Assembly (NCBI GenBank): GCA_018971835.1
Contig: JAGWZW010000002.1
Span: forward strand, 1-64,000
Length of the DNA: 64,000 bases
Reading direction: 5' to 3'
DNA from: Alphaproteobacteria bacterium
GTDB taxonomy: Bacteria > Pseudomonadota > Alphaproteobacteria > Micropepsales > Micropepsaceae
The position numbers and the translations under genes are program-made. Shown one piece after another: positions 1 through 64,000 of the stretch (position 1 is the stretch's first letter; every line of letters begins with the position of its first letter). The notes beneath the pieces are model-generated. The model saw only the letters and a list, made by a program, of their open reading frames with translations. It was not told where the DNA came from and ran no database searches.

Positions 1-261
1 ATCATGTACGGCCAGGGCGTCTCCAAGACCGGCGAACTGATCGACCTCGGCGTCAAGGCCGGGATCGTGGAAAAGTCGGGCGCCTGGTTCTCCTATGACG
101 GCCAGCGCATCGGGCAGGGCCGCGAGAACGCCAAGACCTTCCTCTCGCAGAACCTCGACATCGCCGCCCGGATCGAGGCCCAGGTGCGCCAGTCCGCCGG
201 CGTGCTGGGCGAGGCGCTGGTGCATGGCGAGGACGACGAGGCCGCGGCCGCGGGAGACTGA
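1..261 (+). CDS. recA: RecA recombinase, C-terminal part
   Basis: The reading frame is open from the first base, so the gene starts outside the window. The 86 visible codons match the end of RecA: the stretch [11 protein letters not shown]-like, then [12 protein letters not shown] and [11 protein letters not shown], followed by an acidic, Ala/Asp/Glu-rich tail typical of the RecA C-terminus. RecA binds single-stranded DNA, drives homologous pairing and triggers LexA cleavage in the SOS response. The conserved ATPase core is not visible here. A strong hairpin follows the stop, so it is probably the last gene of its transcript. Confidence 0.95.
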
Positions 262-301
262 GGACAGGTTTCGTCGTTCCTGTTGGCATGGGAACGGCTC
301 C

Positions 302-340
302 CGGAAGGGGTGCTCCGCACGGGGCACCCCTTCTTCCGTT
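302..340 (+). terminator. Intrinsic terminator-like hairpin after recA
   Basis: A nine-base perfect inverted repeat, AAGGGGTGC at 305-313 and GCACCCCTT at 324-332, is followed by a pyrimidine-rich TTCTTCCGTTTCC run. It lies about 45 bases after the recA stop and before alaS, where a recA terminator is expected. The U-tract is interrupted, so some read-through is possible. Confidence 0.7.
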
Positions 341-439
341 TCCGGGCTTCCGTTTGGAGGGCCGCTTTAGAATGCTTATGGCTCGGCGGTGCATTCCGCC
401 CCGGTGACAAGAATCGCGCCGGCCGCTACAAGCATCCCC

Positions 440-3093
<2,654 letters not shown>

Positions 3094-3097
<4 letters not shown>

Positions 3098-4359
3098 GCG
3101 CGGGCGCACCCGCCCTGCCTCCTGCTGCCGGCCATGCCCACCGCTGGCGGCATCGCCTCTATGTCGTGCTCGAAGGCGGGCGGGCCAGCGGCGTGGCCGG
3201 CGCCATCGTGGACGGCGTGCTGATCGCGCTGATCCTCGCCAACGTGCTGGCCTATACGCTGCAGAGCGTGCCGGCCATCGAACAGGCCTATCTCGGCGAC
3301 CTGGTCGAGTTCGAATTCGTCTCGGTGGCGATCTTCACCATCGAATATGCCTTCCGGCTGTGGGCGGCAGTGGAAGACCCGCTGCTGGCGCACCATTCGG
3401 CCTTTCGCGGACGGCTCGCCTATGCGCTCAGGCCGATGATGGTGATCGACTTCCTGGCCTTTGCGCCCTCGCTGCTCACGCCGTTCTTTCCCTTTCTCGA
3501 TTTCCGTATCCTGCGCCTGTTCCGCCTGCTCCGGCTGCTCAAGATCGCGCGCTATTCGCCGGCCATGTCCACGCTGATGCAGGTGGTGGCCGAAGAACAC
3601 CGCGCCCTGTTCGGCACGCTCCTGCTGCTGCTCTGCGCCACGGTGTTCGCCGCCGCCTCGATGCACGCCGTGGAAGGCGCGATCCAGCCTCAGATCTTCG
3701 GCACCATTCCCGATGCCATGTGGTGGGCCATCACCACGCTGACCACCGTGGGCTATGGCGATGCCGTGCCGGTAACGGCACTGGGCCGCGCGGTGGCGGG
3801 CGTCACGATGGTGGTGGGCTTCGGCCTCTTGGCGCTGCCCGTCGGCATCATCGCCACCGGCTTCGTCAACGCCATCCACCGGCGCGATTTCGTGGTGACC
3901 TTCGGCATGCTGGCGCGCGTGCCGCTGTTCCGCGAATTCGACGCCACCCTGCTCGGCGAGATCATGAACCTGTTGCGCGCGCAGATGGTTTCGCCCGGCG
4001 GCATCATCTCCGCACCGGGCGAGCAGGCCACGGCGATGTATTTCATCGTCTCCGGCGAAGTGGAGGCGATCCTGGCCCATCGCACGGTGCGCTTCGGGCC
4101 GGGCGATTTCTTCGGCGAGCTGGCGCTGCTGCACGAGGCCTCGCGCAAGGCCACCGTGGTGGCCATCACCCAGTGCCGCCTGCTGGCGCTGGGCGCCAAC
4201 GACTTCGCCACGCTGATGGGGCGCCATCCCGAACTCGAACGGCGGATGGAAGAACTGGCCGAGGAACGGCTCAAATCCTTCGGCGGCGCGGGCGACATCT
4301 CCCGGGAAGAAGTCGCCCAGGCCGGCCGCGCCCGCGACGAGGCGCGCAGCGACGGCTGA
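3094..4359 (+). CDS. Voltage-sensor-type K+ channel with cyclic-nucleotide-binding domain
   Basis: 421-residue inner-membrane channel resembling the bacterial MlotiK1 family. Six membrane segments are visible. The fourth is an arginine-rich S4-like helix ([16 protein letters not shown]). The pore carries the K+ selectivity filter TVGYGD at about residues 218-223. The C-terminal 120 residues form a cyclic-nucleotide-binding fold with [19 protein letters not shown], including the phosphate-binding Arg position. The ATG overlaps the alaS stop (ATGA), so translation is probably coupled to alaS. Its stop directly abuts the stop of the convergent VOC gene. The ligand (cAMP or cGMP) is not readable from sequence. 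Confidence 0.88.
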
Positions 4360-4764
4360 TCACACCGCGCAGAAGATGCAGAGTTTGTTGCCGGTGGGAT
4401 CGCGCAGGTAGGCGCCGTAGAAGCCGCTCTTGGCTTCGGGCGGGCGAAAGCCGGGCGCGCCTTCGTCCGTGCCGCCATTGGCGAGCCCCGCGGCATGGGC
4501 GGCCTTCACCGCCTCCGGCGACTTGGCAGCATAGGCGACCATGATGCCGTTGCCGGCGCGGGCCGGTTTGCCGTCATGCGGCGGGCAGCAGATGGCGGTG
4601 TGGCTGGCTGCGAAGCCTTCGCCCGGCGCGCCCACCTCGCCATAGCCGAGCCAGCCGCCATCGGCGAATTTGCGCTCGGCGCCGAGCGGGGCGAACAGCG
4701 CATCGTAGAACTTGCCGGCAGCCGCTGTGTCCAGCGCCCCGATGGTGACGTATCCGATTGGCAT
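4360..4764 (-). CDS. VOC (glyoxalase/bleomycin-resistance fold) family protein
   Basis: 134-residue cytosolic protein with one vicinal-oxygen-chelate unit. It starts MPIGYVTIGALD, has FYDALFAPLGAE typical of the first beta-alpha-beta module, and ends with FYGAYLRDPTGNKLCIF, where DPxGN is the hallmark of the second module. Family members are lyases, isomerases, dioxygenases or binding proteins, usually metal-dependent; the substrate cannot be inferred. It stands alone, convergent with the channel gene (stops back to back in TGATCA). Confidence 0.85.
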   Translation of the reverse strand: MPIGYVTIGALDTAAAGKFYDALFAPLGAERKFADGGWLGYGEVGAPGEGFAASHTAICCPPHDGKPARAGNGIMVAYAAKSPEAVKAAHAAGLANGGTDEGAPGFRPPEAKSGFYGAYLRDPTGNKLCIFCAV

Positions 4765-4878
4765 GACCCTCTCCCTTGATTGGCTTGAATGAACGGCGGG
4801 AGGATGGCTGGCCTGTCAGAACACAACAAGAACGTATTCGCCGCAAGGGGGTTGCGCACCGCGCATGGCTGAAGACAA

Positions 4879-4906
4879 AGCCCGCCCCGGCGCGAACCGG
4901 AGCGGG
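4879..4906 (-). terminator. Intrinsic terminator of icd
   Basis: An inverted repeat with 10 of 11 bases paired lies between GCCCGCCCCGG (4879-4889) and CCGGAGCGGGC (4896-4906), with loop CGCGAA. Read on the minus strand, the hairpin is followed by TTTGTCTTC. It sits 28 bases after the icd stop, the expected place for a Rho-independent terminator. Confidence 0.8.
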
Positions 4907-4934
4907 CCATGACAATTGCGCAGTGACGGCTGGC

Positions 4935-6146
4935 TTACGCCATCGCCTTCTTCAGGTTCTCGTCCACCTTGTCGAGGAAGCCCTCGGTGGTGAGCCATTT
5001 CTGCTCCGGCCCGATGAGGAGTGCGAGATCCTTGGTCATGAAGCCACTCTCTACGGTTTCGACGCAGACCTTCTCCAGCGTATCGGCGAACAGGGCCAGC
5101 CGCTCGTTGCCGTCCAGCTTGGCGCGGTGGGCCAGGCCTCGCGTCCAGGCGAAGATCGAGGCGATGGAGTTGGTGGAGGTCGATTCGCCCTTCTGGTGCT
5201 GGCGGTAGTGGCGCGTCACGGTGCCGTGCGCCGCCTCGGATTCCACGACCTGGCCATCCGGCGTCATCAACACGGAAGTCATCAGGCCGAGGCTGCCGAA
5301 GCCCTGCGCCACCGTGTCGGACTGCACGTCGCCGTCGTAGTTCTTGCAGGCCCAGACATAGGCGCCGCTCCATTTCAGCGCGGATGCCACCATGTCGTCG
5401 ATCAGGCGGTGCTCGTAGGTCAGGCCCGCGGCCTTGAACTTGCCGGCAAATTCGGCGTCGAAGATCTCCTGGAACAGATCCTTGAAGCGGCCGTCATAGG
5501 CCTTGAGGATCGTGTTCTTGGTGGAGAGATAGAGCGGATAGTTGCGGCCCAGCGCATAGTTCATCGAAGCGCGGGCAAAATCGCGGATCGAATCGTCGAG
5601 GTTGTACATCCCCATCACGACGCCGGAGCCCGGCGCCTGGAACACTTCCTTCTCGATCACCTTGCCGTCGGCGCCCACGAATTTGAGCGTCAGCGTGCCG
5701 GCACCGGGGAAGCGGAAATCGGTGGCACGGTACTGGTCGCCGAAGGCATGGCGGCCGATGACGATCGGCTTGGTCCAGCCCGGCACCAGCCGCGGCACGT
5801 TCTGGCAGATGATCGGTTCGCGGAAGATGGTGCCGCCCAGGATGTTGCGGATGGTGCCGTTGGGCGACTTCCACATCTCCTTGAGGCCGAATTCCTTCAC
5901 CCGGGCCTCGTCCGGGGTGATGGTGGCGCATTTGACGCCGACGCCGTGCTTCTTGATGGCGTTGGCCGAGTCGATCGTCACCTGGTCGTTGGTGGCATCG
6001 CGGTGCTCGACCGAGAGGTCGTAATATTCCAGCGGCACGTCCAGATAGGGCAGGATCAGCTTCTTCTTGATGAGATCCCAGATGATGCGGGTCATCTCGT
6101 CGCCGTCGAGTTCGACGACCGGGTTGGCAACCTTGATCTTGTCCAT
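4935..6146 (-). CDS. icd: NADP-dependent isocitrate dehydrogenase
   Basis: 403-residue TCA-cycle enzyme that oxidatively decarboxylates isocitrate to 2-oxoglutarate with NADP+. It belongs to the eukaryote-like subfamily common in alphaproteobacteria: it opens [20 protein letters not shown], carries the substrate-binding [20 protein letters not shown] stretch, and has NYDGDVQSD and [10 protein letters not shown] near the end. The ATG has a GAGG Shine-Dalgarno five bases upstream. It appears monocistronic, with its own sigma-70-type promoter upstream and a strong terminator downstream. It is divergent from the methyltransferase gene. Confidence 0.97.
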
Positions 6147-6181
6147 GAGGGCCTCTGCACGGGTGGAATGGCGCGGGCGTG

Positions 6182-6210
6182 GCTATAGCCGCGTGCGCCC
6201 CGCCCGTCAA
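6182..6210 (-). promoter_or_regulatory. Sigma-70-type promoter of icd
   Basis: On the minus strand a -35 box TTGACG (6205-6210) is followed after exactly 17 bases by a -10 box TATAGC (6182-6187). Transcription would start near 6175, giving a leader of about 29 bases that contains the GAGG ribosome-binding site. This is the clearest housekeeping promoter seen in the window. Confidence 0.72.
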
Positions 6211-6282
6211 AGCCCGAAAGCCCCTATGCGGCGTTCGGCCCGATGCTGGACGGCCCGGCCGTTTCCGGTGCAAAACCCGGCC

Positions 6283-7032
6283 ATGAGCTTTGCCCCCGCT
6301 GTCATCCTGGCCCGCCCGCAACTGGGCGAGAACATCGGCGCCGCCGCCCGCGCGATGGCCAATTTCGGCCTCTCGGACCTGCGCCTGGTGGCCCCGCGCG
6401 ATCCCTGGCCCAACGAGCGCGCCTGGTCGATGGCCGCCGGCGCGCTTGGGATCGTGGAGGGCGCGCGGGTGTTCGACCGGCTTCAGGACGCCATTGCCGA
6501 TCTTCAGACCGTCTATGCCACCACGGCGCGACTGCGCGGCGTCTCCAAGCCGGTGCTGACCCCGGCGGAGGCGGCGGGGCGGCTGCGCGCGGCCTCGGCC
6601 GAGGGGGTGAAGACCGGGCTGCTGTTCGGCTCCGAGCGCGCCGGGCTCGACAATGACGAGGCGGCGCTGGCCACCGCACTCGTCACCATCCCCACCAGCC
6701 CCGATTTCGCCTCGCTCAATCTGGGGCAGGCGGTGCTGCTGAACGCCTATGAGTGGTGGAAGGCAGGCGATGCCACGGCGCCCGCCCGGCTCGACCACGG
6801 CCCGCTGGCCGCCCCGGCCAGCCGCGCGGAGATGATCCACCTGTTCGAGCATTTGGAGGATGAGCTGCTGAAATCCGGCTTCCTCTACCCGCCCGACAAG
6901 GTGGATTCCATGCGCCTCAACCTGCGCGCCATGCTGAACCGCGCCGCGCTGTCGGACCAGGAGGTCCGCACCCTGCGCGGGGTCATCGTCTCGCTCACCC
7001 GCGGCAAGAAACGGCGCAATCCGGCTGAGTAA
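6283..7032 (+). CDS. trmJ: TrmJ-like tRNA (cytidine/uridine-2'-O)-methyltransferase
   Basis: 249-residue SPOUT-superfamily methyltransferase of the TrmH/TrmJ group, using SAM to 2'-O-methylate the ribose of a tRNA nucleotide (position 32 in known TrmJ). The N-terminus ILARPQLGENIGAAARAM matches the RNA-binding motif of the family. The C-terminal knot shows GLLFGSERAGL, VTIPTS and SLNLGQAVLLNAYE. A C-terminal helical extension of about 85 residues is typical of TrmJ rather than TrmH. The ATG at 6283 was chosen by homology; no strong Shine-Dalgarno is visible. It is followed by the SRP RNA gene. Confidence 0.85.
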   Translation: MSFAPAVILARPQLGENIGAAARAMANFGLSDLRLVAPRDPWPNERAWSMAAGALGIVEGARVFDRLQDAIADLQTVYATTARLRGVSKPVLTPAEAAGRLRAASAEGVKTGLLFGSERAGLDNDEAALATALVTIPTSPDFASLNLGQAVLLNAYEWWKAGDATAPARLDHGPLAAPASRAEMIHLFEHLEDELLKSGFLYPPDKVDSMRLNLRAMLNRAALSDQEVRTLRGVIVSLTRGKKRRNPAE

Positions 7033-7073
7033 GTCCCGACTCGCATTTCCCGGCCGGACCCCCTATATCGCCC

Positions 7074-7170
7074 GTGGGAGTCCGGTTGCGGGCGACGCGC
7101 TCGCCAACCCGGTCAGGTCCGGAAGGAAGCAGCCGTAACGAATCCGCTTCGGGTCGCGGCCGGGCTCTCA
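7074..7170 (+). ncRNA. ffs: Signal recognition particle 4.5S RNA
   Basis: The highly conserved apical part of bacterial small SRP RNA, GGTCAGGTCCGGAAGGAAGC followed by AGCCGTAACG, is present at about 7111-7140. The 5' side GGGAGTCCGG (7076-7085) pairs over ten positions with CCGGGCTCTC (7160-7169), closing a single hairpin of about 95 nt. The RNA binds Ffh to target membrane proteins co-translationally. Exact ends are inferred from the helix. An ffs-dnaX-ybaB-recR order is common in alphaproteobacteria. Confidence 0.93.
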
Positions 7171-7221
7171 CCTTTCCACGAAAAAACGTGAAATCTTGCC
7201 TGCCGGGCGCGGGCAGCTTGG

Positions 7222-7233
7222 TATAGTCCGGGC
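7222..7233 (+). promoter_or_regulatory. Candidate -10 element directly upstream of dnaX
   Basis: TATAGT at 7222-7227 is a five-of-six match to the -10 consensus and ends six bases before the dnaX ATG at 7234. There is no Shine-Dalgarno in between, so transcription from it would give a nearly leaderless dnaX mRNA. The best -35 (TTGCCT, 7196-7201) is 20 bases away, which is too far, so the call is tentative. Confidence 0.4.
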
Positions 7234-9027
7234 ATGGACCAGAGCGACACGCCAGAAACCGATACCGGCCCAACCGATATGCCCGGCCTCGGCCTCGATG
7301 CCCCGCCGCAACCGGGCAGCGAGAGCTATCGCGTGCTGGCGCGCAAGTACCGGCCCTCAGACTTCTCCGGCCTGATCGGGCAGGAGGCGCTGGTCCGCAC
7401 GCTGAAGAACGCCTTCGCCACCGGGCGCATCGCCCATGCCTTCATGCTCACCGGCGTGCGCGGCGTGGGCAAGACCACCACCGCGCGCATCGTCGCCCGC
7501 GCGCTCAACTGCATCGGCCCGGACGGCAAGCGGACAGAGCCGACCATCCAGCCCTGCGGGCAGTGCGAGCCCTGCCGCGCCATCGCCGAGAGCCGGCATA
7601 TGGACGTGCAGGAGATGGACGCGGCCTCCCGCACCGGCATCGACGACGTGCGCGAGATCATCGAGGGCGTGCGCTATGCCCCCGCCAGCGCGCGCTACAA
7701 GGTCTACATCATCGACGAAGTGCACATGCTCTCCAAGCAGGCCTTCAACGGCCTGCTCAAAACGCTGGAAGAGCCGCCGCCGCATGTGAAGTTCATCTTC
7801 GCCACCACGGAAATCCGCAAGGTGCCGGTGACGGTGCTGTCGCGCTGCCAGCGCTTCGACCTACGCCGGGTGGAACCCGCCGAGCTGATTGCGCACCTCA
7901 AGGCCATCACCGAAAAGGAAAGGGTGCAGATCGAGGACGGCGCGCTGGCGCTGATCGCGCGCGCGGCCGAGGGCTCGGTGCGCGATGCGCTGTCGCTGCT
8001 CGATCAGGCCATCGCGCACGACGAGGGCGAGATCATCACCGCCGAAAGCGTGCGCGCCATGCTGGGGCTGGCCGATCGCGGCCGCGTGCTCGACCTCTTC
8101 GAACAGGTGATGGGCGGCGGGATCGCCGAAGCCTTGAAAGACCTCGGCGAGTTGTACGACCGCGGCGCCGATCCCCTGCAGGTGATGCAGGATCTCTTGG
8201 AGATTACCCATTTCCTCACCCGCGTGCGCGTGGCGCCGGGAGCGGAGGGATTCTTCGACGGCGGCTCGGGCGAAGCCAAGCGCGCGGCGGAGATGGCGCA
8301 GAAACTTTCCGTGCCCTCGCTGACGCGGGCGTGGCAGATGCTGCTGAAGGGCCTGATCGAGGTGCGCGATGCCACGCGGCCGCTGGCGGCCTGCGAGATG
8401 GCGCTGATCCGCCTTTCCTACGCCGCCGATCTTCCGCCTACGGACAAACTGGTGAAGGATTTGCTGGAGAACGGGAGCAAGCCACACACCGCCCTCGCCC
8501 CCACAGGGGGAGAGGGCCGGGGTGAGGGGGCACGGCCGCGCGCCTCACTCACGGCAACGCAATTTGCGCAAACGGCACCCGCGCCTGAGATGGCGGCGGC
8601 GCCGGACGTGATGCTGCGCAGCCTCGAAGACCTCGCGGCGCTGGCGCTGGCCAAGGGCGCGCCCGTGCTCAAGGTGCATATCGAAAACGACATGCACCTG
8701 CTCGCGCTCGAACCGGGGCGGATCGAGTTCCGCCCCTCCGCCCGCGCCCCACGCACGCTGGCAGGCGACCTGGCGCAGCGGCTGAAAGACTGGACCGGCG
8801 CGCGCTGGGTGGTGAGCGTAGCGCGTGAAGGTGGCGCCCCGACGCTGGCCGAAGCCAGGCGCGCTGCCGTTGCCGCCAAGCTCGAAAGCGTGATGGCCGA
8901 ACCGATGGTGCGCGCGGTGCTGGACCGCTTCCCCGGCGCCGAGGTGGTGCGCGTGATCGACAAGGAACCGGAAGCGGAGATCGCCCTGGCGTGCGAGCCG
9001 GGCGAAACCACAGAGGATGATGCGTGA
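7234..9027 (+). CDS. dnaX: DNA polymerase III subunits gamma/tau
   Basis: 597-residue clamp-loader ATPase that opens the beta clamp and, in its tau form, ties the polymerase cores together. An about 30-residue leader precedes SYRVLARKYRPSDF. The AAA+ core shows Walker A GVRGVGKT (74-81), a zinc module of four cysteines (C93, C108, C111, C114), Walker B DEVH (161-164) and the sensor-1 region FATTEIRKVPVTVLSRCQRF. The linker near residues 420-432 is encoded by a palindromic repeat. The C-terminal part from about residue 450 looks like the alphaproteobacterial tau domain. I see no slippery heptamer for programmed frameshifting. The stop overlaps the ybaB start by one base. Confidence 0.95.
   Translation: MDQSDTPETDTGPTDMPGLGLDAPPQPGSESYRVLARKYRPSDFSGLIGQEALVRTLKNAFATGRIAHAFMLTGVRGVGKTTTARIVARALNCIGPDGKRTEPTIQPCGQCEPCRAIAESRHMDVQEMDAASRTGIDDVREIIEGVRYAPASARYKVYIIDEVHMLSKQAFNGLLKTLEEPPPHVKFIFATTEIRKVPVTVLSRCQRFDLRRVEPAELIAHLKAITEKERVQIEDGALALIARAAEGSVRDALSLLDQAIAHDEGEIITAESVRAMLGLADRGRVLDLFEQVMGGGIAEALKDLGELYDRGADPLQVMQDLLEITHFLTRVRVAPGAEGFFDGGSGEAKRAAEMAQKLSVPSLTRAWQMLLKGLIEVRDATRPLAACEMALIRLSYAADLPPTDKLVKDLLENGSKPHTALAPTGGEGRGEGARPRASLTATQFAQTAPAPEMAAAPDVMLRSLEDLAALALAKGAPVLKVHIENDMHLLALEPGRIEFRPSARAPRTLAGDLAQRLKDWTGARWVVSVAREGGAPTLAEARRAAVAAKLESVMAEPMVRAVLDRFPGAEVVRVIDKEPEAEIALACEPGETTEDDA
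8491..8530 (+). repeat. REP-like palindromic repeat inside dnaX
   Basis: GCCCTC-G-CCCCC-ACA-GGGGG-A-GAGGGC (8491-8517) forms a hairpin of eleven base pairs with one mismatch, followed by CGGGGTGAGGGGG. The motif CCCTC..CCCC..GGGGAGAGGG with GGGTGAGGG is, from general knowledge, a dispersed palindromic element in proteobacterial intergenic DNA. Here it lies in frame in dnaX and encodes a Gly/Glu/Arg-rich linker segment (PTGGEGRGEGARPR). Only this copy was seen in the window. Confidence 0.65.
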
Positions 9028-9350
9028 TGGAACTGGCCGATCTCTTCAAACAGGCCAAAGCGATGCAGGAAAAGGCCGCGGACATGCAGGCCCAGCTCGC
9101 CAATATCGACGTGGAAGGCTCCGCCGGCGGCGGGCTGGTGCGCGTGACCTTGAGCGGCAAGGGCGAGATGAAGAAGCTGGCCGTCGATCCCTCGCTGATG
9201 AAGCCCGAGGAACGCGAGATCGTGGAAGACCTGATCGTCGCGGCCCATGCCGATGCCAAGGCCAAGGCCGAGCGCAAGATGGCCGAGGAAATGCAGAAGC
9301 TGGCCGGCAGCCTCGGCCTGCCGCCGGGCATGACTCTGCCGGGCCTCTGA
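9027..9350 (+). CDS. YbaB/EbfC nucleoid-associated protein
   Basis: 107-residue small DNA-binding protein. The first and last thirds are helical ([19 protein letters not shown] and [19 protein letters not shown]), flanking a short beta-sheet ([21 protein letters not shown]), the YbaB fold that dimerises into tweezers. The ATG at 9027 overlaps the dnaX stop (TGATG); a GTG one codon earlier is also possible. The position between dnaX and recR is the conserved bacterial arrangement and suggests co-transcription. Confidence 0.92.
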
Positions 9351-9357
9351 CGCGCGC

Positions 9358-9960
9358 ATGGCTTCGCATCCCGCCGGCCCGGAAATCGAACGGCTGATCC
9401 AGTTGCTCGCCAAGCTGCCGGGGCTGGGGCCGCGCTCGGCGCGGCGCGCGGCGCTGACGCTGCTGAAGAAACGTGAGCTGCTCTTGGAGCCACTGGCCGG
9501 CGCGCTGCGCGAGGCGGCGGACGCCATCACCACCTGCGAAATCTGCGGCAACCTCGATACCGCCTCGCCTTGCGCGCTGTGCCGCGATACCCGCCGCGAC
9601 GCGCATGTGCTGTGCGTGGTGGAGGATGTGGCGGATCTCTGGGCGCTGGAGCGCGCGGCGGTGTTCAAGGGCCGCTATCATGTGCTGGGCGGCGCGCTCT
9701 CCGCGCTCGACGGCGTCACGCCCGAACGGCTGAACATGAAGAGCCTGCTGGCGCGCGTGGGCGAGGGCGTGGAGGAAGTGATCCTCGCCATGAACGCCAC
9801 CGTCGAAGGCCAGACCACCGCGCATTACCTGATGGACACGCTGGAGCCGACGGGCGTGAAGATCACGCGGCTGGCGCATGGCGTGCCGGTGGGCGGGGAA
9901 CTCGATTACCTCGACGAAGGCACGCTATCGGCGGCGTTCAGCGCCAGGCGGGCGCTGTAG
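9358..9960 (+). CDS. recR: Recombination mediator RecR
   Basis: 200-residue protein of the RecFOR pathway that helps load RecA on gapped DNA. It shows the N-terminal helix-hairpin-helix [17 protein letters not shown], the four-cysteine zinc finger [16 protein letters not shown], the Toprim motif [12 protein letters not shown] and the C-terminal [16 protein letters not shown], which is almost invariant in RecR. It follows ybaB by seven bases and is the last gene of the dnaX operon. Confidence 0.96.
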
Positions 9961-9980
9961 AAGCCGCGCGGCCGCCGTGG

Positions 9981-9992
9981 TATGGTGCAGCC
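9981..9992 (+). promoter_or_regulatory. Candidate -10 element of a toxin-antitoxin pair
   Basis: TATGGT at 9981-9986 ends six bases before the antitoxin ATG at 9993, the same spacing seen at dnaX and def. No Shine-Dalgarno is present in the six intervening bases and no good -35 is visible, so this is suggestive only. Confidence 0.3.
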
Positions 9993-10211
9993 ATGACGAA
10001 GCTCGAACTGGCCATCGCCAAGCTCAAGGAACTTCCTGCCGAAATGCAGGAAGACTGGGCCGCCATGATCCTCAGCCAGCTTGAGGACCAGGAGCGTTAC
10101 ACCCTGACCGACGAACAGGTCGCAGAGGTCAAGCGCCGGCTGGCGGAAGAAAACCCCAAATACCTGACGCTTGAGGAGTTCGAGGCGTTTGTCGAACGGC
10201 TGATCGCTTGA
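9993..10211 (+). CDS. Putative antitoxin of a RelE/ParE-type toxin
   Basis: 72-residue, highly charged, mostly helical protein with the segment TDEQVAEVKRRLAEENPKYL followed by TLEEFEAFVERLIA. This pattern resembles the C-terminal toxin-wrapping part of small antitoxins (DEQVAEVRRRLAE...). There is no recognisable ribbon-helix-helix or HTH at the N-terminus, so how the pair autoregulates is unclear. Its stop overlaps the TTG start of the toxin gene by three bases, the coupling typical of type II modules. Confidence 0.75.
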   Translation: MTKLELAIAKLKELPAEMQEDWAAMILSQLEDQERYTLTDEQVAEVKRRLAEENPKYLTLEEFEAFVERLIA

Positions 10212-10489
10212 AGCTGATCATCCGCCAGAAGGCCGCTGCCGATCTGCAGGGCATTCGGGATTACATTGCACAAGACAGCCCGCGAAATGCCCAACGCGTG
10301 GTGATCCGCATACGCGACGCCATTCGGAACAATCTTCTCGAATTTCCAGATATGGGGCGGGCCAGCCAAGTGGCTGGAACCCGCGAATGGCCCGTTCCGG
10401 GCTTGCCCTATCTCATCATCTACAGGACGGACGCGGCGAACACGCGCCTTGAAATCCTCTCGATCGTCCACGGCGCGCGGGAGCGCTAA
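10208..10489 (+). CDS. RelE/ParE-family toxin
   Basis: 93-residue basic protein of the type II toxin superfamily. It starts MKLIIRQKAAADLQGIRDYI, the usual beta-strand plus two-helix opening. The middle contains FPDMGRASQVAGTREWPV, and it ends YLIIYRTDAANTRLEILSIVHGARER, the signature end of ParE/RelE toxins. ParE poisons gyrase while RelE cuts mRNA on the ribosome; which applies cannot be read here. The start is TTG, overlapping the antitoxin stop. It converges on rmuC with two bases between stops. Confidence 0.87.
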   Translation: MKLIIRQKAAADLQGIRDYIAQDSPRNAQRVVIRIRDAIRNNLLEFPDMGRASQVAGTREWPVPGLPYLIIYRTDAANTRLEILSIVHGARER

Positions 10490-10491
10490 GC

Positions 10492-11574
10492 TCACCCCTT
10501 CGGCAGGGCCTTGGCGCCTTCCGGCGCGGCCAGTTCGACCTTCTCGATGCCGTCGGCGCGGGAGGCGATCTTCTTGAGCGAGGTTTCGATCTCGCCGATG
10601 TCCTTGTTGGTGCGGTCGAAATGCTGGCGCAGCGCGCCGATGCGCTCGCTGAGCCGGTTCACATCCACCAGCAGGAGCGCCACCTCCTTCTGGATCAGGC
10701 TGGCCTGCTCGCGCATCTTCGCATCGCGCATCAGGGTCTGGATGGTGTTGATCGCCAGCATGAAAACGTGAGGTGAGACGATCACCACCTGCGCCCGGCG
10801 TGCGCGCTGCACCAGATCGGCGAAATTGCTGTGCAGCTCTGCATAGAGCGATTCCGACGGCACGAACATCAGCGCAGGCGTCTGCGTCTCGCCGGGAATG
10901 AGATATTTCTCCGAGATGTCCCTCACATGCTTCTGCATGTCGGCGCGCAGGCGCTGGGTGGCGGCCTTGGCTTCCGCGTCATTCGCAGCGGTGCGCAGCG
11001 CCTCATAGGCCTCCAGCGGGAATTTGGAATCGACCACGATTACTGCGGCCACGTTGGGGATGCGGATGATGCAGTCCGGCCGGCTGCCGTTCGTCAGCGT
11101 GTGCTGGAAGGCATAGTGATCGGGCGGCAGCTGGTCGGAGACGATGGCCTCCATCCGCTCCTGCCCGAAGGCGCCGCGGGTCTGCTTGTCGGAGAGGATT
11201 TCCTGCAGGCTCACCACATGGCCGGAAAGCGCGGTCACGTTCTTCTGCGCCTCGTCGATCACGCAGAGCCGCTCGGTGATGCCGGAAAGCGTGGCGGCGG
11301 TTTTCTCCGCCGAATCCGAAAGGCTCTGGCCCAGGCGCTGGTTGAGCGCGTCCAGCCGCTCGCCCAGGGCCTTCTGCAACTGGGCCTGGGCTTCCAGCGT
11401 CTGCTGGAAGCGGCCGGAGATTTCGCCCTGGGCTTTCAGCAGCGTATCGAGCCGCGGATCGGGTGGCGGCGGGGCCGATTCGGGGGCGGGCGCCGGCCGG
11501 CGCAGGAGCGCCACGGCCAGGATCGCCGCCGCCACCACCACGGCAAAACCCAGCAAAATCAACGCAGAATCCAT
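10492..11574 (-). CDS. rmuC: DNA recombination protein RmuC
   Basis: 360-residue protein. An N-terminal membrane helix (ALILLGFAVVVAAAILAVALL) precedes a Pro-rich linker, then a long coiled coil over about residues 45-120. The C-terminal RmuC domain shows RGAFGQERMEAIVSDQLP, VVDSKFPLEAYEAL and FVPSESLYAEL. E. coli RmuC limits inversions at short inverted repeats and has a PD-(D/E)XK-like nuclease fold; its biochemistry is little known. It is divergent from def. Confidence 0.9.
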   Translation of the reverse strand: MDSALILLGFAVVVAAAILAVALLRRPAPAPESAPPPPDPRLDTLLKAQGEISGRFQQTLEAQAQLQKALGERLDALNQRLGQSLSDSAEKTAATLSGITERLCVIDEAQKNVTALSGHVVSLQEILSDKQTRGAFGQERMEAIVSDQLPPDHYAFQHTLTNGSRPDCIIRIPNVAAVIVVDSKFPLEAYEALRTAANDAEAKAATQRLRADMQKHVRDISEKYLIPGETQTPALMFVPSESLYAELHSNFADLVQRARRAQVVIVSPHVFMLAINTIQTLMRDAKMREQASLIQKEVALLLVDVNRLSERIGALRQHFDRTNKDIGEIETSLKKIASRADGIEKVELAAPEGAKALPKG

Positions 11575-11594
11575 TCCGGTTCCTCTATCGCCGC

Positions 11595-11623
11595 TTGACC
11601 CGGGCGGAACCTGTGCTTATCTG
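11595..11623 (+). promoter_or_regulatory. Candidate promoter of def giving a leaderless mRNA
   Basis: TTGACC (11595-11600) and TATCTG (11618-11623) are separated by exactly 17 bases. The -10 ends six bases before the def ATG at 11630, so the first transcribed base would fall at or next to the start codon. No Shine-Dalgarno exists in this interval. Confidence 0.5.
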
Positions 11624-11629
11624 CCGCCC

Positions 11630-12148
11630 ATGAGCATTCGCCCCATCCTTACCGCGCCCGATCCGCGGCTCAAAGCCGTGTCGCAGCCCGTGGCCGGGAT
11701 CGACGCCGAGCTGCGCACGTTGATCGCCGACATGATCGAAACCATGTACGACGCCGACGGCATCGGCCTGGCGGCCATCCAGGTCGGCGCGGCCAAGCGC
11801 CTGCTGGTGCTCGACATCGACCAGAAGGACGGCGGCAGGAATCCGCGCGTCTTCATCAACCCCGTCATCACCGCGGCCTCGGAGGAGACGGCGGTGATGG
11901 AGGAAGGCTGCCTCTCGGTGCCCGAGATCTGGGATGAGGTGGAGCGGCCGGTGCGCATCACGCTCGAATACATGGACGGCGAAGGCGCGCAGCAGACCCT
12001 GGAGGCCGACGGCCTGCTCGCCACCTGCCTGCAGCACGAGATGGATCACCTGGACGGCGTGCTGTTCCTCGATCACCTCTCGAAGCTGAAGCGTTCGATG
12101 GCGCTGAAGAAACTCGCCAAAGCCAAGAAGCTGAAAGCAGCGGGGTAA
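11630..12148 (+). CDS. def: Peptide deformylase
   Basis: 172-residue metalloenzyme that removes the formyl group from nascent proteins. All three family motifs are present: GIGLAAIQVG, EGCLSVP (metal-ligand Cys) and QHEMDHLDG (HExxH with the catalytic Glu). The C-terminal tail is Lys-rich. The ATG at 11630 fits homologues, which begin a few residues before the DPRLK stretch. It is followed four bases later by fmt, the partner enzyme that adds the formyl group to initiator tRNA. Confidence 0.96.
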   Translation: MSIRPILTAPDPRLKAVSQPVAGIDAELRTLIADMIETMYDADGIGLAAIQVGAAKRLLVLDIDQKDGGRNPRVFINPVITAASEETAVMEEGCLSVPEIWDEVERPVRITLEYMDGEGAQQTLEADGLLATCLQHEMDHLDGVLFLDHLSKLKRSMALKKLAKAKKLKAAG

Positions 12149-12152
12149 GCCC

Positions 12153-13070
12153 GTGGCGCTACGTCTGGCATTTTTGGGCACGCCCGATTTCGCCACCCCC
12201 ACGCTGGCGGAGCTGGTGGGCCGGGGCCATGACATCGCCGCCGTCTATTCGCAACCCGCGCGGCCCAAGGGCCGGGGCCTCGCCGCCGAGCTGTCGCCGG
12301 TGGCCAAACTCGCCAAGACCTATGACCTCGAATTGCGCACGCCCGCCACGCTGAAGGATGCGGCCGCGCAGCAGGCGTTTGCCGATTTGAAGCTCGATGC
12401 CGCGGTGGTAGTGGCCTACGGCCTGCTGCTGCCCAAGGCGATTCTCGACGCGCCGCGGCTGGGCTGCTTCAATTTGCACGGCTCGCTGCTGCCGCGCTGG
12501 CGGGGCGCCGCGCCGATCCAGCGCGCCATCATAGCGGGCGACGAAGAAACCGGCGTCATGGTCATGTGCATGGAAGAAGGCCTCGATACCGGTCCGGTGC
12601 TGATGGCCGAGCGCGTGGAGATCGGGCGCAAGACTTACGGCGAGCTGCATGACGAACTGTCCCGCCTCGGCGCCGATCTGATGGCGCGGGCGCTGGCGGC
12701 GCTGGAGCGCGGCAGCCTCGCCGAGCAGGCGCAGCCGGAAGACGGCGCGACCTACGCCAGGAAAATTCTCAAGGACGAAGCCCGCATCGACTGGACGAAA
12801 CCGGCGCATCAGATCGATTGCCTGATCCGCGGGCTGTCGCCGGTGCCCGGCGCTTGGTGCGAGGCCAAGGGCGAGCGGCTGAAAATCCTCTATGCCGAGC
12901 CGGTTTCCGGCAAAGGCACACCGGGCGAAGTGCTCGACGACGCGCTGACGGTCGCCTGTGGCGAGGGTGCGCTGGCCGTGAAGCGCGTGCAGCGTGCGGG
13001 CAAGGGCGCGATGGAGGCGCACGAACTGCTGCGCGGCTTCGCTTTGCCCAAGGGCACAAGGCTCGGCTAG
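12153..13070 (+). CDS. fmt: Methionyl-tRNA formyltransferase
   Basis: 305-residue enzyme that formylates Met-tRNA(fMet) using 10-formyl-tetrahydrofolate. The N-terminal Rossmann domain begins LRLAFLGTPDFATPTL. The folate/catalytic region shows CFNLHGSLLPRWRGAAPIQRAI with the catalytic Asn-His, and DTGPVLM supplies the Asp. The C-terminal OB-like domain starts near residue 205. The start codon is GTG, just after the def stop. The def-fmt-truA order suggests one translation-related operon. Confidence 0.96.
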   Translation: MALRLAFLGTPDFATPTLAELVGRGHDIAAVYSQPARPKGRGLAAELSPVAKLAKTYDLELRTPATLKDAAAQQAFADLKLDAAVVVAYGLLLPKAILDAPRLGCFNLHGSLLPRWRGAAPIQRAIIAGDEETGVMVMCMEEGLDTGPVLMAERVEIGRKTYGELHDELSRLGADLMARALAALERGSLAEQAQPEDGATYARKILKDEARIDWTKPAHQIDCLIRGLSPVPGAWCEAKGERLKILYAEPVSGKGTPGEVLDDALTVACGEGALAVKRVQRAGKGAMEAHELLRGFALPKGTRLG

Positions 13071-13080
13071 ATTTCTTTCT

Positions 13081-13132
13081 TGGTCGCGGTTCCTGACGGA
13101 AAACCGCTTTACACTTTTCCTGGAACCGCTCC
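13081..13132 (+). repeat. Dispersed intergenic repeat, copy A (before truA)
   Basis: About 52 bases running TGGTCGCGGTTCCTGACGG, AAAACCGCTTTACAC, TTTTCCTGG, GCTCC. It matches copy B after truA (13876-13928) in inverted orientation, sharing an almost identical core from GACGGAAAACCGCT to ACTTTTCCTGG. A GGAAAACCG..CACTTTTCC element of this type is, from general knowledge, widespread between genes in Rhizobiales and related groups. Here it occupies the whole fmt-truA gap and ends at the truA start. Confidence 0.7.
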
Positions 13133-13870
13133 ATGCCGCGCTATCGCCTCACGCTCGAATATGACGGCGGGACGTTCAACGGTTGGCAGCGGCAGGAGAA
13201 CGGGCCTTCGGTGCAGGCGGCGCTGGAAAGCGCAATTTTCAAGCTATCCAGCGAAACCGTGACGGTGACCGGCGCGGGCCGCACCGATGCCGGCGTGCAC
13301 GCGCTGGGGCAGGTGGCACATTTCGATCTTGAGAAATCCTTCGCCGCCGACAAGGTGCGCGATGCGCTCAACCATCACCTGCGTCCCGATCCGGTGGCGG
13401 TGCTGCAGGCCGAGGAGGTTTCACAGGAGTTCCACGCCCGCTTTTCCGCGCAGGCGCGGCATTATCTTTACCGCATCGTCTGCCGCCGCGCGCCGCTGGT
13501 GCTGGAGCGCGGCCACGCCTGGCATGTGGTGCACGACCTCGATGCCGAGGCGATGCACCACGCCGCGCAGGCGCTGGTGGGCCAGCACGATTTCACCACC
13601 TTCCGCGCCAGCGAATGCCAGGCCAAGTCGCCGGAGAAGACGCTCGATGTTTTGCGCGTGCGCCGCGCGGCGGAGGAAGTGGTGATCGAAGCCTCGGCCC
13701 GCTCCTTCCTGCACAATCAGGTGCGCTCGATGGTGGGCAGCCTGAAGCTGGTGGGCGAAGGCAAGTGGAGCCGCCGCGAGATGGAACGCGCGCTGGCGGC
13801 GAAGGACCGCGCGGCCTGCGGCCCGGTGGCCCCGCCCGACGGGCTCTATCTGGTGAAGGTGGATTATTAA
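13133..13870 (+). CDS. truA: tRNA pseudouridine(38-40) synthase TruA
   Basis: 245-residue enzyme that isomerises U38-U40 in the tRNA anticodon arm. It opens [19 protein letters not shown] and carries the catalytic Asp52 in [18 protein letters not shown]. The second half has HDFTTFRAS and [19 protein letters not shown], all hallmarks of TruA. It is the third gene after def and fmt. Its upstream gap is filled by the intergenic repeat, so its ribosome-binding region lies inside that repeat (TCCTGGA near -12). Confidence 0.97.
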
Positions 13871-13875
13871 TGCAG

Positions 13876-13928
13876 GGAGCGTCGGCCAGGAAAAGTGCAG
13901 AGCGGTTTTCCGTCCGGCCGCGCGACCA
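13876..13928 (-). repeat. Dispersed intergenic repeat, copy B (after truA)
   Basis: Reverse complement of copy A at 13081-13132, with conserved core GGACGGAAAACCGCT, GCACTTTTCCTGG and GCTCC on the minus strand. It fills nearly the whole gap between the truA stop (13870) and the regA stop (13932). With copy A it forms an inverted pair about 790 bases apart that brackets truA exactly. Confidence 0.7.
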
Positions 13929-13931
13929 AAA

Positions 13932-14483
13932 TTACCGTGGACTGCGCTTGGCCAGGATGCGCTGCAGGGTGCGGCGGTGCATGTTCAGCCGCCGCGCCGT
14001 CTCCGAGACGTTGTGGCCGCACAGTTCGTAGACGCGCTGGATGTGTTCCCAGCGCACCCGGTCGGCCGACATGGGGTTCTCCGGCGGCTTGGGCTTGGAG
14101 CCGGAGGGGGCCAGCAGCGCGGCCATGATGTCGTCCGCGTCGGCGGGCTTGGGCAGGTAGTCGATGGCCCCGTATTTCACTGCGGCCACGGCGGTGGCGA
14201 TGTTGCCGAAGCCCGTCAGCACCACCACGCGGGCCTCGGGCCGGGTGGAATGCAGAAGCTCCACCACGTCCAGGCCGTTGCCGTCGTCCAGCTTGAGGTC
14301 CACCACGGCGAAGGCGGGCGGCGCTTCCTTGGCCCGGGCCAGCCCCTGGGCCACGGTTTCGGCAATGGTCACGGCAAAGCCGCGGCTTTCCATCGCGCGG
14401 GCCAGCCGCTCGCGCAGGGGGCGGTCGTCCTCCACGATCAGGAGGCTGGCATCTTCGGGGAGCTGGGGATTTTGTTGGGTCAT
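13932..14483 (-). CDS. regA: Redox response regulator RegA/PrrA/ActR
   Basis: 183-residue two-component regulator. The receiver domain has the acidic pair in LLIVEDDRPLRERL, phosphoacceptor Asp62 (VVDLKL), the switch Thr in VVLTGFGN and Lys in YLPKPAD. A Pro-rich linker joins a Fis-type helix-turn-helix with ELCGHNVSETARRLNMHRRT, nearly invariant in RegA homologues. RegA controls respiration, redox balance and other energy genes in alphaproteobacteria. It lies directly downstream of regB on the same strand, so the pair is probably co-transcribed. Confidence 0.94.
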   Translation of the reverse strand: MTQQNPQLPEDASLLIVEDDRPLRERLARAMESRGFAVTIAETVAQGLARAKEAPPAFAVVDLKLDDGNGLDVVELLHSTRPEARVVVLTGFGNIATAVAAVKYGAIDYLPKPADADDIMAALLAPSGSKPKPPENPMSADRVRWEHIQRVYELCGHNVSETARRLNMHRRTLQRILAKRSPR

Positions 14484-14558
14484 GGCGTTCCTCGGGCGGC
14501 TCGATAGCGCCTCTGGCGCCAGGGAGCAAGTTATTGTGTTGAAGGACTCGGAAAACCC

Positions 14559-16004
14559 CTACAGCGCCGAAGCGTTACCGGGCGGGCTGTCCCCGTCGAT
14601 GGCGCCGCGCTGCCAGCGGGCGCGGATCTGGGCACCGCTGCCCACGATATTGCGGACCTTCACCCGCCCGCCGGTCTGCTCGATCAGGGTCTTGGCGATG
14701 AAGAAGCCCAGGCCCATGCCCTGCTGGCTGGCGAAGGCATCGGAAGGGCCCATCTCGGTTTCGCCCAGCGCATAGCTGCCGGGCCGGGAGGTCACGTAAG
14801 GCTCGCCGATCCGCTCCAGGATGTCGGGCGAGAAGCCGGGGCCGTCGTCCTCCACCCAGAGCTGGAGGGTGCGGGCGTCCCAGCGCGCGGTGATGGTGAT
14901 GCGGCTGCGGGCGAAATCGGCGGCGTTGGCGATCAGGTTGCCCAGCCCGTGCAGCAGCTCCGGCATCCGCCAGACCTTGGGCTCGGCGCCGCTGCCCTCC
15001 TGCCGGTCGAGCACGATGGCGATCTCCAGTTCGTCGCCGCGGTATTCGCCGGCCAGCTCGTCCAGCAGCGCGCCCAGCGGCAGGCGGCGGGTGGCGTCCA
15101 CCACGCTCTGCTCGGGCCGGGCCAGCCGGGTGAGGATGCCGCGGCAGCGCTCGGCCTGCTCGCGCAGCAGCCTCGCGTCCTCGGCCTGGGGCGAATTGGG
15201 CGGCAGCTCGCGCTCCAACTCGCGGCTGACCACCGCGATCGTGCCGAGCGGCGTGCCCAGCTCGTGCGCCGCCGCCGCCGCCAGCGCGCCGATGGCCGAC
15301 ATGCGGTGCTCGCGCGACAGGGCCAGCTGGGTGGCGGCCAGCCCCGCGGACATGCGCGCCCCCTCGCTGGCGATGCGCCAGGCATAGACCGAGGTGAAGC
15401 CGATGCCGATCACGATCGAGGTCCAGATGCCGCCCTGGTAGAGCGCGGGCAGCTCCAGCGCCTCGTTGGGCGCCCAGGGCAAAGGCTGGTGGAACACCGC
15501 GATCAGCGAGACGGAAGCGAAGGCCAGCCCCGCCAGGATCAGCGTGTTGCCGAGGTTGAGGGTGGAAGCGCCGATCACCGCCGGCGCCAGGAACATCAGC
15601 GCGAACGGGTTCTCCAGTCCGCCGGTGAGATAAAGCAGGGCCGCCAGCTGCATCATGTCGTAGGCTAGGTGCACCGTGGCCTCGCGGTTGGAGAGCCGGT
15701 GGGTGGCCGGCGTGCGGAAGGCCAGGATGACGTTCAGCAGCACGCTGGCCGAAATGGTGCCGATGCAGCGCCACAGCGGCAACTGGTAGCCCAGCCCGAA
15801 ATGCACCACGAACAGCGTGGCCGATTGCCCGCCCACCGCCAGCCAGCGCAGGTTGGTGAGGGTGCGTAGCCGCACGCGGCCGTGGCTGGTGGGCTCGGCG
15901 AAGGCCATTTCGTCCGCCAGCCGCCAGAGCCCGAATTTGGGCCCCAGCCGGGGCCAGTGGAACGGCCAGGAACGCCGGCCGGATTGTCTGGTCTGTGTCG
16001 TCAT
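14559..16004 (-). CDS. regB: Redox sensor histidine kinase RegB/PrrB/ActS
   Basis: 481-residue membrane kinase with about six membrane helices in the first 215 residues. They contain the quinone-sensing motif GGLENPF (128-134; GGxxNPF in RegB). The H-box AAAAHELGTPLG places the phosphorylated His at 247. A cysteine at 287 in ERCRGILTRL matches the conserved redox-active Cys segment of RegB. The ATPase part shows the N-box NLIANAADFA and DDGPGF. RegB phosphorylates RegA when the quinone pool is reduced. The 98-base gap to the divergent senC holds a heptamer repeat. Confidence 0.94.
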   Translation of the reverse strand: MTTQTRQSGRRSWPFHWPRLGPKFGLWRLADEMAFAEPTSHGRVRLRTLTNLRWLAVGGQSATLFVVHFGLGYQLPLWRCIGTISASVLLNVILAFRTPATHRLSNREATVHLAYDMMQLAALLYLTGGLENPFALMFLAPAVIGASTLNLGNTLILAGLAFASVSLIAVFHQPLPWAPNEALELPALYQGGIWTSIVIGIGFTSVYAWRIASEGARMSAGLAATQLALSREHRMSAIGALAAAAAHELGTPLGTIAVVSRELERELPPNSPQAEDARLLREQAERCRGILTRLARPEQSVVDATRRLPLGALLDELAGEYRGDELEIAIVLDRQEGSGAEPKVWRMPELLHGLGNLIANAADFARSRITITARWDARTLQLWVEDDGPGFSPDILERIGEPYVTSRPGSYALGETEMGPSDAFASQQGMGLGFFIAKTLIEQTGGRVKVRNIVGSGAQIRARWQRGAIDGDSPPGNASAL

Positions 16005-16065
16005 GATCCCTTGCGTTGCACCGGGCCCGCTACCATTCGCCCCTTCACCGTGGAGGTGCGACAGT

Positions 16066-16089
16066 CTATCAAACGCCCCAACCTATCAA
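16066..16089 (+). promoter_or_regulatory. Direct heptamer repeat between regB and senC
   Basis: CTATCAA occurs at 16066-16072 and again at 16083-16089, a 17-base period, in the short region from which regB and senC diverge. On the minus strand it reads TTGATAG twice. It could be an operator or overlapping promoter elements; no known consensus was matched. Confidence 0.3.
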
Positions 16090-16102
16090 GCGGAGCCTGA
16101 CC

Positions 16103-16699
16103 ATGCGAAGACCGGTCGTCGTCACTCTGGTTGCCCTGGTGATTGCCGCGGCAATCGGGGTGGTGGTGTGGGAAGGCGGACATATTCAGCGCCAGCAGGG
16201 CCAGGTGGTCGAAGGTACCGCCTCGGACATCGGCGGGCCGTTCACCCTTACCGACCAGTACGGCCGCACCCGCAGAGACAGCGAATTCCGCGGCCGCTAC
16301 ATGCTGGTCTATTTCGGCTACACCAACTGCCCGGACGTCTGCCCGACCACGCTCAGCGTGATGGCCGACGCGCTCGACAAGATGGAAGGCGCGGCCAAGC
16401 AGGTGGTGCCGATCTTCATCACGGTCGATCCCGCGCGCGATACGCCTTCGGTGATGAAGCAGTATCTGTCCTCCTTCGGGCCGGATTTCATCGGCCTCAC
16501 CGGCCCGGCCGACGCGATCGCCAAGGTCGCGAAGGCCTACCATGTCTATGAGAAGGACGAGCCGGCGAAAAACGGCACCTACGCCGTCGATCACTCCAAC
16601 GCCATGTATCTGATGGGGCCGGACGGCAAGTTCGTCACCAGCTACACCGAGACGATGGGCCCGGACAAACTGGCCGAAGCCATCATGCAGCGGATGTGA
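16103..16699 (+). CDS. senC: SCO1/SenC copper chaperone
   Basis: 198-residue membrane-anchored thioredoxin-fold protein that delivers copper to the CuA site of cytochrome c oxidase. An N-terminal helix (VTLVALVIAAAIGVVVW) anchors it facing the periplasm. The copper ligands are Cys76 and Cys80 in NCPDVCP and His164 in VDHSNAMYL, all in place. Divergence from regB follows the Rhodobacter regB/senC layout, except that regA here follows regB instead of senC. Confidence 0.94.
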   Translation: MRRPVVVTLVALVIAAAIGVVVWEGGHIQRQQGQVVEGTASDIGGPFTLTDQYGRTRRDSEFRGRYMLVYFGYTNCPDVCPTTLSVMADALDKMEGAAKQVVPIFITVDPARDTPSVMKQYLSSFGPDFIGLTGPADAIAKVAKAYHVYEKDEPAKNGTYAVDHSNAMYLMGPDGKFVTSYTETMGPDKLAEAIMQRM

Positions 16700-16709
16700 G
16701 CAGCCGGGT

Positions 16710-17027
16710 TCACCCCGCCTCTCCCAGGGCTTCGAGCCGCACGCGCAGCTGAGCGGCGTCGCCGGCCACCTCCACCTGCTTGAGCCGGGAGGTTTCGCCG
16801 CCGGCGATGGCGACGGCCGATTTGGCCACGCCCAACGCCTTGGCCAGGAGGGCGATCAGCGCGGCGTTGGCTTTTCCGGCCTCGGGGGGTGCCGAGACGC
16901 GGGCCTTGAGGAAAGGGCGGCCGTCGGCGCCCGCCGTCCAGCCCTCGATCCGGTCGCGCCCGCCCTTGGGCGTCAGCCGCACGGCGAAGCGCAGGCCGGT
17001 TTGCGTCCGGCGCAGGGGATCGCTCAG
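16710..17027 (-). CDS. DUF167 (YggU) family protein
   Basis: About 105 residues. The core FAVRLTPKGGRDRIEGW, then KARVSAPPEAGKANAALIALLAKAL and VAIAGGETSRLKQVEV, is the complete DUF167 signature. The function is unknown. No ATG lies at a sensible place. The most economical start is a CTG overlapping the yggT stop (CTGA at 17024-17027), which would couple it to yggT; a later GTG inside the first strand would truncate the domain. yggT next to DUF167 is a conserved pair across bacteria. Confidence 0.8.
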   Translation of the reverse strand: MSDPLRRTQTGLRFAVRLTPKGGRDRIEGWTAGADGRPFLKARVSAPPEAGKANAALIALLAKALGVAKSAVAIAGGETSRLKQVEVAGDAAQLRVRLEALGEAG

Positions 17028-17323
17028 ATCCCGATCATCGCCGCGGCCCATACCACGAACTTCTGCAGGAACATGATGCCGACCAGCACGATCAGCGGCG
17101 ACAGGTCGAGCCCGCCGATCGGCGGCAGCACCCGGCGTACCTGGCGGAACAGGGGCTCGGTCAGCGCGTCGAGGAACTGCACCAGCGAGCGCGCGAAATG
17201 GTTGTAGGTGTTGATGACGCCGAAGCTGACCAGCCAGCTCATCACCACGGCGGCGATCACCACCATCGTGTACAGCCAGAGCAATTCCTCGATCAGCCAG
17301 ATGAACGGGTTGTCGTAGATCAT
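17024..17323 (-). CDS. YggT family membrane protein
   Basis: 99-residue integral membrane protein with two helical hairpins. It starts MIYDNPFIWLIEELLWLYTM and shows VVMSWLVSFGVINTYN, the duplicated family helix, then FLDALTEPLFRQVRRVLPPIGGLDLSPLIVLVGIMFL. The RR..PPIGG.D.SP segment is the family hallmark. Family members have been linked to osmotic stress and cell division, but the function here is not established. The ATG at 17323 was chosen over a codon 22 residues upstream because the extra residues do not resemble the family. Confidence 0.9.
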   Translation of the reverse strand: MIYDNPFIWLIEELLWLYTMVVIAAVVMSWLVSFGVINTYNHFARSLVQFLDALTEPLFRQVRRVLPPIGGLDLSPLIVLVGIMFLQKFVVWAAAMIGI

Positions 17324-17590
17324 GCGGCGCAGGGCCCTTCCATGCCGGGATGACAGGCAGAAGATTCGGACGAGTGTGGTTGTACCCATCCGCTCCGCCG
17401 CGAGGCAAGCGCGGGGCCCGCGGCACGGCGGCCGGTGGCGGGGCGCCTACGCCGGACTGGCAGAGAAATCGGGAGTTTTGGGTGTGGCCGGGACAAAACA
17501 CAACCTAGCCAATAAGATCAGCCGCGGAGGATTCACAGCGGCGTTTCTTATCCAATGTCTAGAAGCTATTGGCGTGCAGGATCTGAGAAT
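17324..17590. other. Gene-free stretch and left edge of an AT-richer segment
   Basis: No convincing gene was seen. The first 150 bases are GC-rich and would contain the yggT promoter. From about 17490 the composition becomes clearly richer in A and T and stays so to about 18450. No tRNA, direct repeat or integrase marking an insertion boundary could be recognised. Confidence 0.5.
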
Positions 17591-18070
17591 CTAGCGCTTT
17601 GGCTTCTGCTGACGGTTGGCATTCTGAATCAGCAAATTGAGCATCTGCTGCTGCTCTGAAATTTGGTCGCTGATCTTTTTGATCTGCTCGGCGTTTTGTT
17701 TCGTAAGCTGGTGCGTTGTTTCGAGGCTGGCACCTACCGAAGCACCTCCGTCGAACCTGTCGCCGCCATATGACAGAACCGCTATCGTGAGCGCCGCGAC
17801 AGCTACAAAGCCACCTCCCACAGCTCCTATAAGCGTCCAAGTGCTGGGCAGATGATCTATTTTCGCGACAGCATGCTGAAGCGTAGCATCAATGCGCGCT
17901 TCGGTTGCGGCGAGCTTCGCATCAATTTCCTCTCTGGTTACATCGGACATGCCACCGCCTCCGCCCGACCCGGAATCGCTACGCCGCTTAGAAGGGGGGT
18001 TACTACCATCATCTCCCCCTAAATATAGGCGTGGAAAGTTGATGATAGTTTGACCTGGCTCCTCAGCCAT
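17591..18070 (-). CDS. Unrecognised single-pass membrane protein with coiled-coil segments
   Basis: 159 residues, family not recognised. The first 40 residues are Gly/Ser-rich and probably disordered. Then comes a charged helix (TREEIDAKLAATEARIDATL), one membrane segment (WTLIGAVGGGFVAVAALTIAVL), a short linker and a C-terminal coiled coil rich in Gln, Lys and Ile. The ATG overlaps the stop of the zinc-ribbon gene by eight bases and has a GAGGG Shine-Dalgarno. A second ATG at 17950 with a strong GGAGG would give a 119-residue form that keeps all structural parts. Base composition is AT-richer than the neighbours, suggesting acquisition by transfer. Confidence 0.65.
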   Translation of the reverse strand: MAEEPGQTIINFPRLYLGGDDGSNPPSKRRSDSGSGGGGGMSDVTREEIDAKLAATEARIDATLQHAVAKIDHLPSTWTLIGAVGGGFVAVAALTIAVLSYGGDRFDGGASVGASLETTHQLTKQNAEQIKKISDQISEQQQMLNLLIQNANRQQKPKR

Positions 18071-18359
18071 TGGAGCCCTCTTTTGCCCTGGCGCCTTTCC
18101 ATATCCTCACCTGATTTTGATGGAAAAACAATGTATTGCCGCAATTGGTGCAAGACACTGAATAAAAGGAGTGTACCCCGGGTCCATTTCCTAACGGCGT
18201 AGTCACAACAGCCGGAGTACGAACTCCATCTTCTGGGGCATTCGTTCCTTCCACAACATTGAAGGCCAATTCCCCATGCCCGCAGAATGTGCACTTGTAG
18301 GAGCCGTTTCCCTTCTCGGTAAGGAAATCGACAAAGTCTTTTCTGCTCAAGTCTGGCAT
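18063..18359 (-). CDS. Unrecognised zinc-ribbon protein
   Basis: 98 residues. Two CxxC knuckles (CTFCGHG near residue 23, CTNCGNT near residue 70) should bind one zinc ion. Between them a beta-rich stretch contains TPLGNGPGVHSFYSVSC. A helix at the start (LSRKDFVDFLTEKGNG) may form a small separate module. GAGAGGGATAG upstream is a plausible ribosome-binding site. The next gene starts inside its last codons, so both are probably made together. No function can be assigned. It lies in the AT-richer insert beside mnmE. Confidence 0.65.
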   Translation of the reverse strand: MPDLSRKDFVDFLTEKGNGSYKCTFCGHGELAFNVVEGTNAPEDGVRTPAVVTTPLGNGPGVHSFYSVSCTNCGNTLFFHQNQVRIWKGARAKEGSNG

Positions 18360-18450
18360 CTATCCCTCTCGCCGAGATCGGATAGAAGCACGGATTTTTC
18401 GACTGCACGAGCGGAACGAAACAAGATCTGTATCCGCTACCTAATACCGC

Positions 18451-19773
18451 TCACTTCCCGATGCAGAAGTCCCGGAACACCACGTCCAGCAGCTCCTCGA
18501 CGTCGACCCGGCCGGTGATGCGGCCGAGCGCCCGCAGGGCCAGCCGCAGGTCTTCGGAAAAAAGTTCGGGCGCGGCCAGCTCGGGTGCAGCCAGCGCACG
18601 GGCCAGGGCTTCGGCGGCCTCCTCCAGCGCCGCGCGGTGACGGGCGCGGGTGAGCAGCGGCGCGTCGCTGCGCGCGGCCAGCCGGTCCTTCACCAGTGCG
18701 GTGAGCGCGGCGATCAGTTCGGGCAGGCCCTGCCCGGTCCGGGCGGAGATGACGAGGCCCGCGCGCGGTACCGGAAAGCCCGCATCCGCCTTGTTCCATA
18801 CCGTAAGGCTGGCTCTGGTGCGGGCCGCTTCGGGAATCCCGGCCAGGGGGTCGGCGGCGCTGCCGTCCAGCACCAGCACCACCAGGTCCGCAGCCTCGGC
18901 CCGGGCCAGCGCCCGGCGCACGCCCTCGGCCTCCACCGCTTCGGCAGCCTCGCGCAGGCCCGCGGTGTCCGCCAGCGTCACGGCATAGCCGCCGAGGTCG
19001 AGGCGCACCTCGATCACGTCGCGCGTGGTGCCGGCGATTTCGGAGACGATGGCGACCTCGCGCCGGGCCAGCGCGTTGACCAGCGTTGACTTGCCGCTGT
19101 TCGGCTGACCGATCACCGTTAAGTAAAGCCCCTCGCGCACCAGCTCGCCGCGGTGGGAATCATCCAGATGCGCCCGGATTTCCTTGAGGATTTCCGCCGC
19201 CTGGGCACGGACGGTCGCCGCCGTGTCCTCCGGCAGCTCCTCGTCGGCGAAGTCGATGGTGGCCTCGGCCCAGGCCAGGGCGTGGAGCAGCCGGGCCCGC
19301 CAGCCGTCATAGAGCGCCGCCAGCGCGCCCTCGTGCTGGCTGAGGGCCTGGCGGCGCTGGGCCGGCGTCTCGGCGTCGATCAGGTCGATCAGCGCCTCGG
19401 CGCCGGTGAGGTCGAACTTGCCGTTCTCGACGGCGCGGCGGGTGAACTCGCCCGGCTCGGCGGTCCTAAGGCCCAAAGCCGCCAGCGCCGCCAGCGCCCC
19501 CTCCACCACCGCGCGGCCGCCGTGGAGATGGAACTCGGCCACGTCCTCGCCGGTGAAGCTGGCCGGGGCCGGAAACCACAGGATCAGGGCCCGGTCGAGG
19601 ATTTCGCCCGCGCCACTCCTCAGCGCCGCCAGCGTGGCCTGGCGGGGGCGCGGCATCTGTCCGGCCAGCGCCTGCAGCGCCCTGCCCGCGTCCGGTCCCG
19701 AAACCCGCAGCACCGCCACGCCCGCGCGGCCGGGCGCGCTGGAGAGCGCACAAATGGTGTCGCGGCCGGGCAT
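18451..19773 (-). CDS. mnmE: tRNA modification GTPase MnmE (TrmE)
   Basis: 440-residue GTPase that, with MnmG, installs the 5-carboxymethylaminomethyl group on U34 of certain tRNAs. The N-terminal folate-binding domain opens DTICALSSAPGRAGVAVLRVSG. The embedded G domain has G1 GQPNSGKST (223-231), AGTTRD and DTAGLRE. The protein ends with the catalytic C-terminal motif CIGK (Cys at 437). In many alphaproteobacteria mnmG, rsmG, parA and parB follow; here the AT-rich two-gene insert and then yggT follow, so MnmG must be encoded elsewhere. Confidence 0.97.
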   Translation of the reverse strand: MPGRDTICALSSAPGRAGVAVLRVSGPDAGRALQALAGQMPRPRQATLAALRSGAGEILDRALILWFPAPASFTGEDVAEFHLHGGRAVVEGALAALAALGLRTAEPGEFTRRAVENGKFDLTGAEALIDLIDAETPAQRRQALSQHEGALAALYDGWRARLLHALAWAEATIDFADEELPEDTAATVRAQAAEILKEIRAHLDDSHRGELVREGLYLTVIGQPNSGKSTLVNALARREVAIVSEIAGTTRDVIEVRLDLGGYAVTLADTAGLREAAEAVEAEGVRRALARAEAADLVVLVLDGSAADPLAGIPEAARTRASLTVWNKADAGFPVPRAGLVISARTGQGLPELIAALTALVKDRLAARSDAPLLTRARHRAALEEAAEALARALAAPELAAPELFSEDLRLALRALGRITGRVDVEELLDVVFRDFCIGK

Positions 19774-19797
19774 AGGCGCGTCAGGACTTGCCGGATG

Positions 19798-20064
19798 TCA
19801 TTTGCCGGATTTCCTGGCGCTGTCGCCGGCGCCGGTCGCCATCTTGGCGCTGTCCCACAGGAATTTCTGGAACTGCTCGAAGCCGGGCGCAGCCAGCGGC
19901 AACCATGCCTTCAGCATGGCTTCCGGGTCCGACGTATCCACGGCCGCCTTCATGCGCTGTTCCATTTCGCTCAGCATGCGCTGCTGCAGCTCGCTGACAT
20001 CGGGCAGGCCCATCATCTTGCGGGCCTCGTCCGGCGTCATGTCGACCTCAATATTGACCTTCAT
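19798..20064 (-). CDS. Small DUF6489-like protein
   Basis: 88-residue cytosolic protein, mostly helical: MKVNIEVDMTPDEARKMMGLPDV, then a charged helix with LQQRMLSEMEQRMKAAVD and the segment DPEAMLKAWLP. It resembles a short uncharacterised alphaproteobacterial family (DUF6489); that assignment is from memory of the TPDEAR..GLPDV pattern. It lies 24 bases upstream of mnmE on the same strand and is probably co-transcribed with it. Confidence 0.75.
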   Translation of the reverse strand: MKVNIEVDMTPDEARKMMGLPDVSELQQRMLSEMEQRMKAAVDTSDPEAMLKAWLPLAAPGFEQFQKFLWDSAKMATGAGDSARKSGK

Positions 20065-20168
20065 CGTGCTACCCGCTTTTCCGGCTGCCCGCGCCGCGCT
20101 AAGGAAGCCTCAGGAAAACCTAAGACCAACGGGCGCTGCGAAGCCAGCCCCCTCAGCCGGGAAACACC

Positions 20169-22271
20169 ATGAGCCGCAATCTGCTCGACCAGGAAACCAG
20201 CCCCTATCTTCTCGCCCACAAGGAAAACCCGGTGCACTGGCGGCCGTGGGGGCCCGAGGCGCTGGCCGAGGCGCAGGACGCCGGCAAGCCGATCCTGCTG
20301 TCGATCGGCTACACCGCCTGCCACTGGTGCCATGTGATGAACCACGAGAGCTTCGAGGACGGCGAAACCGCCGAGCTGATGAACGAACTGTTCGTCAACG
20401 TGAAGGTGGACCGCGAGGAACGCCCGGACCTCGACCTGCTCTACCAGACCGCGGCCAACAACATGGGCCATGCCGGCGGCTGGCCGCTCACCATGTTCCT
20501 GACGCCCAAGGGCGAGCCCTATTTCGTCGGCGGCTATTTCCCGAAGGAGGAGCGCTTCGGCACCCCGCCGTTCAAGAAAGTGCTGGCCGACATCGCCCAG
20601 GTCCACCGCGAGCAGCAGGATAATGTCGCCAGCAATGCCGCGCGCATCCAGGACGCGCTGAACCAGCTGTGGGCCAGCGACCGGCGCGGGCCGCTCGATC
20701 CCTCCGCGCTCGACGCCGCCGCCGTGCATATCGGCCAGCGCTTCGACATCTTCTACGGTGGCGCCACGGGCGCACCGAAATTCCCCGCGCCGCATCTGAC
20801 CGAAGTGCTCTGGCGTGCCTATCTGCGCACCGGCGTGGAGCAGTTCAGCCAGCTCGTGCAGGCCACCATGCACAACATCTGCCAGGGCGGCATCTACGAT
20901 CATGTCGGCGGCGGCATCGCGCGCTATGCCACCGACGACCGCTGGCTGGTGCCGCATTTCGAGAAGATGCTCTACGACCAGGCCGAGATCGTCGACATGC
21001 TGACGCTGGTGTGGCAGCACAACCGCTGGCCGCTCTATGCCGATCGCGTGGCCGAGACCATCGGCTTCGTGCTGCGCGAGCTGCGCGTGGAAGCCGGCTT
21101 CGCCGCCAGCCTCGATGCCGACAGCGAAGGCGAGGAAGGCAAATACTATCTGTGGACCGAAGCGGAGGTCGACGCGGCGCTCAAGGGCACCTTCGCGCAG
21201 CGCTTCAAGGAAGTCTACAACGTCACGCGCGACGGCAATTTCAACGGCAAGAACATCCTGCATCGCCTCGGCGTGGTCCAGGGCTATCCGCTGGGCGAGG
21301 CCGACGAGGCCCTGTTCAAGAAGCAGCGCTCGCTGCTGCTCGCCGCCCGGCAGAAGCGCGTGGCGCCGCTGCGCGACGACAAGGTGGTCACCGACTGGAA
21401 CGGCATGATGATCGCCGCGCTCGCCAATGCCGGCGCCGTGTTCCGCAACGAGGACTGGACCGCCGCCGCCGTCGCCGCCTTCGACTTCGTGTGCGAGGCG
21501 CTGGGCGACGGCGACCGGCTGTTCCATTCCTGGCGCGGCAAGCGCGGCAAGGACAGCTTCGCCGACGATTACGCCCAGATGATCCGCGCCGCGCTCACGC
21601 TGTGGGAAACCACCGGCCAGAAGCGCTATCTCGAGCGCGCCAAGGGCTGGACCCGCCAGCTCAACGAACATTTCTGGGACATGCAGAACGGCGGCTATTT
21701 CACCACCTCGGACGAAGCCGATCCGCTGATCGTCCGTCCACGGATGGTGTTCGACCGCGTCACGCCCTCGGCCAACGGCACGATGGTGGCGATGCTCGCC
21801 AAGCTGTTCATCGTCACCGCGGACCAGAGCTATCGCGACCGCGCCAATGCGTTGCTGCAGGCCTTCTCCGGCGAGGTCGGCCGCGCTGCCATCTCCCTGC
21901 CGACCTATCTCAACAGCTTCGAGACGGCGCTGTCCGGCCTGCAGATCGTGATCGTCGGCCAGCACGGCAATCCCAAGACCCAGAGCCTGATCCAGGCGGT
22001 GCTGGGTCGCAGCCTGCCCGCCAAAACGCTGATGCTGGTCGAGCCGAACGAAGCCCTGCCCGAGGGCCATCCGGCCCGCGGCAAAGGCATGGAGAACGGC
22101 CAGCCCACCGCCTATCTCTGCCAGAACGGCACCTGTTCGCAGCCGACCGTCAATCCGGTGGCGCTGTCGCAGGCGCTGCTGTTGCCGCCGCAGCTCGCCG
22201 CCCAGGCGCGCGCGCAGGCCCAGGCACAGGCCCAAGCCCAGATGCAGGCGCAGAACCAGCCGCGCAACTGA
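20169..22271 (+). CDS. YyaL/SPATA20-type protein with thioredoxin-like domain (DUF255)
   Basis: 700-residue protein. The N-terminal thioredoxin-like domain begins LLDQETSPYLLAHKENPVHW and has the redox motif CHWC (Cys51, Cys54), then GGWPLTMFLTPKGEPY. The rest is a six-hairpin (alpha/alpha)6-type domain resembling N-acylglucosamine epimerases, with YDHVGGGIARYATD and VPHFEKMLYDQA. The family is widespread from bacteria to mammals (spermatogenesis-associated 20), and its activity is not settled. The last 30 residues are an Ala-Gln repeat. It stands alone with a hairpin after its stop. Confidence 0.9.
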   Translation: MSRNLLDQETSPYLLAHKENPVHWRPWGPEALAEAQDAGKPILLSIGYTACHWCHVMNHESFEDGETAELMNELFVNVKVDREERPDLDLLYQTAANNMGHAGGWPLTMFLTPKGEPYFVGGYFPKEERFGTPPFKKVLADIAQVHREQQDNVASNAARIQDALNQLWASDRRGPLDPSALDAAAVHIGQRFDIFYGGATGAPKFPAPHLTEVLWRAYLRTGVEQFSQLVQATMHNICQGGIYDHVGGGIARYATDDRWLVPHFEKMLYDQAEIVDMLTLVWQHNRWPLYADRVAETIGFVLRELRVEAGFAASLDADSEGEEGKYYLWTEAEVDAALKGTFAQRFKEVYNVTRDGNFNGKNILHRLGVVQGYPLGEADEALFKKQRSLLLAARQKRVAPLRDDKVVTDWNGMMIAALANAGAVFRNEDWTAAAVAAFDFVCEALGDGDRLFHSWRGKRGKDSFADDYAQMIRAALTLWETTGQKRYLERAKGWTRQLNEHFWDMQNGGYFTTSDEADPLIVRPRMVFDRVTPSANGTMVAMLAKLFIVTADQSYRDRANALLQAFSGEVGRAAISLPTYLNSFETALSGLQIVIVGQHGNPKTQSLIQAVLGRSLPAKTLMLVEPNEALPEGHPARGKGMENGQPTAYLCQNGTCSQPTVNPVALSQALLLPPQLAAQARAQAQAQAQAQMQAQNQPRN

Positions 22272-22293
22272 GGCAAAGCGCCCGCCTGCTCTT

Positions 22294-22320
22294 CCTCCGG
22301 TGGCGCGCGGCCGCCGGAGG
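22294..22320. terminator. Hairpin after the YyaL-type gene
   Basis: CCTCCGGTGGC (22294-22304) pairs with GCCGCCGGAGG (22310-22320) around a five-base loop, eleven pairs including one G-U. It starts 23 bases after the stop. Only CGATAACCTTTG follows, not a true U-tract, so it may act as an mRNA 3' stabiliser rather than an intrinsic terminator. Confidence 0.45.
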
Positions 22321-22326
22321 CGATAA

Positions 22327-22349
22327 CCTTTGCCATCTCGAGGCAAAGG
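22327..22349 (+). promoter_or_regulatory. Inverted repeat covering the ribosome-binding site of the hydrolase gene
   Basis: CCTTTGCC (22327-22334) and GGCAAAGG (22342-22349) form a perfect eight-base inverted repeat with a seven-base spacer. The right arm overlaps the Shine-Dalgarno AAGGA (22346-22350), which lies six bases before the ATG at 22357. In RNA the hairpin would hide the ribosome-binding site; in DNA it could be a dimeric repressor site. Confidence 0.45.
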
Positions 22350-22356
22350 ATCGCGC

Positions 22357-23055
22357 ATGAGCGGACTGAACGTAACGATCAGCGGGCCGGATGGCAGCTT
22401 CGGCGGCTATCTGGCGTCCCCGGCTTCGGGCCGAGGGCCCGGCGTGGTGGTGATCCAGGAGATTTTCGGCGTCAACCACACCATGCGTCAGGTGGCGGAT
22501 GCCCTGGCCGCCCGCGGCTTTTTCGCGCTGGCGCCGGATCTGTTCTGGCGGCTCGAACCCGGCGTCCAGCTCCACGACAGCGTCGAGGCCGAATTCAAAC
22601 ACGCCCGCGAGCTGCTCGGCCGCTTCGACCGCGATGCCGGCATGAAGGACGTCCAGGCCACACTCGATCACCTGCGCGCCCTGCCCGGCGCCACCGGCAA
22701 GGCCGGCGTGGTCGGCTTCTGCCTGGGCGGCTACATGGCCTATCTCGCCGCCTGCCGCACCAACAGCAGCGCCAGCGTCGGCTATTACGGCGTGAACATC
22801 CAAAGCAGGCTGGACGAAGCCAAGGCCATCAAGGCGCCGCTGATGCTGCACATCGCCGGGCACGACGAATATTGCCCGCCCGACGCGCAAAAGGCCCTGC
22901 ATGACGGGCTGGCCGGCAACCCGCATGTCACGCTGCACGTCTATCCGCAGATGAACCACGCCTTCGCCCGGCCCGGCGGCGCGCATTACGACCACGCCAA
23001 TGCCGAGCTGGCCGACGGCCGCACCGCGACTTTCCTCCGCCAGCACCTGAGCTGA
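22357..23055 (+). CDS. Dienelactone hydrolase family protein
   Basis: 232-residue alpha/beta hydrolase. The nucleophile is Cys122 in VVGFCLGGYMAYLAA, the dienelactone hydrolase variant of the nucleophile elbow. VVIQEIFGVN contains the Glu that interacts with it. Asp comes from HIAGHDEYCPPD and His from MNHAFARPGG. Classical members open dienelactones from chloroaromatic breakdown, but many chromosomal homologues have unknown substrates, and no ring-cleavage genes are nearby. The ATG at 22357 has a good AAGGA site, sequestered in an inverted repeat. Confidence 0.9.
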   Translation: MSGLNVTISGPDGSFGGYLASPASGRGPGVVVIQEIFGVNHTMRQVADALAARGFFALAPDLFWRLEPGVQLHDSVEAEFKHARELLGRFDRDAGMKDVQATLDHLRALPGATGKAGVVGFCLGGYMAYLAACRTNSSASVGYYGVNIQSRLDEAKAIKAPLMLHIAGHDEYCPPDAQKALHDGLAGNPHVTLHVYPQMNHAFARPGGAHYDHANAELADGRTATFLRQHLS

Positions 23056-23060
23056 GCGCG

Positions 23061-23585
23061 ATGGGCGGCGCGGGCGCCAGTGCTTCCTTGCTTATCCGTC
23101 CGTGTACGGATAGCGATGCGACTGCGATCCTGTCCATCATCAACAGCGCGGCCGAGGCCTATCGCGGCGTGATTCCGCCCGACCGCTGGCACGAACCCTA
23201 TATGCCCAAGGCGGAGTTCGAGAGCGAGCTGGCCGCCGGTGTCGCCTTCTGGGGCTGCGAAGACAACGGCGTGCTGATCGGCGTCATGGGCATCCAGCCG
23301 GTGAAGGACGTCGATCTGATCCGCCACGCCTATGTTTCGCCTGCGGCGCAAGGCAAGGGTATCGGCAGCGCGCTGATCGCCCATCTGAACGCCTTGAGCA
23401 AACGGCGCCTGCTGGTGGGAACCTGGGCGGATGCGCATTGGGCGATCCGCTTCTATCAGCATCACGGCTTCGTGCTCACCACGCCCGAACAGAAAACCCG
23501 GCTGCTCAAGACCTACTGGACCGTGCCCGAGCGGCAGATCGAAACCTCGGTGGTGCTCGCCCGGCCGGCTTTCCCCGAGGCGTAA
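23061..23585 (+). CDS. GNAT-family N-acetyltransferase
   Basis: 174-residue enzyme. After a short Gly/Ala/Ser-rich start, LLIRPCTDSDATAILSIIN is the usual GNAT opening. The acetyl-CoA-binding motif A is AYVSPAAQGKGIGSALIAHL, and motif B contains WAIRFYQHHGFVLT. The substrate is unknown. The gene starts five bases after the hydrolase stop and is probably co-transcribed with it. It converges on the MFS gene with three bases between stops. Confidence 0.87.
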   Translation: MGGAGASASLLIRPCTDSDATAILSIINSAAEAYRGVIPPDRWHEPYMPKAEFESELAAGVAFWGCEDNGVLIGVMGIQPVKDVDLIRHAYVSPAAQGKGIGSALIAHLNALSKRRLLVGTWADAHWAIRFYQHHGFVLTTPEQKTRLLKTYWTVPERQIETSVVLARPAFPEA

Positions 23586-23588
23586 AAG

Positions 23589-24800
23589 CTATTCCGCTAC
23601 CGCGACCTGCCGGTGGGCGCGCTCGCGCAACGTCAGCAGGTGCAGGCCCGCCATCATCACGGTGCCCGAAACGATCAGGCCGGCGCCGAGATAGAGCGCG
23701 CCGTGGGTGTTGCCGTCGCTGACCACGAAAGACGAGGCCAGCGGCCCCGCCGCCCCGGCCAGCACCTGCGCGGCTCCACTCAGCATCGCGGCGCGGCGCG
23801 AGGGATCGGCCTCGATCGCCATCGGCACCAGGAACGGCAGCATCAGCATGTAGAGAAAGCCTGCCAGCCCGTCCGAGACGATGAACACCGAAGCGGACAC
23901 CGGCAGCGCCCACACCGTCCAGATGCCGAGGAAGAGCAGCGTGCCCGCCGCGAACACCGGCAGGTAATGCACGCGCCCGGCCAGCGCCGCCGCCGAACTG
24001 CCGCCGATCACCTGTCCCAGCAGGCTGGCGGAAATCGCCAGGCCCGCCACCTCGGCGGAGAGGCCGATCTGCTGCGCGATCGGCTGGGTATAGACGCCCA
24101 CCGCGCCAAAGCAGGCCACGAACACCAGCGTGGCCAGGAGCGCCAGCCAGCCGCGCCCCGGCGGCAACCCCCCTTCGCCCTCCGGCTTGACCAGCGGCGC
24201 ATAGCGCGGCGAAACAAAGACGGCGAACCCGAAGCCCGAGGCCGAGACCAGCGCCAGCACCACATAGCCGCCGCTGGCGCCGAAGGCCGGCAGCACGGCC
24301 GAGGTCAGGATCGGCGCCAGGATCATCTGCACCAGCGTTGTCGCCGTCACGAAGATCGCCGACCAGCGCTCCGGCGTTTCGGTGCGCGCGATCATGGCGA
24401 TGCCGATCCACAGCAGGATGCCGTCGCCCATCCCGGCGCCGAAGCGCACTGCGAAGATGCCCGTGCCGCTGGCCTGCGTGGTCGCCAGGTCGGCAGCCAC
24501 CAGCCACAAGGTCGCCGCCGCGCCGATCAGCTTCAGCCGCTCCGGCGGCAGCCACAGCCCGGCCAGCGCCGTGGTCACGCCCATCGAGAACAGTTCCAGC
24601 ATCGCCGTCTGCCCGATGCCCGAGGCGCTCAGCCGGTGCTCGCTCACCAGCGCGCCCAGCAGCAGCGGCATCAACCCGGTGATCAAGAGGGCGATAGCGC
24701 CGAGCCCGATCGCTGCCACCGCCTCGCTGAGCGGAATCGCCGGCCCCACCGCTTCGGAAACAAGATGGGGCTCGGCCTGGCGTTCGGTCATGGGCGGCAT
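23589..24800 (-). CDS. MFS transporter
   Basis: 403-residue inner-membrane permease with about twelve helices in two halves. The first half has ALLITGLMPLLLGAL, the central loop around residues 205-220 is charged, and the second half begins LALLATLVFVACFGAVGV. Motif A of drug exporters is poorly conserved, so the substrate cannot be guessed. A second ATG three codons in is an equally good start. It is divergent from the quinone oxidoreductase gene. Confidence 0.85.
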   Translation of the reverse strand: MPPMTERQAEPHLVSEAVGPAIPLSEAVAAIGLGAIALLITGLMPLLLGALVSEHRLSASGIGQTAMLELFSMGVTTALAGLWLPPERLKLIGAAATLWLVAADLATTQASGTGIFAVRFGAGMGDGILLWIGIAMIARTETPERWSAIFVTATTLVQMILAPILTSAVLPAFGASGGYVVLALVSASGFGFAVFVSPRYAPLVKPEGEGGLPPGRGWLALLATLVFVACFGAVGVYTQPIAQQIGLSAEVAGLAISASLLGQVIGGSSAAALAGRVHYLPVFAAGTLLFLGIWTVWALPVSASVFIVSDGLAGFLYMLMLPFLVPMAIEADPSRRAAMLSGAAQVLAGAAGPLASSFVVSDGNTHGALYLGAGLIVSGTVMMAGLHLLTLRERAHRQVAVAE

Positions 24801-24935
24801 CCGGCTGACAGCGCGTCAGCATTCCAGCCAATCGCCGCCGAAGGCAAGCCTTCTCGGTTGCCATTGCCGATTTCCGTCTGGGAATCCCGGCCGGGCCGCG
24901 CCATGTTGCGCACGCCGCAAAACCGGGAGTGCATC

Positions 24936-25907
24936 ATGAAGGCCATCCGCATCACCAAGACCGGCGGACCCGAAGTTCTCGAAGTCCAGGAGATCGAATT
25001 GCCGCCGCCCGGGCGGGGAGAGGTGCGCGTCAGGCACACCGTCATCGGCGTCAATTTCATCGACACCTATCACAGGAGCGGCCTCTATCCCGCGCCGCTG
25101 CCCGCCACGCTGGGCGGCGAGGCCGCCGGCGTGGTCGAGGCCGTGGGCGAAGGGGTAAGCGGATTGAAGCCGGGCGACCGCGTGGGCTATTGCACCGTCG
25201 CCTTCTGCGCCTATGCCGAGGCCGCCAACATCCCGGCCGAGCGGCTGGTGAAGCTGCCGGACGGGATCACCGACGAAGTGGCGGCCGCCGCCATGCTCAA
25301 GGGCATGACCGCGCAATATCTCCTGAAGCGCACCTTCGCCGTGAAGCCGGGGCAGACGATCCTCTGGCACGCCGCCGCGGGCGGCGTCGGCCTGATCGCC
25401 TGCCAATGGGCCAGGCACCTCGGCGCCACGGTGATCGGCACTGTCGGCTCAGACGAAAAGGTGGCGCTGGCCAAGGCGAATGGCTGCGCCCATGTGCTCA
25501 ACACCCGCAACGACGACTGGGTGGCGCGCGTGCGCGAACTCACCCAAGGCGAAGGCGTGCCGGTGGTCTATGACTCGATCGGCAAGGACACCTGGGACGG
25601 CTCGCTCGATTGCCTGGCGGTGCGCGGGCTGATGGCCAGCTTCGGCAATGCCTCCGGCGCGGTGCCGTCCTTCTCGCCGGGCATCCTGTCGGCCAAGGGC
25701 TCGCTCTATCTCACCCGGCCTTCTCTTTACCACTACACGCGCACGCGCGCGGAGTTGCAGGACACGGCCGACGACCTCTTCGACGTGATCCAGAAAGGCA
25801 TCGTCAAGATCGCCGTCCACCAGCGCTTCAAGCTCACCGACGCCCGCGCCGCGCATGAAGCCCTGCACTCGCGCCAGACCACGGGGGCGACAGTGCTGGC
25901 GCCCTGA
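24936..25907 (+). CDS. Quinone oxidoreductase, zinc-independent MDR family
   Basis: 323-residue NADPH-dependent reductase of the Qor type. It opens MKAIRITKTGGPEVLEVQEI and has VNFIDTYHRSGLYPAPLPATLGGEAAG. The NADPH-binding motif is HAAAGGVGLIACQWAR, and YDSIGKDTWDGSL is typical of Qor. The structural zinc cysteines of alcohol dehydrogenases are absent. The ATG at 24936 is preceded by GGGAG seven bases upstream. It reduces small quinones in characterised relatives; the in vivo substrate is unknown. Confidence 0.93.
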   Translation: MKAIRITKTGGPEVLEVQEIELPPPGRGEVRVRHTVIGVNFIDTYHRSGLYPAPLPATLGGEAAGVVEAVGEGVSGLKPGDRVGYCTVAFCAYAEAANIPAERLVKLPDGITDEVAAAAMLKGMTAQYLLKRTFAVKPGQTILWHAAAGGVGLIACQWARHLGATVIGTVGSDEKVALAKANGCAHVLNTRNDDWVARVRELTQGEGVPVVYDSIGKDTWDGSLDCLAVRGLMASFGNASGAVPSFSPGILSAKGSLYLTRPSLYHYTRTRAELQDTADDLFDVIQKGIVKIAVHQRFKLTDARAAHEALHSRQTTGATVLAP

Positions 25908-25924
25908 CCAGCCTTGGCACCAGT

Positions 25925-25953
25925 TTGCCGACCAGCATCGTTTATGGTACAAA
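25925..25953 (+). promoter_or_regulatory. Candidate promoter of the VapBC-type pair
   Basis: TTGCCG (25925-25930) and TACAAA (25948-25953) are separated by exactly 17 bases. Transcription would start at about 25960, next to the first ATG (25961), so the antitoxin mRNA may be leaderless or use the ATG three codons later (25970). Autoregulation by the toxin-antitoxin complex at this site is expected from the family but no operator was identified. Confidence 0.45.
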
Positions 25954-25960
25954 TGCTGGC

Positions 25961-26167
25961 ATGGGCGCGATGAAGAAAATCACTGTCGAGGTTCCGGCCG
26001 ACGATCTGGCGGCCGCGCAGGCGCTAACCGGCGAAGGCGTGAGCGACACCGTGCGGGCCGCGCTGAAGAAGCTCGCTTCGATCCAGGCGCAGCAGGAACT
26101 CGCCAAGTTGCGCGGCAAGGTGAAATTCGCGCTGACTCTCGATGAACTGCGCTACGACCGCGAATGA
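25961..26167 (+). CDS. VapB-like antitoxin
   Basis: 68-residue protein starting MGAMKKITVEVPADDLAAAQAL. The N-terminal strand followed by two helices (GVSDTVRAALKKLASIQAQQEL) looks like a ribbon-helix-helix DNA-binding domain. The C-terminal part FALTLDELRYDRE would thread into the toxin. It overlaps the PIN-toxin gene by four bases (ATGA), the normal coupling for such pairs. Confidence 0.82.
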   Translation: MGAMKKITVEVPADDLAAAQALTGEGVSDTVRAALKKLASIQAQQELAKLRGKVKFALTLDELRYDRE

Positions 26168-26538
26168 TCGCCGTCGACACAAGTGCGCTTTCCGCCTTCC
26201 TCAAGGGCGAGACGGGAAAAGACATGGACCGTCTCCTCGAAGCTTTGCTGTCAGGAAATCTCCGTCTTCCGCCGGTCGTGGTGACGGAAATTCTCAGTGA
26301 CCCGAAAGCGGCACCCACCGTTTTCCAGCCCTTGTCCAATGTGGAGCTGCTTGAGATTACGGACGGCTACTGGCAGCGTGCCGGCCACACTCGCCGCACG
26401 ATTCTCGCCAAGGGCCTGAAGGCCAAGATTGCCGATTCGCTGATCGCCCAATCCTGCATCGATCACGACGTGGCGCTGATCGCGCGCGACACGGACTTCC
26501 GCCACTTCGCCAAGCATTGCGGCCTCAAGCTGGCGTAA
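26164..26538 (+). CDS. PIN-domain toxin (VapC-like ribonuclease)
   Basis: 124-residue nuclease. The acidic metal-binding residues of the PIN fold are in place: Asp5 in MIAVDTSALSAFL, Glu42 in VVTEILSD, Asp91 in KIADSLIAQ and Asp109/Asp111 in LIARDTDFRHFA. VapC toxins cut specific tRNAs or rRNA; the target here is unknown. It follows its antitoxin with a four-base overlap. The pair lies between metabolic genes, close to the right side of a block that separates mnmE from rho. Confidence 0.9.
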   Translation: MIAVDTSALSAFLKGETGKDMDRLLEALLSGNLRLPPVVVTEILSDPKAAPTVFQPLSNVELLEITDGYWQRAGHTRRTILAKGLKAKIADSLIAQSCIDHDVALIARDTDFRHFAKHCGLKLA

Positions 26539-26650
26539 TCATTGCCCGTGCCCGTCGCGCCGCCCCCATACGCAAAATGCTTCTTGGCGCGCCACGGAAC
26601 TGCGCTACCTTGCTCGGCGTGGCCGCCTGTGTCGCATCGGAACTCCTGCC

Positions 26651-27172
26651 ATGTCCAAATCCAATCCTGCCGAACGCGCCTTTGAAACGCTGCTCTTCGC
26701 CAGCCGCTGGCTGATGGCACCGTTCTATTTCGGTCTTGTGGTGGCGCTCGTCGCGCTGCTTTACGTCTTCGGCCACGAGACCTTGGCCGCCACGCTGAAG
26801 CTCGCCGAACTCAAGGAGACCGACATCATCGTCTGGGTGCTGTCGCTGATCGACTTGTCGCTGATGGCCAATCTTCTGCTGATGGTGATCTTCTCCGGTT
26901 ACGAGAACTTCGTCTCCAAGATGGACGTCGCCGAACACCCCGACCGTCCGGCCTGGATGGGCAAGATCGATTTCTCGGGCATGAAGCTCAAGCTGATCGC
27001 CTCCATCGTCGCCATCTCGGCCATCCACCTGCTCAGGGCCTTCATGGAGGTCGAGAGCATGGACAAGACGAACCTGCAGTGGATGGTCATCATCCATCTT
27101 GCCTTCGTCACTTCGGGCGTTCTGCTGGCGCTGATGGACTGGATCACCAGCCGCTCGGATGCGCATGGCTGA
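26651..27172 (+). CDS. UPF0114/YqhA family membrane protein
   Basis: 173-residue inner-membrane protein with about four helices: FYFGLVVALVALLYVFG, then IIVWVLSLIDLSLMANLLLMVIFSGYENFVSK, LIASIVAISAIHLLRAFM and a last helix before the C-terminus. The segment SGYENFVSKMD and the later MKLKLIASIVAIS are family signatures. The function is unknown. It stands alone, convergent with rho. Confidence 0.88.
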   Translation: MSKSNPAERAFETLLFASRWLMAPFYFGLVVALVALLYVFGHETLAATLKLAELKETDIIVWVLSLIDLSLMANLLLMVIFSGYENFVSKMDVAEHPDRPAWMGKIDFSGMKLKLIASIVAISAIHLLRAFMEVESMDKTNLQWMVIIHLAFVTSGVLLALMDWITSRSDAHG

Positions 27173-27252
27173 CGCAGCCTCAACGCAGCCAAGACAAACG
27201 GGCAAGGAAGCGTTACCCGGCCCGTGGCGTCTGATCTGCTGCGCGGGTGCGC

Positions 27253-28536
<1,284 letters not shown>

Positions 28537-28715
28537 GGACAAATACCTGGGACAGTTTTGGGGAAGTCGGGCACCCGAAGCCGTTGGACGGACCTTGCCG
28601 GCCGTCCAGAAGGCATCAAAGGATATGAACCATCGCCGGGCCGATCTTCCGGCCTTTTCAGCAGCCGATGCGCCTTCCGCGCCCCAGCTTGCGGCGTCAA
28701 TGGGGAACTAAATGT

Positions 28716-28744
28716 CTTATAGACCTATTTGGGGACGATGCAAA
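28716..28744 (-). promoter_or_regulatory. Candidate promoter of rho
   Basis: On the minus strand TTTGCA (28739-28744) and TATAAG (28716-28721) are 17 bases apart. Transcription from about 28709 leaves a leader of roughly 170 bases. That leader can form a hairpin from TGGACGG (28585-28591) and CCGTCCA (28602-28608). Long leaders upstream of rho mediate autoregulation in E. coli; a similar role here is inference. Confidence 0.5.
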
Positions 28745-28781
28745 TCCTCGTCAAGGGGCAATTGCCGCACCCGCCTTTTTC

Positions 28782-29231
28782 CTAGAACGGCTTCACCACC
28801 ACCAGGATGACGATGGCGATCATCAGGAGCGTCGGTGCCTCGTTCCACATCCGGTAGAACTTCTGCGGGTGGGTATTGGCGTCGCGCGCGAACTGTTTCA
28901 CCCAGCGCGCATAGAGCCCGTGGACGCCGCTCATCACCAGAACCAGCGCGAACTTGGCGTGGAACCAGGGCTGAGCCCACGCATCCGTCGCCGGCAGGAC
29001 GGACAGCGTCAGCCCGAAGATCCACGCCGCCACCATCGCCGGATTGGTGATGATCCGCAGGAGTTTGCGCTCCATCACCTTGAAGCGCTCGGATTCGGGC
29101 GAGCCGGGCACCGTCTCGCAGTGATAGACGAACAGCCGCGGCAGATAGAACATGCCGCTCATCCAGGCGATCACCGCGATGACGTGCAGCGCCTTGATCC
29201 AGAGATAATATTGGTTCAGCCAGTCCAGCAT
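28782..29231 (-). CDS. hemJ: Protoporphyrinogen IX oxidase HemJ
   Basis: 149-residue membrane protein with four helices that oxidises protoporphyrinogen IX to protoporphyrin IX, the step before ferrochelatase. It starts with YYLWIKALHVIAVIAWMSGM, whose His is conserved, followed by FYLPRLFVYHCE. Later conserved parts are MERKLLRIITNPAM and WFHAKFALVLVMSGVHG. It directly follows hemH (stop and start adjacent), so hemE, hemH and hemJ form one haem operon. Confidence 0.94.
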   Translation of the reverse strand: MLDWLNQYYLWIKALHVIAVIAWMSGMFYLPRLFVYHCETVPGSPESERFKVMERKLLRIITNPAMVAAWIFGLTLSVLPATDAWAQPWFHAKFALVLVMSGVHGLYARWVKQFARDANTHPQKFYRMWNEAPTLLMIAIVILVVVKPF

Positions 29232-30263
29232 TCACGCCCCCTCATAGCCGCAGCGCCCCTGTGCCGCCGGGCAGATGCGCCCGTTGCCGCATGTCACCGT
29301 TTTATTGCCCCCTAGCGCCGCCATGACCAGATCGGCAAGCCCGGCGATGAATTCCGGCGCTGTGCCCGCAGTCGGCACACGGAGATAGTCCGGCACGCCG
29401 GATTGCTGCGCCAGCCGGCTGTATTCGATATCGAGTTCCACCAGCGTTTCGGAATGCTCCGAGACGAAGGCGATGGGCACCACAATCAGGCTCCTGCCCT
29501 CGGCTCCGGCGCGGCGGATTTCGGCATCGGTCGCCGGCCCGATCCATTCCATCGGCCCCACCCGGCTCTGGTAGCAGATGCCCCAGTCGAGCCCGGATAT
29601 CCCCAAAGCCTCCACAATGGCGGCGGCGGTCCGCTCCACCTGCCACTGATAGGGATCGCCCCGCTCCACCACCCGCTTCGGCAGGCCGTGGGCCGAGAAC
29701 AGCAGCCGGTACGGCAGGCCGGGTTTGCGCTTGGCCAGCGCCTCACGCACCAGCCGGGCCTCGGCGGCGATGAAGCCGGGCTGCCACGGATAGCAGCAGA
29801 TGCGGGCCTCGGGCAGGGCCAGCCCGGCCGCCCTGGCCGCGCGCCGCCATTCCGCCAGCGAGGAGGCCGTGGTCGTGGTCGAAAATTGCGGGTAGAGCGG
29901 CAGCAGCACCACCCGCTGGGCGCCCCAGGCCCGGATTTCCGCGGCCGTTTGATCGCTGAACGGTGTCCAGTAGCGCATGGCCAGAAAACTTTTCGCCTCC
30001 AGCCCGCGCCCGGCGAGCGCGGCATCGAGGGCAGCGGCCTGCGCTTCCGTCTCCGGCACGATGGGCGAGGCGCCGCCGATTTTGGCGTAAATTTCCCGGG
30101 CCAGAGGCACCCGGCGCCCGGCGATCAGCCGTGCTACCGCCCAGCGCAAGGGTCCGGGCAGGCCGATAATCGCCGGATCGGAAAACAGGTTGGTCAGGAA
30201 CGGCCTGACGGCCTCCGGGCTATCCGGGCCGCCGAGGTTGAACAGCACGATGGCTGTCTTCAC
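29232..30263 (-). CDS. hemH: Ferrochelatase
   Basis: 343-residue enzyme that inserts iron into protoporphyrin IX. It opens AIVLFNLGGPDSPEAVRPFL and has LPLYPQFSTTTTASSL. The catalytic His lies in LLFSAHGLPKRVVERGDPY, and a conserved acidic segment is SEHSETLVELDIEY. The C-terminus has three closely spaced cysteines (TCGNGRICPAAQGRCGY), reminiscent of [2Fe-2S] ferrochelatases such as that reported for Caulobacter. The start is GTG, overlapping the hemE stop by four bases. Confidence 0.95.
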   Translation of the reverse strand: MKTAIVLFNLGGPDSPEAVRPFLTNLFSDPAIIGLPGPLRWAVARLIAGRRVPLAREIYAKIGGASPIVPETEAQAAALDAALAGRGLEAKSFLAMRYWTPFSDQTAAEIRAWGAQRVVLLPLYPQFSTTTTASSLAEWRRAARAAGLALPEARICCYPWQPGFIAAEARLVREALAKRKPGLPYRLLFSAHGLPKRVVERGDPYQWQVERTAAAIVEALGISGLDWGICYQSRVGPMEWIGPATDAEIRRAGAEGRSLIVVPIAFVSEHSETLVELDIEYSRLAQQSGVPDYLRVPTAGTAPEFIAGLADLVMAALGGNKTVTCGNGRICPAAQGRCGYEGA

Positions 30264-31300
30264 GCGTTACCTCTGATCCGTTCGATCACCCGGGCCACAT
30301 GCTCGGGCGGCGTTTCGGGTACGACGCCGTGACCCAGGTTGAAGATATGGGGTACGCCCCTGGTCGCCTCAAGGATCGCATCCACGCCCCGGTCCAGCGC
30401 CGCCCCACCGGCCAGCAGCAGCAGGGGATCGAGATTGCCCTGGATCGCCACCTTCGGCCCCAGGGCCTTCGCCGCCCAGCCCATCGGCGCCGCGGTATCG
30501 AGGGACACGGCATTCACCCCGGTTTCGGCAGCATAGGCTTCATAGCCCGACTGGGTGGCCGCCCGCGGAAAGCCGATGATCCTTGCGCCCGGCCGCGCCG
30601 CCCGAACAGCGTTCACGATCCGCTTGGTCGGCCGGATCACCCATTCGGCAAAGGCCGCTTCCGGCAGGCCGGAGGCCCAGCTGTCGAACACCTGCACGGC
30701 ATCGGCCCCGGCTTCGAGCTGGCGCACCAAGTGCGCCGCCACGCAGTCGGCCAGCAAGTCGAGCAGGCCGGCGAAGCTCTCCGGGTCGCGATAGCCCCAC
30801 AGCTTGGCCGCCCGCTGGTCCGGCGAGCCGCGGCCCTCGGCCAGATAGGTCGCCAGCGTCCACGGTGCCCCGGCAAAACCCAGCAGGGTCGTCTCGGGCG
30901 CCAGCGCGCCGCGCACCAGTTTCAGCGTCTCATAGACCGGCGCCAGCTTGGCGGCCCACACCGCCGGATCGCGCTCGACCCGGGCAATATCCGCATAGCG
31001 GGTGAGCAGCGGGCCGACATTCTCCTCGAACCGGACTTCACCACCCAATGCGTAGGGGATTACCAGGATGTCCGAGAACAGGATCGCTGCATCCATGCCG
31101 AAGCGGCGCACCGGCTGCAGCGTCACCTCCGCGGCCAGCTCCGGGTTCATGCACATCGCCCAGAACGATCCCGCACTCACCCGTACCGCCCGGTACTCCG
31201 GCAGGAAGCGTCCGGCCTGACGCATCATCCAGATCGGTGGCACCGCGGCGGCGCTCCCGTCCAGAACTGTCACCAGTTTCTTTTTTCCATCTTCCTTCAA
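30260..31300 (-). CDS. hemE: Uroporphyrinogen decarboxylase
   Basis: 346-residue enzyme converting uroporphyrinogen III to coproporphyrinogen III. Signature 1 PPIWMMRQAGRFLPEYR lies at 21-37, the catalytic Asp region is ILFSDILVIPYALGG, and GFAGAPWTLATYL is the second signature. The start is TTG, supported by AGGAG eight bases upstream. The gene borders the probable chromosomal origin, as in Caulobacter and Rickettsia. It leads the hemE-hemH-hemJ operon. Confidence 0.96.
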   Translation of the reverse strand: MKEDGKKKLVTVLDGSAAAVPPIWMMRQAGRFLPEYRAVRVSAGSFWAMCMNPELAAEVTLQPVRRFGMDAAILFSDILVIPYALGGEVRFEENVGPLLTRYADIARVERDPAVWAAKLAPVYETLKLVRGALAPETTLLGFAGAPWTLATYLAEGRGSPDQRAAKLWGYRDPESFAGLLDLLADCVAAHLVRQLEAGADAVQVFDSWASGLPEAAFAEWVIRPTKRIVNAVRAARPGARIIGFPRAATQSGYEAYAAETGVNAVSLDTAAPMGWAAKALGPKVAIQGNLDPLLLLAGGAALDRGVDAILEATRGVPHIFNLGHGVVPETPPEHVARVIERIRGNA

Positions 31301-31582
31301 AAGAAAGACTCCTAGAATTTATGAAGATGATGTTTGGGCTGTGAGTTGTGGATGGCTCGGTGCATGCCCGTTTCCTGTAGGCTGCAAAGCCAATGGACTC
31401 AAGTGCTGCCGGGTCGCGGGCCGGCGCGGGGCTGCGGCGGATTCGTACACAGGGCTGGCACAGCGCAGCCGGTTGCCGCGGGGCGGTTTGCGGATAAGCC
31501 GGTCTTGCGCTTTGACGATGACCCGGCGTGGTGGAGCCTTGTGCACGGGCTGGGGACGATCCGAGGATAGAACAGGCGATTC
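31301..31582. other. Probable chromosomal replication origin (oriC)
   Basis: 282-base gene-free gap between hemE and the kinase-regulatory protein gene. In Caulobacter the origin lies beside hemE, with the maf-aroE-coaE-dnaQ block on the other side, as here. Sequence support: DnaA-box-like sites TGCGGATAA (31489-31497, eight of nine to the consensus TGTGGATAA) and TGTGGATGG (31347-31355, seven of nine). An AT-rich stretch lies at about 31280-31335. Four GANTC methylation sites (31307, 31396, 31440, 31578) occur where about one is expected. Flanking genes point away on both sides. Not seen: TTAA-N7-TTAA CtrA sites. The hemE promoter must also lie here. Confidence 0.72.
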
Positions 31583-32404
31583 ATGAACAAGACCTATCAC
31601 CTGCATCTGGTCTCCGATGCCACCGGCGAGACACTGAATACGATCGCCAAGGCTGCCAGCGCGCAGTTCGAAGGCGTCGACGTGCAGGAACATTTCTACG
31701 CGCTGGTGCGCAGCAGTCGTCAGCTGCAGCGGGTGATCGATCATATCCGTGAAGAACCGGGGCTGGTTTATTTCACGCTGGTCAATCCCGAATTGCGGCG
31801 CGAACTGGAAGCACATTGCGCCTCCATCGGCGTTCCGTTCCTGGCAGTGCTTGATGCCCCAATCGCCACCATGCGGCAATATCTCGGGACCGCGGAAACG
31901 CACAAGCCCGGCGCCCAGCACGAGGTCGATCAACGTTACCTCCAGCGCATGGAGGCGCTCAACTACACCATCACGCACGATGACGGGCAGGCGCTCGAAA
32001 CCCTCGACCAGGCCCAGGTCGTGCTGGTCGGCGCCAGCCGCACCTCCAAGACACCGACCTGTGTCTATCTGGCCATCCGCGGCCTGCGTGCGGCCAATGT
32101 GCCGATCGTGCCGGGCCTGATTCTGCCGCCGCAACTGCTGGCCGCGAAAGGCCCGCTGGTGGTCGGGCTGTGGACCTCGCCGGACCGGCTCGTTCAGGTT
32201 CGCCGCAACCGGCTGAACACGCTGGGCGAGGTGCGCGATACCAGCTATGTCGATCTGGAAGCGGTGCGCGCCGAAGTCACCGCCACGCGCAAACTGTTCG
32301 AAACGCACAACTGGCCGGCGATCGACGTCTCCCGCCGCTCGGTGGAGGAAACCGCGGCCGCCGTGCTCAACCTGCTCACCGAACGGGGGGAGGAGTTGCT
32401 ATGA
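31583..32404 (+). CDS. PEP synthase/pyruvate phosphate dikinase regulatory protein (kinase-pyrophosphorylase)
   Basis: 273-residue bifunctional regulator of the DUF299 family, which phosphorylates and dephosphorylates pyruvate phosphate dikinase or PEP synthase. It opens YHLHLVSDATGETLNTIAKA and has the P-loop-like GASRTSKTPT (150-159), then NVPIVPGLILPPQLL and GLWTSPDRLVQVRRNRL, all family hallmarks. It is the first gene on the right of the probable origin. Its stop overlaps the maf start (ATGA). Confidence 0.93.
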   Translation: MNKTYHLHLVSDATGETLNTIAKAASAQFEGVDVQEHFYALVRSSRQLQRVIDHIREEPGLVYFTLVNPELRRELEAHCASIGVPFLAVLDAPIATMRQYLGTAETHKPGAQHEVDQRYLQRMEALNYTITHDDGQALETLDQAQVVLVGASRTSKTPTCVYLAIRGLRAANVPIVPGLILPPQLLAAKGPLVVGLWTSPDRLVQVRRNRLNTLGEVRDTSYVDLEAVRAEVTATRKLFETHNWPAIDVSRRSVEETAAAVLNLLTERGEELL

Positions 32405-32994
32405 GCCTCATCCTGGCCTCCGCCAGCACAACCCGCGCCGGCCTGTTGCGCGCCGCCGGTGTTCCGTTCGAAATCCGGCCAGCGCATGTGGACGAAGATG
32501 CAATCAAGGACAGCATGCTGGCAGACGGCGCCGACGCGCGCGCCGTCGCCGATGCGCTGGCCGAAGCCAAGGCCTTGCGCATTTCGCTATCCTGCCCCGG
32601 TGAGCTGGTGCTGGGCGCTGACCAGGTGTTGGATTTCGAGTCCGAACTGGTCAGCAAGTCGCCGGACCTCGAAGCAGCCGCGATACTGCTTCGCCGGCTG
32701 CGCGGCAAGGCGCACAAGATCGTCACCGCCGCGGTGCTGGCGCGCGACGGCGTGCCGATCTGGCGGCATCTCACCGTCGCCACCATGACCATGCGCGATT
32801 TCTCCGATGCGTTCCTCGTCGGCTATCTGGCGGATGAAGGCGACGGGGTTCTCTCCAGCGTCGGCTGCTTCCAGATCGAACGCCGCGGGCTTCAGCTTTT
32901 TTCGCGGATCGATGGGGATTATTATTCGATTCTCGGCCTGCCCATGATTCCGCTGCTGACGGCGCTGCGCGCACAGGGCATCATCGCCACATGA
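32401..32994 (+). CDS. maf: Maf-family nucleotide pyrophosphatase
   Basis: 197-residue protein starting MSLILASASTTRAGLLRAAG, the Maf signature of residues that bind the triphosphate. The catalytic Asp lies in LVLGADQVLDFE. Maf proteins hydrolyse non-canonical or modified nucleoside triphosphates and can affect septation. Overlaps of four bases on both sides (kinase-regulatory gene upstream, aroE downstream) show a tight operon. Confidence 0.93.
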   Translation: MSLILASASTTRAGLLRAAGVPFEIRPAHVDEDAIKDSMLADGADARAVADALAEAKALRISLSCPGELVLGADQVLDFESELVSKSPDLEAAAILLRRLRGKAHKIVTAAVLARDGVPIWRHLTVATMTMRDFSDAFLVGYLADEGDGVLSSVGCFQIERRGLQLFSRIDGDYYSILGLPMIPLLTALRAQGIIAT

Positions 32995-33842
32995 GCATGA
33001 AGCTGGCAGCGGTGGTGGGTTGGCCGGTGGGGCATTCGCTCTCGCCGCGGTTGCACAACTATTGGCTCCGCGAATACGGGATCGACGGCGCCTATGTCCC
33101 GCTGGCTGTACAGCGCCAGGATTTCGCGCGCGTGCTCGATGCCATCCGCCGCGCCGGATTTGCCGGCGTCAACGTCACCATCCCGCACAAGGAAGCGGCC
33201 TTCGCGCTGGCGCATACGCTGGACGACGCGGCCGAAGCGGCCGGCGCGGTCAATCTGCTGGTGTTCGGTGCGGATGGGCGGCTGCACGGCCGCAACACCG
33301 ATGCGGCGGGCCTTGCCGCGCACCTGTCCGCGACGCTGGGCGATGGCTTTCTGCGTGGCAAGTCCGCGGTCCTGATCGGCACGGGCGGCGCGGCGCGCGC
33401 GGGTATTCTGGCGCTATCCGAACTGGGCGCGCGCGAAATCCGCATCCTGGGGCGCAGCGAGGTGCGCGCAAAGGGATTGGTGCAGGCTTTCGCCGCCAAG
33501 GTTTCTGCACAGCTCAGCGCCGTCTTGTGGAGCGATTGGGCAAAAGCGGCGGCGGACGCCGCGCTGCTCGTCAACGCCACCAGCGCCGGCATGGCGGGCC
33601 AGCCCGCGCTCGACCTCGCGCTCGATCCGCTGCCTGAAACCGCCGCAGTGTGCGATATCGTTTACAATCCGCTTGAAACGCCACTGCTGAAAGAAGCATC
33701 CACACGCGGGCATAAGGTTGTGGATGGTTTGGGGATGCTGTTGCATCAGGCCGTGCCAGCCTTTGCGGCGTTTTACGGCGTGACGCCGAAGGTCACGCCC
33801 GGCCTGCGCGCCGAACTGGCAAAGGCGCTCGATCATGGCTGA
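32991..33842 (+). CDS. aroE: Shikimate dehydrogenase
   Basis: 283-residue NADPH-dependent enzyme of aromatic amino acid synthesis, reducing 3-dehydroshikimate. Substrate-binding SLSP lies at 16-19, and the catalytic Lys67 lies in NVTIPHK. Asp104 is in GRNTDAAGL, and the NADPH loop is [23 protein letters not shown] near the end is conserved. It overlaps maf by four bases and coaE by eight. Confidence 0.96.
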
Positions 33843-34455
33843 GCGGCCTTACGTCGTCGGCCTCACCGGCTCCATCGGCATGGGCAAGAGCGAGACGGCG
33901 AAGATGTTCGCGAAACTTGGCGTGCCCGTTTACGACGCCGATGCGGCCGTGCATCGACTCTATGAACCGGGCGGCGCTGCGGTGCCCGCGATCGCGCATG
34001 AATTTCCCGGCTGCGTGACGGGCGGCCGCGTCGACCGCGCAGCGTTGGGCAAACTGGTGACGGCGGACCAGGACGCCTTCAGGAAGCTCGAACAGATCGT
34101 CCATCCCCTGGTGGCGCGCGAGCAGATCAGGTTTCTGGATGCGGCGGCCGAGGCCGGCGCCGAACTGGTGGTGCTCGATATTCCGTTGCTGTTCGAAACC
34201 GGCGGCGAACAACGCATGGATGCGGTAGTGGTGGTGTCCGCGCCGGCCGAGGTGCAGCGCGCCCGCGTGCTGGAACGCCCGGGCATGAGCGCGGCGAAGC
34301 TCGATCAGATTCTTTCGCGCCAGATGCCGGATGCCGAAAAACGGGCGCGCGCGCATTATGTTGTGGAAACCGGCAAGGGCCTCGATCATGCCTTCACGCA
34401 GGTGAAGGATATCGTCGCCGCGCTGCACGAACGCCGGCAGAAGGGCAGGGGCTGA
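33835..34455 (+). CDS. coaE: Dephospho-CoA kinase
   Basis: 206-residue enzyme of the last step of coenzyme A synthesis. The P-loop is GSIGMGKS (12-19), followed by the substrate region [28 protein letters not shown] and [11 protein letters not shown] are typical of the lid and core. It starts inside the last codons of aroE, so it is translationally linked to it. Confidence 0.95.
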
Positions 34456-34459
34456 AACA

Positions 34460-35155
34460 ATGCGCGAGATCGTGTTCGATACCGAGACCACGGGCCTGGA
34501 TCCCTCCGATGGCCATCGCGTGATTGAACTGGGCTGCATCGAGCTGATCGATCATCTGCCCACCGGCGCGAATTTCCACCGCTACCTCAATCCCGAGCGG
34601 CTGGTGCCGCCCGAAACCACGCGCGTGCACGGGCTGACCGACGAGTTCTTGGCCGACAAGCCGCTGTTCGCCGAGATCGTGGACGAGTTTCTGGAATTTC
34701 TCGGCGATGCGCCGCTGGTGATCCACAACGCCGCTTTCGACATCAAGTTCGTCAATTCAGAGCTTCAGCGGCTGCGCCGCGCGCCGATCCCGCTGGCCCG
34801 CGCCATCGACACCATTGAAATCGCCAAGGCGAAGATTCCCGGCGTGCGTTATTCGCTGGACGATCTGTGCAAACGGTTCGGCATCGATATTTCGGCGCGC
34901 ACCAAACACGGCGCGCTGCTCGATGCCGAGCTGACGGCGCTGCTCTATCTGGAGCTGATCGGCGGGCGGCAGACGCGGCTGGAGCTGGCGCCCACAGGCG
35001 GCGGCAGCGCGGATGGGCTCAACAGCCGCAGCGCCCGGCAGCGGCCCGCGCCACTGGCGCCGCGGCTGAGCGAGGCCGAAGCGGCCGCCCACGCGCTGTT
35101 TGTGGAAAGCGAACTCGGTGCCGAGGCCCTGTGGCACCGGCGCCGGTCCAATTGA
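34460..35155 (+). CDS. dnaQ: DNA polymerase III epsilon subunit (proofreading exonuclease)
   Basis: 231-residue 3'-5' exonuclease of the DEDDh family that proofreads replication. The catalytic residues are visible: Asp7 and Glu9 in VFDTETTG, Asp94 in NAAFDIKF, His150 in RTKHGALL and Asp155. The C-terminal 55 residues, after LELIGGRQTRLEL, would bind the polymerase alpha subunit through its PHP domain. It follows coaE by four bases in the origin-proximal operon. Confidence 0.95.
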   Translation: MREIVFDTETTGLDPSDGHRVIELGCIELIDHLPTGANFHRYLNPERLVPPETTRVHGLTDEFLADKPLFAEIVDEFLEFLGDAPLVIHNAAFDIKFVNSELQRLRRAPIPLARAIDTIEIAKAKIPGVRYSLDDLCKRFGIDISARTKHGALLDAELTALLYLELIGGRQTRLELAPTGGGSADGLNSRSARQRPAPLAPRLSEAEAAAHALFVESELGAEALWHRRRSN

Positions 35156-35165
35156 GCCTGGCGAA

Positions 35166-35663
35166 TTACGCCTGACCCATCGCGCCTTCGGCCTGCGCCT
35201 GGGCGAGGCGGCTGCGATAGAGCGAGGCGAAATCGATCGGTTCGATCATCAAGGGCGGCATGCCGCCGTCGCGGATGGCGTCGGCCACGATGCGCCGCGC
35301 GAAGGGGAACAGCAGATGCGGCCCCTCGATCAGCAGCACCTGCTGCAGCACCTGCTCAGGGACGTTCTGGAGCAGGAACAGGCCGGCATAGACCAGTTCG
35401 AGCAGGAACACGGTCTTTTCCTCGGACGAGGCGGACACGCGCAGCTTCAATTCGATCTCGAAGCGCTCCTGGTCGACGCGGCGGGCCTGCAAATCCACGC
35501 CCAGGTCGATCTGCGGGCGGACGTTGAGGGTCATCGGCGCGCCCGGATTCTCGAACGACAGATCCTTGACGTATTGCCCGATCACCTGGATGCGGACCTC
35601 CGGTGCGTCGGCGTTGGCGCTTTCGTCCTCGCCGGTCGGCAGGTCGGTGAATTCGTCGCTCAT
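35166..35663 (-). CDS. secB: Protein-export chaperone SecB
   Basis: 165-residue cytosolic tetrameric chaperone that keeps precursors unfolded and hands them to SecA. The core reads IGQYVKDLSFENPGAP, NVRPQIDLGVDLQAR, LELVYAGLFLL and IEGPHLLFPFARRIVADAIR, then PPLMIEPIDFASLY. The N-terminal acidic extension (DEFTDLPTGEDE) is common in alphaproteobacteria. The ATG at 35663 was chosen because the longer in-frame sequence upstream does not match the family. Convergent with dnaQ, divergent from the Tim44-like gene. Confidence 0.95.
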   Translation of the reverse strand: MSDEFTDLPTGEDESANADAPEVRIQVIGQYVKDLSFENPGAPMTLNVRPQIDLGVDLQARRVDQERFEIELKLRVSASSEEKTVFLLELVYAGLFLLQNVPEQVLQQVLLIEGPHLLFPFARRIVADAIRDGGMPPLMIEPIDFASLYRSRLAQAQAEGAMGQA

Positions 35664-35925
35664 GGATCGTCCTTTGGGTCGTGCGGAAAGGTGCGCGGGG
35701 GCTAGCACGGAATGCGTGGCCCCACAAGACGAAGCCCGCGGCCCTTTTTCGTAACCACTCTGTGGCAAATTCCGGCCCCTGCCGGCGGCGCGCGCGCATT
35801 TTGCCTCACGCTTGCCGTGTTTTCGCTCTTAGCTGGACCCTCAGGAACAGGAGCGTTAGGGTGGACCTTCATCCAACGGACGGCCCGAACTTGATTCACG
35901 CGAAGGACCAAAAGGTCTGCAAGGC

Positions 35926-36585
35926 ATGCTGAGTTCTCAGCTTCTTTTCATTGTGCTGATTGCCACGGTGGCGGGCGTGATCCTGTTCCGCCTTTATACC
36001 GTGCTGGGCCGGCGGACCGGTCATGAGCGTCCGCCCCGGGAACCCTATGGCCTTGCCCGCAGCAATGACAATGTGGTGGCCCTGCCGGACCGCTCGGCCC
36101 GCGCCGAAGCCCTGGACCAGCCGGCCGATCCGGTGGCGCGCGGGCTGATGGAAATCAAGCTGGCCGACCGCAACTTCGACGACGGGCATTTCCTTGCAGG
36201 CGCCAAGGGCGCCTACGAGATCCTGGTGAAGGCCTTCGCCGCCGGCGATCGCGCCACGCTGCGCCCTCTGCTCAGCGACGAGGTCTATGCCGCCTTCGAC
36301 GGCGTGATCCGCGAGCGCGCGGCCAAGCGTGAGAAGGTCGATTTCACCTTTGTCGGCTTCCGTGAGGCGAAGATCGTCCATGCCGCGCTGAAACGCCGCA
36401 CGGCTGAACTCACTGTCAATTTCACGGCCCAATATATCTCGGCGACCACCGATGCCTCCGGCGCCGTGATCGAAGGTGATGCCAAGCTGGTGCGGACGGT
36501 CAACGATGTGTGGACCTTCAATCGTGACGTGAAGGCTAGCGATCCGAACTGGACTGTCGTGGCCACCCACGGCGACGACGCCTGA
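35926..36585 (+). CDS. Tim44-like protein
   Basis: 219-residue membrane-associated protein. One N-terminal helix (LFIVLIATVAGVILFRLY) is followed by a linker and a Tim44/TIM44-like domain with DDGHFLAGAKGAYEILVKAFAAGD and DVWTFNRDV. Alphaproteobacterial members (TimA) are proposed relatives of the mitochondrial import motor subunit Tim44 and sit beside secB, as here. The function in bacteria is not settled. The 262-base secB gap upstream should hold both promoters; no clear one was seen. Confidence 0.9.
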   Translation: MLSSQLLFIVLIATVAGVILFRLYTVLGRRTGHERPPREPYGLARSNDNVVALPDRSARAEALDQPADPVARGLMEIKLADRNFDDGHFLAGAKGAYEILVKAFAAGDRATLRPLLSDEVYAAFDGVIRERAAKREKVDFTFVGFREAKIVHAALKRRTAELTVNFTAQYISATTDASGAVIEGDAKLVRTVNDVWTFNRDVKASDPNWTVVATHGDDA

Positions 36586-36601
36586 CGGGGGGCCAAAGGG
36601 C

Positions 36602-37864
36602 ATGGCCCAGGCCCGCTCGCGCCTCAATTATCTGATAATACTCGGATTTCTGGCGGCCGCCGGGTTCGGCCTGTGGCTGGCGTGGCAGCTGCTCCACCCC
36701 AAACCTGGGCCCTTGCGGCTGATGCCGGTGGCATTCCCGGCCCTGCCGGGCTGGCAGGGGGCCGATCCACGGCCGGCGCTGGCGGCCTTCGGCCGTTCCT
36801 GCGCCGCAATCGAAAAAATGCCAGCGGCGGCGCCTCTGGGCGGGGCCGGCTATGCCGGGACGGCGCGGGACTGGCAGGGCGTCTGCGCCGCGCTGCCGCC
36901 AAGCCCGGATTCCGGCGGTCCGCTCGCGCCCGCCGCTGCACGCCAATGGTTCGAAGCCCGTTTCCAGCCGGTGCAGGTCAGCGCCGGGCAGGTGAGGCAG
37001 GGGTTATTCACCGGCTATTACGAGCCGCAGCTCGCCGCCAGCCGTAGCCGCCACGGCGCCTATCGGATCCCGGTCTATGGCTTGCCGGATGACCTCATCA
37101 CCATCGACCTCGGCCAGTTTCGCCCCGCGCTGAAGGGCACCCGTCTGGCCGGGCGGCTCAAGGGCCGGCGCCTGGTGCCCTATCCCGACCGGGCTGAGAT
37201 TGACGCCAAGGGTCTGCCCACGGCGCCGGTGCTGTTCTGGGCAAAGGATCCGGTGGCCGTGTTCTTCCTGCAGATCCAGGGCTCGGGCCGGGCGGTGTTC
37301 GATGACGGCGGCGTGGCGCGGGTTGCCTATGCCGGGCAGAACGGCCAGCCCTATACCGCCATCGGCCGCACGCTGATCCAGATGGGCGCGATCCCGCGCC
37401 AGCAGATGTCGCTGCAGAGCATCCGCGCCTGGCTGCTCGCCCATCCCGCCGCCGCGCGCAAGGTGATGGAGGGCGATGCCTCGTTCGTGTTCTTCAGGAT
37501 GCTGCCGCTCGTCAATCCGGCGCTCGGCGCCGATGGCAGCGAAGCCGTGCCGCTGACGCCGCGCGCCAGCCTGGCGGTGGATGCCAGGCTGCATGCGCTG
37601 GGCGTGCCGGTCTATGTCGCGGCCACGGCGCCCGACCCCGATGCGGCCGAACCGGACCGGCCCTTCGACCGGCTTTTGGTCGCGCAGGATACCGGCGGCG
37701 CCATCGCCGGGCCGGTGCGCGGCGACGTGTTCTGGGGATTCGGCAAGAAGGCGGAGGCCATCGCCGGCCGCATGAAGGCGCCCGGCGCGATGTATGTGCT
37801 GCTGCCCAAACCGCTGGCGGCCAAGCTGGGTGTGCAGAAGGATTACCCGGAGACGGCACCATGA
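36602..37864 (+). CDS. mltA: Membrane-bound lytic transglycosylase A
   Basis: 420-residue peptidoglycan-cleaving enzyme. An N-terminal helix (LIILGFLAAAGFGLWLAW) serves as signal anchor; there is no lipobox cysteine, unlike E. coli MltA. Core motifs are GLFTGYYEPQL and SFVFFRMLP. The C-terminal 3D domain has LLVAQDTGGAIAGPVRGDVFWG, which includes the catalytic Asp. It overlaps the Smr gene by four bases. Enzymes of this type produce anhydromuropeptides, which AmpG-type permeases such as that at 52.7-54.1 kb import. Confidence 0.93.
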   Translation: MAQARSRLNYLIILGFLAAAGFGLWLAWQLLHPKPGPLRLMPVAFPALPGWQGADPRPALAAFGRSCAAIEKMPAAAPLGGAGYAGTARDWQGVCAALPPSPDSGGPLAPAAARQWFEARFQPVQVSAGQVRQGLFTGYYEPQLAASRSRHGAYRIPVYGLPDDLITIDLGQFRPALKGTRLAGRLKGRRLVPYPDRAEIDAKGLPTAPVLFWAKDPVAVFFLQIQGSGRAVFDDGGVARVAYAGQNGQPYTAIGRTLIQMGAIPRQQMSLQSIRAWLLAHPAAARKVMEGDASFVFFRMLPLVNPALGADGSEAVPLTPRASLAVDARLHALGVPVYVAATAPDPDAAEPDRPFDRLLVAQDTGGAIAGPVRGDVFWGFGKKAEAIAGRMKAPGAMYVLLPKPLAAKLGVQKDYPETAP

Positions 37865-38385
37865 AGCGGCGCCGCGAGCCCAGCGCCGAAGAACGCGCGC
37901 TGTTCGAGGCTGCGCTCAAGGACACCACGCCGCTGAAACAACCGGCCAAGGTGAAGCCCAGACCGGGCGCCGCCAAGGTCAAGGCAGCGCATGCCGGTCA
38001 TCGCGCGCCGATCGAACGTGGGCTGGACGGCAACACCGCCGCGCGCCTCAACCGCGGGGTGCTCGAACCGCAAGCGCGGCTCGATCTGCACGGCATGACG
38101 GAAACCGTGGCACATCGCGCCTTGCTGACATTCATCAGAGGGGCCTTCGCGCGCGGCCTGCGGCTGGTGCTGGTCGTCACCGGCAAGGGCCTGAAGCCGC
38201 CCGCGCCCGATGCGCCCTTCGATCTGGAACTGGATATGCGCGCCCGCGGCGTGTTGAAGACTATGACGCCGCGCTGGCTGGCGGAGCCGGAGCTGGCGGG
38301 GTTCGTCGCCGACGTGCGCAGCGCCCATCGCCGCCACGGCGGCGCGGGCGCGCTCTATGTCTACCTGCGCAAACCGGCGCGTTAA
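37861..38385 (+). CDS. Smr-domain protein
   Basis: 174-residue protein. A basic, probably disordered N-terminal half precedes the Smr domain with LDLHGM (74-79), LVLVVTGKG and the closing GGAGALYVYLRK. Smr domains bind or nick nucleic acid, and related proteins act in ribosome rescue. It follows mltA with a four-base overlap. Its stop TAA and the stop of the convergent DUF2244 gene share the palindrome TTAA. Confidence 0.92.
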   Translation: MKRRREPSAEERALFEAALKDTTPLKQPAKVKPRPGAAKVKAAHAGHRAPIERGLDGNTAARLNRGVLEPQARLDLHGMTETVAHRALLTFIRGAFARGLRLVLVVTGKGLKPPAPDAPFDLELDMRARGVLKTMTPRWLAEPELAGFVADVRSAHRRHGGAGALYVYLRKPAR

Positions 38386-38870
38386 AACGGCCGGTATTCT
38401 CTCGCGCTGCGCAGCGCCGCCTTGAGCGCCTCGGCCAAGCTGGCGCGATCGTCCGGCCCCAGGAAGGAACCCAGTTCCGTAGCCTTGCCGTGACTCCACA
38501 GCGTCAGCTTTCGCGCCGGCAGCACATCGCTTTCCAGCACCACGCGCACCCAATAGGGATTGAGCGCAGTCTGGCTTGGTTGTCCGCGCGCCGGCCACCG
38601 CGCGATGCGCAGTTCGGAGGGCGTCAGCGTTACGTGCTCGCTGCACTGTGCGGCCTTGCGGCTGGTGCGGAAGGCCCAGGCCAGCAACGCCACGTCGAGC
38701 CCCATGAACGGCATGACCGGCCAGGCCCCGTCCAGCATGAACGCAATGCCGAGCCCGAAATTGGCCGCCGCCACCAGCGCGAGGACGATCAGCTGCGCGC
38801 GCGCCGAAAGCGGCGGATTGGGATGCAGCACCGCGTCGAAAAAGACGGGTTCGGAAACTGGCTCGGTCAC
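38382..38870 (-). CDS. DUF2244 membrane protein
   Basis: 162 residues with two adjacent membrane helices (LIVLALVAAANFGLGIAFML and PFMGLDVALLAWAF). A cytosolic part contains LNPYWVRVVLES and ELGSFLGPDDRASLAEALKAAL, the DUF2244 signature. The function is unknown. In alphaproteobacteria it is often next to nth, as here. It overlaps the Smr gene stop to stop by three bases. Confidence 0.9.
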   Translation of the reverse strand: MTEPVSEPVFFDAVLHPNPPLSARAQLIVLALVAAANFGLGIAFMLDGAWPVMPFMGLDVALLAWAFRTSRKAAQCSEHVTLTPSELRIARWPARGQPSQTALNPYWVRVVLESDVLPARKLTLWSHGKATELGSFLGPDDRASLAEALKAALRSAREYRPF

Positions 38871-38915
38871 GCCGCCAGCATGAAAGCCGGGCGCTCCCGA
38901 TTCAAGGGCCTGTCG

Positions 38916-39221
38916 CTATTCGTCCTCGTGCCGGTGACGTCCGCAGCGCCGCTCGTAACCGTGGCGGCCGCCGTGATGCTTCCAGAACGGTGTCCCCAGA
39001 TCGAGGTCACAAGGATCGGTGACGGCGCCGCCAATGGCACCTGCCACGGCGCCGATGGCCGCCCCTGCCGCCGGATTGCCGGTGGCCGCGCCTATGGCCG
39101 CGCCGCCGGCCGCACCCAGCATACTGCCGGTGATGGCACGGTCGCCGGGATTCGTGCCGCAACCCGACAGCGCCAATGCACAGACGATGGCCGAGCCCAT
39201 TGCGAAATTCCTGAGCGTCAT
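38916..39221 (-). CDS. Glycine-zipper lipoprotein
   Basis: 101-residue exported protein. The signal peptide ends with lipobox LSGC (Cys21). The mature part has a glycine-zipper membrane-insertion segment (GAAGGAAIGAATGNPAAGA and GAVAGAIGGAV). It ends with an unusual His/Arg-rich tail (KHHGGRHGYERRCGRHRHEDE). AAGGAG lies six bases before the ATG, fixing the start. Related small lipoproteins sit in the outer membrane; no function is known. Confidence 0.82.
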   Translation of the reverse strand: MTLRNFAMGSAIVCALALSGCGTNPGDRAITGSMLGAAGGAAIGAATGNPAAGAAIGAVAGAIGGAVTDPCDLDLGTPFWKHHGGRHGYERRCGRHRHEDE

Positions 39222-39365
39222 CACAGACTCCTTGTTATTGCCGTCCGAAGACGAACGGTGATGACAGATTCTTCCATTTTTCCCGCCGGGACGCTGGGCA
39301 GAGCGATGGCAAAGCAGGGACATTTCGGTGACAAATAGGAATTGCGCAATCAGGGTGGCCGCCGG

Positions 39366-40103
39366 ATGACTTGTTCGTTTTCAAAGAAGGAAATCGAAGC
39401 GTTCTTCTCCCGGCTCCAGAAGCTGGAGCCGGAACCGAAGAGCGAACTGTCCTATCGCAATCCCTATACGCTGCTGGTGGCGGTGGTGCTCTCCGCACAG
39501 GCCACCGACAAGGGCGTGAACAAGGCGACCGCGGCGCTCTTTCCGGCCGTCGATACGCCGGAGAAGATGGTGGCGCTGGGCGAGGCCGGACTCACGCAAT
39601 ACATCAAGACCATCGGGCTTTATCGAGGCAAGGCCAAGAACGTCATCGCGCTGTCCAGGGCGCTGATCGAAAGCCACGGCAGCGCGGTGCCGAAGGACCG
39701 CGCGGCGCTGGAGGCGCTGCCCGGCGTCGGCCGCAAGACGGCGAATGTGGTGCTGAATGTCGCTTTCGGCGAACCCACCATCGCGGTGGACACGCATATC
39801 TTCCGCGTCGGCAACCGCACGGGCCTGGCCCCCGGCAAGACGCCGCTCGAAGTGGAGCAGAAACTGGAGCAGTGCGTGCCGGCAAAGTTCAAGCTGCACG
39901 CCCATCACTGGCTGATCCTGCACGGCCGCTATACCTGCGTGGCGAGAAAGCCCCATTGCCCCACCTGCGTGGTGCGCGATCTCTGCCGCTTTGCCGACAA
40001 GACCGAGGAGCCGCCAGCCGCCAAGCTGCCCGCAAGAAAATCCGCCGCCAAGAAAATTGCCGTCAGGAAACCGGCGGCGAAGCGGCCGCGCGCAGCGCGT
40101 TGA
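39366..40103 (+). CDS. nth: Endonuclease III
   Basis: 245-residue base-excision-repair glycosylase/AP lyase for oxidised pyrimidines. The helix-hairpin-helix and catalytic Lys lie in LPGVGRKTANVVLN, and the catalytic Asp in FGEPTIAVDTHI. The [4Fe-4S] cluster Cys are in CVARKPHCPTCVVRDLC. An extra C-terminal tail of about 35 residues is rich in Ala, Lys and Arg (PARKSAAKKIAVRK), probably DNA-binding. The end of this tail overlaps a convergent lipoprotein gene by 41 bases. The ATG at 39366 is preferred over a TTG eight codons earlier. Confidence 0.96.
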   Translation: MTCSFSKKEIEAFFSRLQKLEPEPKSELSYRNPYTLLVAVVLSAQATDKGVNKATAALFPAVDTPEKMVALGEAGLTQYIKTIGLYRGKAKNVIALSRALIESHGSAVPKDRAALEALPGVGRKTANVVLNVAFGEPTIAVDTHIFRVGNRTGLAPGKTPLEVEQKLEQCVPAKFKLHAHHWLILHGRYTCVARKPHCPTCVVRDLCRFADKTEEPPAAKLPARKSAAKKIAVRKPAAKRPRAAR

Positions 40104-40437
40104 GGCAGGCCGGATCTGCCGCCCATTTGGACCCGCGTGGCAGCGTCTCGACATGACGCACCGCCAGCGTGCCGCCATTGGGATAGAGGAAGAAGAACGC
40201 CTTGCAGCCGGCGCCGTCATAACGCCACATCTCGTCGCCGCCATCCCGGCGCACGAAGGCCGGCGCGCCGTAGGCGGTGCGCACATCCTGCGCGGCCAGC
40301 CCCACCATGCCGGGCAATTCGTTGGTGACCTCGGGCGGCAGCGCTCCGGGCGACGAGACGGACGGGGCCCTCGTGGCGCAGGCGGCGAGCGTCAGCGCCG
40401 CGGCGCAGACGGCAAGGATACGGAAAACGGAACTCAT
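40063..40437 (-). CDS. Small lipoprotein of unknown function
   Basis: 124 residues. The signal peptide VFRILAVCAAALTLAAC has its lipobox Cys at 20. The mature part has GLAAQDVRTAYGAPAFVRRDGG followed by EMWRYDGAGCKAFFFLYP, a pattern like the SmpA/BamE-type 'outer-membrane assembly' fold (helix pair, then strands DxWxY..C..FxF). That resemblance is weak and based on pattern only. It starts at the EI24 gene stop (TGATG), so both are one transcript. It ends inside the convergent nth tail. Confidence 0.8.
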   Translation of the reverse strand: MSSVFRILAVCAAALTLAACATRAPSVSSPGALPPEVTNELPGMVGLAAQDVRTAYGAPAFVRRDGGDEMWRYDGAGCKAFFFLYPNGGTLAVRHVETLPRGSKWAADPACLNALRAAASPPVS

Positions 40438-41114
40438 CAGACCGGACGCCCCTCGTGGCTGTAGCGTTTGAAGAGATGCACCATGAACGCGGCTCCGAAC
40501 AGCGGCACGAAAAAATTGACCACCGGCACCAGCGACAGCGCCGCCAGCAAGAGCCCCGCGCTCCAGATGCCGAACCGATGGCGGCGGCGCAGGGTCCGCG
40601 CCGCGCCCGCCGACAGGTGCCGCAGCGCGGCCAGCTCGAAGAATTCGCGGCCCAGCAGCCAGCCGTTCAGCAGCAGCATGTCGATCCAGGCGAATTCCGG
40701 CTGCAGGAGGTTGAGCGGCATCAGGATCACCTCGAACAGGATCACCCAGAAACTCAGCCTGAGGCCCGCCACCAGCCCGGTCCAGAACGATACGCCCGCG
40801 GCCGGCGGATCGGCAGGATAGTAGGTTTTCTCCACCTCTTCGGCGATCTCGTCCAGAAACAGTGAGGCGAACAGAGCGGCAACGGGCGCCCCCAGGAAGA
40901 CCATCACCACCACCAGCAGCGCATCGGCGAGGGCAGCCAGCAACGTGTTCAGCCAGGCCCAGGAGAGGGCCGGCATATGGGCAAGCCCGTATTGCGCCGC
41001 CCAGGACAAGCCTGCAAACAACAACACCGTCAGCGCCAGGGATTTCAGCACCACGCCGCGAAAGGCCGGATCGACGACGGACTGCAACGCCTTGCGCGCG
41101 CTTGCGAACATCAA
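40437..41114 (-). CDS. EI24-domain (CysZ-like) membrane protein
   Basis: 225-residue inner-membrane protein starting with a basic amphipathic stretch (SARKALQSVVDPAFRGVVLKS). About four strong hydrophobic segments follow, with VFLGAPVAALFASLFLDEIAEEVEKTYYP in the middle, the EI24/CysZ hallmark. The C-terminus has VPVVNFFVPLFGAAFMVHLFKRY. CysZ of E. coli is a sulfate permease, but alphaproteobacterial EI24 proteins are not characterised and no sulfate genes are nearby. Upstream gene of a two-gene unit. Confidence 0.88.
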   Translation of the reverse strand: MMFASARKALQSVVDPAFRGVVLKSLALTVLLFAGLSWAAQYGLAHMPALSWAWLNTLLAALADALLVVVMVFLGAPVAALFASLFLDEIAEEVEKTYYPADPPAAGVSFWTGLVAGLRLSFWVILFEVILMPLNLLQPEFAWIDMLLLNGWLLGREFFELAALRHLSAGAARTLRRRHRFGIWSAGLLLAALSLVPVVNFFVPLFGAAFMVHLFKRYSHEGRPV

Positions 41115-41171
41115 GCCCGTCCTTTATGCGGGTTGGCCCCGTAGGGGATAATACGGATCGGGAGCAGCCAT

Positions 41172-42164
41172 ATGGCCCAGAAATACGATGTCGCCGGTTT
41201 GGGTAACGCCATTGTCGATGTGATCGCGGCGACGGACGACGAATTTCTCCTCACTCACAACGTGGCCAAAGGCGTGATGACGCTGATCGACGAATATCGC
41301 GCGCATCAGCTGCTCGGCGCCCTGCCGGACGGGCGCGAGATCGCCGGCGGCTCGGCCGCCAACACGATGGCGGGCCTTGCCTCGCTGGGGGGAACGGGGC
41401 TGTTCGTGGGCAAGGTGAATGCGGACCGGTTGGGCGAAAGTTTCGCCGACAGCCTAAAGCAGATCGGCGTGCAGTTCGACACCAGGATGGCCGAAGGCGG
41501 CCCGCAAACCGCCTGCTGCCTGATCGCGGTGACGCCGGACGGCCAGCGCAGCATGAACACCTATCTGGGCGCCTGCCGCGAGCTGACGCCGGAAGATATC
41601 GACGAGGACGCCATCGCCGCTTCGGCCGTTCTCTATATCGAGGGCTATCTATGGGACGAACCCTCGGCCAAGGCCGCGATCGAGCGCGCGATGGCCGCGG
41701 CCAAGCGTGCCGGCCGCAAGGTGGCCTTCACGCTCTCCGATCCGTTCTGCGTCGAGCGCTGGCGCAGCGAGTTTCGCGAGCTGCTGGATACGCGCCTCGA
41801 TATCCTGTTCGCCAACGAAGCCGAAGCCAAGGCGCTGTTCGAGGTGGACAGCTTCGACGAAGTGCTGCAGGCGATGCGGCCGTGGAAAGGCATCGCGGCG
41901 CTGACGCGCTCGGAAAAAGGCTGCGTGGTGGCCAGGGGCAGCGAAGTGCATGTGCTCGATGCCGCGCCGGTCGCCAAGGTGGTCGATACCACGGGTGCGG
42001 GCGATCAATATGCTGCCGGATTCCTTTATGGCCTCACGCGCGACAAGCCGCTGGCGGCCTGCGGCAAGCTGGGCGCGCTGGCGGCGGCCGAAGTGATCTC
42101 GCATTACGGCGCACGGCCGGAAGTGCATCTGAAGACGCTGGCCGCCGAAGCCGGGCTGATCTGA
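41172..42164 (+). CDS. PfkB-family sugar/nucleoside kinase (adenosine kinase-like)
   Basis: 330-residue ribokinase-fold enzyme. It opens YDVAGLGNAIVDVIA and has REIAGGSAANTMAGLASLGG (first PfkB signature). It closes the ATP site with VVDTTGAGDQYAAGFLYGL, where the Asp of DTTGAGD is the catalytic base. The arrangement is close to enzymes annotated as adenosine kinase in alphaproteobacteria, but substrate specificity is not certain. GGGAG lies seven bases before the ATG. Confidence 0.9.
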   Translation: MAQKYDVAGLGNAIVDVIAATDDEFLLTHNVAKGVMTLIDEYRAHQLLGALPDGREIAGGSAANTMAGLASLGGTGLFVGKVNADRLGESFADSLKQIGVQFDTRMAEGGPQTACCLIAVTPDGQRSMNTYLGACRELTPEDIDEDAIAASAVLYIEGYLWDEPSAKAAIERAMAAAKRAGRKVAFTLSDPFCVERWRSEFRELLDTRLDILFANEAEAKALFEVDSFDEVLQAMRPWKGIAALTRSEKGCVVARGSEVHVLDAAPVAKVVDTTGAGDQYAAGFLYGLTRDKPLAACGKLGALAAAEVISHYGARPEVHLKTLAAEAGLI

Positions 42165-42173
42165 TCCAGATCG

Positions 42174-42983
42174 TCAGGCGTTGAGGCCGAGCACATCGGC
42201 CATCGCGTAGAGGCCGGGCTTCTTGCCGCGGCCCCAGCGCACGGCTGCCACCGCGCCCTGCGCGAAGATCATGCGGTCTTCGGCGACATGGCCCAGCTCG
42301 ATGCGCTCATGCGGTCCGGCGAGAATGACCTTGTGCTCGCCCACCACTGTGCCGCCGCGCAGCGTCGCAAAGCCGATGGCGCCGGACGCGCGCGGCCCGG
42401 TATGGCCGTCGCGTGCGCGCACGGCCTTTTCGTCCAGCGAGACGCCGCGGCCGTCCGCCGCCGCCTGGCCCAGCAGCAATGCGGTGCCCGACGGCGCATC
42501 CACTTTCATGCGGTGGTGCATTTCCACGATCTCGATGTCGAAATCGGGCAGGGCCCTGGCCGCCTGTTTCACCAGCGCCGCCAGCAGGTTCACGCCCAGG
42601 CTCATGTTGCCGGACTTGACGATGGTGGCATGGCGCGCGGCGGCGCGGAGCTTCGCTTCGTCGTCATCGGAGAATCCCGTCGTTCCGATGACGTGCACGA
42701 TGCGCGCCTGCGCGGCCAACGCCGCCAGCTCCACCGAGACTTTCGGGATCGTGAAATCGATCAGCGCATCGGCATTCGCGAGCAACGGCAGCGCGTCGTC
42801 GGTCAGTGCCACGCCATTGGCGGGCAAGCCCGCCAGCACGCCGGCATCGGCGCCGAGATCGGGATGGCCCTTGGCTTCCAGCGCGCCCGCGACCACGCCA
42901 TCGCTCGTTTCCGAAACGGCGCGGACCAGCGTGCGCCCCATGCGCCCGCCTGCTCCCGCAATCACGATGCGCAGCGCGCTCAT
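42174..42983 (-). CDS. dapB: 4-hydroxy-tetrahydrodipicolinate reductase
   Basis: 269-residue NAD(P)H-dependent enzyme of lysine/diaminopimelate synthesis. The nucleotide motif is [13 protein letters not shown] (8-20). GTTGF is conserved, and catalytic His and Lys are in [35 protein letters not shown] is typical. It starts eight bases after grpE and is the third gene of hrcA-grpE-dapB, an uncommon but plausible operon. The ATG at 42983 was chosen by homology. Confidence 0.95.
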
Positions 42984-42990
42984 GGCATCC

Positions 42991-43572
42991 TCAAGCGTTG
43001 GTGTCCACGGTGCCGCCGGGCTGCGGCGTGGCACCATCTTCCTTCTTTGCCACCGTCACCATCGCCGGGCGCAGCAGCCGCTCGCCGATCTGGTAGCCCA
43101 CCTGCACCACGTCCACGATGGTGCCTGCGGGCTTGCCGCCGCCCGGCACTTCGGCGATGGCCTGATGCAGGTTGGGATCGAATTTCGCATTGGTGGTGTC
43201 GATCTGCTTGATGCCATGCTGTTCGAGCGTGGCAATGAGCTGGCGGTCGGTCACTTCCACGCCTTCGATCACGGCCTTGAGCTGCGGCGGTGCGGCCTCG
43301 CGCACCTCGGCGGGGCAGGCGGCGATGGCGCGGGCGAAATTGTCCGCCACCTGCAGCATGTCGCGGGCGAACCGGCTGATGGCGTATTGCGAGGCGTCCT
43401 GCTTCTCGCGCTCGGCGCGGCGGCGGGTGTTTTCCGCTTCGGCCAGCGCCCTCAGCGCGCGGTCTTTCAGCTCGGCAATCTCGGCCTTCAGCGCCTTGAC
43501 CTCTTCGGGTTCCTCGCCTGCGGCGCCGTTCGCCTGATTCTCGGGGATATAATCGTTGTCGTCGTCACTCAT
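42991..43572 (-). CDS. grpE: Nucleotide exchange factor GrpE
   Basis: 193-residue co-chaperone of DnaK. An acidic disordered N-terminus is followed by a long coiled coil ([34 protein letters not shown]) and the beta-wing domain with [21 protein letters not shown] and [18 protein letters not shown]. It follows hrcA by 14 bases, the standard heat-shock pairing. dnaK and dnaJ are not in the window. Confidence 0.96.
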
Positions 43573-43586
43573 GATCGTTTTCCTGT

Positions 43587-44681
43587 TCAGGCCAGAAGGC
43601 GGCCCACGACTTTCGCCGTGTAGTCCACCATAGGGATGATCCGCGCGTAATTGAGGCGGGTGGGGCCAATCACTCCGATCACGCCCACCACCTTGCCCTT
43701 GGCATCGGTATAGGGCGCCGCCACGGTCGAGGAGCCGGAAAGGCTGAACAACCGATTCTCCGAGCCGATGAAGATGCGCACGCCTTCGCCGTCCTTGGCA
43801 AGTTCGAGCAGGCGGATGAGGTCGTTCTTGCGCTCGATGTCGTCGAACAGCGTGCGCACGCGCTCCAGGTCGGTCTGTGCCTCCACGCTGTCGAGCAGGT
43901 GAGAGGCGCCGCGCACGATCAGCACTTTTTCCTCGGCGCTGGGATTGGCGCCCTGCGGCTCGGCCAGCGTCGCCAGCCCCTCGGCCACGATCTTGGCGGT
44001 GAGGCCGTCCAGCTCCACGCGCGCGGTTTCGAGCTCTTCGACGATCTCGCGCCGCGCCGCATCGAGCGTGCGCCCGCGTAAGCGCGCATTGAGATAATTC
44101 GAGGCTTCGCTGAGCGCCGAAGCCGGCAGGCCGACGGGCGTATCGATCAGGCGGTTTTCCACCTGGCCCTCTTCGGTCACGATCACCACCAGCGTCTTGC
44201 CCGGGGCGGCGGCAACGAATTCGATGTGCTTGAGCGTGCCGCCGTCCTGCCGGGCGGCCATCACCAGACCGGCGCAGCGCGACAGGCCCGAGAGCATGGT
44301 CGTGGCCTGGGTCAGCACGTCCTCGAGGCCGCGGCCGGTGCCGGCCACCCGCGCCTCGATGGCGATGCGCTCGTCGGGGCTGAGGTCGCCGATTTCGAGC
44401 AGCCCGTCCACGAACAGGCGCAGGCCCCTCTCGGTCGGCACCCGCCCGGCGCTGGTGTGTGGCGCATAGAGCAGACCCAGCGACTCCAGATCGGCCATCA
44501 CGTTGCGGATCGAGGCGGGGGAGAGCGACACCGGCAGCCGCTGCGACAGCGTGCGCGAGCCCACCGGCTCGCCCGAGGTCAGAAAGGCGTCCACCAGATG
44601 GCGGAAGACCTCGCGCGGCCGCTCGCCCAGCTCGCCAGCCAGGCGCCTCAAGGCGGCGGTGTCTCTCGGGTTTGCGCTCAC
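43587..44681 (-). CDS. hrcA: Heat-inducible transcription repressor HrcA
   Basis: 364-residue repressor of groE/dnaK-type operons in many bacteria. The winged helix has EVFRHLVDAFLTSGEPVGSRTLSQRL and LSPASIRNVMADLESLGLL. PHTSAGRVPTERGLRLFVD is the most conserved HrcA segment. The C-terminus has GVIGVIGPTRLNYARIIPMVDYTA. The GTG at 44681 with GGAG five bases upstream was chosen over an upstream start that adds residues unlike the family. HrcA binds CIRCE elements, but none was seen near its own gene, so it may regulate genes elsewhere. Confidence 0.95.
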   Translation of the reverse strand: MSANPRDTAALRRLAGELGERPREVFRHLVDAFLTSGEPVGSRTLSQRLPVSLSPASIRNVMADLESLGLLYAPHTSAGRVPTERGLRLFVDGLLEIGDLSPDERIAIEARVAGTGRGLEDVLTQATTMLSGLSRCAGLVMAARQDGGTLKHIEFVAAAPGKTLVVIVTEEGQVENRLIDTPVGLPASALSEASNYLNARLRGRTLDAARREIVEELETARVELDGLTAKIVAEGLATLAEPQGANPSAEEKVLIVRGASHLLDSVEAQTDLERVRTLFDDIERKNDLIRLLELAKDGEGVRIFIGSENRLFSLSGSSTVAAPYTDAKGKVVGVIGVIGPTRLNYARIIPMVDYTAKVVGRLLA

Positions 44682-44819
44682 AACTCCGACCTTATGTTCA
44701 AATCCAGGCCAACTATTTGATTTGCATGAATTTGCCTGCCGTCCCGGGCTTCGCATTGCACCCGGTGCCCGACAAGGCTAGGTAGCCACAGATATGCTCA
44801 ACTTCAAGGGATACCAAAC

Positions 44820-45536
44820 ATGCGCCCCAGCCAGCGCGCCGCCGACCAGATGCGCTCCGTCAGCTTCCAGCCCGGCGTGGCCAAGCATGCCGAGGGCTCG
44901 TGCCTCGTCAAATTCGGCGACACGCATGTTTTCGTCACCGCCTCCTTGCAGGAATCCGCCCCGCCCTTTCTCAAGGGCACAGGCAAGGGCTGGGTCACGG
45001 CCGAATACGGCATGCTGCCCCGCTCCACCCATGACCGGATGCGGCGCGAGGCGGCGCAGGGCAAGCAGTCCGGCCGGACGCAGGAAATCCAGCGCCTGAT
45101 CGGCCGCTCGCTGCGCGCGGTGACGGACCTCGCGGTGCTGGGCGAGCGGCAGATCGTGGTCGATTGCGACGTGCTGCAGGCCGATGGCGGCACGCGCACC
45201 GCCTCCATCACCGGGGGCTATGTGGCGCTGGCCCAGTGCGCCCGCTTCATGAAGAAGGTCGGGCTCATCAAGGCGCCGCTGCTCAAGGACCACGTGGCGG
45301 CCATCTCCTGCGGCATCTGGGAAGGCCAGCCGGTACTCGACCTCGATTATGACGAGGATTCCTCGGCCGGGACCGACGCCAATTTCGTGCTCACCGGCGC
45401 GGGCGGCATCGTCGAGATTCAGGGCACGGCGGAAGGGGCGCCCTTCAGCGACGAGGAGCTGGCCGCCCTCATCCGGCTGGCGCGCAAGGGCGTGGGCGAA
45501 CTGGTGGCGCTGCAGCAGGCGGCGCTCCGCGGATGA
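44820..45536 (+). CDS. rph: Ribonuclease PH
   Basis: 238-residue phosphorolytic exoribonuclease that trims tRNA 3' ends. It shows [19 protein letters not shown], the phosphate-binding RSLRAVTDL, and the active-site run [25 protein letters not shown] lies nine bases before the ATG. It is divergent from hrcA, and rdgB starts inside its last codon (ATGA), the conserved alphaproteobacterial order. Confidence 0.97.
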
Positions 45537-46138
45537 AACTGGAAAAGGGCGCCACGCTGGTCCTGGCCAGCCACAATCCCGGCAAGGCCGGAGAGATCCG
45601 GGCGCTGCTGGAGCCTTTCGGCATCGCCACCCTGAGCGCGGGCGAGCTGGGCCTGCCGGAGCCCGAGGAAACCGGCAGCACCTTCGCCGAGAACGCGGCG
45701 CTCAAGGCGCGCGCGGCGGCGGCCGCCAGCGGCCGGCCGGCGCTGGCCGACGATTCCGGGCTCTCGGTGGATGCTTTGGGCGGGGCGCCGGGCATCTATT
45801 CGGCGCGCTGGGCCGGGCCGGGCAAGGATTTCGCCGCGGCCATGGCGCGCATCGAGCGCGAGCTGAAAGCAAAGGGCGATACCGCGCACGCCGCCATGTT
45901 CGTCTGCGCGCTGGCGCTGGCCACGCCGGAGGGCGATTGCGAAACCTATGTCGGCGAAGTGCACGGCCATCTGGAATTTCCGCCGCGCGGCGCGCACGGC
46001 TTCGGCTATGACCCGATCTTCGTGCCCGACGGCATGACCACGACCTATGCCGAGATCGAACCGGCTGCAAAGCACGCCATCAGCCATCGCGCGCGGGCCT
46101 TCGCCAAGTTCGTCGCCGCGCTGAAGCAGAGCGGATGA
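45533..46138 (+). CDS. rdgB: dITP/XTP pyrophosphatase RdgB (HAM1 family)
   Basis: 201-residue house-cleaning enzyme removing ITP, dITP and XTP. Motifs: [18 protein letters not shown] (substrate-binding Asn-Lys), [18 protein letters not shown], the catalytic [15 protein letters not shown], and [12 protein letters not shown]. Overlaps of four bases join it to rph and to hemW. Confidence 0.96.
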
Positions 46139-47268
46139 GCGGCGCCGGTTTCGGCATCTATGTGCACTGGCCCTTCTGCGCGGCCAAGTGCCCCTATTGC
46201 GATTTCAATTCCCATGTCCGCAGCGAAATCGACGACACGGCGTGGGCAGGAGCCATCGCGCGCGAGCTGGAACACATGGCGGCGCTGCAAGGCGGGGCGC
46301 GAACGCTCGTGCAGAGCGTGTTCTTCGGCGGCGGCACGCCGTCGCTGATGCGCGGGGCGGCGGCAGGCGCAGTTTTAAACACCATCGCAAAATTGTGGCC
46401 GGTGGCCAACGATGTCGAGATCACGCTCGAAGCCAATCCGGCCAGCGCCGAGGCCGCGCGCTTTGCCGATTACCGCGCCGCCGGCATCAATCGCGTCTCG
46501 CTGGGCGTGCAGGCGCTGAACGATGCCGATCTGAAATTCCTCGGCCGCCTGCACAACGTCGCCGAGGCCAAAGCGGCATTGGCGATGGCGATGCAGAATT
46601 TCGAGCGCGTCTCGCTCGATCTGATCTATGCGCGGCCGGGACAAACGCTGGACGCATGGGAAAAGGAATTGTCCGAAGCCCTTGCCTTCGGCACCGAGCA
46701 TCTGTCGCTCTACCAGCTCACCATCGAGCCGCAGACACCGTTCGCCGCGCGCGGCATTGTCATTCCCGACGACGATCACGCGGTGGCGCTCTACGAACGC
46801 ACGCAAGCGATGACGAATGCGGCCGGCCGGCCGGCTTACGAGATTTCCAATCACGCTTCGCCCGGCGCCGAATGCCGCCACAATCTGATCTATTGGCGCT
46901 ATGGCGATTACGCCGGTGCTGGACCCGGCGCGCATGGCAGGCTTCAGATCGGCGGCAAGCGTCTCGCCACGCTCTGCGAACGCCTGCCCGAACGCTGGCA
47001 GGACCAGGTGCGGCAGGAGGGGCACGGCATCGTCGAAGTTACGGAGATTTCTGCTGCCGAGGCCGCGCGCGAGCATCTGCTGATGGGCCTGCGCCTGCGC
47101 GAGGGCATCGACCTCGATGCCTATCGCGCGCGCTGGGGCACCGCGCCCCATGCGGAAAAAATCGCCGCGCTCGCCGCCGACGGTTTTCTTGTCCAGACCG
47201 GATCGCAACTCGCCGCCACGCCCAAAGGCGTGCTGGTGCTCAACCGGCTGATCGCCGAACTGGCGTGA
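46135..47268 (+). CDS. hemW: HemW-type radical SAM protein
   Basis: 377-residue protein once called an oxygen-independent coproporphyrinogen oxidase; characterised HemW members act as haem chaperones. The [4Fe-4S] cluster motif CAAKCPYC is at 15-22 in [17 protein letters not shown]. The Cys pattern CxxxCxxC without a fourth nearby Cys is HemW-like. The barrel has [10 protein letters not shown] and [13 protein letters not shown], and the C-terminal HemW domain ends the protein. It converges on the lipoprotein gene with three bases between. Confidence 0.93.
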
Positions 47269-47271
47269 ATC

Positions 47272-48552
47272 TTACGATCCCGGCTTCTGGAACGTGGTCG
47301 GCGCCGGGCTGACCACGGTGAAACCGTCCGCGCCCACGCCGAGGATCGCCAGCCCGCGCTCGCAGGCGCCATCTGCGGTGAAGCGGAAAATGCCGGTGAC
47401 GCCGGCAAAGCCGTTGGGGTCGGTCAGCGCCGCCGGCGTGAAGCGATGATAAGGCGCCCCGTTCGCCAGCAAGGCCACCAGCGACACCGCATCATAGGCC
47501 AAGGTCGAAAGTTGCGGCGGCGTGCTGCCGAAATCGGCCTGATAGCGGGCATCGAAGGCACTGTCGGCATTGGGTTGCGGCGCGGCGAACCAGCCGCCCA
47601 CCAGCGCCGGTTCGTTCAGCACGGCCGGATCGTCCCACAGCCCGGTGCCCAGAAGCTGCACATGCTGGTTGTCGAGGCCGTCATAGGCGAGGGTTGGCGC
47701 GATGCCGCGCAAGAGCTGGCCGCCCTGCGCCACCAAAAGCGCGTCGGGGCCGGTCTTGGCGATGCCGGCGGCCTGCGCGACCACGTCGCCGGTGTCGGGG
47801 CTGAAGCGCTCCACATCGGCGATCGCGCCGGAATCGGCCGGCACGTCCTGATTAAAGGCTGCAGCAATATGATCGCCATAGGCGTTCTGCGGCACCAGCG
47901 CGGCGAATTTCGCATGGCCGTTGGCCGCGGCGTAGGACAGCACGCGCTTGACTTCGTTCTCGGGCTGGAAGCTGAGCAGATAGACGCCGTTTCCCGCCGT
48001 GTCGCGGTTGGTGGAGAAGGCGATCACCGGCACCCCGCGGTCGCGCGCAACGGGCCCCACCGCCGCCACCGATTGTGCGAACAACGGCCCCAGAATGATT
48101 TCCGCACCCTGATCCAGCAGCTTCTGCGCCGCCGCCGCGGCCTCGTCCGGGCCGCCGCCTTCGTCCGCCGCCATCAGGATGATGCTTTTGTTGCCCGCAT
48201 CGTAGAGCGCCATCTCGGCAGCGTTCATCATCGCGGTGGCAAGCTTGCGCGTGGCCTGCGAACCGTTGGAGAAGGGCAATAGGATGCCCACCCGCACCGG
48301 CACTTGATTCGGCGTGGTATTGGGCAGGCGCAGGAACCCGGGTTGTTCGTTGCTGAGCTGATGGGGCGCCGGCGGCGGGGCCACCGGCGGAGGCGGCGCC
48401 ACGGCCGCCTGTTGTTCGGTGGTGCAGGCAGCCAGGCTGGCTATCGCGGCCAGGCCAAGGATGGCGCAAACTCGGCGCCCGGCCGTCTTGAGCGCCGGGA
48501 TCAAGGTGGGCAGGGATGAAAAAGCGAAGGGGGTCATCGGATAAGGGCGCAT
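47272..48552 (-). CDS. LpoA-like penicillin-binding protein activator
   Basis: 426-residue exported lipoprotein. The signal sequence ends with lipobox LAAC (Cys43), followed by a Pro-rich linker (APPPPVAPPPAPH). The mature part is a periplasmic-binding-protein fold with VPVRVGILLPFSNGSQATRK, IILGPLFAQSVAAVGPVA and VPVIAFSTNRDTAG, as in the C-terminal half of LpoA. In E. coli LpoA activates PBP1a from the outer membrane. The start region overlaps the divergent rsmI by 37 bases; an ATG five codons in (48537) leaves less overlap. Confidence 0.85.
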   Translation of the reverse strand: MRPYPMTPFAFSSLPTLIPALKTAGRRVCAILGLAAIASLAACTTEQQAAVAPPPPVAPPPAPHQLSNEQPGFLRLPNTTPNQVPVRVGILLPFSNGSQATRKLATAMMNAAEMALYDAGNKSIILMAADEGGGPDEAAAAAQKLLDQGAEIILGPLFAQSVAAVGPVARDRGVPVIAFSTNRDTAGNGVYLLSFQPENEVKRVLSYAAANGHAKFAALVPQNAYGDHIAAAFNQDVPADSGAIADVERFSPDTGDVVAQAAGIAKTGPDALLVAQGGQLLRGIAPTLAYDGLDNQHVQLLGTGLWDDPAVLNEPALVGGWFAAPQPNADSAFDARYQADFGSTPPQLSTLAYDAVSLVALLANGAPYHRFTPAALTDPNGFAGVTGIFRFTADGACERGLAILGVGADGFTVVSPAPTTFQKPGS

Positions 48553-49481
48553 CCTGGCGCGGGGAAAAGGGCGAAGCGGCGGTCAAGGCCGCGCGCGAGC
48601 CTATTCTGCCGGCCGAAAAAGCGCAAAGCGCCAACCCTGCCGGCAGCGAGTGGCCGCCCGGCCTTTATGTTACCGCCACGCCCATCGGCAATGCCCGCGA
48701 CATCACCCTGCGGGCGCTGGATGTGCTCAAAGGCTGCGACGCCATCCTGGCCGAGGACACCCGCGTCTCGGCCAAGCTGCTGGCCATCTACGGGATCTCG
48801 AAGCCCCTCGCCGCCTATAACGACCACAACGCCGCCCGCGAGCGGCCGAAAATCCTCGCCCGCCTGCGTGCCGGCCAGCGGCTGGCGCTGATCAGCGACG
48901 CGGGCACGCCGCTGGTTTCCGATCCGGGCTTCAAGCTGGTGCGCGAAGCGGTGGCCGAGGGCTTGCCGGTTCATGCCATTCCCGGGGCTTCGGCGCTGCT
49001 GACGGCGCTGGCGCTGGCCGGCCTGCCGACCGACCGCTTCCTGTTCGCGGGTTTCCTGCCCGCCAAGCCGGGCGAGCGGCGGGCCATGCTGGAGGAGCTG
49101 AAGGCCCTGCGCTCGACGCTGGTGTTCTACGAAACCGCCCCGCGGCTGGCCGAAAGCCTAGCGGACCTGGCCGCCGTGCTGGGCCCGCGGCCCGCGGCGG
49201 TGGGCCGGGAGCTGACCAAGCTCTATGAAGAAATGCGCCGGGGCGATCTTGCTGCGCTCGCCGCCCATTATGCCGAGGCGGGCCCGCCCAAAGGCGAGCT
49301 GACGCTGGTGGTGGGCCCGCCGCTGGCCGCCTTGCCGGATTTCGCCCGCGCCGACGCCCTGCTGGAGCAGGCACTGGCCTTCATGCCGGTGCGCGCCGCC
49401 GCCGATCTGGTGGCCGAGGCGCTCGAGCTGCCGCGCCGGGAGCTTTACGCCCGGGCGCTGGCCCTCAAACCCGATGCCTGA
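48516..49481 (+). CDS. rsmI: 16S rRNA (cytidine1402-2'-O)-methyltransferase RsmI
   Basis: 321-residue SAM enzyme modifying C1402 in the ribosomal P site. The core starts GLYVTATPIGNARDITLRAL and has AEDTRVSAKLL, ISDAGTPLVSDPGF and IPGASALLTALALAGLP, all RsmI hallmarks. The first 45 residues are basic and not part of the domain; the real start could lie further in. Its 5' end overlaps the divergent lipoprotein gene. rsmI-yraN is a conserved bacterial pair. Confidence 0.94.
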   Translation: MKKRRGSSDKGASWRGEKGEAAVKAAREPILPAEKAQSANPAGSEWPPGLYVTATPIGNARDITLRALDVLKGCDAILAEDTRVSAKLLAIYGISKPLAAYNDHNAARERPKILARLRAGQRLALISDAGTPLVSDPGFKLVREAVAEGLPVHAIPGASALLTALALAGLPTDRFLFAGFLPAKPGERRAMLEELKALRSTLVFYETAPRLAESLADLAAVLGPRPAAVGRELTKLYEEMRRGDLAALAAHYAEAGPPKGELTLVVGPPLAALPDFARADALLEQALAFMPVRAAADLVAEALELPRRELYARALALKPDA

Positions 49482-49860
49482 GCGCCGCACGGACCGCGGC
49501 CGGAAGGCCGAGCAGCGCGGCCGCCGCAGCGAAGCCTGGGCGGCGGTACTGCTGGTGCTCAAGGGCTACCGCATCCTGGGGTGGCGGGTGCGCACCCATA
49601 TGGGCGAGATTGATCTGGTGGCCCGCGCGCCGGGCGGGGCGGTCTGCTTCGTGGAGGTCAAGGCCCGGCCCGGGAGCCTTACCGCCGCCGAAGCGGTGGG
49701 GCGGCGCCAGAAGGCGCGTATCGCCCGGGCCGCCGCGCTTTATCTTGCCGCCCGGCCGGGGCTGGCGAAGAAGGGCGTGCGCTTCGACGTGGTGACGGTG
49801 GTGCCCAGACGCCTGCCGCGGCATCTGCGCGATGCCTGGCGACCGGATGAGATGATTTGA
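49474..49860 (+). CDS. UPF0102/YraN nuclease-fold protein
   Basis: 128-residue protein of the YraN family with a PD-(D/E)XK-like core: RGRRSEAWAAVLLVLKGYRILGWR, then HMGEIDLVAR (Asp) and CFVEVKARPG (ExK). It overlaps rsmI by eight bases. Its role is unknown; Holliday-junction-resolvase-like folds suggest DNA processing. Confidence 0.9.
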   Translation: MPERRTDRGRKAEQRGRRSEAWAAVLLVLKGYRILGWRVRTHMGEIDLVARAPGGAVCFVEVKARPGSLTAAEAVGRRQKARIARAAALYLAARPGLAKKGVRFDVVTVVPRRLPRHLRDAWRPDEMI

Positions 49861-49907
49861 CAAGATGATCTGGCAGCATCGCCGGTGTTATTGGCGAAGG
49901 CCGCAGG

Positions 49908-50762
49908 GTGGAGCAATCTGTGTCGATGGGCGGACAGGATCCGGAATCGTATCTTCGCCGGCTGGGCGAACAGGGCGACGGCCCGCACGATATCGCGCGG
50001 GCGGCGCTGATGCTGGCGGCGCTCGATCATCCGCGCCGTCTGCTGCAGCCCTACGAAGCCCATCTGGCCGAGATCGCGCTGGGCGCGAAGGAAAGCCTGC
50101 GCCTGCTCAATAATGTCGAGGAATGCGCGCGGGCGCTTTCGGCGCTGTTGGCCGGGCGCTACGGCTATGACGGCGACCGCATCACCTATGACGATCCGCG
50201 CAATGCCGACCTGATCTCGGTGATCGACCGCCGCCGCGGCATGCCGGTGGCTCTGGGCGTGCTCTATCTGCACGCGGCGCGCGCCGCCGGGCTGGAGGCG
50301 GCGGGGCTCAACACGCCGGGTCATTTCCTGCTCAGGATCGTGGCGGGTGGCAGCGTGGCGCTGATCGATCCCTTCAACGGCGGCGCCGCGGTGGAGCGCG
50401 AGCAGCTCGGCGCACCTCCGGCGATGGCGGGCGCTGCGGCGGCGTCGGCGCTGGGCGAGATCGGTGTCGGCGAGCCGGTGAGCGATATCGACGTGCTGCT
50501 GCGGCTGCAGAACAATCTGAAGGTGCGCGCGTTCCAGGCGGGCCAGCGCCCGCGCGCGGTGGAAATCGCCGGCCGCATGACGCTGATCGCACCGGCGCGC
50601 GCCGAGCTGTGGCTGGATTTGGCGCGCCTCAACGAGGCGGACGGCTCGTTGGGCGCGGCGCAAAAGGCGTATATATCCTGTCTGGCACTGGCCAAGCCGG
50701 GCGCAGCGTTGCACAACGAGGCCGTGCTGGGCCTCGAAGGGCTCAAGCGCCGGCTGAACTGA
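49908..50762 (+). CDS. SirB1/transglutaminase-like protein with TPR segment
   Basis: 284-residue cytosolic protein. The first 180 residues form the SirB1-type transglutaminase-like domain: [27 protein letters not shown] followed by [12 protein letters not shown] and LIDPFNGG. The C-terminal 90 residues contain a TPR-like region ([21 protein letters not shown]). The function is not known; the family often neighbours yraN and gshB in alphaproteobacteria, as here. The start is GTG. Confidence 0.85.
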
Positions 50763-50784
50763 TCCCCGAGCAGGAGTTCGTTGC

Positions 50785-51735
50785 ATGCCCTTGACCGTCG
50801 CGATCCAGATGGACCCGATCGAGAGGATCGACATCGCCGGCGATTCCACCTTCGCGCTGGCGCTTGAAGCGCAAGCGCGCGGGCATAATCTGCTCTATTA
50901 CGGCCCGCGCGACCTGTCCTTCCGCGATGGCATGGTCAGCGCGCGCACCCGCCCGCTCGGCGTGCGCCACGTCAAGGGCGATCACTTTACGCTTGGCGAG
51001 GAGGCCGTCACCGATCTTGCGAGCGTCGATGTCGTGCTGATGCGGCAGGATCCGCCCTTCGACATGGCCTACATCACCGCCACGCATCTCCTGGAGCGGC
51101 TGCAGCCCAAGGTGCTGGTGGTCAACGATCCCTTTCATGTGAGAAACGCGCCGGAGAAGCTGTTCGTCACACTGTTCAAGAATCTGATGCCGCCGACGCT
51201 CATCACGTCGGACCGCGCCGAGATTCTGTCCTTCCGCGCCGAACACCGGGACATCATCTTGAAACCGCTCTACGGCAATGGCGGCGCCGGCGTTTTCCGC
51301 GTGAAGCAGGGCGACGAGAATCTCAACTCGCTGCTCGAAATGTTCACGCTGCTCTATCGCGAACCGGTGATCGTGCAGCGTTATCTGCCCGAGGTGCGCC
51401 AGGGCGACAAGCGCATCATCCTGGTGGACGGCGAATTCACCGGCGCCATCAACCGCGTGCCGGCCGAAGGCGAGGCGCGCTCCAACATGCACGTCGGCGG
51501 CAAGGCGGAGGCGACGCTGCTGTCGGCGCGCGAGCGCGAAATTTGCGAGACCATCGGGCCGGAGCTGAAGGCGCGCGGCCTCATCTTCACCGGCATCGAC
51601 GTGATCGGCGATTACCTCACCGAGATCAACGTCACTTCGCCCACCGGCATTCAGGAGATCAAGCGTTTCGGCGGCGCCGATATCGCGGTGCTGATCTGGG
51701 ATGCGATCGAGGCGAAGCTGAAGGCACGAAACTGA
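50785..51735 (+). CDS. gshB: Glutathione synthetase
   Basis: 316-residue ATP-grasp ligase joining gamma-glutamylcysteine and glycine. It opens [25 protein letters not shown] and shows [33 protein letters not shown] (ATP-binding) and [39 protein letters not shown] closes the active site. AGGAG lies twelve bases before the ATG. It follows the SirB1-like gene and converges on the acyltransferase gene. Confidence 0.97.
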
Positions 51736-51736
51736 T

Positions 51737-52603
51737 TCAGGCGCTCTTGCCGAAGCGGCTCTTGTAGCGCGGCGTGAGATCGGCCACCGGCAGATAGATC
51801 AGCACGTCGGTGGTGCCGAACTGCCGGTCGATCACCGCGCCGTCGCCGATCATGGCGCCCGCGCGCACATAGCCCTTGATCATCGGCGGCAGGGCGCGCA
51901 GCGCTTCCTTCGCGTCGATCTCGCCCTTCGCCATCCGGTTCATTTCCACATAAAGCTCCGGCCGGGCGCGCACGCGCAGACCCGCCGGCATGCGATGGAA
52001 ATGATGCAGATAAGACAGGGGCAAGGCGAGCGCGTTCGGGTCCGTGCCCTGCAGCGAGGCGCAGCCGAACATCAGGTCCATCGAGAAGCGTGCCACGTAG
52101 CTCATCACGCCATGCCACAACAGCTGCATGGTGCCCGGCTTCACGCGATAGTCTTTCTCGATGCAGGAGCGGCCCAGTTCCAGCGCCCGCGCGCCGGGCG
52201 GCAGCGCCTCCAGCATCGGGGCGATGTCGTATTCGCCCGCGGTGTAGAAGCCGCCGGCGCGCGCCGCCTGATCGCTGCGCATCAGCCGGTAAGTGCCGAC
52301 GACGCAGGGCTGGCCTTCGTCGTCCAGCGCCTCGCGGTCCACCACCAGCAGATGATCGCAGAAATCGTCGAAGCGATCGAAGTCGCGCCCCTCGCTGCGC
52401 ATCTGCGGCGTGGGAATGGCGGAGAATTCCTCGTAGAACACGCGATAGCGCAGACGCTGCGCGGCTTCGACTTCGGTATCGGTTTCAGCCAGCCGCACTT
52501 CCAGCGCGTGGGAAGTCGCAAGTACGGGCCATTGTTCAAGACGTCCTTCGAAAGGACCAGGCTCGTAAAGATTGACCACGGTTTGTCCGCTTCCCTGGCG
52601 CAA
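51737..52603 (-). CDS. OlsB-like ornithine-acyl[ACP] N-acyltransferase
   Basis: 288-residue GNAT-fold acyltransferase. Core motifs: LEVRLAETDTEVEAAQRLRYRVFYEEF, FDDFCDHLLVVD, VGTYRLMRSDQA and the family signature ALELGRSCIEKDYR. GCASLQGTDPNALALPLSYLHHFH matches OlsB proteins. OlsB makes lyso-ornithine lipid, the first step to ornithine lipids; OlsA, needed to finish, is not in the window. C-terminal PPMIKGYVRAGAMIGDGA is typical. It appears monocistronic. Confidence 0.87.
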   Translation of the reverse strand: MRQGSGQTVVNLYEPGPFEGRLEQWPVLATSHALEVRLAETDTEVEAAQRLRYRVFYEEFSAIPTPQMRSEGRDFDRFDDFCDHLLVVDREALDDEGQPCVVGTYRLMRSDQAARAGGFYTAGEYDIAPMLEALPPGARALELGRSCIEKDYRVKPGTMQLLWHGVMSYVARFSMDLMFGCASLQGTDPNALALPLSYLHHFHRMPAGLRVRARPELYVEMNRMAKGEIDAKEALRALPPMIKGYVRAGAMIGDGAVIDRQFGTTDVLIYLPVADLTPRYKSRFGKSA

Positions 52604-52730
52604 GATGCGAGCATGCGCCCGAACTTGCGGGGGCCCCAGCCCCGTTTCGCGATAAGCAGAACAATTCTACCGGAGCAGACCGGCTCCTGCAAACCGGCTT
52701 CGCTACGATGGCCGCATCGTCACGAATTCT

Positions 52731-54062
52731 TCATGCGGGCGCCGTTCGCAGGCGCGCACCCAGCAGCACGAACAGCAGGATCGCCGGAATTCCGATCAGC
52801 CCGGCACCGGTAAAGAAGATGGCATAGGCGTTCATCAAGCCGTGGCCCGCGCTGAGATTTTCGACCACGGCGCCGGAGAAACCTTTCAGAATCTTGCCGG
52901 CCCAGGCATAGGTCGACGATAAAAGTGCATATTGCGTCGCGGTGTAACCGAGGCTGGTCAGGCTCGACATGTAGGAAACCAGCGCCACCCCGGCAAAGGC
53001 GATGCCGAAATTGTCCGCCGCCATCACCAGGGCGAAAGCGACGACGTTGGTGCCCGTATAGGCCAGGATGGCATAGATCGCGATGCCCGCCGCCTGCAGC
53101 GCCCCGCCGATGATGAGCGCGCGCATATAGCCGAAGCGGATCGAAGCGAAGCCGCCCGCGGCCACACCCAGAAACACGCCGGCCAGCCCGACGGTGCCGC
53201 GCACCGCGCCCACCACGTCCTTGCTGAAGCCGAGGTCGTGATAGAACGGGTTGGCCATCGGGCCCATCACGAAATTGGGAATCTGGAACAGGCTGATCGC
53301 GGCCAGCATCAGCAGCGCCGGAGCGCCGTGCGTTTTGAAGAAGACGATGAACGGTCCGGCGATGGCATCGTAAAGTCCGCGCACGGTCCAGAGCGGCTCG
53401 CTCTCTTCCTTCTCGTTCATCACCGCGTCGGCGCGCGCCGGCTCGGCGGCGAATAACATTGCCGTAATGCCGATGACCATCGCCATGCCGTAAAGCGTGT
53501 AGGACAGCGGCCAGCCGATGCGCTGCGCGATGGGAAGGATCAGCGCCTCGGTCGCCAGCATCGCCGCGCGATAGCCGATAGTGTAGGCGGAGGTCAGAAG
53601 GCCCAGCTCGTCGGGATCGCGCGCGGTTTCGATTCGCCAGGCATCGATCACGATATCCTGCGTCGAAGAAGCGAAGGCGACGACCAGCGCAAAGGCGCCG
53701 AGCTGCGCCAGCCCGTGCTGCGTGCCCGTCACCGCCATCGCCACCAGTCCGCAGGCGACGACGAGTTGCGCCAGCGCCATCCAGCCGCGGCGGCGGCCCA
53801 GCCTTCCCAGTAGGAACGGCGCGTTCAAGCGGTCGATCAGCGGAGCCCAGAGGAATTTCAGCGAATAGGCGATGCCGACCCACGACAGAAAGCCGATGGC
53901 TTCCAGCGAGGTGCCTGCATCGCGCAGCCAGTAGCCGAACGTGTTGCCGACCAGCAGGAACGGCAGGCCCGAGGAAAACCCCAGCAGCAGCATCAAAAAG
54001 GCGCGCGGCTCGAAATACGCCTTGAGCGGCGGCCGGCGCCGCCCCGCTTGCGAAGCGCTCAT
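52731..54062 (-). CDS. AmpG-family muropeptide permease (MFS)
   Basis: 443-residue inner-membrane transporter with about twelve to fourteen helices. AmpG-type features: LLLGFSSGLPFLLVGNTFGYWL at the start, GIAYSLKFLWAPLIDRL, ASSTQDIVIDAWRIE and LTSLGYTATQYALLSSTYAW. AmpG imports anhydromuropeptides for cell-wall recycling and feeds beta-lactamase induction in some species. Its ATG overlaps the stop of the hybrid kinase gene (ATGA), which is unusual for ampG. Confidence 0.9.
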   Translation of the reverse strand: MSASQAGRRRPPLKAYFEPRAFLMLLLGFSSGLPFLLVGNTFGYWLRDAGTSLEAIGFLSWVGIAYSLKFLWAPLIDRLNAPFLLGRLGRRRGWMALAQLVVACGLVAMAVTGTQHGLAQLGAFALVVAFASSTQDIVIDAWRIETARDPDELGLLTSAYTIGYRAAMLATEALILPIAQRIGWPLSYTLYGMAMVIGITAMLFAAEPARADAVMNEKEESEPLWTVRGLYDAIAGPFIVFFKTHGAPALLMLAAISLFQIPNFVMGPMANPFYHDLGFSKDVVGAVRGTVGLAGVFLGVAAGGFASIRFGYMRALIIGGALQAAGIAIYAILAYTGTNVVAFALVMAADNFGIAFAGVALVSYMSSLTSLGYTATQYALLSSTYAWAGKILKGFSGAVVENLSAGHGLMNAYAIFFTGAGLIGIPAILLFVLLGARLRTAPA

Positions 54063-56338
54063 GCCGCGGCGGCGTTACGGCGTTTGGCGTCGGCGGTTTG
54101 CGAGAACAGGTCTGCCAGCATCGCGTCCAGCTCGGTGGGGTTGACGGGTTTGGTCAGAAAACCATCCATTCCCGCCTCCTGGCAAGCCCGCTTGCCGGTT
54201 TCCAGCGCATCGGCCGTCAGCGCCACGATGGGCGTGCGCGGCCGGTTCTTGTGCAGTTCGTCGGCACGGATGCGGCGTGCGGCCTCGATGCCGTCCAGTC
54301 CCGGCATGTGGATGTCGGTGAGGATCAGATCGAACGCGCCTTCGCCCGCCGTGGCCACGGCCTCTTCGCCCGAGGTGACACCGATCACGGCGTAGCCGCG
54401 CCGCCTGAGCAGTTCGCGCGTCAGCATGGCGTTGACCGGATTGTCCTCGGCCAGGAGAATGCGGCGCTGGCCGGCAATCGGTGCGGCAGGCAGGAGCGGA
54501 ACCGGCACGGCCGGCTGCAGTTCGGTGTCGATCTCCATCGGTTCGCTGCCGCCGGCCAGCAGCCGTTCCACCAGCGAGGATTGGCGTAGCGGCTTCACCA
54601 GATAGCCCGCAAAGCCCTTGCGCTTCAGGTCCGGCAGTGCGCCACGCGCGCCCGGCGTCAGCAGAACGATGGAAAGAACCGACGAATCCGGCCAGGCGGG
54701 AAGGTCGGGTGTATCGCCTGCACCCGCATCGATCAGCAGCGCGTCGAGATGCGGACCGGCGCCGGCACCGTCGGCGGAATAGGACAGCGAGGCCACCGTT
54801 CCGCCGGCGGCGCGGATTTGCGCCGTCAGCGCATCGCGCAGCACCATGTTGCGCGTGACGATGGCCACGGCGTAACCGGCGAGCTTTCCGGCGCTGTCGT
54901 CCGCCGTCGGCCGGATGACGGTGGCGGGCAGGGTGAACCAGAAGATGCTGCCGCCGCCCGGCGCCGGTTCGATGCCGATGTCGCCGCCCATCGTCTCCAC
55001 CAGCCGCTTGGAGATGGCAAGGCCCAGGCCCGAGCCGCCGAAGCGGCGCGCATGGCTGGAATCGGCTTGGACGAATTCGTTGAAGATGTCCTGGCGCTTT
55101 TCCGCCGGCACGCCGACACCGGTATCGCGGATTTCGAAGCGCAGGAAATTGCGGCCATAGGCCTTCTGCAGCGATACATCCACGCGCACGCCGCCGCGCT
55201 CGGTGAATTTCACCGCGTTGCCGACAAGGTTGGTCAGCACCTGGCGCAGGCGCACCGCATCGATGCGGATGGCCTCGGGCACGTCGGCAGCCAGCACCGA
55301 AACGATCTCGATGTTTTTGGCGTGCGCGCGCGGCGCGGCCAGTTCCACCACCCCGCCCACCAGCGGATGCACCTCCACTTCGTCCTCTTCGAGGGTGATG
55401 GTGCCCGCCTCGATCTTGGAGAAGTCCAGAATGTCCTCGATCAGCGACAGCAGCGATTCGCCGGATTGGCGGATCGCGTCGGTATAGGTGCGCTGCTCCG
55501 GCTGCATCGGCGTTTCGAGCAGCAGGCGCGCCATGCCCAGCACGCCGTTCATCGGCGTGCGGATTTCGTGGCTCATGGTGGCCAGGAAGCCGGACTTGGC
55601 GCGGCTGGCGGCCTCGGCCTTGTCGCGCGCCTCGGTCAGGGCGTCTTCCAGCGCCTTGCGCTCGGTGATGTCGCGGCCGACGCTCTGCACCTCGATCAGC
55701 CGGCCCGCGGCGTCGCGGATGGCGTAATCCTCCCACGAAATCCAGCGCCAGCCGTAGGCCGTGCGCACATGCTGGTCGTAGTGCACCTGGGGCCTGCCCG
55801 ATTCCAGGCCGGCGAAGCTGCCGAACAGCGGCGCGCGGCTGTCGGGATGGGGTTCGGGCGCAAAGGGCCTGCCGAGCGCACTCTGCCGCGCCAGACCGAA
55901 GAGCTTGAAGAAGGCGTCGTTGCCGTAGGTCAGCCGGCTGTCGGGCGCGCGGCGCAGGATGGCATCGCCCTGCGCATCGACCAGGCCCTTGTAGCGCGTC
56001 TCGCTTTCGTGCAGGCGCGCATTCATGGCCGAAACTGCGGCAAGCGAGGCTTCCAGCTTGGCGGTCAGCGAGCGCAGCTCCAGAGTTCCCGCCTCCAGGT
56101 GCCGTTGCCGGCTGCTGGCTTCGAAGAAGCCAACGACGAGGTAGGCAATGCCCAGAATTGCCAGTGCGCCCAGCACCGCCGGCGACAGCTCCGTCAGCTG
56201 GCCGTGGCGGTAGATCTCCGCCAGCGCACCGCCGCCGACGGCCAGGGCGCCCAACCCAAAAATGATCTTTCCGGCACGCGCGAGCTGCAAGTCGGCCTCT
56301 TCCCAAAGCGGCAAGCTAGCCTCGGACGTGCTTGCCAA
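54059..56338 (-). CDS. Hybrid sensor histidine kinase with PAS and two receiver domains
   Basis: About 759 residues. Two N-terminal helices ([19 protein letters not shown] and [19 protein letters not shown]) form a membrane hairpin, then a PAS domain ([20 protein letters not shown]). The kinase has H-box [21 protein letters not shown]-box [11 protein letters not shown] and [15 protein letters not shown]. The first receiver-like domain lacks the acidic pair (AIVTRNM) and looks inactive. The second is intact ([25 protein letters not shown]). There is no Hpt domain. The start is uncertain: TTG 56338, TTG 56314 with GAGG, or GTG 56542 with a non-family extension. It shares a transcript with the AmpG-like gene. 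Confidence 0.85.
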
Positions 56339-56502
56339 AGCCCTAATCCAGATTGGGAATCCTGCCGCAAAACGGTTAAGATTTGGGCGCCGGGCGCCGT
56401 TTTCGCAGCGAGCTGCAGAGCCCGGGAGATTTTTCTTATTTTTCTTTGTACGCCAGATACTTATCACGAATCGGAGGCAAGCGGACCCGGTCGGCTCCGG
56501 GC

Positions 56503-56535
56503 CTGTCACGAAAGCTTCGCAAAACTGTGATGGAC
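56503..56535 (+). promoter_or_regulatory. Candidate PHO box upstream of pstC
   Basis: CTGTCACGAAA (56503-56513), GCTTCGCAAAA (56514-56524) and CTGTGATGGAC (56525-56535) are three 11-base units. PhoB boxes are 11-base direct repeats of the form CTGTCATNNNN. Units one and three fit well, and the middle one fits at TC.CAAAA. The site lies 132 bases upstream of pstC, a phosphate-uptake gene, the expected PhoB target. No convincing -10 was found at the usual distance. Confidence 0.45.
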
Positions 56536-56666
56536 GTTGCACCGGGAAGCGTCCTTATCCCGGCCGGGGCGGGCGTATGGCTGCGCGCGTTCCCGGCGCG
56601 CGACAATTGCGGCGGTGGCGAAGGGTTTCTGCTTCGGCGGTTGTCCAATAAGGTACTCGCTATTTC

Positions 56667-57659
56667 ATGGTCGATCTGGCTTTGAGCGAACAGCTGGCAG
56701 GCACGGAAAGAATTACGGCTGTCCGCCGTTTCGGCCGGAGCGACGCCCGTTTCCGCAATCTCACCTATGCTGCGGCGCTGCTGGTGTTCCTTATTTTCGT
56801 GGGGATCATCACGTCGCTGGCGGCTGGCGCCTGGCCGGCACTCAAGACCTTCGGCCCCGCCTTCTTCATCCGGCTGGAATGGAACCCGGTGACGGACCAG
56901 TACGGCGCCCTCGGTCCGATCTACGGCACGGTCGTGACCTCGGCGCTGGCGATGCTGGTGGCGGTCCCGGTCGGCATCGGCATCGCCATCTTCCTGACCG
57001 AGATCTGCCCGCGCTCGCTGCGCCGGCCCATCGGCATTGCCATCGAGCTTCTGGCCGGCATCCCCTCCATCATCTATGGCATCTGGGGCCTGTTCGTTTT
57101 CGTCCCCTTCTTCCAGCGCCATATCGAGCCGGCGATCATCGACCTGTTCGCCGATGTCCCGGTGCTGCGCGATCTGTTCGCCGGTCCGCCCTACGGCATC
57201 GGCGTGTTCGCCGCGGCCATGATCCTGTCGATCATGATTCTGCCCTTCATCACGGCGGTGACGCGCGATGTCTTCGAGACGGTGCCGAGCGTGCTGAAAG
57301 AATCGGCCTATGCGCTCGGCAGCACGACCTGGGAAGTGATGACGCATGTGGTGCTGCCGTTCTCGCGCGCCGGTGTGGTGGGCGGGGCGATGCTGGCGCT
57401 GGGCCGTGCGCTGGGCGAGACGATGGCCGTCACCTTTGTGATCGGCAACGCCCACAATATCCAGGAATCGCTGCTGGCGCCCGGCACCTCGATCTCGGCG
57501 GCCATCGCCAACGAATTCACCGAGGCGGTGGGCACGCTTTATACCTCGTCGCTGATCGCCATCGGTCTGACGCTGTTCGTCGTCACCTTCCTGGTGCTGG
57601 CCTCGGCGCAGCTGATGCTGCGCCGGCTGGAACAGCGGGCCGGGGGAGTCTCGGCATGA
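56667..57659 (+). CDS. pstC: Phosphate ABC transporter permease PstC
   Basis: 330-residue inner-membrane permease with about six helices. Family motifs: [47 protein letters not shown], and the EAA loop [21 protein letters not shown] with [23 protein letters not shown]. It pairs with PstA to move phosphate delivered by PstS. It overlaps pstA by four bases. No pstS gene precedes it here. Confidence 0.96.
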
Positions 57660-58504
57660 AGAACATGGGACGCTATCGCGGGCGGCGCATCCGCAACCGG
57701 TTTTTCCTCTCCCTTTCGGTGCTGGCCGCAGGCTTCGGCCTGGTCTGGCTGGCGCTCATTCTGGGCGATCTGGTGTGGGAGGGCGCCGCCGCCTTCAAGC
57801 CCACGCTCTTCACCATGAGCACTCCCGCGCCGGGCTTCGACGGCGGCCTGGCCAACGCCATCTTCGGCAGCGTACTGATGAGCGCGCTGGCGGTGCTGGT
57901 CGGCACGCCGATCGGCATTCTGGCGGGAACCTATCTGGCCGAATATGGCCGCCATTCCAGGACGGCGGCCGTCATTCGCTTCGTCAACGACATCCTGCTC
58001 AGCGCGCCCTCGATCCTGATCGGCCTGTTCATCTACGAGCTGTTCGTGGTGACGATGGGCCATTTCTCAGGGCTCGCCGGGGCCGCGGCGCTGGCCGTGC
58101 TGGTGGTTCCGGTAGTCACGCGCACCACCGAGAACATGCTGCTGCTGGTTCCCAACACGCTGCGCGAAGCGGCCGCTGCGCTGGGCACGCCGCGCAGCTT
58201 CGTGATCCGCGCGGTGACGTGGCGGGCGGCGCGCGCTGGCATTATCACCGGCATCCTGCTGGCGGTGGCGCGCATTTCGGGCGAAACCGCGCCGCTGCTC
58301 TTCACCGCACTCAACAACCAGTTCTGGAGCACGGACGTCATGCAGCCGATCGCCAACCTGCCGGTGGTGATCTTCCAGTTTGCCATGTCCCCCTACGAGC
58401 TCTGGCATGAACTGGCCTGGGCCGGCGCGCTGCTGGTAACCGCAGCGGTGCTGCTGCTCAGCATTCTGGCGCGTGTATACGAAGGCAAGCGAGGCTTACG
58501 ATGA
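57656..58504 (+). CDS. pstA: Phosphate ABC transporter permease PstA
   Basis: 282-residue permease. It opens with a basic N-terminus and helix ([20 protein letters not shown]), and has [29 protein letters not shown], the EAA loop [20 protein letters not shown] and [19 protein letters not shown], typical of PstA. Overlaps of four bases on both sides place it firmly in pstC-pstA-pstB. Confidence 0.96.
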
Positions 58505-59280
58505 ACGACATGCGGCCGGTGACCACGGCAGTGCGGGTCGATGTGCGCAACCTGTCCTTTTTTTACGGCCGGACCCAGGCGCTGAACAACATCTCGTTGC
58601 CGCTCTACGACCGCAAGGTGACGGCGTTCATCGGCCCGTCGGGCTGCGGAAAGTCGACGCTGTTGCGCGTGATGAACCGCATCTATGAGCTTTATCCCAA
58701 CCAGCGCGCCGAGGGCGAGGTGCTGGTGGATGGCGAGAACATTCTCGGCCCCAAGCAGGATCTCAACCTGTTGCGCTCCAAGGTCGGCATGGTGTTCCAG
58801 AAACCCACGCCCTTTCCGATGACGATCTTCGACAACATCGCTTTCGGCATCAATCTCTATGAGAAGCTGCCGCGCAGCGAGCTGTCCGACCGCGTGGAAC
58901 ATGCCCTGAAGCGCGCCGCGCTGTGGGACGAGGTCAAGGAAAAGCTGCGCGAATCCGGGCTCAGCCTCTCGGGCGGCCAGCAGCAGCGGCTGTGCATCGC
59001 CCGCACCGTGGCCACCATGCCCGAAGTGATTTTGCTGGACGAGCCGGCCAGCGCGCTCGATCCCATCTCGACGGCGAAGATCGAAGAGCTGATCGACGAA
59101 TTGTCGAACGACTACACCATCGCCATCGTCACCCACAACATGCAGCAGGCCAGCCGCGTTTCGGACTACACGGCCTTCATGTTCCTGGGCGAGCTGGTCG
59201 AGTTCGGCGAGACCGAAAAGGTCTTCACCGCGCCTGCCAACAAGCGCACCGAGGAATACATCACCGGCCGCTTCGGCTGA
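58501..59280 (+). CDS. pstB: Phosphate ABC transporter ATP-binding protein PstB
   Basis: 259-residue ABC ATPase. Walker [10 protein letters not shown], the Q-loop [22 protein letters not shown], the signature [16 protein letters not shown], Walker [14 protein letters not shown] and the H-loop VTHNMQQ are all present, and the protein ends EEYITGRFG as in PstB. It is the last gene of the short pst cluster: phoU and phoB do not follow, and convergent leuC begins 18 bases on. Confidence 0.97.
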
Positions 59281-59298
59281 GCGCGGCGGCGGGCGTCG

Positions 59299-60702
59299 TT
59301 ACTGAAACGCCCGCACATCCGTCAGATGCCCGGCAATTGCGGCGGCAGCGGCCATCGCCGGCGAGACCAGATGCGTGCGCCCGCCGCGGCCCTGGCGGCC
59401 TTCGAAATTGCGGTTGGAGGTGGAGGCGCAACGTTCGCCCGGCTCCAGCCGGTCGGCGTTCATGGCCAGGCACATTGAGCAGCCCGGCTCGCGCCATTCG
59501 AACCCGGCTTCGATGAAAATCCTGTCGAGCCCTTCTTCTTCGGCCTGATGTTTCACCAGCCCCGAACCGGGCACCACCATCGCGTTCACGTGCGAAGAAA
59601 CCTTGCGGCCTTTTGCGATCGCGGCGGCGGCGCGCAGATCCTCGATGCGGCCGTTGGTGCAGGAGCCGATGAAGACGCGGTCGATCTTCACTTCAGAGAG
59701 CGGCGTGCCCGGTTTCAGATCCATGTAGGCGAGCGCGCGTTCCACGCCTTCGCGCTTGCCGACATCGGCGATGCTCGCCGGATCGGGAACCACGGCGCTG
59801 ATGGGCAAGCCCTGCTCGGGCGAGGTGCCCCAGGTCACCATCGGCGCGATCTCGGCAGCATCGAGCACGATCTCTTCGTCGAAGTGCGCGCCGTCATCGG
59901 ATTTCAGCGTCCGCCAATACAGCTTCGCCGCCTCGAAGGCCGCGGCCTTGGGCGCGCGCGGCCGGCCGGCGACATAGGCGAAGGTCGTCTCGTCCGGCGC
60001 GATCAGCCCGGCGCGTGCCCCGCCCTCGATGGTGAGGTTGCACAGCGTCATGCGCCCTTCCATCGACAGCGCGCGCACTGCGTCGCCGGCATATTCGATC
60101 ACGTAGCCGGTGCCGCCCGCCGTGCCGATCTTGGCGATGACGGCCAGCGCCATATCCTTCGCGGTCACGCCGATGGGCAGCTTGCCGTTCACCGTGATGC
60201 GCATGTTCTTCGATTTGGGGATCAGCAGCGTCTGCGTGGCCAGCACGTGCTCGACTTCCGAGGTGCCGATGCCGAAGGCCAGCGCGCCGAAGGCGCCATG
60301 CGTGGAGGTGTGCGAATCGCCGCAGACGATGGTGGCGCCCGGCAGGGTGAAGCCCTGCTCCGGCCCGACGATGTGGACGATGCCCTGGCGGACGTCGTCC
60401 ATCGCCAGATATTCGATGCCGAAATCGCGGGCGTTCTGCTCCAGGGTGGCGATCTGGGTGCGGGATTCGGGATCGGCGATGCCCTGGTCCCGGTCCTTGG
60501 TCGGGACGTTGTGGTCGGCGACGGCGAGGGTGCGCTCCGGGCAGCGGACCTTGCGCCCGGCCAGCTTGAGGCCCTCGAAGGCCTGCGGGCTGGTCACTTC
60601 GTGGACCAGGTGCCGGTCGATATAGAGAACGGAGGCCTCGCCTTTGGCCTCGTGGACCAGATGGGCATCCCAGATCTTGTCGTAGAGCGTCTTTGCCGTC
60701 AT
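59299..60702 (-). CDS. leuC: 3-isopropylmalate dehydratase large subunit
   Basis: 467-residue aconitase-family enzyme of leucine synthesis. It opens [36 protein letters not shown] in pieces typical of LeuC, and has [21 protein letters not shown] and [16 protein letters not shown]. The [4Fe-4S] ligands are the Cys of SCTNG and the two in [11 protein letters not shown]. It needs the small subunit LeuD, whose gene is not adjacent. A terminator-like hairpin lies in its leader. Confidence 0.97.
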
Positions 60703-60735
60703 GTGCCGTTGCTACCTCATGCCGGGCCCGTAAAA

Positions 60736-60755
60736 CACCAAGGATCGCCTTGGTG
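60736..60755 (-). terminator. Terminator-like hairpin in the leuC leader
   Basis: CACCAAGG (60736-60743) and CCTTGGTG (60748-60755) form a perfect eight-base stem with a four-base loop. On the minus strand it is followed by TTTTA, and lies 34 bases before the leuC ATG. This could be a transcription attenuator or, as DNA, an operator. No leader peptide with leucine codons was seen upstream. Confidence 0.5.
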
Positions 60756-60948
60756 CAAGAGGCTTACGTCCGCCGGGGCCGTCGCGACATAGTATTTCGC
60801 GGACCCGTTCCGCATTGTGGACAGGGCACGGGCGGCCAGCCGGCTTGATGAACCGTTGGTTGCGGCTGGGGCGCAGCATTAACTTCTAATATTAAACGAA
60901 ATTTAGCGTCGCCGGCCGTAGCCTGAGCGCGAAATGGAACGCGCATAG

Positions 60949-61809
60949 ATGTACGCCAGCTTCTTGGAGCATCGCAAAGGCAACTCGCTGCTATCGCGCT
61001 ACAGCGAAGAGTTAGGCACCTGTGTCTCGCGCGCCCGGTCGGAGCGCGCCCTGCGCGCCGCGGCGATGGACCAGGCGCTGGCCAACCGCGCCAAGTCCGA
61101 ATTCCTCGCCAACATGAGCCATGAATTGCGCACGCCGCTCAACGCCATCATCGGCTTTTCCGAGCTGATCCGCTACCTCGGCGGCAACCCGGAAAAGGCC
61201 TGCGAATATTCGGGGCTGATCGAGCAGGCGGGGCGGCACCTGCTGGAGATCATTTCCGACATACTCGACATCTCGAAGATCGAGAGCGGGCGTTTCGAGC
61301 TGGACCTCGAAGAAGCGCCGGTGCGCGAGTTGATCGGCGCCTGCGTCAGCCTGGTCGAAACCCGCATGACTCAGAAGCATCAGATGCTGCAGTTGAAGCT
61401 GGCGCCCGATCTGCCGGCGATCCGCGCCGACGTCACGCGCCTCAAGCAGGTCATCATCAACCTGCTCAGCAACGCCCACAAATTCACGCCGGAAGACGGG
61501 CGCATCGTGCTGGCGGCCACGCCGTCGGCCAACGACACCGTCACCATCGCGATTCAGGACACGGGAATCGGCATGAGCGGCGAACAGATCGCCGTGGCCC
61601 TGACGCCCTTCGGCCAGATCCGCAACGGCCACACTCGCGCGCATGAGGGCACCGGCCTCGGCCTGCCCATCGCCAAGGCCCTGATCGAGCAGCATCACGG
61701 CCGCTTCTACATCAACAGCGTCGAAAATGGTGGGACCACGATCGTTTTCACCCTGCCGCGCGATCCCGACCAGGTTGCGCGCCATCCCGCGAAGGAGGGC
61801 GCCTCATGA
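60949..61809 (+). CDS. Soluble histidine kinase, coupled to a HerA-like ATPase
   Basis: 286 residues with no membrane helix and no PAS or GAF domain; only about 45 residues precede the kinase core. The H-box is EFLANMSHELRTPLNAIIGF with His58. The ATPase has N-box NLLSNAHKFTP, G1 DTGIGMS and G2 GTGLGLPIAKALIE. How it senses a signal is not evident; a partner may supply it. No response regulator is nearby. Its stop overlaps the start of the HerA-like gene (ATGA), so both proteins are made together. Upstream DNA (60878-60905) is AT-rich and probably holds the promoter. Confidence 0.9.
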   Translation: MYASFLEHRKGNSLLSRYSEELGTCVSRARSERALRAAAMDQALANRAKSEFLANMSHELRTPLNAIIGFSELIRYLGGNPEKACEYSGLIEQAGRHLLEIISDILDISKIESGRFELDLEEAPVRELIGACVSLVETRMTQKHQMLQLKLAPDLPAIRADVTRLKQVIINLLSNAHKFTPEDGRIVLAATPSANDTVTIAIQDTGIGMSGEQIAVALTPFGQIRNGHTRAHEGTGLGLPIAKALIEQHHGRFYINSVENGGTTIVFTLPRDPDQVARHPAKEGAS

Positions 61810-63548
61810 CTGCATACCGCAGCGAAACCTCGGCCCGCGCTGCGCCGTTGCCCCCGCCCATGCCGTCCATGCCGCACTCGCCCGCGCCGCGCTCCGGCGG
61901 TTCCGACCGGGGGCTGGCGCCCGAAGCCGCAGCCGTACGGCTGGGCCGCGTGGTTTCGGTGTCGGGCGCGCAGGCCGTCGCCGTGCTCGACCGTCCGCAG
62001 TCCGCCGCCGAAGGCCCGCGTGTGGAGATCGGCGCCACGCTGGTGGTGCCCACGCCTTATGCCACCGTGGTGGGCGTCGTCTCGGCGGTCAGCATGCCGA
62101 TCCCCGATCTGGTGACGGATCAAAGCAACGTCCATCTGATCGAACTCAATCTCGCCGGCGAGATCGTGGTGGACGGGCGCACGGCACGCCCGGTGTTCCG
62201 CCGCGGCGTGTCCAGCCTGCCCAGCATCGGCGACATCGTTTATCTCGCCGACCATCAGGCGCTGACGCTGGCCTATTCGCATCCCGGGTCGGCCACCATC
62301 GAGGTGGGCACGCTTTATCAGAATCCCAAGGTGCCCGCCCGCCTGCTGGTGGACGAGCTGTTCGGCAAGCATTTTCTCGTGGTCGGCACCACGGGCTGCG
62401 GCAAGTCCTCGGCGCTGACCTGCATCCTGCAGAGCGTGCTGCCGGAATACCGCTTTGCGCGCATCGTGGTGCTCGACATCCACAACGAATACGCCGATGC
62501 CTTCGGCGGGCAGGCGGAGATCATCGATCCTTCAACGCTCAATCTGCCGTTCTGGCTTTTGAACTTCCAGGAACTGACAGCCGCCTTCACCAGCGCCGAC
62601 GACAACCGCGAAACCGAAATCGAAATCCTGAGCGATGCGGTGATGTGGGCCAAGAAGCGCTATTCGGATTCGCCCGCCGGGCGGCTGCGCCGGCCCGCGG
62701 AAGGCCAGACCATCACGGTGGACACGCCGGTGCCGTTCCGCCTCTCCGACATGGTCGCCTATATCGACGAGCAACTGGGAAGGCTCGACCGTACGCTCGC
62801 CACCTATTCCTACAAGCGGCTGAAGGCCCGCATCGAAACGCTGGTCAGCGATCCACGCTACAGCTTCATGTTCGGCAGCCTGATGATCGAGGACACGATG
62901 GCCCAGGTGCTGGGCCGGCTGTTCCGCGTGCCGGTGGGCGACAGGCCGATCACGGTGCTGAAGCTGGCCGCGGTTCCGGGCGAGATTCTGGACGTGGTGA
63001 TTTCGGTGGTGTCGCGGCTGGCCTTCGATCTGGCGATCTGGAGCGAGGGGCGGCTGCCGGTGCTGATCGTCTGCGAAGAGGCGCACCGCTACGCGCCGGC
63101 AGAAACCAGCGACCGCTTCCTGCCCACGCGCGAGGCCCTGGCACGCATCGCCAAGGAAGGACGCAAATACGGCGTCTCGCTGGCGCTCATCACGCAGCGG
63201 CCGTCGGAACTGGACCCCACCATTCTCTCCCAGTGCAGCACGGCCATCGCCATGCGGCTGTCGACCGCGCGCGATCAGGCGGTGGTGCGCGCCAACACCC
63301 ATGAAGGCGCGCTCGACCTCCTGGATTTCCTGCCGCTGCTGGGCGATCGCGAGGCCGTGGTGCTGGGCCAGGGCGTGGTGATGCCGATGCGCATCCGCTT
63401 CCGCGATCTTAACAGCAACGGCGTCTCGCAGAACGGCCACACCTGCTTCTCGCAAGCCTGGAAGCACGCCGAAATCGACCAGCAGATGCTGGAAGGCGTG
63501 GTGCAGCGCTGGCGCACGCCCTCGCGGATCAAGAACAGCTGGATGTGA
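61806..63548 (+). CDS. HerA-like ATPase (HAS-barrel plus DUF87)
   Basis: 580-residue P-loop ATPase of the HerA/FtsK group. A Pro/Ser-rich disordered start of about 45 residues is followed by a HAS-barrel (LGRVVSVSGAQAVAVLD to DIVYLADHQAL). The RecA-like core has Walker A GTTGCGKS (194-201) and Walker B VLIVCEEAHRYA near residue 425. LALITQRPSELDPTILSQCS and AIAMRLSTARDQ follow. Archaeal HerA works with NurA in DNA-end resection; bacterial relatives occur in defence systems with partner nucleases. Here the partner in the operon is a histidine kinase and no NurA or SIR2 gene is present. Confidence 0.9.
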   Translation: MTAYRSETSARAAPLPPPMPSMPHSPAPRSGGSDRGLAPEAAAVRLGRVVSVSGAQAVAVLDRPQSAAEGPRVEIGATLVVPTPYATVVGVVSAVSMPIPDLVTDQSNVHLIELNLAGEIVVDGRTARPVFRRGVSSLPSIGDIVYLADHQALTLAYSHPGSATIEVGTLYQNPKVPARLLVDELFGKHFLVVGTTGCGKSSALTCILQSVLPEYRFARIVVLDIHNEYADAFGGQAEIIDPSTLNLPFWLLNFQELTAAFTSADDNRETEIEILSDAVMWAKKRYSDSPAGRLRRPAEGQTITVDTPVPFRLSDMVAYIDEQLGRLDRTLATYSYKRLKARIETLVSDPRYSFMFGSLMIEDTMAQVLGRLFRVPVGDRPITVLKLAAVPGEILDVVISVVSRLAFDLAIWSEGRLPVLIVCEEAHRYAPAETSDRFLPTREALARIAKEGRKYGVSLALITQRPSELDPTILSQCSTAIAMRLSTARDQAVVRANTHEGALDLLDFLPLLGDREAVVLGQGVVMPMRIRFRDLNSNGVSQNGHTCFSQAWKHAEIDQQMLEGVVQRWRTPSRIKNSWM

Positions 63549-63560
63549 CGGCGCGGGCGG

Positions 63561-63752
63561 TTAGTGCCCGCCGAAGAAATAGGCCACCAGGCCGATGACG
63601 ATGAGGGCGATGAACTGCGCCAACACGCGCAGGCGCATCATCTTGTTGGAGAGCAGGCGCGCCTTCGGCCCTTCCACGAACATGGTCGAGACGCCGCCGA
63701 TCAGGACCAGCGCCACCACGCCGATGGCGGCGAAGATCAGGAATGTTCGCAT
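63561..63752 (-). CDS. Twin-membrane-segment protein (HIG1-like)
   Basis: 63-residue protein of two helices (TFLIFAAIGVVALVLIGGVSTMF and FIALIVIGLVAYFF) joined by a basic loop (EGPKARLLSNKMMRLRVLAQ). The NKMMRLRVLAQ loop is the hallmark of alphaproteobacterial HIG1-type twin transmembrane proteins, relatives of mitochondrial respiratory-supercomplex factors. AAAGGA lies about eight bases before the ATG at 63752, fixing this start. TATAGT about 30 bases upstream is a likely -10. Confidence 0.87.
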   Translation of the reverse strand: MRTFLIFAAIGVVALVLIGGVSTMFVEGPKARLLSNKMMRLRVLAQFIALIVIGLVAYFFGGH

Positions 63753-63793
63753 GGCTGTGTCCTTTGCCGGTCGGGCGCGACTATAGCCCGGGA

Positions 63794-64000
63794 TCAGCTT
63801 TCGCTGCACCAGGGTTGGCGGCGCTCGCCATGATAGGGCCGGGCATGGCCGGCGGCGATCATGGCGCGGCCGACATCGCCCCGCGCATCCTCGACCGTGG
63901 CGTCCACCCGCCCGCCATATTTGTCGTAGCGCACATTGCTGAGTTCGACCTCGCCGCCGCCGATGCGGCGGGCCAGATAGTCCCGCGCCGCCTCGGCCTG
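63794..64000 (-). CDS. Thermonuclease-family protein, C-terminal part
   Basis: The frame is open to the window end; 68 codons are visible. They read QAEAARDYLARRIGGGEVEL, then NVRYDKYGGRVDATVEDARG and DVGRAMIAAGHARPYHGERR, ending QPWCSES. AEAARDYL, D.YGR and LA.PY.G..R are features of the staphylococcal-nuclease fold (thermonuclease/SNase family), here without the N-terminal part that would carry the first active-site residues. Such proteins are often exported nucleases. It precedes the twin-membrane gene on the same strand. Confidence 0.8.
   Translation of the reverse strand, partial: QAEAARDYLARRIGGGEVELSNVRYDKYGGRVDATVEDARGDVGRAMIAAGHARPYHGERRQPWCSES

What the first reader, a model, noticed from the sequence alone, without database searches (positions are those of the whole stretch)
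31301..31582. Probable chromosomal origin between hemE and the kinase-regulatory protein gene
Synteny matches Caulobacter and Rickettsia, where the origin lies beside hemE, with maf-aroE-coaE-dnaQ on the other side in Caulobacter. Seen in sequence: two DnaA-box-like sites, an AT-rich edge, four GANTC sites in 282 bases (about one expected), and genes running away on both sides. The absence of TTAA-N7-TTAA CtrA sites would be a real difference from Caulobacter.
Basis: partly seen in the sequence, partly recalled or inferred. Interest (0 to 1): 0.7.

Follow-up and report, generated by a model that had tools for sequence, protein, structure and literature searches.

The report
Compact alphaproteobacterial chromosome replication origin
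The gap between hemE and its divergent neighbour is very probably where this uncultured alphaproteobacterium starts copying its chromosome, and its working core is a 110-base conserved block that looks like a DnaA-driven DNA-opening module; it is a new member of a known kind of origin.

Summary
Confirmed as the probable chromosomal origin. Independent lines place the origin here: parS sites 12-16 kb away in four related genomes; the hemE-gap-PPSR arrangement in 27 of 28 loci from other alphaproteobacterial families; KOPS polarity in a closed congener (flip at 1.337 Mb, best axis 3.65 Mb, locus at 3.516 Mb); and a 16S gene reading away from it. The functional core is narrower than reported: 31301-31411, a single-copy block conserved in 32 genus sequences, kept even where hemH has replaced hemE. 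It reads GANTC, AT-rich stretch, trinucleotide run (TAT GAA GAT GAT), two overlapping weak DnaA boxes, GANTC. Order and polarity match the published basal unwinding system (DnaA-box, spacer, DnaA-trios), in a variant register. Missing CtrA sites are ordinary: 25 of 30 class loci lack them. No experiment has been done, and the window's own genome is fragmented (162 contigs).

The parts
31301..31582 (.). hemE-PPSR intergenic gap, probable oriC
31301..31411 (+). conserved core block of the genus (sequence model R1, 83.5 bits), single copy
31275..31354 (.). most AT-rich 80 bp of the window (64% AT); probable unwinding region
31307..31311 (.). GANTC site 1, present in all 32 aligned genus sequences; overlaps the hemE ribosome-binding site (31309-31313, minus strand)
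31320..31331 (+). DnaA-trio-like run TAT GAA GAT GAT
31340..31348 (-). weak proximal DnaA box (CAACTCACA on the minus strand, 4 mismatches), within the conserved CTGTGA-TTGTGGA motif
   Evidence: read; mismatches counted by hand
31347..31355 (-). conserved DnaA box (CCATCCACA, 2 mismatches)
31396..31400 (.). GANTC site 2, GANTCAAG in 26 of 32 genus sequences
31440..31444 (.). GANTC site in the unalignable right half
31489..31497 (-). DnaA-box-like TTATCCGCA (1 mismatch), not conserved in position
31578..31582 (.). GANTC site just before the PPSR start, in the unalignable right half
30260..31300 (-). hemE (uroporphyrinogen decarboxylase)
31583..32404 (+). PPSR / COG1806 kinase-pyrophosphorylase

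Best explanation
The gap is the chromosomal origin oriC. DnaA binds the two weak tandem boxes at 31340-31355 and is loaded from there onto the plus-strand trinucleotide run (31320-31331) inside the AT-rich edge, pulling the strands apart on the hemE side. Two CcrM (GANTC) sites flank this core and probably tie initiation or local transcription to methylation state. Shown by computation: location, conservation, order and polarity of the elements. Inferred: DnaA binding, unwinding, and any role of methylation. The confidence given is for origin identity; the unwinding mechanism in detail is about 0.55.
For: parS TGTTTCACGTGAAACA lies 12-16 kb from the locus in G028, G029, G002 and G030. In closed congener G028 KOPS point away from it (121 of 176 leading-oriented, p=7e-7; best axis 3.65 Mb, locus 3.516 Mb) and flip at 1.337 Mb. 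The 16S gene at 4.167 Mb reads away from it. hemE-PPSR with the gap is found in 27 of 28 loci from other families, several with clear DnaA-box clusters. A conserved block of about 110 bp is present in 32 genus sequences and retained where hemH replaced hemE. It has no conserved RNA pairing and no Rfam match. Class gaps carry (GTN) runs on the plus strand only: 14/27, 0 on the minus strand, 0.8 in shuffles; genus gaps carry (TGN) runs 13/25, 0 on the minus strand, 1.8 in shuffles. The window core meets the published BUS search rule: box with 2 mismatches, 15-nt spacer, 4 NAN trios (rule in PMC8287927). No cluster of exact DnaA boxes elsewhere in G028; the only close pair in the own genome is on a plasmid-type contig.
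Against: Canonical DnaA boxes are few and weak. The BUS rule alone is loose: 8 hits in the 64 kb window, and class-wide it is not strand-specific (7 plus, 9 minus). The genus trios are GAT-type, not the canonical 5'-TAG-3'. dnaA lies about 2.0 Mb away in G028. Cumulative GC skew in G028 is a maximum here, not a minimum. In the own genome parS is on another contig (C136) with different neighbours. Part of the block overlaps the hemE/hemH ribosome-binding site.
Confidence: 0.88

Rival explanations
1. The conserved block is a regulatory leader or promoter for hemE/hemH and PPSR, and the origin lies elsewhere in the parS region.
For: The block begins at the hemE/hemH ribosome-binding site and lies between two divergent genes.
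Against: It is kept when the left gene changes from hemE to hemH, has no conserved RNA structure, no sigma-70 promoter match, and is by far the longest conserved part of the gap; class-mates carry DnaA-box clusters in the same gap.
Confidence: 0.07
2. The origin is here, but DnaA acts through scattered weak boxes over the whole gap (including 31489-31497), as in Caulobacter G- and W-boxes, and the trinucleotide run is not a DnaA-trio.
For: Box-like sites occur on both sides of the gap; the BUS rule is permissive; the genus trios are not TAG.
Against: 31489-31497 is not conserved in position and the right half of the gap does not align; the strand-specific trinucleotide run sits just before boxes in the class and in the genus.
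Confidence: 0.35
3. The origin lies near 1.3 Mb in G028 coordinates (the cumulative GC-skew minimum, on the dnaA side), and the hemE-parS locus is at the terminus.
For: The cumulative GC-skew minimum and dnaA (0.91 Mb) lie on that side.
Against: KOPS converge there, parS is at hemE, the 16S gene would be head-on, and synteny with mapped origins is broken by this reading.
Confidence: 0.03

Closest known systems
Caulobacter crescentus Cori (hemE-COG1806 origin)
   Same: Same gene pair and gap, divergent arrangement, weak non-consensus DnaA boxes, AT-rich segment; GcrA and a CcrM-type RAMA methylase are encoded in the genome
   Different: No CtrA (TTAA-N7-TTAA) sites and no IHF match to WATCAANNNNTTR in the gap; shorter; core block specific to this genus
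Rickettsia, Wolbachia and related hemE-side origins (PMC1914354)
   Same: hemE-side location; boundary genes change in some lineages
   Different: Those gaps are about 380-620 bp and strongly AT-rich; here 282 bp and 61% GC
Basal unwinding system (DnaA-box, spacer, DnaA-trios; PMC8287927)
   Same: Order and strand polarity of boxes, spacer and trinucleotide run
   Different: Trios are mainly 5'-GAT-3' rather than 5'-TAG-3'; the two boxes overlap by 2 nt and are weak

Membership tests
alphaproteobacterial hemE-COG1806 oriC | Location in the hemE/COG1806 intergenic region | tested here: met
alphaproteobacterial hemE-COG1806 oriC | Several DnaA boxes (TTATNCACA; four or more taken as indicative, PMC1914354) | tested here: not met
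   No exact match in the gap; one site with 1 mismatch and one with 2. The class varies from 0 to 6 sites with at most 1 mismatch, so the feature is not universal in the kind
alphaproteobacterial hemE-COG1806 oriC | AT content above the surroundings | tested here: met
   Gap 39% AT against about 33% in the window; peak 64% AT over 80 bp
Caulobacter-type (CtrA-controlled) origin | CtrA sites TTAA-N7-TTAA | tested here: not met
   absent in 25 of 30 class loci
bacterial chromosomal origin | parS nearby and replichore polarity centred on the locus | tested here: met
   In relatives only; the own genome is fragmented and its parS is on another contig
bacterial chromosomal origin | Cumulative GC-skew minimum at the locus | tested here: not met
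   In G028 it is the maximum; the other congeners were sampled too thinly
bacterial chromosomal origin | Replication starts here in vivo | not testable with these tools
   Needs read depth or a plasmid replication assay
basal unwinding system | DnaA box with at most 2 mismatches, spacer of at most 16 nt, at least three NAN trios | tested here: met
   31347-31355, spacer 15, TAT GAA GAT GAT; 9 of 25 genus gaps pass on the plus strand, 2 on the minus strand, 1.6 in shuffles
basal unwinding system | DnaA-dependent strand opening that needs boxes and trios | not testable with these tools
   biochemical assay needed

The most novel reading that the evidence does not exclude
This genus uses a pared-down origin of about 110 bp in which the usual DnaA-box cluster is lost, two overlapping weak boxes load DnaA onto trios of flipped register (5'-GAT-3' instead of 5'-TAG-3'), and two fixed CcrM sites bracket the unit, in chromosomes whose leading strand is C-rich and whose dnaA gene lies near the terminus.
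Probability: 0.3. Interest if true: 0.55.

Novelty: new member of a known kind. Interest (0 to 1): 0.4.

Why it matters
It extends the hemE-PPSR origin to an uncultured lineage and narrows the working part to a block of about 110 bp that can be tested directly. It offers a natural test of how little a DnaA origin needs, and of whether the trio rule depends on the middle A alone or on the whole TAG word. It also warns that skew-based origin callers may put the origin of such genomes at the terminus.

Tried and rejected
RNA element: rejected (no Rfam hit, no conserved pairs, fold z-score 0.44). Sigma-70 promoter or terminator: none found. dif by an E. coli/proteobacterial consensus: none recognised in the genus, so the terminus rests on KOPS. 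The exact inverted box pair on contig C46 was considered as a rival origin and rejected: the contig carries a ParB-like gene and an IS256-like transposase, judged from their sequences. A first reading put the trios on the minus strand; the 5'-tail statement in PMC8287927 showed that the plus strand is the right one. A single-base period-3 run test was too weak and was replaced by a trinucleotide test chosen after seeing the alignment. Skew in G029, G030 and G002 was sampled too thinly to decide. The genus could not be named.

Full report
What is there. The gap 31301-31582 separates divergent hemE (minus strand) and PPSR/COG1806 (plus strand), followed by maf, aroE, coaE, dnaQ and secB. The 80 bp starting at 31275 are the most AT-rich of the 64 kb. 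The four GANTC sites compare with 0.44 expected (P=0.001), and across 25 genus gaps there are 64 against 10 expected. The two DnaA-box-like sites have 2 and 1 mismatches, a modest excess on their own.

Is it the origin region? The own genome is in 162 contigs, so relatives were used. In four congeners parS sites lie 12-16 kb from this gap, in or beside mnmG-rsmG. In the closed congener G028 the gap is at 3.516 Mb. KOPS (GGGNAGGG) are oriented away from it on both arms (121 of 176, p=7e-7), flip sharply at 1.337 Mb, and give a best antipodal origin at 3.65 Mb. The single 16S gene found, at 4.167 Mb, reads away from it. Of 28 PPSR loci examined from other families of the class, 27 have hemE divergent across a gap, several with clear DnaA-box clusters. 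From the literature: this gap is the mapped origin of Caulobacter and the predicted one of Rickettsia (PMC1914354).

What is the working part? Only the hemE-side part, about 110 bp (31301-31411), is conserved in the genus; the right half does not align. A sequence model of the block finds it once in each of five origin regions and, in a sample of 190 class genomes, strongly only in the three genus members (elsewhere only weak matches, best E 1e-4). In G028, G029 and several other loci hemE has been replaced by hemH, yet the block stays beside PPSR, so it is not simply a hemE leader. It shows no conserved RNA structure. Its order on the plus strand is GANTC, AT-rich stretch, trinucleotide run, CTGTGA-TTGTGGA (two overlapping weak DnaA boxes), GANTCAAG.

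How it most likely works. The published basal unwinding system is a DnaA box, a spacer of up to 16 nt and at least three NAN trios, carried on a 5' tail leading away from the boxes (PMC8287927). The rule alone is loose (8 hits in 64 kb; class-wide it is not strand-specific), so the weight lies on conservation. In the class, (GTN) runs, that is TAG/TTG/TGG trios, occur on the plus strand in 14 of 27 gaps and never on the minus strand (0.8 expected from shuffles). In this genus the run is in the (TGN) register, 13 of 25 against 1.8 expected and none on the minus strand. I infer that DnaA bound at 31340-31355 is guided onto this run and opens the AT-rich edge. The two fixed GANTC sites, with GcrA and a CcrM-type (RAMA) methylase encoded in the genome, suggest methylation control, but the first site overlaps the hemE ribosome-binding site, so its conservation has two possible causes.

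The site at 31489-31497 is not conserved in position. CtrA sites are absent in 25 of 30 class loci, and a review says they are not seen in most other origins (PMC4468827), so their absence here is unremarkable. The proposed skew-minimum test would mislead: in G028 the leading strand is C-rich (right arm mean -0.010, left arm +0.016, p=2e-4), so the cumulative skew peaks close to this locus and is lowest on the terminus side. Sampling in G029 and G030 leans the same way near the origin but is not significant; G002 shows no trend.

Limits. Everything is computational. The terminus rests on KOPS, because no dif site was recognised. The skew was sampled (61 stretches), not read over the whole chromosome. 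The DnaA-trio reading is the least certain step, at about 0.55. Verdict: a real and well-supported origin, a new member of the known hemE-PPSR kind, with variant details that deserve a bench test.

Noticed in passing
G028 stretches (loci L044-L083, L092-L094, L112-L131, L234-L243): GC skew is inverted: the leading strand is C-rich, with the cumulative maximum near the origin and low values on the terminus side, while KOPS keep normal polarity.
   Followed up: partly
L023 (G028:C1:909678-911030): dnaA lies about 2.0 Mb from the proposed origin and only about 0.43 Mb from the inferred terminus.
   Followed up: no
L026 (G028:C1:3881288-3881536), L027 (G029), L028 (G002): A small protein matching only the DNA-binding C-terminal domain of DnaA is present in all five genus genomes searched; in G028 and G029 an exact TTATCCACA lies about 205-212 bp upstream of it.
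   Followed up: no
L110 (G000:C136): In the window's own genome mnmG-rsmG with parS sits on another contig next to unrelated genes (a fliP-like one among them), so the origin region looks rearranged between rho and mnmG, or misassembled or misbinned.
   Followed up: partly
L060/L093 (G028), L096 (G029), L203 (G061): hemE has been replaced by hemH next to PPSR in part of the genus, with the conserved block left in place; L034-L038 and L040 also lack hemE there.
   Followed up: yes
L111 (G000:C46:923-987): Plasmid-type contig (ParB-like gene, IS256-like transposase) with two exact inverted DnaA boxes, 47 bp between them.
   Followed up: partly
G028 whole genome: TTATCCACA is rare: 5 copies against 31 of the reversed control pattern.
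   Followed up: no
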